Assembly: GCA_002721465.1 (NCBI GenBank)
Contig: PBKO01000020.1
Span: 1-36,044 of the forward strand
Source: Gammaproteobacteria bacterium
GTDB lineage: Bacteria; Pseudomonadota; Gammaproteobacteria; Magnimaribacterales; D2472
Direction of reading: 5' to 3'
DNA length: 36,044 nucleotides
This document shows positions 1-36,044 of this stretch, piece after piece. Within the stretch, counting starts at the first letter, position 1. Every line of letters begins with the position of its first letter. Both the position numbers and the translations under genes were made by a program. Under the pieces are notes generated by a model. That model saw only the letters and a program-made list of their open reading frames with translations, was not told the origin of the DNA and did not search any database.

Positions 1-36
1 CCTAACTTCAAGGAAGGCCTCATCGATAAAATTCAT
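1..36 (-). CDS. obgE: Obg family GTPase, N-terminal start only (partial)
   Basis: Reading leftwards from an ATG at 36 gives 12 codons, MNFIDEAFLEVR, before the window ends. This resembles the start of Obg/CgtA proteins, which open with M-K-F-V-D-E and lead into the glycine-rich Obg fold. Obg is a ribosome-associated GTPase that acts in 50S maturation. The gene follows rpmA by 9 bases on the same strand, the usual rplU-rpmA-obgE order in gammaproteobacteria. No strong ribosome binding site is visible, so translation may depend on coupling to rpmA. The call rests on a short match plus synteny. Confidence 0.75.
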   Translation of the reverse strand, partial: MNFIDEAFLEVR

Positions 37-45
37 TTGAAATTT

Positions 46-303
46 CTACTGGGGTATTACGTTTGCTGTTTTTCTTTTTTTTGGGCCTTTATAGGTAAAT
101 TGTACAGTACCAGCAGCTTTTGCAAACAACGTATCGTCTTTACCAATTCCTACATTAATTCCTGGATGAGTATTTGTGCCTCGTTGACGAATTAGAATTT
201 CACCAGCTTTTACAAGCTGGCCACCAAACCTTTTAACACCAAGTCTTTTTGCGTTGGAATCTCTTCCGTTCTTGCTTGATCCGCCTGCTTTCTTATGTGC
301 CAT
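46..303 (-). CDS. rpmA: 50S ribosomal protein L27
   Basis: This 85-residue protein has the same length as E. coli L27 and the canonical start [16 protein letters not shown]. That flexible N-terminal tail reaches towards the peptidyl transferase centre. There is no cleavable N-terminal extension of the Firmicutes kind. The start codon shares one base with the rplU stop (TAATG), so translation is probably coupled. It is co-transcribed with rplU from the promoter at 648-676. The stop is TAG. Confidence 0.97.
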
Positions 304-623
304 TATTTAGCCTCTAACTTTATATTCTTAATTTCAATTTGAGTATGTTTTGCTCTATGGCCAACTTTTCTCATACTATGTTTTCTTCTTCTAAAGCGAA
401 GAATGGAAATTTTGTCAGACTTTACAATATCTTTAACTTCAGCAGTTACTTTAACATTCGGTAAATAAGGTTGGCCAACCTCAACATTTTTTTCATCAAC
501 ATAAAGAAGTACATTTTCAAAAGTTATCTTCTTACCCACCTCATCCTTAGTAAGGTCAATTGATAAGACCATACCTTTTTCAACTTTATGTTGTTTTCCG
601 CCTGTTTCAATTACTGCATACAT
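303..623 (-). CDS. rplU: 50S ribosomal protein L21
   Basis: The start [17 protein letters not shown] is the conserved L21 opening, giving 106 residues (E. coli has 103). L21 binds 23S rRNA domain I early in 50S assembly. I chose the ATG at 623 because AGGA lies just upstream and homologs begin exactly here. An in-frame start at 647 would add eight residues lying between the promoter and that ribosome binding site. The gene heads rplU-rpmA-obgE and is divergent from ispB. Confidence 0.97.
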
Positions 624-647
624 AATATAATCCTTTAAAGCTCGCAA

Positions 648-676
648 AATATACGCTTTAATGAAGAATATATCAA
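648..676 (-). promoter_or_regulatory. sigma70-type promoter of rplU-rpmA-obgE
   Basis: On the minus strand TTGATA (671-676) and TATATT (648-653) are separated by 17 bp; each matches consensus at 5 of 6 positions. The sequence after the -10 box, TTGCGAGC, is the most GC-rich part of the intergenic region. The start site would lie about 20 bases upstream of the rplU ATG. This is read from sequence only. Confidence 0.75.
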
Positions 677-714
677 TACCTATAGATAATTTTTAACTTA
701 AATACATAAACAAA

Positions 715-1647
715 ATGAATGCTACAAAAGAACTGAGGGAAGTTGAAAAAATTCTAAAAAAAGACTTTACCAACGAAAAAATTATCTCAAATTTATATGG
801 GCATATTTTTAATACAAATGGAAAAAAAATAAGAGCCAAGCTCAACCTTATATCTTCATATGGAACAAAAAGTAAAAATAGATATTTGCTTGCAGCTGTC
901 ATTGAGCTTCTTCACACTGCAACTCTAGTTCATGATGATGTTGTAGATGATTCACCAGAGAGGCGAGGTAAAAAATCAGTAAATTCAATGTGGTCAAATG
1001 CACATGGTGTGCTTATTGGAGACTATATTTATTCAAAAGCTTTTATACATATGGTGAATATCAAAAATATTAGTATATTGGAAGAATTATCATCAGCTAC
1101 AAACGATATTTCTCAAGGAGAATTAATGCAATTAGATGCTTTAGGAAATCTCGATATAACTCTGAATAAACTCAAAAAAATCAGTTATTTCAAAACTGGT
1201 AGATTATTTGAAGCCTCTGCAAGAACAGGAGGTCTTTTATCAAAAAGTAGTGTTATGCAACTAGATTATTTAGGTGACTGTGCAAAGAATCTTGGTATCT
1301 TGTTTCAAATAAGAGATGACTTGTTAGATTATTCTATTGATAAAAAGATTGGTAAACCAAATTTTCAAGATTTAAAAGAAGGTAAAATTACTTATCCTTT
1401 TTACTATGCATATAAAAAAGCAAATCTAACTCAAAAAAAAGAATTAAAAAAAGCATTGGGCAAAAAATCAATAAATCAAAAAACGATATTAACGTTGATC
1501 ATAAAACTTAATGGAATAAAAAAAACTGAAGAGCTTGCTAGTAAATATAGAAAAGATGCAATTTTATTAGCAAAAAAAATAGATAATCTTAAAATCCAGA
1601 AAGAAATGATAGAATTAATAGATCAATCACTCAATAGGAAAAAATGA
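715..1647 (+). CDS. ispB: octaprenyl (polyprenyl) diphosphate synthase
   Basis: This is a 310-residue trans-polyprenyl diphosphate synthase that condenses farnesyl diphosphate with isopentenyl diphosphate to make the quinone side chain. The first Asp-rich motif is at residues 74-78 (DDVVD) followed by RRG; the second is at 201-205 (DDLLD) with GKP and [10 protein letters not shown] downstream. Both Mg-diphosphate sites are therefore intact. Divergent placement beside rplU is the usual gammaproteobacterial context and favours IspB over IspA, which normally sits with xseB and dxs. Exact chain length cannot be read from sequence. No strong promoter is seen: TTAATG and TATAGA 17 bp apart is a weak candidate. 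The stop overlaps the fabA start (ATGA). Confidence 0.93.
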
Positions 1648-2168
1648 CGTTTACATCTAAAAATAGCTATTCAAAAAACGAACTTATTGATTGTTCAAAT
1701 GGAGAGCTTTTTACAAAGGATGGAGATGGACGTTTACCGTCAGATCAAATGTTAATGTTTGATGAAATTTCACAAATAGATGATATTAGTGGTGAATATG
1801 GTAAAGGAATAATTAATGCAAGGTTAAAAATAGATCCTGACTTATGGTTTTTCAAATGCCATTTTAAAGAAGATCCTGTCATGCCTGGATGCCTTGGACT
1901 TGATGCTATGTGGCAGTTATTAGGTTTCTATCTCTTATGGTCAGGTTTACCTGGAATTGGAAGAGCGCTTGGAGCTGATAATATTAAATTTTTTGGTCAA
2001 GTTCTACCCTCTGCAAATGAAGTAAAGTATAAAATTGATATTAAAAGAATAATTAATAGAGGTGCTATTGTTGGAATTGCTGATGGAGAAATGTTTGTGG
2101 ATGATAAAAAAATATATAGTGCTAGCAAACTTAAGGTTGGACTTTTTAAAGATCCGAGTAATTTCTAA
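1644..2168 (+). CDS. fabA: 3-hydroxydecanoyl-ACP dehydratase/isomerase FabA
   Basis: This 174-residue hot-dog-fold enzyme dehydrates 3-hydroxydecanoyl-ACP and isomerises trans-2 to cis-3-decenoyl-ACP, the entry to anaerobic unsaturated fatty acid synthesis. The family signature [18 protein letters not shown] is present as [11 protein letters not shown] followed by [15 protein letters not shown]. The catalytic pair is His73 and Asp87 (His70/Asp84 in E. coli). The C-terminal KVGLFKD also matches. The start overlaps the ispB stop by four bases, with AGGA upstream, and the stop shares one base with the fabB start. Presence of FabA together with FabB is typical of gammaproteobacteria. Confidence 0.97.
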
Positions 2169-3376
2169 TGGATGATATTGTCATAACTGGTTTAGGAATA
2201 AAATCGTGCATCGGTAATGATTACGAAACAGTTAAAAAAAGCCTTCAGGAAGGAAAATCTGGAATTAGTTTTAATGAAACATATTCTGAAATGGGTTTTA
2301 GAAGTTGTGTTTCTGGCTCCATCGATATTAATTTATCAGATCATATAGATAGAAAATTACTTAGGTTCATGGGTGAATCATCTGGCTACTCGTATCTTGC
2401 TGCAAAAGATGCCCTGCAAATGTCTGGCCTTGAGGAAAGTGATTTAAGCTCACCTAGAATTGGAATTGTTGCTGGTTCAGGAGGATCCAGTACCAGAATT
2501 ATGGTAGAAAATGGTGATATTGCGCGTGATAGAGGACCAAAAAGAATAGGGCCATATGGAGTAACAAGAAGTATGTCTAGCTCTATATCTGCAATACTAT
2601 CAACTGCTTTTAAACTAAAAGGTATTAATTATTCGATTTCATCAGCCTGTGCTACTAGTGCTCACTGCATAGGTCATGCAGCTGAATTAATAAAGTCTGG
2701 TCAACAAGATGTGGTTATTGCTGGTGGTGCTGATGATGAACATTGGAGCTCTTCATGTTTATTCGATGCAATGGGTGCCCTGTCATCAAATTTTAATAAT
2801 GCGCCTGAAAATGCATCAAGACCTTATGATTCAAATAGAGATGGCTTTGTAATTGCAGGAGGTGCTGGAATGATTATTCTTGAATCTGAAAATCATGCAA
2901 AAAAAAGAAATGCTAATATTATTGGGAAACTTTCGGGTTATTTTGCAAATTCAGACGGTTATGACATGGTTGCTCCATCGGGTGAAGGAGCCATAAGGTG
3001 CATGCAGGGAGCTATGGAGATTGCAGGTGTATCAATTGATTACATAAATGCGCATGGAACAAGCACTCCTGTTGGAGATATTGCAGAACTAAATGCAATT
3101 AAAGAATTATTTGGTTCTGAATGTCCAATGTTAAGTTCAACAAAATCTATGACTGGTCACTCTCTTGGTGCTACTGGAGTTCATGAAGCAATATATTCTA
3201 TGATTATGTTGAATGAAGGTTTCGTGGCGCCATCTATAAATATTGAATCAATATGTGATGAAGCAAAAGATTTAAATATTGTTAAAGAAACTAAAAAAAT
3301 TGAACTTGAAAATATACTTAGTAACTCATTTGGTTTTGGTGGAACTAATGCAAGTTTGATCTTAAGTAAATATTAA
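2168..3376 (+). CDS. fabB: 3-oxoacyl-ACP synthase I (KAS I)
   Basis: This 402-residue condensing enzyme has a complete Cys-His-His triad: Cys161 in [12 protein letters not shown], His296 in [11 protein letters not shown] and His331 in [14 protein letters not shown], close to Cys163, His298 and His333 of E. coli FabB. It elongates the cis-3-decenoyl-ACP made by FabA. FabB rather than FabF is supported by the direct fusion to fabA (TAATG junction) and by the length. The 3' end overlaps the convergent ssb by four bases, leaving no space for a terminator between them. Confidence 0.95.
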
Positions 3377-3810
3377 AACGGTATATCGTCATCAGTTAAT
3401 CCTGGTCCACTATCATCTTCTGGGAACGGAGTATTTGATGAGCTGTCAGGCTCCATTGTTGAACCTGAGTTTGATCTAGATCCAAGCATTGTCAATTGAT
3501 TTCCAAGAACTTCAGTTGTGTATTTATCATTACCATCTTTATCTTGCCACTTTCTAGTTTGAATTTTTCCTTCGACATAAACACTTGATCCTTTATCAAG
3601 ATATTTTTCTGCAATTTCTGCAAGATTTCCAAAAAATACTACTCTATGCCATTCAGTTTTATCACGATTTTCGCCGGTCTCTTTATCTTTCCACGATTCT
3701 GAGGTTGCAATTGAAAGATTTGCAACTGCTGTTTGTGTAGCTGTGTAACGCATCTCAGGTTTTTGACCCAAATTTCCTACTAAAATTACTTTATTTACTC
3801 CTCTGCTCAT
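3373..3810 (-). CDS. ssb: single-stranded DNA-binding protein
   Basis: This 145-residue SSB has an N-terminal OB fold (about residues 4-108, beginning [17 protein letters not shown]), a short Ser/Asp-rich linker and the acidic C-terminal tip DDDIPF that recruits repair and replication partners. It is shorter than E. coli SSB (178 residues) because the linker is reduced. AGAGG precedes the ATG. It is divergent from uvrA, as in many gammaproteobacteria. No LexA-type box is seen in the shared 67-bp spacer. Confidence 0.96.
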
Positions 3811-3877
3811 AATTACCTCTTATAATATGTATGAAGTTTAACCTAATTTAATTTTTTCATCACGGAATTTTTTTCTT

Positions 3878-6697
3878 ATGGACAGTATTTTTATTAAAGG
3901 CGCTCGAACGCATAATTTAAAGAATATAGATCTTGAAATTCCTAGAAACAAAATAATTGTAATAACTGGTTTATCAGGATCAGGAAAATCATCTCTCGCA
4001 TTCGATACCTTATATGCCGAAGGACAAAGAAGATACGTAGAATCACTTTCAACCTATGCTAGAAGATTTTTATCGATGATGGAAAAACCAGATGTTGATC
4101 AAATTGAGGGACTTTCACCTGCAATTTCCATAGAACAAAAATCAACCTCTCATAACCCTAGATCAACCGTTGGTACAGTTACCGAGGTTTATGATTATCT
4201 AAGACTGCTCTACTCAAGAATAGGTACTCCAAGATGTCCTGAACATGGAGAAGAATTAAGAGCTAAAACTGTATCTGAGATTTGTGATGAAATTTTAAAG
4301 ATTAAAGAGGGAACTAAAATAATGATTTTAAGTCCTGTTATCAGAGGTAAGAAAGGTGAGCATCTAGCCATTTATGAGGACCTTAGAAAAAGTGGATATG
4401 TAAGAGCTAAGGTAAATGGAGTTGTTTATCCACTTGAAGAATTCCCAGATCTGGAAAAAAATAAAAAACACGACATTTCAGCTGTAATTGATAGGCTTGT
4501 AATCAAGTCAACTGACGATATACGTTCAAGAATATCTGAATCTATTGAAACATCTTTGTATTTATCGGATGGTCTTGTAGAGGTTGAAAATATGGATGAA
4601 AAAAATATCAATCTTTTTTCCTCTAACTTTTCATGTTCACAATGTGGATATTCAATTGCAGATCTCGAACCAAGAATGTTTTCTTTTAATAACCCTTATG
4701 GAGCATGTGAAAAATGTGATGGATTAGGAGTGATACAGTTCTTTAATGAAAAGAGACTAATACAAGATGATGAGGTCTCAATAGCAAATGGTGCTATTAA
4801 AGGATGGACAAGAAGAAATAGATTTTATTACTATCAACTGAGATGTTTAAGCACACATTTCGATTTTAGTTTGACAACAAAATGGAAAGATTATCCAGAT
4901 AAAATAAAAGAAATAATTTTATGGGGAACTAAAGAAAAAGTAGATTTTTCTCACAGATTTAGAAGTGGAAGTAGGATAGTAAGAAAACACAGATTTGAAG
5001 GAGTTATTCCATGTACAGAAAGAAGATTTAAAGAAACTGACTCTGAATATATAAGAAATGAATTAGCTAAATTAATGTCAGAAAGTTCTTGTGATGTTTG
5101 CTCTGGATCAAGATTAAACGAACAATCAAGAAATGTTTTTATTAATAATACTCAGATACATACCATAACTGGAATGAGGATAAATGATTCTTTGAATTTC
5201 ATTAAGAATATGAAGCTTGAGGGATCAAAACAAAAAATAGCTGAAAAAATATTAAAAGAAATCAAAGATAGATTAACCTTTCTTGAGGATGTTGGTTTAA
5301 ATTATTTGACTTTAGACAGGAGTGCTGAAACTCTTTCAGGAGGAGAGGCCCAGCGAATAAGATTAGCAAGTCAAATTGGTTCAGGTCTTGTTGGAGTAAC
5401 ATATGTTCTTGATGAGCCTTCAATTGGACTCCATCAAAGAGACAATACAAAACTAATTAAAACTCTAAATAATCTAAAGAATCTAGGAAATACAGTAATA
5501 GTTGTAGAGCACGATGAAGAAGCCATCAGGTCGGCTGATCACATCATAGATATCGGTCCAGGTGCGGGTAAACATGGTGGTGAAATATGTGCACAAGGCG
5601 ACTTAAAAAGTATTTTAAATAATAAGAATTCAATCACTGCAGAGTATTTATCTGGTCAAAGAAAAATATCCATTCCAACTAAAAGATTGAATCCATCTGA
5701 ACAAAAAATAAAGATAATAAATGCTAGTGAAAATAACCTTAATAAAATCACTGCTGAGATTCCTGTTGGTCTTTTTACATGTGTAACAGGTGTTTCTGGC
5801 TCTGGTAAGTCGTCATTAATAAATCAAACATTACTTCCCATAAGTTCTTTTATTTTAAATAAATCTAAATTAACCAAAGAAATTAAGTGTGAAAAAATTG
5901 AGGGGCTTGAGTTTCTAGATAAAGTTATAAGTATTGATCAATCACCAATTGGAAGAACTCCAAGATCAAATCCAGCTACTTATACTGGACTTTTTTCTCA
6001 TATACGTGATTTGCTCTCTCAAACTGTTGAAGCAAGATCAAGAGGTTACAAGCCAGGGAGATTTAGTTTTAATGTCAAAGGAGGAAGATGTGAAGCTTGT
6101 CAGGGTGATGGAATGATAAAAGTAGAAATGCATTTTTTAGCTGATGTGTATGTCAAATGTGATGTATGTGATGGAAAAAGATATAACGAGCAAACTCTTG
6201 AAGTTAGATTTAAAGATAAGAATATTAACGATATATTAAATATGACGGTTGAGGAGGCTTTAGAGTTCTTTGATGCACATCCAGCAATTAAAAAGAAATT
6301 AGTTACTTTAAATGATGTTGGTCTTGGCTATATTACCTTAGGACAATCTGCACTGACATTATCAGGTGGCGAGGCTCAGAGAATTAAGTTAGCTAAGGAA
6401 CTCTCAAAAAGAAGTACTGGAAAAACTTTGTTTGTTTTAGATGAGCCAACAACTGGACTTCATTTTGCTGATATTGAGCTTTTGTTAAAAGTACTTGATA
6501 GGCTCAAGAAACAAGGAAATACAGTTGTTGTTATAGAGCATAATCTTGATGTAATTAAAACAGCTGATTGGGTTATTGATCTAGGTCCAGAAGGTGGATC
6601 TGGTGGGGGCACTATAGTTGCAGAAGGTTCTCCAGAAAAAGTTTCTAAAGTTTCAAAATCTTTTACAGGTAAATTTTTAAAGGAAACGTTAAGCTAA
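3878..6697 (+). CDS. uvrA: UvrABC excinuclease subunit A
   Basis: This 939-residue DNA-damage recognition ATPase of nucleotide excision repair matches E. coli UvrA (940) in length. It has two ABC ATPase modules: Walker A at residues 31-39 (GLSGSGKSS) and 638-646 (GVSGSGKSS), with signature LSGGEAQR near 485 and 827. It has two Cys4 zinc modules: C253/C256/C277/C280 and C738/C741/C761/C764. All expected metal and nucleotide residues are present. The ATG is chosen because the [18 protein letters not shown] start matches homologs, although the ribosome binding site (CGGAA) is weak and distant. It ends three bases from the convergent rplQ stop. Confidence 0.97.
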
Positions 6698-6700
6698 CTA

Positions 6701-7114
6701 TTAAGCAGCAGGTTCTTCTTTTAATTCTGGATTATCACTAGTTTCAGAACTTTCCATATCTCTATCAACTAATTCAATAAATGCCATGTCAGCCTTATCT
6801 CCAGGACGGAATCCAGCTTTAATAATTCTTGTGTAACCACCCTTTCTTTCAAGAGAATTTTTAGCAACTTCAGTGAAAAGTTTTGCTACTGCTGCATCGG
6901 ATCTCAGCCTTCTAAATGCAAGCCTTCTATTAGCTACATTATCCTCTTTCGCAAGAGTTATTAAAGGCTCAATAAATCCTCTTAACTCCTTAGCTTTTGG
7001 GAGAGTAGTTTTAATAATATCTCTTTCAATTAAAGCAATTGAGAGATTTTTCATCAATGCTTTTCTATGAGATGAATTCCTATTAAATTTTCTACCAGAT
7101 TTCTTATGTCGCAT
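6701..7114 (-). CDS. rplQ: 50S ribosomal protein L17
   Basis: L17 begins [19 protein letters not shown] and has 137 residues (E. coli 127). The core runs to about residue 118. The excess is an acidic tail rich in Glu, Ser and Asp that ends in EEPAA, unusual for a basic ribosomal protein. It is the last gene of the alpha operon, three bases after rpoA. No hairpin terminator is visible before the convergent uvrA end. Confidence 0.97.
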
Positions 7115-7117
7115 TTT

Positions 7118-8083
7118 TTATCCTACTGGAGGCCAGTTTTCTACGTTCATTCCAAGAGATAATTCTTTTGAAGCTAGCACATCCTTAATTTCATTTAGAG
7201 ACTTTTTACCTAAGTTTGGAGTCTTTAATAGATCAAACTCAGATCTATGAATTAGATCTCCAATTAAGAAAATACTTTCTGCTTTTAGACAGTTTGTGGA
7301 TCGCACAGTTAATTCCAATTCTTCTATTGATCTAAGCAAAATAGGATCAAAGTCATTTTGATCTTTCTTAGCTTCTTGCTCTGCAATTGCATCGAGGTCA
7401 ACAAAAGAACTTAATTGTTGCTGAAAAATAGTTGCAGAATGCTCTATTGCCATCTTAGGATCTAAAGTTCCATCTGTTTCTAATTCAAGAACTAGCTTGT
7501 CTAAATCAGTTCTTTTTCCAGATCTTGCATTATCAACAGTATAAGAAACTCTTCTCACAGGACTAAAGGATGCATCAACCTTGAGAGCACCAATAACCCT
7601 TTCTTCATCATCTCTTAAGTCAGCTGGCTCATAACCCCTTCCATTTTTAACTGTTAAAGTCATTTTTAAATTTACTTTATCAACAATTGTAGCTATGTAA
7701 AATTCTTGATCTGTTAGTTCTACATTCCCAGGGGCTTCAAAAGAAGCTGCAGTAATATCGCAAGGTCCTGTCACATCCAAGGTTACTTCAGCAGAATCAC
7801 CTTCAATTAAACTTATTGGCATGTCTTTAATATTTAACAATATATCTATTACATCCTCTCTAACACCTTCAATAGTGCTATATTCATGACTAATGCCCTC
7901 TATAGCTACATCTGTAACTGCTGATCCTGGCATTGAAGACAAAAGAATCCTTCTAAGAGCATTACCCAAGGTATGACCAAAACCTCTTTCTAATGGTTCA
8001 AGTGTTACTTTAGACAAAGTGGGTGAGACATCATCCACTTGTATTTCAGTTGGTACTAATAAGTCTATTACTGATGTTTGCAT
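7118..8083 (-). CDS. rpoA: RNA polymerase subunit alpha
   Basis: This 321-residue alpha subunit has an N-terminal dimerisation domain ([21 protein letters not shown] at about 28-48) and a C-terminal DNA-binding domain from about residue 245. Arg261 in [13 protein letters not shown] corresponds to E. coli Arg265, the key UP-element contact, and [15 protein letters not shown] is also intact. I chose the ATG at 8083 because GGAG lies six bases upstream and homologs start MQ; a longer frame to 8128 would run back into rpsD. It lies 22 bases after rpsD. Confidence 0.97.
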
Positions 8084-8105
8084 ATTTTTCTCCGGCTTTA
8101 ATATT

Positions 8106-8726
8106 TTATTTTGAGTAAAGCTCAACAATAAGATTTTCGTTAATTTCTGTACTCAAATCAGTTCTATCAGGAACAGATTTAAACACCCCTTTAAAATTTT
8201 TATCATCAACTTCTAGCCAGTCACAATCTTCTCGAGTTGCAGCAATTTTGAGAGCTGCTGATATCCTCAAATGACCTTTTTTAGTTTCTCTTACCTCGAT
8301 TTCATCTCCAGGTTGAACTTGATACGAGGGAATATTTACTACTGTTCCATTAATTAAAAATGTTTTGTGTGAAACCATTTGTCTTGCTTCTGCTCGGGTT
8401 GATCCAAATCCCATCCTGTAAACAACATTATCGAGCCTCTTTTCTAAAAGAGACAATAAGTTTTCACCAGTATTACCTTTTGAGGAGGCAGCTTTTTTAT
8501 AATAATTTCTAAACTGTTTTTCTAAAACTCCATACATTCTTCTTACTTTTTGTTTTTCTCTTAATTGGAGTCCATAATCGGATAATCTTCCTCTTCTTGC
8601 TCCATGAACACCTGGTAAAGTATCCATGTTACATTTAGATTCTATAGCTCTTACACCGCTTTTTAGAAATAAATCTGTTCCCTCTCTTCTTGAAAGCCTT
8701 AGTGATGGTCCTCTATATCTTGCCAT
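8106..8726 (-). CDS. rpsD: 30S ribosomal protein S4
   Basis: The 206 residues equal the E. coli length. The protein starts [16 protein letters not shown] and carries the S4 RNA-binding domain from about residue 95 ([18 protein letters not shown]). It lacks the CxxC zinc knuckle of other S4 types. S4 is a primary 16S binder and in E. coli represses the alpha operon at a pseudoknot before rpsM; here only three bases separate rpmJ and rpsM. Neighbours are rpsK and rpoA. Confidence 0.97.
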
Positions 8727-8737
8727 TTATTACTCCT

Positions 8738-9112
8738 TTAAACTCTTCTTTTCTTAGACGGTCTACATCCATTATGGGGTAATGGAGTAACGTCAGTTAT
8801 ACTTTTAATTTTTAGTCCACACGCATTTAAAGCTCTAATTGCTGACTCTCTTCCGCCACCTGGACCTTTGACTTTAACGTCAAGATTAATCATTCCAAAT
8901 TCTTTTGCTGTATTTCCAACTTTATCAGCAGCGATTTGTGCTGCAAATGGTGTACTCTTTCTTGAACCTTTAAAACCTGAACCACCTGATGTGGCCCAAC
9001 AAATTGTATTGCCTTGTTTATCTGTAATAGTAACAATTGTGTTATTGAAAGAAGAATGGATGTGCGCTACCCCATCTGTGACTATTTTTTTATTTTTCTT
9101 TTTACCAGCCAT
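8738..9112 (-). CDS. rpsK: 30S ribosomal protein S11
   Basis: This 124-residue S11 contains [18 protein letters not shown] and [13 protein letters not shown], and ends with the basic [12 protein letters not shown] signature. It sits on the 30S platform and contacts S7 and 16S rRNA near the E site. It starts one base after the rpsM stop and is followed by rpsD after 11 bases, the standard alpha-operon order. Confidence 0.97.
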
Positions 9113-9113
9113 A

Positions 9114-9470
9114 TTAACCCCTCATTGGCTTTTTAGGGCCTTTTCTTGTTCTTGCATTATTTTTAGTATTTTGTCCTCTTGTAGGCAGTTTTCTTCTGTG
9201 CCTTATCCCTCTGTATGTAGCTAAATCCATTAGTCTTTTTATGTTTGTACTTATATTTCTTCTTAAATCTCCTTCTACAATATAAGTAGCTACAGCAGAA
9301 CGAATATTCTCAATTTCTTCTTCTGATAAATCAGAAATTTTACGAGTATAATCAATTTTAAGTTCTTCACATATATTCTGTGCAGTCTTTCTTCCTATAC
9401 CAAAAATGTGAGTCAAAGAAATCTCAACATGTTTATTTTCTGGAATGTTAACGCCTGCTATTCTAGCCAT
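9114..9470 (-). CDS. rpsM: 30S ribosomal protein S13
   Basis: The 118 residues equal the E. coli length. The start [21 protein letters not shown] and the ending [18 protein letters not shown] are diagnostic. S13 lies in the 30S head and its tail contacts P-site tRNA. The helix-hairpin-helix section ([15 protein letters not shown]) is intact. It is only three bases downstream of rpmJ, so there is no alpha-operon leader of the E. coli kind. Confidence 0.97.
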
Positions 9471-9473
9471 AAT

Positions 9474-9590
9474 TTATCCTTGCCTCTGCTTGTGTTTTTG
9501 ATCAGCAGTACAAATCACATAAAGCACACCTTTACGTCTTACAATTTTGCAATTTCTACATATTTTTTTAACTGATGCTTTTACTTTCAT
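9474..9590 (-). CDS. rpmJ: 50S ribosomal protein L36, zinc-binding form
   Basis: Reading leftwards from an ATG at 9590 gives 38 codons beginning [14 protein letters not shown] and ending HKQRQG, then TAA. This is L36, the smallest bacterial ribosomal protein. The zinc ribbon ligands Cys11, Cys14, Cys27 and His33 are all present, so it is the zinc-containing form. It lies one base after the secY stop and three bases before rpsM, its standard place between the spc and alpha genes. Confidence 0.97.
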
Positions 9591-9591
9591 A

Positions 9592-10893
9592 TTATCTTCT
9601 GTAGTTTTTTAAATTAGTTTTTTTCATTAAAGATGCGTATTGCGATGACATCATATGAGATTGAACCTGAGCCATGAAATCCATTAAGACAACAACAATA
9701 ATTAATACTGAGGTACCTCCAACAGATATAGTAGGTGATATACCTGCGAAATTTATTAAAGCTAAAGGCAATAGACAGATTAGTGTCAAATAAATTGCTC
9801 CAAAAACTGTCAATCTTGCTAAAACAGAGTCGATATAATTTGCTGTTTGCTCCCCAGGTCTAATTCCAGCAATATATGCTCCAGATCTTTTTAAATTATC
9901 TGAAACATCTTTAGTATTGAAAGTTAAAGCCAACCAGATAAAGCAAAAACTTATTATTAAACCAGCAAAAACTAATATGTATAATGGCTGGCCAGGATTA
10001 AGTGCAAGAGAAAAGCTTTGAAGAAAGCTTAGTGACTCATTCTCACCAAACCATGTTGAAAGAGAAGCAGGGAATAATAAAAAAGTACTTGCAAAAATTG
10101 CAGGTATTACGCCAGCCATATTTACTTTGAAAGGCAAGTGACTTGTTTGTGCTTGCATTAACTTTCTTCCTTGCTGTCTTTGAGCATAATTAACAGTAAT
10201 TCGTCTTTGTCCTCTTTCAATGAAAACTACTACTGCTATAACAGCCATTGATAAAACTGCTATTCCAATTAACAGAAGAATACTTAAGTCACCCTGACGT
10301 GATTGTTCAAGTGCTTGTCCAATCGCACCAGGTATACCGGTTAATATGCTAGTTGCAATTATTATTGATATACCATTCCCTATACCTCTCTCAGAAACTT
10401 GCTCTCCAAGCCACATTAAGAACATAGTACCTGCAACAACTGAAAATACAGCTGAAACAAAAAATGATGGTCCTGGAACATATGCTAACCCACTTGCTGA
10501 TAATGTTACTGCAAGAGCAGATGCCTGCACAAAGGCTAATATAGCTGTTCCATATCTTGTGTATTGCGTAATAGTATTTCTTCCTGCTTGGCCATCTTTT
10601 TTAAGTTCCTGTAAGTAAGGTATTGAGTTAGAAAAAAGTTGCATAATAATTGCAGACGAAATGTAAGGGACAACATTTAAAGCAAAAATACTCATTCTCT
10701 CTAATGCACCACCAGAAAAGAGATTAAACATCTCAATAATGGTACCTTGATTTTGCTCAAATAAAGCAGCTAACCTATCTGGATCAATTCCTGGTATAGG
10801 TATATGAGTTCCAATTCTATATACAAGAATTGCAAAGAATACAAAGCGTAGTCTTTTCCAAAGATCACTCATTGAACTACCTTGATCAGCCAT
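9592..10893 (-). CDS. secY: protein translocase subunit SecY
   Basis: This 433-residue integral membrane protein has ten expected hydrophobic segments and forms the Sec channel. Recognisable landmarks are the plug/TM2 region ([20 protein letters not shown] near 60-80), the cytoplasmic loop near residue 240 ([15 protein letters not shown]) and the loop before TM9 with [14 protein letters not shown] near 335-350. The start shares one base with the rplO stop. SecE is encoded in this same array at 34011-34373; SecG is not in the window. Confidence 0.98.
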
Positions 10894-11387
10894 TATTTAT
10901 TCTCTTCCTTTGTTTGCTTGTTTTCTTCAGTTGCAATAGTTTCTATTATTTTTCCGCCAGCATTTTCAATTGATTTCTTTGCACCTTTTGTAACATTGAT
11001 GCCTTTAACTACTACTTCTGAATCTAGCTCGGTATTTCCAAAAATCTTCACTTTGTTAACATACTTTCCAATAATTTTTTCAGCTTTTAATATTTCAATG
11101 GTAACTTCTTTCATACCGTTAATATTTTTTACATTAACCCCTTTAAAAGCATTATTAACTCTTGATGTGAAACCGAATTTGGGTAATCTCATTTGAAGTG
11201 GCATTTGACCTCCTTCAAAACCAATTCGAACATTACCTCCAGATCTAGATTTTTGACCTTTGTGACCCCTTCCAGCGGTTTTCCCGTTACCAGAGCCAAT
11301 TCCTCTTCCCACTCTTTTTCTATTTTTAGAGGTTCCAGTATTTGAAATTGAGTTTAAATTCATTATGTTTTTTTCTAGTTCACTCAT
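10893..11387 (-). CDS. rplO: 50S ribosomal protein L15
   Basis: L15 is recognised from KRVGRGIGSGNGKTAGRGHKGQ and the following SRSGG...FEGGQMPL. At 164 residues it is longer than E. coli L15 (144); the excess is mainly a Lys/Glu/Asn-rich C-terminal tail. Two starts are possible: ATG at 11387, two bases after the rpmD stop, or ATG at 11363 (MNLNSIS), which aligns better with the usual L15 start. Neither has a clear ribosome binding site. I kept the longer form because it is coupled to rpmD. Confidence 0.93.
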   Translation of the reverse strand: MSELEKNIMNLNSISNTGTSKNRKRVGRGIGSGNGKTAGRGHKGQKSRSGGNVRIGFEGGQMPLQMRLPKFGFTSRVNNAFKGVNVKNINGMKEVTIEILKAEKIIGKYVNKVKIFGNTELDSEVVVKGINVTKGAKKSIENAGGKIIETIATEENKQTKEENK

Positions 11388-11389
11388 GG

Positions 11390-11578
11390 CTAATTTTCTT
11401 TTATTTCCAACATATCTGATATTTTATTTATCATTCCTCTGTTGCTTGGACTATCAATAACAGTCACTGTTTGATTGAGCTTTTTAAAACCAAGTCCTTT
11501 TATACATAACTTATGATTTTGCATTCTTCCAATTCCACTCTTAATCAACTTTACTTTGATTGTTTTAGATTTATTCAT
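11390..11578 (-). CDS. rpmD: 50S ribosomal protein L30
   Basis: This 62-residue L30 (E. coli 59) contains [27 protein letters not shown] in the ferredoxin-like fold region and [17 protein letters not shown]. It binds the 50S surface. The start overlaps the rpsE stop by four bases (ATGA), indicating coupling. Order rpsE-rpmD-rplO is standard for the spc operon. Confidence 0.96.
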
Positions 11579-12084
11579 ATGATCTCTTCTACCTTTTTAT
11601 CTCTTCTTGATGCAACAGTATCAGGAGACTCCATATCGCTTAGAGCATTTATTGTTGCTCTAACAACATTTACAGGATTAGTTGAGCCATAACACTTAGC
11701 CAAAACATTTTGTACACCTGCTAATTCTAGAACTGCTCTCATTGCCCCTCCAGCAATAATTCCCGTACCTTCAGAAGCAGGTTGCATGAAGACTTTAGCA
11801 GAGCCATGCTTAGCCTTAATTGGATACCATAAAGTTGTATTATTTAAGTCTACTTCTACCATACTTCTTCTAGCATTTTCCATAGCTTTTTGAATGGCGA
11901 TAGGTACTTCTTTTGCTTTACCTCTTCCAAATCCAACTCTACCATTTCCGTCACCAACAACAGTCAAGGCAGTAAAACCAAAAATTCTACCACCCTTTAC
12001 AACTTTTGCGACTCTATTAACTTGAACTAATTTTTCTTCAAGTGCGTCGACTTGTTGGTTATTTGATATGTTTTCTTGTTTCAT
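11575..12084 (-). CDS. rpsE: 30S ribosomal protein S5
   Basis: The 169-residue S5 (E. coli 167) has the N-terminal double-stranded RNA-binding-like domain ([37 protein letters not shown]) and the C-terminal domain ([19 protein letters not shown]). S5 takes part in decoding fidelity. I chose the ATG at 12084, four bases after the rplR stop and with GGAG about 11 bases upstream. A start at 12126 would overlap rplR by 38 bases. Confidence 0.96.
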
Positions 12085-12088
12085 TAAT

Positions 12089-12436
12089 CTAAAACTCCAA
12101 TCCTGATTTTCTTGCTGAATCTGCAAGTGCTTTTATACGACCATGATATTTATATCCAGATCTATCAAATACAACTTTTTTAATACCGTTTTTCATTGCT
12201 CTTTCTGCAACAACTTTTCCTACCTCTGATGCTCCATCAAGATTATTTGATGAAATTTTTAAATCTTTCTCTAAAGTTGAAGCAGAAACAATAACTTTCG
12301 AACCAAGACTATCTAAAATTTGTGCATAAAAATGTTTTGATGACCTATACACACTTAATCTTGGAACCTCTTGATTTCTGATATTTGCTCTAGCCTTTTT
12401 AGCTCTCCTTAACCTTGAATTATTTTTAACGCTCAT
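12089..12436 (-). CDS. rplR: 50S ribosomal protein L18
   Basis: This 115-residue L18 (E. coli 117) carries [17 protein letters not shown] near residue 25 and the C-terminal [20 protein letters not shown]. It binds 5S rRNA together with L5, encoded upstream at 13697-14239. The start shares one base with the rplF stop. Confidence 0.97.
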
Positions 12437-12984
12437 TATGCACCCGCTCCAGCAGCTTTCTTAGCTTCTTTTCTTTTCACCTGCTCATCTGCATATCTGA
12501 CGCCTTTGCCTTTATATGGCTCAGGAGGCCTAAATGCTCTTATTTCAGCAGCGACTTGTCCAAGTATCTGTTTATTATGACTTTTCAAGACTACTTCTGT
12601 TTGAGAAGGTGTTTCAACTTGAACATCATCTGGTAATTGATATTTAACAGGATGTGAAAAGCCTAGTGTTAACTCAAGAAGCTTTCCAGATGCTTTTGCA
12701 CGATAACCCACACCAATTAATTCAAGCTTTTTTTCAAAGCCAACAGAAACACCAATAATCATGTTATTTATAATTGATCTTGTAGTTCCAGCCAAAGCAA
12801 CTGATTTTTGATTAGATTCATCATATGAAACAGTGATAGCATTATCATCTATATTTAATGATATTGATAAAGATAATAAGAAATCTAATTCGCCTTTACT
12901 TCCCTTAACAGTTACATTTTTGTCATCTACAGAAATGTTAACTCCATCAGGAATAATGATTGGATTCTTAGCTACTCTAGACAT
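12436..12984 (-). CDS. rplF: 50S ribosomal protein L6
   Basis: This 182-residue L6 (E. coli 177) starts [15 protein letters not shown] and has the duplicated L6 fold. The C-terminal signature [24 protein letters not shown] is complete. L6 lies near the GTPase-associated centre. Both ends use TAATG junctions, with rpsH upstream and rplR downstream. Confidence 0.97.
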
Positions 12985-13379
12985 TAAAATACCTCACACA
13001 AAATTTCACCACCAACATTTTTTGTCTTTGCTTCTCTGTCAGTCATTAAGCCTTGGTTTGTAGATACTATGTAAGAACCCAGTCCACCCTTTACGGCCTC
13101 TAAATCAGAAGCAGATGAGTATCTTCTTAAGCTTGGCTTACTTACCCTTTTAATTTCTTTAATTACAGGCATTTCATTAAAATATTTTAATTCTACTGAA
13201 ATTTGTTTAGCTGAATCAGATTCACTTTCTTTGCATGATTTAAGATAGCCCTCTGACACGAGAACAGATATTAATTCATATTTAAGCTTTGAAAATGGAA
13301 CTTCAACATGAGTTTTACCTCTCATGAGTCCATTTCTTATTCTTGTTAAACAGTCTGCTATAGGATCTTGTAAACTCAT
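12984..13379 (-). CDS. rpsH: 30S ribosomal protein S8
   Basis: This 131-residue S8 starts MSLQDPIADCLTRIRNG and ends in the conserved YIVSTNQGLMTDREAKTKNVGGEILCEVF region. S8 is a primary 16S binder; in E. coli it also represses the spc operon near the rplX-rplE junction. That junction here has no gap at all and I could not recognise an S8 site there. Stop and rplF start share one base. Confidence 0.97.
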   Translation of the reverse strand: MSLQDPIADCLTRIRNGLMRGKTHVEVPFSKLKYELISVLVSEGYLKSCKESESDSAKQISVELKYFNEMPVIKEIKRVSKPSLRRYSSASDLEAVKGGLGSYIVSTNQGLMTDREAKTKNVGGEILCEVF

Positions 13380-13386
13380 ATTATTA

Positions 13387-13692
13387 TTACCAACTTGATT
13401 TAACTAAACCAGGTATATCCCCTCTCATCGCAGCTTCTCTTAGTTTGATTCTACTTAGACCAAACTTTCTATAAACCGCATGAGGCCTTCCAGTTACCTG
13501 ACATCTTCTTACAACACGTGATGGACTAGAATTCCTTGGTAGTTTTTGGAATTTAAATCTTGCATCATATCTTTCTTCGCTAGACAAATTTAAATCATTC
13601 ATCTTTGATTTGAGTAAAGCTCTTTTTTCAGCAAATTTTTCAACAGTTTTAATCCTTTTTACTTCTCTTGCTATCATTGATTTTTTTGCCAT
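13387..13692 (-). CDS. rpsN: 30S ribosomal protein S14, zinc-independent form
   Basis: This is the long (101-residue, as in E. coli) S14 without the CxxC zinc ribbon found in the short form. It starts [15 protein letters not shown] and carries [24 protein letters not shown] followed by [11 protein letters not shown]. It sits in the 30S head. It lies four bases after rplE and seven before rpsH. Confidence 0.97.
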
Positions 13693-13696
13693 ATTA

Positions 13697-14239
13697 TTAC
13701 CTTTGTTTAAATGGAAAATCTAAAACTTTTAGTAGAGCCAATGCATCATCTTTTGTATTTGCAGTTGTATTAATACAAATGTCCATTCCTCTGATGTTAT
13801 CAATATTGTCATAGTTTATTTCAGGAAAAATAATTTGCTCTTTAATGCCGAAAGAATAATTTCCTTGACCATCAAATGATTTTGGATTTAAGCCTCTAAA
13901 ATCTCTTTCTCTTGGAATAGCAATCATAATAAGCCTCTCTATGAAATCGTACATTTTGGAACCCCTAAGAGTTACCTTGCAACCTAATGGCCAACCTTCT
14001 CTTATCTTAAAGCTAGCAACAGATTGACGAGCCTTTGTAGTAATTGGCTTCTGGCCAGATATTTCAGTTAAGTTTTGTAAGGCTGATTCAAGATGTTTTT
14101 TATCATTAGCAGCTTCGCCTACACCCATATTGATCACAACTTTTTTTAACTTAGGAACAGCCATAATATTTTTAATATCCAGTTCCTGTTGGAGAACTGG
14201 TCTAAGCTCTTTATTAAATCGATCTTTTAAGTTAGCCAT
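13697..14239 (-). CDS. rplE: 50S ribosomal protein L5
   Basis: This 180-residue L5 (E. coli 179) contains [32 protein letters not shown] and [14 protein letters not shown], with [20 protein letters not shown]. It binds 5S rRNA in the central protuberance. It starts immediately after the rplX stop with no intervening base. Confidence 0.97.
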
Positions 14240-14575
14240 TTACTTAATTTCCACTCCATCAGATTTAAATAATCTAATTTTTTTCCCTTTATCATTATTA
14301 GAGTACGTAATCTTGTCTTTAGATTTCTTTTTAGGATTCCATATCGCCAAATTTGATAAGTCTATTGCAGCCTCTTGCTCAACAACACCGCCAGTTATAC
14401 CTTGCTCTGGATTAGGTTTTGTGTGTTTCTTAACCATATTTAACCCGGTCACAATTCCTCTGTTCTTGTTTTTTATAATTTCTCGTAGGGTCCCTTTTTT
14501 GCCAAGATCTTTTCCTGCTATAACTATTACCTCATCGCCAGATCTTAATTTTGTTGGTGTTACTATATTACTCAT
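14240..14575 (-). CDS. rplX: 50S ribosomal protein L24
   Basis: This 111-residue L24 (E. coli 104) has the KOW motif RSGDEVIVIAGKDLGKKGTL at about 12-31 and the NMVKKHTKPNPEQGITGG signature. L24 is an assembly initiator for the 50S subunit. It lies two bases downstream of rplN and directly abuts rplE. Confidence 0.97.
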   Translation of the reverse strand: MSNIVTPTKLRSGDEVIVIAGKDLGKKGTLREIIKNKNRGIVTGLNMVKKHTKPNPEQGITGGVVEQEAAIDLSNLAIWNPKKKSKDKITYSNNDKGKKIRLFKSDGVEIK

Positions 14576-14577
14576 AT

Positions 14578-14946
14578 TTATATAACCTCAGGTGCTAGTG
14601 ATAATATTTTCATATGTTTGCCTTCTCGAAGTTCTCTTGTCACTGGTCCAAAAACACGTGTACCAATAGGAGCCTTTTGATTATTTATTAATACAGCCGC
14701 ATTTTCATCAAATTTTATCAATGAGCCATCTTTTCTTCGGACTCCTTTTCTAGTCCTAACTATCAAAGCATCGACAACTTGTCCTTTTTTAACCTTACCG
14801 GTAGGAATAGCTTCACGTACAGCAACTTTAATAACGTCTCCAATGTTTGCATATCTTCTTTTAGAGCCGCCTAAAACCTTGATACACATAACACTCCTTG
14901 CTCCACTGTTATCCGCAATTTTTAGTAACGATTGCATCTGTATCAT
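14578..14946 (-). CDS. rplN: 50S ribosomal protein L14
   Basis: This 122-residue L14 (E. coli 123) has the conserved [20 protein letters not shown] and the closing [20 protein letters not shown] with SLAPEVI. L14 forms an intersubunit bridge and is the docking site of silencing factor RsfS. Start and rpsQ stop share one base (TAATG). Confidence 0.97.
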
Positions 14947-15218
14947 TATTTGTTCTCCTGCGAAACATCTGTTACTAATTCGTTAGAAACTAAAATCCAT
15001 GTTTTTTTCTTTGATATTGGTCTACATTCTTTAACTGAAACAATATCCCCAATCGACGCTACGTTTTCTTCATCGTGGGCATGAACTTTAGTAGCTCTTT
15101 TTACAACCTTTCCATATAAAGGGTGTTTAACCTTTCTCTCAACTTTTACTGTAATTGTTTTGTCAGCCTTATCACTTGTTACAATGCCTGTGAGGATTCT
15201 TGGGTTCGTTGTTTCCAT
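14946..15218 (-). CDS. rpsQ: 30S ribosomal protein S17
   Basis: This 90-residue OB-fold S17 (E. coli 84) contains [30 protein letters not shown] and the closing [19 protein letters not shown]. It binds 16S rRNA early in assembly. Both ends form TAATG overlaps, with rpmC before and rplN after. Confidence 0.97.
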
Positions 15219-15424
15219 TATTCTTTATCCTCATTTTTGATCTCATTTATAACTGTTTTAATTCTTGCAATATTTTTTCTCACTTTTAATAACTCACTAG
15301 TCTCATTCAATTGACCAGTTTTATGTTTTATTCTCAAACTAAATTGTGCTTCTCGAGCAGAGATTAATTCAGCATTAAGTTGATCTATTTTTTTCTTTCT
15401 TAAATCTATTATTTCTTTATTCAT
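15218..15424 (-). CDS. rpmC: 50S ribosomal protein L29
   Basis: This 68-residue, mostly helical L29 (E. coli 63) has the family pattern of leucine/arginine helices and the short [14 protein letters not shown] motif. It lies at the polypeptide exit tunnel, next to L23. It is seven bases downstream of rplP and overlaps rpsQ by one base. Confidence 0.95.
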
Positions 15425-15431
15425 TATATTT

Positions 15432-15833
15432 TTACTTTATAAAATGAGTTTTGATTGGTAGCTTTGCAGAAGCTAACCTAAAAGCTTCTCTTGCTAGTTC
15501 CTCTTCAACTCCAGCCATCTCAAACATTATTTTCCCTGGTTGAACTAGAGCAACCCAATATTCAACATTTCCCTTACCTTTTCCCATTCTTACTTCAAGT
15601 GGTTTTTTTGTAATTGGTTTATCTGGAAAAATTCTAATCCAAATATTTCCACCTCTTTTTATATATCTTGTCATTGCTCTTCGAGCAGCTTCGATTTGTC
15701 TTGCAGTTATTCTTCCTCTATCTGAAGCAACTAAGCCAAATCTCCCAAAAGCTATTGAATTACCATTCTGAGCAAGGCCTCTATTCCTGCCTTTGTGCAT
15801 TTTTCTAAATTTTGTTTGTTTAGGTTGTAGCAT
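15432..15833 (-). CDS. rplP: 50S ribosomal protein L16
   Basis: This 133-residue L16 (E. coli 136) starts [21 protein letters not shown] and has [27 protein letters not shown] and [15 protein letters not shown]. Arg82 here aligns with E. coli Arg81, the residue hydroxylated by RoxA/YcfD. The last residues of the E. coli tail are missing. It is two bases after rpsC. Confidence 0.97.
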
Positions 15834-15835
15834 TT

Positions 15836-16495
15836 TTAATTAGCCCCTGGGTTACTTTTATATGGATCTTCAGTTATTTCACCTCTAAATACCCAAACTT
15901 TCACACCAATAATTCCATAAGTTGTTAAAGCTTCAGCTGTTCCATAGTCAATATCAGCTCTCAAAGTGTGTAAAGGAACTCTTCCTTCTCTATACCATTC
16001 AGTTCTCGCAATTTCAGCACCATTTAATCTCCCAGAAACCTCAACTCTGACGCCTTTTGCGCTTTGTCTAAGTGCGCTCTGAACTGTTCTTTTCATTGCA
16101 CGCCTATACATGACTCTTTTTTCAAGTTGTTGAGCTACTCCTTCAGCTAAAATACGTGCATCTAGGTCTGGTTTTTTTACTTCCTTGATATTAATTTTTG
16201 AAGGTCCTTTTACAATTTTTTGAACGGCTTTTTTGAGGTTTTCAATTTCTTCTCCTCTTTTTCCTATGATGATACCTGGTCTAGAGGTATGAATATTTAC
16301 TATAAAGCTATCGGCAGTTCTTTCTAACTCAACTTTGCTAATTGATGAATTTTTTAGCTTCTTTCCAAGATAATCTCTAACTTTTAAATCCTGAATCAAG
16401 TTACTTGAAAAATCTTTACCTTTTGCATACCAATTAGCATTTTGTTTCTTTGATACACCGAGTCTAAAACCTGTTGGATTAACTTTTTGGCCCAT
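15836..16495 (-). CDS. rpsC: 30S ribosomal protein S3
   Basis: This 219-residue S3 (E. coli 233) starts [16 protein letters not shown]. It has the KH domain ([17 protein letters not shown] near 72-88) and the C-terminal domain with [21 protein letters not shown]. It forms part of the mRNA entry channel. The shorter length comes from the C-terminus. The start shares one base with the rplV stop. Confidence 0.97.
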
Positions 16496-16833
16496 TATTT
16501 TGCTTCCTCAGTTAAGATGATTTCAATGTGACATGTTGGTTTGATGATTCTATCTGCTCGCCCTCTTGCTCTTGGTTTCATTCTTTTCAATCTCATGCCT
16601 TGGTTAACAATGATTGATTTAATTGAGAGTTTATCAATATCTGAATTACTATTATTCTCTGCATTAGCTATAGCTGATTCGAGTAATTTTTTTATAACTG
16701 AGGAGCCTTTTTGCTTATCGTAAATAAGAAAATCCATAGCTTGGTCAACTCTTTTACCTCTAATTTGATTAGCAACAAGTGCTGCTTTTTGTGGGGATAG
16801 TCTTGTTCCTTTTAAATATGCTCTAGTATCCAT
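16495..16833 (-). CDS. rplV: 50S ribosomal protein L22
   Basis: This 112-residue L22 (E. coli 110) has [17 protein letters not shown] near the start and the beta-hairpin loop [17 protein letters not shown] that extends into the exit tunnel, a site of macrolide-resistance changes in other bacteria. No insertion or deletion is apparent in the hairpin. Both ends are TAATG overlaps. Confidence 0.97.
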
Positions 16834-17105
16834 TATTGAGCCTTCCTATCACCTGAGTGAAGCTTAAATGTTCTTGTTATAGCAAATTCTCCTAGCTTAT
16901 GACCAACCATGTCTTCGTTAATAAATACAGGAATGTGTTGTCTTCCGTTATGAACAGAAATAGTTAATCCAACCATAGATGGAATTACCATAGATCTTCT
17001 AGACCATGTTTTAATTGGTTTTTTATCATTACTAGCATGAGCAGCATCAACTTTTTTTGATAAAGATAAATCTACGAATGGTCCTTTCTTTAATGATCTA
17101 GGCAT
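16833..17105 (-). CDS. rpsS: 30S ribosomal protein S19
   Basis: This 90-residue S19 (E. coli 92) starts [12 protein letters not shown] and contains [23 protein letters not shown] split across the core, then [13 protein letters not shown]. It lies in the 30S head with S13. It directly abuts the rplB stop and overlaps rplV by one base. Confidence 0.97.
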
Positions 17106-17930
17106 TTATTTTTTACCTCTTCTTCTAATTATTAACTCATTAGTTCTTTGATTTTTTCTTGTTTTATATCCTTTGGTTGGAACACCCCATGGTGTAGAAG
17201 GATGCCTTCCACCTGATGTTCTTCCTTCACCACCTCCATGTGGATGGTCTACTGGATTCATAGCTACCCCTCTGACAGTTGGTCTTACACCTCTCCATCT
17301 TTTTGCACCAGCTTTACCTAAAGATTTGAGATTACTTTCTTGATTAGAAACAACTCCTAAGGTTGCTCTGCATTCCCATAGTACTTTTCTAGTTTCACCA
17401 GACTGCAATCTCAAGGTTGCATAAATACCCTCTTTAGCAATCAGTCTTGCAGATGTTCCAGCGCTTCTTGCTATTTGTGCACCTTTCATGGGTTTTAATT
17501 CAACACAATGAACATTTGTACCTAAAGGTATATCTTTAAGTTTCATTGAATTACCTACTTTAATTTCACAGTTTTCTGAAGAAATTACTTCGTCACCAAC
17601 TTTAACTTTAGATGGAGCAATAATGTAGCTTTTTTCACCATCTTTATACTTAAGAAGTGCAATGTGAGCAGACCTATTTGGATCATACTCAATTCTCTCT
17701 ATAACAGCGGGTATATCAAATTTGTTTCTCTTGAAGTCAATTATTCTATAGTTTTTTTTGTGGCCTCCACCTTGGTGCCTTACTGTTATTCTTCCATTGT
17801 TATTTCTTCCACCTTTTTTATTTTTTGATTCAGTCAATGACTTAAGGGGTCTCCCCTTGTAAAGGTCTGACTTTATAGAGATAACTCCTCTTCTTCCTGG
17901 GCTTGTTGGTTTTGCCTTTAAAATTGCCAT
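17106..17930 (-). CDS. rplB: 50S ribosomal protein L2
   Basis: This 274-residue L2 (E. coli 273) contains [35 protein letters not shown] and the peptidyl-transferase-proximal [18 protein letters not shown], including the conserved histidine equivalent to E. coli His229. It is among the most conserved 50S proteins. The start shares one base with the rplW stop. Confidence 0.98.
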
Positions 17931-18226
17931 TAGTTAATGCCCTCAAACTGTATATCAGAATCTTTACTAATTGAAACAAAAGCTTTTTTGTAATTTGATT
18001 TTTTGTATACACCAAATCTATTTCTTTTATTTTTGCCTTTAACAATTGAGGTTGTAATTTTTAAGACCTTGACCTTAAAAAGCTTTTCAACTGCCATTTT
18101 AATTTCTCTTTTAGTCGAATCTAAATCAACTTTAAAAACTATCTGTTTTAGACTTTCACTTAAGATTGCTGTTTGCTCAGTTATTATTGGTGATTTTATT
18201 AAAGTGAATAACTTTTCTTTATCCAT
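17930..18226 (-). CDS. rplW: 50S ribosomal protein L23
   Basis: This 98-residue L23 (E. coli 100) has [13 protein letters not shown] near the start and [19 protein letters not shown] in the core. It lines the tunnel exit and is the docking site of trigger factor and SRP. Its ATG lies inside the last codons of rplD, an 8-base overlap, the deepest in the operon. Confidence 0.96.
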
Positions 18227-18833
18227 TTATCCACTCCTCTATATGCTTAAGTGCCTTACTTGTTACAGCAACCTTTTGAGGTTTAAGTAAATTCACTGGA
18301 TTTATTTCCCTGTAAGTTATTACATCAACATTTGGTATATTTCTTGCAGACAAATATAAGTTCATGTCTAACTCTTCAGTAATTATTAAAACTTTACTAA
18401 GTGAAAATTGATTTAAAAAGTTAGCTATATCTTTTGTTTTAGGCTTACTTAAAACAGGCTTTTCAATTGCGACCAATCGATTTTGTCTCACAAGCTCTGA
18501 AAATATTGATTTAATAGCAGCTCTATACATTTTTTTGTTGATCTTTTTATTGAAATTTTTTGGTCTTGAAGCAAATGTAACTCCCCCACCTCGCCACAAT
18601 GGACTTCTGATTGTTCCTGCTCTGGCTCTTCCTGTTCCCTTTTGTCTGTATGGTTTTTTACCACCTCCACGAACTTCTGATCTATTTTTTTGCTTGGAAC
18701 TTCCTTGTCTAGAAACGGCCATAAAACTAACTAATGCTTGATGAATTAGCGATTCATTAAATTCTTTACTAAATACTTCATTTGAAATTGAAATATCCTT
18801 TGTATTGGTGTTTGATAAAAATTCTATTTTCAT
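18219..18833 (-). CDS. rplD: 50S ribosomal protein L4
   Basis: This 204-residue L4 (E. coli 201) carries the extended tunnel loop (GSSKQKNRSEVRGGGKKPYR, then QKGTGRARAGTIRSPLWRGGG). In E. coli L4 also represses its own S10 operon through a leader before rpsJ. That leader is too short here; see the structured spacer at 19466-19519. It overlaps rplC by one base and rplW by eight. Confidence 0.97.
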   Translation of the reverse strand: MKIEFLSNTNTKDISISNEVFSKEFNESLIHQALVSFMAVSRQGSSKQKNRSEVRGGGKKPYRQKGTGRARAGTIRSPLWRGGGVTFASRPKNFNKKINKKMYRAAIKSIFSELVRQNRLVAIEKPVLSKPKTKDIANFLNQFSLSKVLIITEELDMNLYLSARNIPNVDVITYREINPVNLLKPQKVAVTSKALKHIEEWING

Positions 18834-19465
18834 TATTTTTTAACAGATGGTTTAATTTGAATCTGTGAGCCATTAAATCCTGGAACAGAGCCTTTTATAT
18901 AAATTATATTATTTTCAACGTCTATTTCGACAATTTTTAAATTCTGAACAGTATTTTTGACATTACCCATTTGACCAGACATTTTTTTACCTTTCCAAAC
19001 TCTTCCTGGAGTTTGGCATTGGCCAATTGAACCATGTGCTCTATGAGAAAGTGAATTACCATGAGTAGCATCTTGCATTGAAAAATTATGCCTTTTTATA
19101 ACACCAGCATATCCTTTGCCTTTAGATGTTCCTGAAATATCTACATATTGACCTACTTCAAAAATATCGGCAGTAATATGGTTTCCAATTTCAAAAGAAG
19201 ATTCGTTTTGGTGAGTAACTCTGAATTCAGCTAATGACCCTGGTGTGATATTAATTTTTTTAAAGAATTCTATTTGTGATTTATTAAGATTATTAGATTT
19301 TTCTATTTTGGATAGTTGAACGGCGTCATATCCATTCTTTTCTTTTGTTTTAATTCCAGAAATAAAATTTCCGCAAACAGAAACTGCGGTAACAGGTACT
19401 GATTCACCGTCTTCAAGAAAAAGACGTGACATACCAGATTTTTTACCTATCAAGCCTATGCTCAA
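18833..19465 (-). CDS. rplC: 50S ribosomal protein L3, TTG start
   Basis: This 210-residue L3 (E. coli 209) opens SIGLIGKKSGMSRLF and contains GTSKGKGYAGVIKRHNF, SLSHRAHGSIGQ and GKKMSGQMG. L3 initiates 50S assembly and reaches the peptidyl transferase centre. No ATG fits the conserved N-terminus. The start is TTG at 19463-19465 with AAGGAG six bases upstream, and an in-frame TAA lies a few codons further up. It is separated from rpsJ by 54 bases. Confidence 0.95.
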   Translation of the reverse strand: MSIGLIGKKSGMSRLFLEDGESVPVTAVSVCGNFISGIKTKEKNGYDAVQLSKIEKSNNLNKSQIEFFKKINITPGSLAEFRVTHQNESSFEIGNHITADIFEVGQYVDISGTSKGKGYAGVIKRHNFSMQDATHGNSLSHRAHGSIGQCQTPGRVWKGKKMSGQMGNVKNTVQNLKIVEIDVENNIIYIKGSVPGFNGSQIQIKPSVKK

Positions 19466-19519
19466 TTTAATCTCCTTTTACGGGGCTATAAACCCTCTAT
19501 GGCCGCATTTGCGTTAAAA
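19466..19519 (-). promoter_or_regulatory. structured rpsJ-rplC spacer, candidate translational control site
   Basis: This is the longest gap inside the rpsJ-rplQ array. In RNA sense it can form two small hairpins: CGC/GCG with a four-base loop at 19504-19513, and GGGTT/AGCCC (one G-U pair) with a three-base loop at 19483-19495. The strong ribosome binding site AAGGAG and a TTG start follow. The structures are short and could be incidental. No U-run follows, so it is not a terminator. Confidence 0.35.
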
Positions 19520-19834
19520 TTATTGCCCTAAGCTTATTTGAACATCTACCCCTGAGGATAGATCAAGTTTCATTAAAGCATCAACTGTTTTATCAGTTGG
19601 TTTGACAATGTCCATTAATCTCTTATAAGTAACAATTTCATATTGATCTCTTGCATCTTTATCTTTATGCGGTGATATCAAAATAGTTGTTCTCTCTTTC
19701 TTAACTGGTAAAGGAATTGGGCCATTTATTACGGCGCCTGTTTTTTTTACAGTTTCAACAATTAACTTTGCTGAAGCATCAATTAATCTGTAGTCAAAAG
19801 CTTTTAACCTTATTCTGATTGATTGATTATCCAT
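19520..19834 (-). CDS. rpsJ: 30S ribosomal protein S10 (NusE)
   Basis: This 104-residue S10 (E. coli 103) starts [19 protein letters not shown] and has [29 protein letters not shown]. Besides its 30S role, S10 binds NusB in antitermination and NusG in transcription-translation coupling. It is the first gene after the promoter at 19897-19926, with only about 55 bases of 5' leader. Confidence 0.97.
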
Positions 19835-19896
19835 ACCTATTTTTACCTATTAAAAAACTCTAATTTTTACACTCTAAAATTCTTAAAATGTGGCGT

Positions 19897-19926
19897 ATTC
19901 TAAGCTTCTTGAAGCATTAATGTCAA
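19897..19926 (-). promoter_or_regulatory. sigma70-type promoter of the S10-spc-alpha array
   Basis: On the minus strand TTGACA (19921-19926, full consensus) and TAGAAT (19897-19902, 5 of 6) are 18 bp apart, followed by the GC-containing ACGCCACA. The spacer holds a short inverted repeat, GCTTC-AA-GAAGC. The promoter lies in the 122-bp interval between fusA and rpsJ, where most gammaproteobacteria have tufA. It shares the decamer AATACGCCAC with the tRNA-Thr/tuf promoter. Confidence 0.8.
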
Positions 19927-19956
19927 CTTTATATTGTAGTTTTACAGATATTGTTT

Positions 19957-22059
19957 TTACGAAGTTTTTAGCTCTTCTGCAATATTCTTTGGAACTTCAC
20001 CATATTTTGTAAATTCCATTGTAAAAGTAGCTCTGCCTTGGGTCTGAGATCTTAAATCAGTTGCATAACCAAACATTTCAGCCAAAGGAACTTCTGAAGA
20101 AACTTCTTTACCAGAAGTAATATCTTCCATTCCCAGAATTATGCCTCTTCTCCTATTTAGGTCTCCAACGACATCACCCATGTGCTCTTCAGGGGTTACA
20201 ACAACAACTTTCATAACTGGTTCAAGTAAAGCTGGTTTAGCTTTATTTGCACCATCTTTTAATGCCATGGATCCAGCAATTTTAAATGCCATTTCGTTAG
20301 AATCTACATCATGAAATGAACCGTCGTAAAGGGTAGCTCTAAGAGCAAGTAAAGGATAACCAGCAATAACACCATTTTGCATTTGTTCTTGAATACCCTT
20401 ATTAACTGCAGGGATATATTCTTTAGGTATCACACCACCGACAATTTTATCTACAAATTCATATTCGTCATCAAGTCCAAGTGGTTCTAACTTTAGCCAA
20501 ACGTGTCCATATTGACCCTTACCACCACTTTGTCTAACAAATTTACCTTCAACCTCTACTTCTTCCTTAATAGTTTCTCTGTATGCAACTTGAGGTTTTC
20601 CAATATTTGCTTCAACTGAAAATTCTCTTCTCATTCTATCAACTAATACATCTAAATGAAGTTCACCCATACCAGAAATGATTGTTTGTCCTGACTCTTC
20701 ATCACTTGTAACTCTAAAAGAAGGGTCCTCCTGAGCTAACTTACCAAGAGCTAAAGACATTTTTTCTTGATCTTGTTTTGATTTTGGCTCTACCGCAACA
20801 GAAATAACAGGCTCAGGAAAATCCATCCTTTCAAGAACTATAGGCTTACTAGAATCGGATAGGGTGTCACCAGTTGTTATATCTTTTAAACCAATACAAG
20901 CTGCTATGTCTCCTGCTCTAACTTCCTTAATTTCCTCTCTGTTATTAGAGTGCATCTGAACCATTCTGCCTACTCGCTCTTTTTTTGAACGGGTGGTATT
21001 CATTACACCATCACCTACGCTTAAAACACCAGAGTAAACTCTTATAAAAGTAAGAGTTCCAACAAATGGATCGGTTGCTATTTTAAAAGCCAGTGCAGAA
21101 AATGGTTCTTCATCAGACGATGATCTTGTGTCAGGTATCTCTTCTTCTTCGCTATTATTAGGAATCACACCTTCAATAGCTTTTACTTCATCAGGAGCAG
21201 GTAAAAAATCAATTACAGCGTCAAGCACAGCTTGAACTCCCTTATTTTTAAAAGCTGAGCCACAAAGAGCAAGAATAATTTCATTTTCTAATGATCGTAT
21301 TCTTAGACCTTCTTTAATTTGATCAGCAGTTAACTCACCAGATTCAAGGTATGCATCCATTAATTCTTCATTTGCTTCTGCTGCAGCCTCTAACATCTCT
21401 TCACGTAACTTACTGCATTTATCAAGAATGTCATCAGGAATCTCTGCAGAGTCGAAGGTTAAACCTTGATCATCTTCATTCCAATATATTGCACGCATTT
21501 TTATGAGATCTACAACACCTTTAAAATCATCTTCAGCTCCAATATTATATTGAATAGGTACAACATTTGCCTGAAGTCTATCTTTAATTTGCTCAACTAC
21601 TTTTTCAAAATTTGCACCAGCTCTATCCATTTTATTTACAAAAACAATTCTTGGAACTTCATAGCGATTTGCTTGCCTCCAAACTGTTTCAGATTGAGGC
21701 TCAACACCTGATGTGCCACAAAATACTACCACTGCTCCGTCAAGAACTCGAAGAGAACGTTCAACCTCGATTGTAAAATCGACGTGTCCAGGTGTATCTA
21801 TAATATTAATCCTGTGTTGAGGGAATTGTTGCTCCATTCCACTCCAAAAACACGTTGTAGCAGCTGATGTTATTGTAATGCCCCTTTCCTGCTCCTGTTC
21901 CATCCAATCCATTACAGCAGCACCATCATGTACTTCTCCAATTTTATGAGACAGGCCTGTATAAAATAACACCCTTTCAGTTGTTGTGGTTTTGCCAGCA
22001 TCAACATGAGCGCAAATACCGACATTTCTATACTTATTTAAAACGGTATCTCTAGCCAT
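19957..22059 (-). CDS. fusA: elongation factor G
   Basis: This 700-residue translocation GTPase (E. coli 704) has G1 AHVDAGKT at 17-24, switch I with [11 protein letters not shown] near 59-69, G3 DTPGH at 88-92 and G4 NKMD at 142-145. Domains II to V follow to the end, including [16 protein letters not shown] in domain IV. It lies 20 bases after rpsG. No terminator is seen before the rpsJ promoter. It is the translocase, not a tetracycline-protection homolog, judging by operon context and full E. coli-like length. Confidence 0.98.
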
Positions 22060-22079
22060 AATTTATACTTAATATTTAT

Positions 22080-22924
<845 letters not shown>

Positions 22925-22947
22925 ATTTTTTTTAGTTATAGGCCGCG

Positions 22948-22976
22948 ATTTTATATAGCTCGTTAGTAATGGTCAA
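22948..22976 (-). promoter_or_regulatory. sigma70-type promoter of rpsL-rpsG-fusA
   Basis: On the minus strand TTGACC (22971-22976, 5 of 6) and TAAAAT (22948-22953, 5 of 6) are separated by 17 bp and followed by the GC-rich CGCGGCC. The -35 box begins two bases after the rpoC stop codon, so the whole promoter fits the 54-bp rpoC-rpsL gap. There is no terminator between rpoC and this promoter, so some readthrough is likely. Confidence 0.78.
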
Positions 22977-22978
22977 CA

Positions 22979-25900
22979 TTATTCTTCATCATTTTCTTGA
23001 AGTTCTTGTCTTAGTGCAGCTTCTATATCATCATCAGACAGTAACTGCTCTTCGAAATCACCTTGAACCTTACTTCTCAATCTATCATGAAATTCCATTC
23101 CAGTTCCTGCAGGAATTAGTCTTCCCACAACAACATTTTCTTTTAAACCTCGCAAATGATCTTTTTTACCAGTAACAGCAGCTTCAGTAAGAACTCTTGT
23201 AGTCTCCTGGAAGGATGCTGCTGAAATAAAGGAATCAGTTGCAAGAGATGCCTTAGTTATTCCAAGCAAAACTCTCTCATATGTAGCTGGAGTCTTTCCA
23301 TCAGATTCTGCCCTAATATTTTCTTCCATTAGCTCAGAATAGCTAACTTGATCACCTTGAATAAATTTAGTATCTCCTCCATGAAGTACCAAAGCTTTCC
23401 TCAGCATTTGCCTTAATATAGTTTCAATATGTTTATCATTGATAGAAACACCTTGAAGTCTATAAACATCTTGGATTTCATTGACAATGAAATTAGTAAG
23501 ATCAGGAATTCCTTTTAATCTCAAAATATCATGAGGGCTAAGTGGCCCCTCTGAAATTACATCCCCTTTATTAACTTTTTCACCCTCAAAAACATTTAAA
23601 GTTCTGTGTTTAGGAATTAGCATTTCTATGTTGTCAGATTTTTTTGAAGCTCCCTCTGGAGTTATGACTAATCTAACTTTTCCTTTTGTTTCTTTACCAA
23701 AAGAAATTATTCCTGACTCTTCAGATAAAACAGCTGCATCTTTGGGTTTCCTAGCCTCAAATAAGTCGGCAACTCTTGGTAATCCACCAGTTATATCTTT
23801 AGTTTTTGAAGCAACCAATGGCATTCTTGTAATGACCTCACCAGCTGTTATTTTTTGACCATTTGTTAAATTGACTAAACCTCCAGCTGGTAACGGATAT
23901 ATAGCTGGTTGCTTAAATTCACCAACTAATACTGGATTTCCTTTTGAGTCTACTATTTCAATTGTAGGAACTTGATCTCTTCCAGCAGAAGGTCTATCAG
24001 CAACTTCAATTATTTCAATGCTAGACATTCCAGTCAGTTCATCTGTTTGCTCTCTTACAGTTACTCCATCATCAATATCAATAAATTTAACTTTTCCAGC
24101 TGTTTCAGAAACTATTGGTCTAGTATATGGATCCCAAGAAGCTACTTGTGTTCCCTCTCCTATACTAGCATTATCTCCAACTTGAAGAGTGGCGCCATAA
24201 GGAACTTTATATTGTTCAACAATTTTCCCTGAAGCATCAGTTAAACTGCATAGTGCATTTCTGGAGACGACCACCTCAAGTTTATCTTTATTGGTGACTG
24301 TTTTAATATCATCAGAGAAGTTAATTGTTCCTTCATTTTTATTATATATAGCATTGTCTTCAGACGAACTTGATGCTGCACCGCCGATATGGAAAGTTCT
24401 CATTGTTAGCTGTGTTCCAGGCTCGCCAATAGATTGAGCAGCTACTACTCCAACCGCTTCTCCTCTATGAACTAAATGACCTCTTGCCAAATCTCTACCA
24501 TAGCACATAGCACATACTCCAATGGATGCTTCACAAGTCATTGGAGACCTAATTTTTAGGCTTGAAATATTTAAATCCTTGATGACCTCAAGTGCATCTT
24601 CGTCAAGCATGGTATTTACTGAAAATAATTCATTACCATCATTGTGAAGAATAGGCTCAGCTATAACTCTTCCTAAAATTCTGTCAGTAAGAGCTTGGAT
24701 AATTTCACCGCCATCAATAATTGATGTAACAACAATTGACTCTTTAGTACCACAGTCTTCAATATTTATAACCGAATCCATCGAAACATCACACAATCTT
24801 CTAGTTAAATATCCAGAATTTGCTGTTTTTAATGCTGTATCTGCCAATCCTTTTCTTGCACCATGGGTAGAAATAAAGTACTGAAGTACTGATAAGCCTT
24901 CTCTGAAGTTTGCAGTAATAGGAGTTTCAATAATGGATCCGTCTGGTTTTGACATTAACCCTCTCATTCCAGAAAGCTGTCTTATTTGAGCTGGCGAACC
25001 CCTGGCTCCTGAATCAGCATATATGTATACGGAGTTGAAAGATGATTGTTTAACATTGTCACCTTCAGGTGTTTTTACATCTTCTGTACTAATCTTTTCC
25101 ATCATTGCCTTAGCAACTTGTTCATTAGCTCTGGACCAGATATCAATAACTTTATTATATCTTTCGCCCCTAGTTACTAAACCTGAGTCAAATTGTTTTT
25201 CAATTGCTTTGACTTCTTTTTCAGATGCATCAATTATTTTCGCTTTTTCTGCAGGTATAACAAAGTCATTTACGCCAATGGATGAACCTGATCTTGTTGA
25301 AAAATCAAAGCCTAAATACATCAATTGGTCAGCAAAAATTACTGTTTTCTTTAAGCCCGCTTTTCTATAAGATAAATCTACAAGTTTTGATATGAGTTTC
25401 TTATTAAGAACATTATTAATATTTTCAAAGCCCACTTCTTTTGGAGTAACTCTCCATATTAATGTTCTTCCAACAGTTGTATCTTCTATGGAACTGTTGC
25501 CATCTTCATCATTAATTCTAACTTTTATAGAAGAATGAATTTCAACGTTTTCAGTTTCATAAGCTCTTAAGACTTCATCTGGATTACTAAAAACCCTTTC
25601 ATTTTTTGATGCGTTAGCATTGTCTCTAGTCATATAATACAAGCCTAGCACTACGTCTTGTGTTGGATTAATTATTGGAGACCCATCAGCAGGTGATAGT
25701 ATGTTATTGGTTGACATCATTAGCGCTCTTGCTTCTAATTGAGCTTCTAACGTTAAAGGCACATGAACTGCCATTTGATCTCCATCAAAGTCTGCATTAA
25801 ATGCAACACATACTAATGGATGAAGTTGGATCGCCTTTCCTTCAATTAACTTTGGTTCAAATGCCTGAAGTCCAAGCCTGTGAAGTGTTGGTGCTCTATT

Positions 25901-27163
25901 AAGTAGAACTGGATGTTCTCTTATAACTTCTTCAAGTACTTCCCAAACTTCAGGTGTTTCTCTTTCAACAAGTTTTTTCGCAGCCTTTATAGTTGTAGCT
26001 AATTCTCTATTTTCTAATTTTCCATAAACAAACGGCTTAAATAATTCTAGTGCCATTTTCTTTGGAAGTCCGCATTGATGAAGTTTTAAGTTTGGGCCAG
26101 AGACAATTACAGACCTACCAGAATAATCAACTCTCTTTCCAAGGAGGTTTTGTCTAAATCTTCCACCTTTACCCTTAATCATATCAGCAAGAGATTTTAA
26201 TGGTCTTTTATTAGTACCTGTTATTACTCTTCCTCTTCTTCCATTATCTAAAAGTGCATCAACAGATTCTTGAAGCATTCTCTTTTCGTTTCTAACTATT
26301 ATTTCAGGAGCATTTAACTCAAGCAGACGCTTTAGTCTATTGTTTCTGTTTATCACTCTTCGATATAGATCATTCAGATCAGATGTTGCAAAGCGTCCTC
26401 CCTCTAATGGAACTAATGGCCTAAGATCTGGTGGTAAAACTGGTAAAACATTCATAATCATCCATTCTGGTTTATTGCCAGAATCTTTAAAAGCTTCAAG
26501 AAGTTTTAATCTTTTAGATAATTTTTTTAATTTAGTTTCTGAGTTTGTCTGAGGAATCTCTTCTCTTATTTCTCTAATTTCATCTTCAATATCTAACTCC
26601 TCCAATAGAACTTGTACAGCTTCTGCTCCCATGCCAGCTGAAAACTCATCACCAAATTCTTCATATTTTTCAACCCACTCTTCTTCTGTCAGAATCTGAC
26701 CTTTTTCAAGAACTGTTAAGCCAGGATCCGTAACAATATAACTTTCAAAATATAGGACTCTCTCAATTTCTCTTAATGTTACATTAAGTAATAGACCAAT
26801 CCTTGAAGGTAGTGATTTTAGGAACCATATGTGAGCAACAGGAGCAGCTAAATCGATATGCCCCATTCTTTCTCTACGTACTTTTGCTAAAGTAACTTCA
26901 ACACCACATTTTTCACAAACAACCCCTCGATGCTTCATTCTTTTGTATTTTCCACAAATACATTCGTAGTCTTTTACAGGGCCAAATATTTTTGCACAAA
27001 ATAAACCATCTCTTTCAGGTTTAAATGTTCTGTAATTAATTGTTTCAGGCTTCTTAACTTCTCCAAAAGACCAAGACTTAATAACTTGAGGTGAAGCTAG
27101 ACCTGCAGAAATAGTTGTAAAATCTTCCTGGCCTGTTTTTAACGAATTTAATAAATCTTTCAA
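22979..27163 (-). CDS. rpoC: RNA polymerase subunit beta'
   Basis: This 1394-residue beta' (E. coli 1407) carries the catalytic NADFDGDQ with Mg-binding Asp458, Asp460 and Asp462. It has the N-terminal zinc module ([19 protein letters not shown] near 70-88), the second zinc module ending CAMCYGRD, and the trigger-loop region near [16 protein letters not shown]. The start codon is TTG at 27161-27163 with AGGAG six bases upstream; homologs begin at this same MKDLLN position. It lies nine bases after rpoB. Confidence 0.98.
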
Positions 27164-27172
27164 GTTTATCTC

Positions 27173-30100
27173 CTAATTTTCTAAATCTAAATCAATATTA
27201 ATGCCTAAAGATTTAATTTCTTTGCTAAGAACATTAAATGATTCAGGTACGTTTGCATCCATTTCATAGCTGCCGTCAACAATGTTTTTATACATTTTCG
27301 TTCTGCCTGAAACATCATCTGACTTGACGGTTAACATCTCTTGGAGAGTGTATGATGCTCCATATGCCTCTAGTGCCCATACCTCCATCTCACCAAATCT
27401 TTGTCCACCAAACTGAGCTTTGCCTCCCAATGGCTGCTGAGTGACTAAACTGTATGATCCTGTAGATCTTGCATGCATTTTATCGTCAACAAGGTGATTG
27501 AGTTTTATTATGTACATATAACCAACTGTGACTGGGCTATCAAATTTAGTACCTGTTCTTCCATCATATAAAGTGATTTGTCCAGATTCGGGAATATCAG
27601 CTAGTTTAAGCAAATCTTTAATTTCACTCTCCTTTGCTCCATCAAAAACAGGTGTTGCAATCGGAAGGCCATTTCTTAAATTTTCGGCAAGCTCAGTAAT
27701 TTCAACATTACTAAATGAATTAATATCTTCTTTATTAGCAGCATTTTTATTATAAAGGTTGTCTAGATAAGATTTAAGTTCAGCAGGTTTTGCATTTTCT
27801 TTAATCATAGAGTCAATCTTTTTACCTATTCCCATCGCTGCAGATCCCATATGCGTCTCAAGAATCTGTCCAACATTCATTCTTGAAGGAACTCCAAGAG
27901 GGTTTAATACAATATCAATTGGGTTACCTTGATCATCATATGGCATATCTTCAACAGGCATAATTTCTGAAATAACACCTTTGTTTCCATGTCTTCCTGC
28001 CATTTTATCACCAGGCTGTATTCTTCTTTTAATTGCAAGATATACTTTTACAATTTTTATAACTCCAGGTGCTAAATCATGACCTCTTATTATTTTTTCT
28101 TTTTTTTCTTCATATCTAGTCTTAATATCTTTGATATATTGTTTATATGAAGTTTCAGTTTCTTCAATAGTCTTATTTACATTTTCATTATCAGTTCTAA
28201 TAGAGAAAATATCATTTATGTTAATCTCACTTAATTTATCAATTGATAATATTTCACCTTTTTTAAAGCCATTTCCTTTAAGTGCTTTCTTAGATTTAAG
28301 AAGTTCTGATAACCTTGCTTTTGTAGCATTTTCAACAACTGTCGCCTCATCATCTGCATCTTTTTTAGATTGATCCAAATGATCCTGCTCAATTGCTAAG
28401 GTTCTCTCATCCTTATCAACACCGTCCCTTGTAAAGACCTCAACTCCAATTACGGTTCCTTTTGAGCTTGATCTTTGCGATGTATCTTTGACATCAGAGG
28501 CTTTCTCTCCAAATATAGCTCGTAAAAGTTTCTCTTCGGGAGAAAGTTGTGTTTCACCTTTGGGTGTAATCTTTCCAACTAAAATATCCCCTGGCTCAAC
28601 TTCAGCACCAACATAAACAATCCCACAGTCATCAAGTTTATTTAATGATCCCTCTCCAACGTTTGGAATATCAGCAGTAATTTCTTCAGAGCCAAGTTTA
28701 GTGTCTCGAGCAATAGATACTATTTCTTGAATATGTATTGAAGTAAATCTATCTTCTCTTGCTACTTTTTCTGATATCAAAATAGAGTCCTCGAAGTTGT
28801 AACCATTCCAAGGCATGAAAGCAATTCTTATATTTTGACCTAAAGCTAATTCACCATTATCAATAGATGGTCCATCAGCTAGGATATCATCTTTTTTAAC
28901 TATATCTCCTGCTTTGACAATAGGTTTTTGATTAATACATGTGTTCTGATTTGATCTCGTATATTTAATTAAATTATATACATCAGAGGCTGATTTAGAC
29001 TTTTTATCAGTAACTCTAACAACTATTCTTGATGCATCAACACTCTCTACTACACCCGAATTTCTTGCAACAATACAGACTCCAGAATCTCTGGCAACTA
29101 CAGTCTCTAAACCGGTTCCAACTAATGGTTTTTCTGCTCTTAAGACTGGCACAGCTTGCCTTTGCATATTTGAACCCATTAATGCTCTGTTAGCATCATC
29201 ATGCTCCAAAAATGGAATAAGCGAAGCAGCTATAGAAACCACTTGTTGAGGTGAAACATCCATTAATTCAATTCTATCAGGCGACATTAATTCAAACTCG
29301 TTAGCATGTCTAACAGCTACCAAATCATCAATAAATCTGTTTTTTGCGTCCAACATAACATTTGCTTGAGCAATAACATATTCTGACTCATCAATTGCAG
29401 ATAAATATATTATTTCATCTGAAACTTTTCCATTAAGAACTTTTCTGTATGGGGTTTCAATAAATCCATATTGATTTGTTCTTGAATATGAGGCAAAAGA
29501 ATTTATAAGACCAATATTTGGTCCTTCAGGAGTTTCAATTGGACAAACTCTTCCATAATGAGTTGGATGAACATCTCTCACTTCAAAACCAGCTCTTTCT
29601 CTAGTTAGTCCTCCAGGCCCTAATGCAGAAACTCTTCTTTTATGAGTAATTTCTGAAAGAGGATTATTTTGATCCATAAACTGTGATAACTGACTTGAAC
29701 CAAAAAACTCTTTAATAGCAGCTGTTACAGGTTTCGCATTAATTAAATCTTGTGGGCCTAATTCGTCCGCCTCAGCCATACTTAATCTTTCCCTAACAGC
29801 TCTCTCAACTCTTATTAAGCCAACTCTAAATTGATTAGCTGTCATTTCACCAACAGACCTAACTCTTCTATTACCAAGATGATCAATATCATCTACGATG
29901 TCATGACCGTCACGAATATTAACTATTCCTTTCATCACCTCAATAATGTCTTGCTTATCGAGTATATGTGGATTTTCTTTTTCAGAATTTAATTTTAATC
30001 TTCTATCAAATTTCATCCTGCCAACTTCTGACAAATCATATCTTTCATCATTAAAAAATAAGTTATTAAACAATGTTTCTGCAGAATCTTTTGTTGGTGG

Positions 30101-31234
30101 TTCTCCAGGTCTCATCATTCTGTAAATTTCAACAAGAGCTTCTAACCTATTAGTTGTTGGATCAACTCTTAGCGTATTTGATATGTATGGACCTTTATCA
30201 AGCTCATTTATATATAGGCACATAATTTGCTTAATTTGATGTTCCGAGATTTGTGCAAGAATTTCCTCATCAATCTCAGTGTTAGCTGAGAACAAAACTT
30301 CACCAGTTTCTTCATTAATTATATCTTTTGATAAAACTTTACCTATTAAAAATTCTTTTGAGAGAGATATTTCTGATGCCTTTGAGTTTGTTAATTCTTT
30401 AATATGTCTTGCGGTAATTCTTTTACCAGCTTCAACATATACTTTTGATTTCACTTTTATATCAACAGATAGAGTTTCACCTCTTAGTCTTTCAGGAACT
30501 AAAGCTACTTTTACAACATCTTTATCAATAGAAAATACATCTTCATCATAAAACTCAGATAAGATTTCTTCTGTGCCCATGTCCAGAGCCCTCAACATAA
30601 TTGTTGCAGGTATTTTTCTTCTTCTGTCAATTCTGCTGAAAAGAATATCTTTTGGATCAAACTCGAAATCTAACCAAGAACCTCTATATGGAATAATCCT
30701 AGCAGAATATAAAACCTTTCCAGAAGAATGAGTTTTGCCTTTATCGTGATCATAAAATACCCCAGGAGATCTATGTAGCTGAGATACAACCACTCTTTCT
30801 GTTCCATTAATGACAAACGAGGCATCATCTGTCATGAGTGGTACTTCGCCCATAAAAACTTCGCCTTCTTTAATATCCTTAACATCTTTAAAGTTTGAGT
30901 CTCTATCAAAAAGAACCAACTTTACTTTAATTCTAAGGGGTGCTGAATATGACAAACCTTGAATTAAGCATTCTTGAACATCATAAGTATTTTTGCCAAT
31001 TTCATAGGACACATATTCTAAGGCAGCATTTCCAGAGACACTTTTAATTGGAAACAAGGACTGAAAAACATCTTCAAGTCCTTGTTTGATTCTTGATTCA
31101 GGAGCAACATCAGCCTGCAGAAAATCAGCATAAGATTTTGTTTGCGTCTCTACCAAGTTTGGCAAATCCATCACTTTTGCAAAAGTACCAAAGTTTTTTC
31201 TTATTCTTTTCTTTTCTGTGTAGCTATATGTCAT
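27173..31234 (-). CDS. rpoB: RNA polymerase subunit beta
   Basis: This 1353-residue beta (E. coli 1342) has the rifampicin region near residues 508-530 ([17 protein letters not shown], then [12 protein letters not shown]) with wild-type residues at the usual resistance positions. Also present are [15 protein letters not shown], the [13 protein letters not shown] catalytic segment and the C-terminal [18 protein letters not shown]. Only 36 bases separate it from rplL, far less than in E. coli, where an attenuator and an RNase III site lie between them. Confidence 0.98.
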
Positions 31235-31270
31235 AAATGAATCCTATATTTTTTTAATATAATTTAAGTG

Positions 31271-31654
31271 CTATTTAAGCTCTCCAGTAGCTCCAGCTTC
31301 AGTAAGCTGAGCTAAAATTGCTTCTGCTTCATCCTTTTTAACACCTTCTTTTAATGTGCTTGGCGCACCGTCAACCATATCTTTTGCTTCTTTTAGTCCA
31401 AGACCAGTAATAGACCTTACAGCCTTAATAACTTGAACTTTTTGATCACCCACTGCTGATAATACAACATCAAATGAATCTTTTTCCTCAGCTGCAGGAG
31501 CATCACCATCTCCACCTGCCGCTGCTGGTGCAGCTGCAACCGCCGCGGCCGCTGTAACACCAAATTTTTCTTCAATGTCAGAAATAAGTTCTACAAGCTC
31601 CATTACTGACATATCTTCTATTGCTTTTAAAATATCATCTTTACTAGTTGCCAT
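31271..31654 (-). CDS. rplL: 50S ribosomal protein L7/L12
   Basis: This 127-residue L12 (E. coli 121) has the N-terminal dimerisation helices, an Ala/Gly-rich hinge at about 35-58, and the C-terminal factor-binding domain ([22 protein letters not shown]). It recruits and stimulates the translational GTPases EF-Tu and EF-G, both encoded here. I chose the ATG at 31654, preceded by AAGGAG, where homologs start; an in-frame start at 31741 would run back into rplJ. The hinge codons are locally GC-rich. Confidence 0.97.
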
Positions 31655-31673
31655 TTTAATATTCTCCTTATAA

Positions 31674-32204
31674 TTAGGCTGACGCCTGTTTGTTGTCGCG
31701 AACTGCTGATAAAACTCTTGCAAGTTTGGATGGAACTTCATTTAATAAAGTTGCAAACTTACCTACTGGTGCTTGAAGCACATTAGCAATCAAGCTGTAT
31801 GCCTCCTCTTTAGAAGGAAGTTTTGCCAAAATATCTATTTGACTTCCATCTAATAATTGACCTTCAACAACCAATGCTTTAATTTCTAATTCATCAAAAT
31901 TTTTAGCATATGTTTTAAGCAATTTAGCAGCAGCACCTGGTTCCTCAAATGAAAATGCAAATAATGAAGGACCAAATAATACTTCATCTGAACATCCAAA
32001 ATCAGTTCCTTCAAAAGCTAATTTAGCAAGCGAATTCTTGATTACTTGAATATGGATACCGGATTGTATTGCCTGAGATCTAATTTCAGATAATTCTGAA
32101 ACTTTTAAACCTCTTGCATCAGAAATAACAAGAGAAGAAGCATCTAATGCTACCTCTTTGACTTCTTTTACAATCTGCTCTTTTTCACTTTTAGATAATG
32201 CCAC
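31674..32204 (-). CDS. rplJ: 50S ribosomal protein L10, GTG start
   Basis: This 176-residue L10 (E. coli 165) starts [15 protein letters not shown] and has [19 protein letters not shown] and [16 protein letters not shown]; the C-terminal helix that carries L12 dimers follows. The start is GTG at 32202-32204 with GGAG eight bases upstream. In E. coli the L10-(L12)4 complex represses this operon by binding the leader, and a matching long leader is present at 32205-32362. Confidence 0.96.
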
Positions 32205-32335
32205 AGCAATTCTCCAATTAAAGCCTTTCGGCTATTAGGCGACAAATTGCATAATTACAATTTGAACACCACCTGCGTAGGAAATTAAGTCTTTCAACAC
32301 CTACGGTCTTTGACGGCTGCGTAAACGCAACTATC
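32205..32335 (-). promoter_or_regulatory. L10 leader (rplJ 5' regulatory RNA), candidate
   Basis: This is most of the longest non-coding stretch in the array. In RNA order it can form TGCG/CGCA with a four-base loop (32318-32329), CGTAGG/CCTACG (32300-32305 with 32276-32281), a perfect 7-bp CAAATTG/CAATTTG stem with an eight-base loop (32243-32264), and AGCC-GAAA-GGCT (32222-32233) shortly before the GGAG. Position, length and the purine-rich GGTGTT/GGTGGTGTT segments around the second stem fit the L10 leader. I cannot run a covariance model. Confidence 0.65.
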
Positions 32336-32359
32336 TAGTTTTATATTTCTATAAAACTA
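32336..32359 (-). other. 10-bp stem-loop with GAAA tetraloop after rplA
   Basis: Three bases after the rplA stop, TAGTTTTATA (RNA order) pairs perfectly with TATAAAACTA across a GAAA loop. The stem is very AU-rich and is followed by GATAGTTGCG, not a U-run, so a classic intrinsic terminator is unlikely. It could protect the rplKA message 3' end, mark a processing site, or be the basal helix of the L10 leader region. Confidence 0.5.
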
Positions 32360-32362
32360 AAA

Positions 32363-33055
32363 CTATGCCAGCTCACTAGAACTAATCTTTATTCCCGGTC
32401 CCATTGTGCTGCTAATTGAAATATTTCCAATAAATACTCCTTTAGCAGAGGCTGGTTTTAACTTTTTTAACTCTTCAACTAGTACCGACGCATTCTCTTT
32501 AATTTTGATGCTTTCAAAATTAACCATACCGATACTCCCGTGTATTATTCCATTTTTGTCAGTTCTAAATCTTACTTGCCCAGCTTTAACATTTTTTATA
32601 GCAGAAGTTACGTCATCTGATACTGTTCCAGTTTTTGGATTTGGCATTAATCCTTTAGGGCCAAGAATTTGTCCAAGTTTACCTACAACTTTCATAGCAG
32701 CATTGGTTGCAATAACAACTTCAACATCTATCTCTTCTTTTTTAAATTTTTCTGCTAAATCATCCATTCCAACATACTCTGCGCCAGCCTCGTTAGCATC
32801 TTTAGCCTGATCACCATCTGCAAAAACTGCAACAGTAACCTCTTTTCCAAGACTGTTTGGAAGGGTTACGGCTCCTCGTACATTTTGATCTGATTTATTT
32901 GGATCCACACCTAGTTTTATTGAGATGTCTACTGATTCTTCAAACTTATCGGATTTAACTTTCTGAATAATCTTCATAGCATCATCAATTGTGTAATTTT
33001 TTTCACGATCGAGGTTTTCTTCAATGATTTTTCGCTTTTTTGTTAATTTACTCAT
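32363..33055 (-). CDS. rplA: 50S ribosomal protein L1
   Basis: This 230-residue L1 (E. coli 234) contains [15 protein letters not shown]-like helices near 25 (here [17 protein letters not shown]), [14 protein letters not shown] near 140 and [19 protein letters not shown]1 forms the mobile stalk moving deacylated tRNA. In E. coli it also represses the L11 operon at a leader before rplK; here rplK overlaps nusG. The start overlaps the rplK stop by four bases (ATGA). Confidence 0.97.
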
Positions 33056-33480
33056 GAATCTACCTCAACACCCATGCTTCTTGCTGTACCTGCAATAATA
33101 TTTACTGCTGCATCGATATCATTAGAATTTAAATCAGGCTCTTTTGCTTTTGCAATATCTTCGAGCTGTGTTCTTGTTAACTTGCCAACTTTTTCTCTGT
33201 TTGGTTCTCCACTGCCTTTAGTGATATTTAAGGCTTTTCTTATTAAAACTGCTGCAGGTGGTGTTTTTACAACAAAATCAAACGATTTATCCTCATAAAC
33301 GCTTATAACCACAGGAAGTGGCATCCCTTTTTCTGATTCTTGCGTAGCAGTATTAAAAGCGTTACAAAAGTCCATGATATTTAATCCTGCCTGACCTAAA
33401 GCAGGCCCTACAGGAGGACTTGGATTTGCCCCACCAGCAGGAATTTGTAACTTTAATAAATTAGTAACCTTTTTTGCCAT
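33052..33480 (-). CDS. rplK: 50S ribosomal protein L11
   Basis: The 142 residues equal the E. coli length. The N-terminal [20 protein letters not shown] and [14 protein letters not shown] and the C-terminal [12 protein letters not shown] are all conserved. L11 supports the GTPase-associated region and is required for RelA activation. The start shares one base with the nusG stop, so the L11 operon has no separate leader. Confidence 0.97.
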
Positions 33481-34007
33481 TATGTTTTCTCTATTTGCAT
33501 GAAGTCTAGATCAACAGGTGTTGCTCTTCCAAGAATCTGAACAGAAACTTTAACCATATTTCTTTCGTAATCAACATTTTCAACAACTCCATTGAAATCA
33601 TTAAATGGTCCGTCACAAACCCTAATAACCTCACCAGGTTCATATAAAGTTTTTGGAGCAGGAGCGTCTTCACCAACCTCAATTCTATTAATAATGTTAT
33701 TAACATCTTCTTCGGATATTGGTAAAGGCTTATCTCTTGTTCCACCAACAAATCCTGAAACTCTGGGAGTTGATTGAACTAATTGCCATGAATCATCTTC
33801 TAACAACATTTGGACTAATATGTATCCTGGAAAAAACTTTCTCTCAGTGGTTTTCTTTGCTCCGCCTTTTAATTCAACTATTTGTTCAGTAGGTATCAAA
33901 ATTTCACCAAATTTTTCTGATAAATTATTCAACATAATTTTTTCTTCGATTGCAGCTTTTACTTTTTGCTCGTATCCTGAATAGGCTTGAATAACATACC
34001 ACTCCAT
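33480..34007 (-). CDS. nusG: transcription termination/antitermination factor NusG
   Basis: This 175-residue NusG (E. coli 181) has the NGN domain ([20 protein letters not shown], then [10 protein letters not shown] near 60) and the C-terminal KOW domain ([19 protein letters not shown] near 127-145). It binds RNA polymerase and, through KOW, Rho or S10. It lies three bases after secE and overlaps rplK by one base. Confidence 0.97.
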
Positions 34008-34010
34008 AAT

Positions 34011-34373
34011 TTAACCAAGTACCAATTTAGTTAAGAAACTTAATAATGATTCTAGGCCCCAAAAGAACAAACAAAGAACAATTATTGCAGTAAAAACTAC
34101 TAAGAAAGTCTGAGTTGTTTCTATTCTTGTTGGCCATACAACTTTTCTAATTTCTGTTCTAGACTCTCTCATTAATTTGATTGAATTTGACCCAAAACTT
34201 GTGAACGAAATTAAAACCAATCCAATAATAAACAGAAAAACAATTCCTAATACTCTATAAAGAAATGCAACCTCAACAAAGTAACTATTTCCTACAACTG
34301 CAGTACCAAATACCAAAAGTGCTAATAACCATTTAAGGTTATCAAGAGTTTTTGAAGCAGTTCCTTTATTCAT
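34011..34373 (-). CDS. secE: protein translocase subunit SecE
   Basis: This 120-residue SecE (E. coli 127) is of the three-helix type: hydrophobic segments at about 14-30, 38-57 and 92-112. The conserved amphipathic stretch before the last helix is present as ESRTEIRKVVWPTRIETTQT. It clamps SecY. It follows tRNA-Trp by 29 bases, with GAGAG just before the ATG, and precedes nusG by three bases. Confidence 0.96.
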   Translation of the reverse strand: MNKGTASKTLDNLKWLLALLVFGTAVVGNSYFVEVAFLYRVLGIVFLFIIGLVLISFTSFGSNSIKLMRESRTEIRKVVWPTRIETTQTFLVVFTAIIVLCLFFWGLESLLSFLTKLVLG

Positions 34374-34402
34374 ATATCAACTCTCAATCAATTCATCCCA
34401 AA

Positions 34403-34478
34403 TGGCAGGCCAGGAGGGACTCGAACCCCCAACCTCCGGTTTTGGAGACCGATGCTCTACCAATTGAGCCACTGGCCT
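34403..34478 (-). tRNA. trnW: tRNA-Trp (CCA anticodon)
   Basis: A complete cloverleaf: acceptor AGGCCAG/CTGGCCT with G73, D arm GCTC/GAGC, anticodon stem TCGGT/ACCGG with loop CTCCAAA giving anticodon CCA, and T arm GGGGG-TTCGAGT-CCCTC. The 3' CCA is encoded. It sits between tuf and secE, as in many gammaproteobacteria. No convincing own promoter is seen, so it is probably processed from the tuf transcript. Confidence 0.96.
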
Positions 34479-34511
34479 AAACTCATTTTTATATACCCTC
34501 AAAGACAAGCA

Positions 34512-34534
34512 AGCCGAGTCTCAAGGACTCGGCT
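34512..34534 (-). terminator. hairpin downstream of tuf (partial terminator or attenuator)
   Basis: A perfect 9-bp GC-rich stem AGCCGAGTC/GACTCGGCT with a five-base loop lies 13 bases after the tuf stop. The sequence after it in RNA sense (TGCTTGTCTTTGAGG) is only moderately U-rich, so termination may be incomplete, letting some transcripts continue into tRNA-Trp and secE-nusG. It is the strongest simple hairpin I found in any gap of the window. Confidence 0.6.
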
Positions 34535-34547
34535 AAATAGTCTTAAA

Positions 34548-35738
34548 TTACTCTACTATTTTTGATACTACGCCGGCACCAACAGTTCTTCCACCTTCTC
34601 TAATAGCGAATTTCAAACCTTCATCCATTGCTATAGGTGCAATTAAAGATACAACCATTTTGATATTATCTCCTGGCATGACCATCTCAGTTCCTTCTGG
34701 AAGCTCACATGCCCCAGTAACATCAGTTGTTCTGAAGTAAAACTGAGGTCTATAATTGTTCATAAAGGGTGTATGCCTTCCACCCTCATCTTTACTTAAA
34801 ACGTATATTTCAGCTTCGAATTTAGTATGTGGAGATATCGATTTAGGTTTTGCTAAAACTTGACCTCTCTCAACTGCTTCTCTTTCAACACCTCTCAAAA
34901 GAATACCGCAGTTTTCACCAGCTCGACCCTCATCAAGTGATTTTCTAAACATTTCAACACCTGTACAAGTTGTATCTGTTGTTTCTTTAATACCAACTAT
35001 TTCAAGCGCATCTCCAGTATTTACGATACCAGTTTCAATTCTTCCTGTTACTACTGTTCCTCTTCCAGAAATTGTAAATACATCTTCAATTGGCATTAAG
35101 AATGCTCCATCTACAGGTCTTTCTGGTTCTGGAACATATGAATCAAGTGTTTCTATAAGTTTCTGAACTGATGGGACACCTATATCTGAAGTATCACCTT
35201 CTAGGGCTTTCAAAGCGCTTCCAACAATTATTGGAGTATCATCACCTGGAAATTCATATTCGTTTAGTAGCTCTCTAATTTCCATTTCAACAAGCTCAAT
35301 CATTTCTGGATCGTCATTCTGATCTGCTTTATTCATATATACAACAATATATGGAACCCCAACCTGTCTAGCCAAAAGGATATGCTCTCTTGTTTGAGGC
35401 ATTGGGCCATCAGCTGCACTTACAACGAGAATAGCTCCATCCATTTGTGCTGCACCTGTGATCATATTTTTTACATAATCAGCGTGACCTGGGCAGTCAA
35501 CATGAGCATAATGTCGAGCAGTTGAAACATACTCAACATGAGAAGTTGCAATGGTAATACCTCTTTCTCTTTCTTCTGGGGCATTATCGATGTTAGCAAA
35601 ATCAACTGCATCACCACCAAATACTTCAGCAGCAACTTTAGTTAAAGCAGCTGTAAGTGTTGTTTTACCATGGTCTACGTGACCAACTGTACCAACATTT
35701 ATATGTGGTAAGGTTCTTTCGAATTTTTCTCTAGCCAT
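34548..35738 (-). CDS. tuf: elongation factor Tu
   Basis: This 396-residue EF-Tu delivers aminoacyl-tRNA to the ribosome. G1 GHVDHGKT is at 19-26, G3 DCPGH at 81-85 and G4 NKAD at 136-139 (NKCD in E. coli). Switch I reads [12 protein letters not shown], with Ala64 where E. coli has Asn. Domains II and III are complete, ending [23 protein letters not shown] precedes the ATG. It is the only tuf in the window; the fusA-rpsJ position is empty. Confidence 0.98.
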
Positions 35739-35766
35739 TTTTTTCGCCTCTCTAAATTGTTAAAAG

Positions 35767-35841
35767 TGGAGCTCATAACCGGACTTGAACCGGTGACCTC
35801 TTACTTACCAAGCAAGTGCTCTACCGCTGAGCTATATGAGC
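35767..35841 (-). tRNA. trnT: tRNA-Thr (GGT anticodon)
   Basis: A complete cloverleaf: acceptor GCTCATA/TATGAGC with discriminator T, D arm GCTC/GAGC, anticodon stem CTTGC/GTAAG with loop TTGGTAA (anticodon GGT), and T arm ACCGG-TTCAAGT-CCGGT. The 3' CCA is encoded. It lies 28 bases upstream of tuf, matching thrT-tufB of E. coli, so the two are probably co-transcribed from 35873-35901. Confidence 0.96.
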
Positions 35842-35872
35842 CCGTTCATCAGCATCCTATTTTTGGTGGCGT

Positions 35873-35901
35873 ATTATCACTCTAAAAGTCTTTAAACTCA
35901 A
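35873..35901 (-). promoter_or_regulatory. sigma70-type promoter of tRNA-Thr-tuf
   Basis: On the minus strand TTGAGT (35896-35901, 4 of 6) and GATAAT (35873-35878, 5 of 6) are 17 bp apart, followed by the GC-containing ACGCCACC. AT-rich sequence, including an A-tract, lies directly upstream as a possible UP element; the alpha C-terminal arginine needed to bind one is conserved in RpoA here. The predicted start is about 25 bases before tRNA-Thr. Confidence 0.75.
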
Positions 35902-35948
35902 CCTTTTTAAGAAGATATTTTCTGTGGTTAATATTTAATTATTTTAGA

Positions 35949-36032
35949 TGGTGGAGAGGGTAGGATTCGAACCTACGTAGCCGAAGCGGCAGATTTACAG
36001 TCTGCTGGTATTAACCACTCACCCACCTCTCC
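35949..36032 (-). tRNA. trnY: tRNA-Tyr (GTA anticodon)
   Basis: A complete class II tRNA with long variable arm: acceptor GGAGAGG/CTCTCC with A73, anticodon stem GCAGA/TCTGC with loop CTGTAAA (anticodon GTA), variable arm around CGCTTCGGC, and T arm AGG-TTCGAAT-CCT. The 3' CCA is encoded. Its promoter must lie beyond the window's right edge. No terminator hairpin is seen between it and tRNA-Thr. Confidence 0.96.
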
Positions 36033-36044
36033 ATTTAAAGGTAC

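Follow-up and report, generated by a model that had tools for sequence, protein, structure and literature searches.

Promoters that are repressed by ppGpp and DksA, or during the stringent response, are described as being marked by GC-rich discriminators (PMC9304144, PMC7822876, PMC3293720, PMC6639932), and having C as the second base of the discriminator is described as destabilising, for a discriminator of six bases; the Salmonella study among these sources also describes tRNA operons as higher in the ppGpp-making strain, contrary to the simple expectation (PMC3293720). In E. coli, the rrnB P1 promoter (region TATAATGCGCCACC) carries the GC-rich discriminator GCGCCACC right after its -10 box, the sequence upstream of rpsJ holds TATAATGCGCGG, and that upstream of thrU holds TAGAATGCGCGC and TAGAAT-GCGCGC, where we placed the boxes by eye. 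The thrU gene belongs to the operon thrU-tyrU-glyT-thrT-tufB, in which tRNA genes stand upstream of tuf, and a 1985 paper in the EMBO Journal reportedly links, in its title, DNA sequences of the tufB operon with stringent control. Stem-loops at the 5' end that protect an mRNA are known too, those of the ompA type. The E. coli S10 leader, which is controlled by L4, is described as long and highly structured (PMC10931766).

Here we consider one stretch of 36,044 nucleotides (the window) from a gammaproteobacterium of the SAR86 cluster, the end of whose RpoB is 76-88% identical to that of its four nearest named relatives, all of them SAR86 cluster bacteria. SAR86 is a genome-streamlined ocean lineage. 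The assembly from which the window comes amounts to 986 kb and is about 80% complete, and the DNA of the window has a GC content of about 34%. Along the minus strand the gene order is tRNA-Tyr, tRNA-Thr, tuf and tRNA-Trp, with rpoB, rpoC, rpsL, rpsG, fusA and rpsJ (S10) further down; window genes other than those matched by query proteins carry presumed names.

The original prediction drew attention to two decamers that the promoter regions of S10 and tuf share in swapped order. Both are there, twice each on the plus strand at exactly the positions in Table 1: GTGGCGTATT (word 1; AATACGCCAC when read on the minus strand) and CACTCTAAAA (word 2; TTTTAGAGTG on the minus strand). No further exact copy of either was found on either strand of the window, and the two gaps, of 122 bases at S10 and 107 bases at tuf, have no other 10-mer in common. 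The "tuf" gap actually lies between tRNA-Tyr and tRNA-Thr, so that transcription from its promoter meets tRNA-Thr before tuf. On the minus strand, word 1 does extend over the last bases of the -10 box and over the discriminator in each case. Word 2, by comparison, forms part of the promoter spacer at tuf, whereas at S10 it follows the predicted start, and this swapped order speaks against a single two-part site common to both promoters.

Table 1. Coordinates in the window of the genes, promoter elements and shared words considered here, with the basis of each assignment
Feature	Position	Strand	Basis
rpsJ (ribosomal protein S10), 104 aa	19520..19834	minus	matched in 26/34 genus genomes
Stem-loop predicted at the 5' end of the S10 mRNA (9 bp, five-base loop): ACATTTTAA GAATT TTAGAGTGT	19869..19891	minus	fold and conservation of pairing
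Word 2 (TTTTAGAGTG) at S10: loop end and 3' arm of the stem-loop	19870..19879	minus	3/87 family genomes: G000 (own), G009, G014
Word 1 (AATACGCCAC) at S10: last three -10 bases and discriminator ACGCCAC	19890..19899	minus	26/26 genus rpsJ loci
S10 -10 box TAGAAT	19897..19902	minus	TAGAAT in 25/26, TAAAAT in 1/26 genus loci
S10 -35 box TTGACA, spacer 18	19921..19926	minus	TTGACA-18-NNRAAT in 26/26 genus loci
rpsL promoter TTGACC-17-TAAAAT, GC-rich discriminator CGCGGCC	22941..22976	minus	a third such promoter, after S10 and tuf
tuf (EF-Tu)	34548..35738	minus	
tRNA-Thr(GGT), transcribed ahead of tuf from the tRNA-Thr/tuf promoter	35767..35841	minus	
Word 1 (AATACGCCAC) at tuf: last three -10 bases and start of discriminator ACGCCACC	35866..35875	minus	19/26 genus loci
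tRNA-Thr/tuf -10 box GATAAT	35873..35878	minus	promoter match and genus alignment
Word 2 (TTTTAGAGTG) at tuf: downstream half of the spacer and first -10 base	35878..35887	minus	exact in 15/26 genus loci, variants in 11/26
tRNA-Thr/tuf -35 box TTGAGT, spacer 17	35896..35901	minus	TTGAGT-17-GATAAT in 26/26 genus loci
A-rich, UP-element-like stretch adjoining the tuf -35 box upstream	35902..35921	minus	conserved AAAAAGG before the -35 box

How improbable are such matches? The original prediction held them unlikely to arise by chance. Among 20,000 shuffled gap pairs, at least one common 10-mer arose in 6.9% and at least two in 2.3%; these counts include overlapping 10-mers, so that two separate words are rarer than 2.3%. 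On their own the word matches are therefore weak evidence. The gap pair had, moreover, been chosen out of many possible gap pairs. It is thus conservation that has to decide.

A scan of the assembly for both words singles out the first. AATACGCCAC occurs exactly twice (its reversed control once), at the S10 and tuf promoters, whereas the five copies of TTTTAGAGTG are matched by five of its control. The original prediction would count as refuted by loss of the words in relatives whose boxes persist: word 2 fails this test at S10, where it is found in three of 87 family genomes, and word 1 withstands it in the genus. As a conserved site word 2 is rejected on these two counts: its copies match by chance in AT-rich DNA.

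Counted from the gene side, with no selection for the word, AATACGCCAC is present at all 26 rpsJ loci of the genus. At tuf it is present at 19 of the 26 loci, a count that leaves out two of 28 loci whose upstream region is cut off (L165, L170); the remaining seven read AATACGGCAC (discriminator ACGGCACC). Note that eight of the 34 genus genomes, and 20 of the 107 family genomes, yielded no S10 match. The variation at tuf falls on the fourth base of the discriminator (window 35865-35872), which is C in 19 and G in seven of the 26 genus loci and never A or T. On a tree of the tuf region this amounts to four changes from C to G, at least two of them forced by well-supported branches. Only G or C is found here despite the AT-rich background, a hint that it is the GC content which is preserved.

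Word 1 is also specific. Across the 34 genus genomes the pattern AATRCGCCAC has 71 matches, against 23 for the reversed pattern. S10 promoters account for 26 of these matches and tuf promoters for 20 (one of them, L206, on a contig fragment). A wider regulon for the exact word can be set aside, as the remaining 25 all fall within ORFs. In the window's own assembly we inspected all 20 sites of AATNCGCC: the only ones placed as part of a promoter are the two at S10 and tuf, while 17 fall within ORFs and one extends across the start of an ORF. The looser pattern TTGA-N21-23-AATRCG showed no excess in two genomes (26 matches, 26 for the reversed control); its six matches outside ORFs are S10 twice, tuf twice, the window's own tRNA-Tyr and one site in genome G007 (L268, position 1501). 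This last site has the makings of a near-consensus promoter (TTGACA, TATAAT, ACG), and downstream of it we recognised no ORF, tRNA or Rfam RNA. As for L206 (G003:C1:15500-16231), it is a second tuf fragment whose promoter is near-identical to that of L343 (G086), from another genus, and it is probably a contaminating contig in the G003 assembly.

Beyond the genus, nine further genera of the family contribute 61 S10 promoters, which read AATACGCCAC (30), AATACGCAAC (27), AATACTCCAC (2), AATACGCAGC (1) or AATACGGCAC (1), each of the 31 non-exact words being one or two changes off. The 16 tuf promoters in other genera, obtained from 19 of 51 family places (three of the 19 stretches do not exist), have the discriminator ACGCCACC in 14 cases, ACGCATCC in one and ACGGCACC in one. 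A core of ACGCNNC or ACGGCAC is present in 59 of the 61 S10 promoters and in all 16 tuf promoters, the two remaining S10 promoters reading ACTCCAC. Counting against the promoter reading set out below are these two loci, the ACGGCACC of seven genus tuf promoters, and the S10 discriminator of genera g5, g7 and g10, which is ACGCAAC or ACGCAGC in 28 of 28 loci and mostly less GC-rich. In g5, for example, 21 of 22 S10 loci have ACGCAAC, while the three tuf promoters that were read keep ACGCCACC. The discriminators at S10 and tuf change independently of each other, which is evidence against exchange between the two loci and in favour of a promoter element that is selected at each of them separately. 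Concerted change was considered and rejected as a general pattern: in one genome, G041, both promoters have ACGGCAC, but in seven genomes of the genus the change is confined to tuf.

The position, conservation and specificity of word 1 are matters of observation, as is the pairing in the S10 leader described below. Taking these together with the makeup of the promoters, we regard it as very probable that GTGGCGTATT comprises the last bases of the -10 box together with the GC-rich discriminator of promoters of the ppGpp/DksA type, and that CACTCTAAAA is shared by chance. The idea of a common regulatory site can accordingly be kept for GTGGCGTATT, present genus-wide at both promoters as a stringent-type discriminator, and given up for CACTCTAAAA, in view of its three occurrences at S10 in 87 family genomes. 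AATACGCCAC would then run from the 3' half of a sigma-70 -10 box into the GC-rich discriminator ACGCCAC(C), and would be the counterpart of GCGCCACC at rrnB P1. The same element would serve two promoters of the translation machinery, that of the S10 operon and that of tRNA-Thr/tuf, having been selected at each separately. A GC-rich discriminator with a C two bases past the -10 box would make for a short-lived open complex, so that both promoters would fire strongly during growth and be switched off together by ppGpp and DksA in starvation. A response to ppGpp/DksA is likely on the strength of the sequence, from which the transcription start and the length of the discriminator are likewise predicted.

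Several features of the promoters fit this reading. The full arrangement is TTGACA-18-TAGAAT-ACGCCACA at S10 and TTGAGT-17-GATAAT-ACGCCACC at tRNA-Thr/tuf, both on the minus strand, and -35 and -10 boxes with a spacer of 16-19 bases are found at all 26 S10 promoters (spacer 18) and all 26 tuf promoters (spacer 17) of the genus. The discriminators ACGCCACA and ACGCCACC stand in gaps of only 25-29% GC. Ranked by discriminator GC among 104 promoter-like sites in the window, rpsL comes top (7/8) and tuf second (6/8), whereas S10 (5/8) ties with six others for third, having the best boxes of those tied; the rpsL promoters of all four named SAR86 loci have similar GC-rich words after the -10 box. 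As to a possible UP element, AAAAAGG is kept ahead of the tuf -35 box in the genus alignment, with something similar in most of the 16 other loci, and none is evident at the S10 promoter. The C two bases after the -10 box, equivalent to the -7 base of rrnB P1, is found in 87 of 87 S10 promoters, 42 of 42 tuf promoters and 19 of 20 rRNA promoters. For rRNA we turned to 20 loci in relatives, because the window's own 16S rRNA was not found in its assembly; the -10 box is TAGAAT in 18 of them and TATCAT in two, ACG follows in 18, and TAGAATACG is present in 16.

The genes for the partners in such a response are present. A protein with a RelA_SpoT domain is encoded in 31, and one with a DksA zinc-finger domain in 30, of the 34 genus genomes, the window's own genome being among them in both cases. 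Four DksA proteins from other members of the genus retain DPVDRA or DPIDRA, which we take to be the tip motif of DksA. Of three beta-prime residues that presumably matter here, N680 and K681 are conserved; the third, R362, is replaced by K, which counts against the reading.

Set beside rrnB P1, the two promoters are alike in having a GC-rich discriminator right after the -10 box (ACGCCACC at tuf against GCGCCACC, with AATGCGCCAC at the place of word 1), in having C as its second base and in driving translation genes. They are unlike it in that the first discriminator base is A rather than G, and in the -35 box, which is complete at S10 and reads TTGAGT at tuf; as to ppGpp, the likeness is one of sequence. 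The tuf locus resembles the E. coli thrU-tufB operon in having tRNA genes upstream of tuf, and departs from it in that the SAR86 promoter stands between tRNA-Tyr and tRNA-Thr, that the tRNA-Gly which normally belongs to this tRNA cluster is missing there, and that tRNA-Tyr has a promoter-like sequence of its own. Another contig of the assembly, C14, terminates in a tRNA-Tyr gene with promoter-like TTGACT-17-AAAAAT (L257 1501-1625), and the window's contig stops just beyond tRNA-Tyr (35949-36044). Since both end at tRNA-Tyr, they are probably direct neighbours in the genome.

The S10 leader shares with its L4-controlled E. coli counterpart a GC-rich discriminator and a predicted early hairpin (z of -1.5 in E. 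coli), and differs from it in that only about 57 bases separate the predicted start from the ATG, with one clear stem-loop; it is not a long leader. The stem-loop starts where the discriminator ends, and many other lineages read ACATTTTGC-GATTT-GTAGGATGT there. Its pairs are kept in 95.8% of 144 cells from 16 distinct genus sequences, compared with 31-52% when the arms are slid against each other. Two stem pairs show double changes, in one sequence each, and the observed values were reached by 4 to 10 of 500 shuffles. Across all ten genera (68 distinct sequences), 475 of 612 cells pair, compared with 216-303 for slid arms; when the 3' arm was shuffled 2000 times, 475 was never reached. Folding 25 nt gives a mean z of -4.2 in the genus (-5.2 for the window's own sequence), -3.0 in g9 and values between -2.1 and -3.3 in g2, g3, g4, g6 and g8; in g5, g7 and g10 the stem-loop is weak or absent (-0.6, -0.9 and 0.3). 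The window's whole 61-nt leader has a z of only -1.07, no better than many shuffles. With its many G-U pairs the stem is better read as a hairpin in RNA than as a dyad in DNA. Besides the z of the whole leader, a point against it is the near-constant 5' arm, whose overlap with the promoter may be the reason. An Rfam search with the S10 leader found no match up to an E of 5.

Nine outgroup leaders, chosen by hand and with boxes set by eye, have z values from -5.8 to 0.65, and some of them fold near the start, as does the E. coli leader, with z values that are modest, so that an early hairpin may be general in S10 leaders. Like stem-loops of the ompA type, the one at S10 lies at the predicted 5' end and is conserved in its pairing; unlike them, its stem is AT-rich and weak. 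To give it a part in mRNA stability or autoregulation would be guesswork. More tentative still than the promoter reading, and in our view rather improbable though worth stating, is a double use of one stretch at S10 in six or seven of the ten SAR86 genera, where DNA acting as a ppGpp-sensitive discriminator and start would also encode a near-invariant RNA 5' arm (ACATTTTGC) that caps the mRNA.

Might GTGGCGTATT instead be the operator of a dedicated DNA-binding regulator common to both promoters? A 10-base word that is specific to two promoters in a 986-kb assembly is what one would look for in such a case. Yet the word lies wholly within the -10 box and discriminator and shows no evident dyad, and at the C/G position of tuf it is GC content that is kept and not the letter. 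The rRNA and rpsL promoters, moreover, carry looser GC-rich versions at the same place, as in E. coli, which fits a signal at the level of RNA polymerase. We therefore think an operator unlikely, and prefer the stringent-type discriminator.

Less likely again is that recombination or gene conversion between two former tuf neighbourhoods left both words behind, much as the original prediction had also proposed. Its premise is reasonable: an EF-Tu gene lies between fusA and S10 at 50 of 51 scorable loci outside SAR86 and at none of four SAR86 loci (25 more loci are unscorable), which makes a former tuf locus at the S10 gap plausible, and such a gene probably once stood there in the ancestry of SAR86. 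In SAR86 loci today the EF-Tu gene is missing from the fusA-S10 gap (window 19835-19956), and the one tuf found lies between tRNA-Thr and tRNA-Trp. In addition, the window's two gaps align over about 22 bases around word 2 with a score of 29, reached by only 3 of 1000 shuffles. But 86 of 577 pairings of out-of-clade S10 regions with tuf regions of other genomes, which are not independent, the genomes being related, score at least 29 as well, so that the shuffles understate chance. Gap pairs from the same genome reach this score in seven of 23 cases, the window's own and that of G009 included. Further points against exchange are promoter spacing (18 versus 17), boxes and flanks that differ between S10 and tuf, and the independent divergence of word 1 at the two promoters in other genera; word 2 at S10, for its part, is restricted to three of 87 genomes and suits a hairpin with compensated pairs. 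Comparing the gap alignments with the 577 cross-genome pairs, we found no homology beyond the promoter element that exceeds that of unrelated copies. Remnants of exchange are thus very improbable. A phage search with the S10 gap gave no match.

Least probable of all is that the match is chance in AT-rich DNA with no function at either word: shuffled gap pairs share at least one 10-mer in 6.9% of cases and chance sharing is what we accept for word 2, but for word 1 its preservation at 26 of 26 and 19 of 26 orthologous promoters, while the spacers vary, refutes it.

Word 1, then, is a known kind of element, ordinary promoter anatomy that is well conserved in SAR86; only the stem-loop at S10 may be new. 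A literature search found no paper on promoter discriminators in SAR86, and the papers returned for SAR86 and ppGpp name neither term in title or abstract. The findings suggest that SAR86, with a GC content of about 34% in the window, has preserved the classical GC-rich discriminator where translation genes are transcribed from, so that growth control of the stringent type has probably been retained. The 5' stem-loop at S10 is a small RNA element open to testing. If the double use of its sequence were true, control of initiation would be tied to mRNA stability or autoregulation, and the classical L4 leader would have been cut down to a minimal hairpin in a streamlined ocean bacterium.
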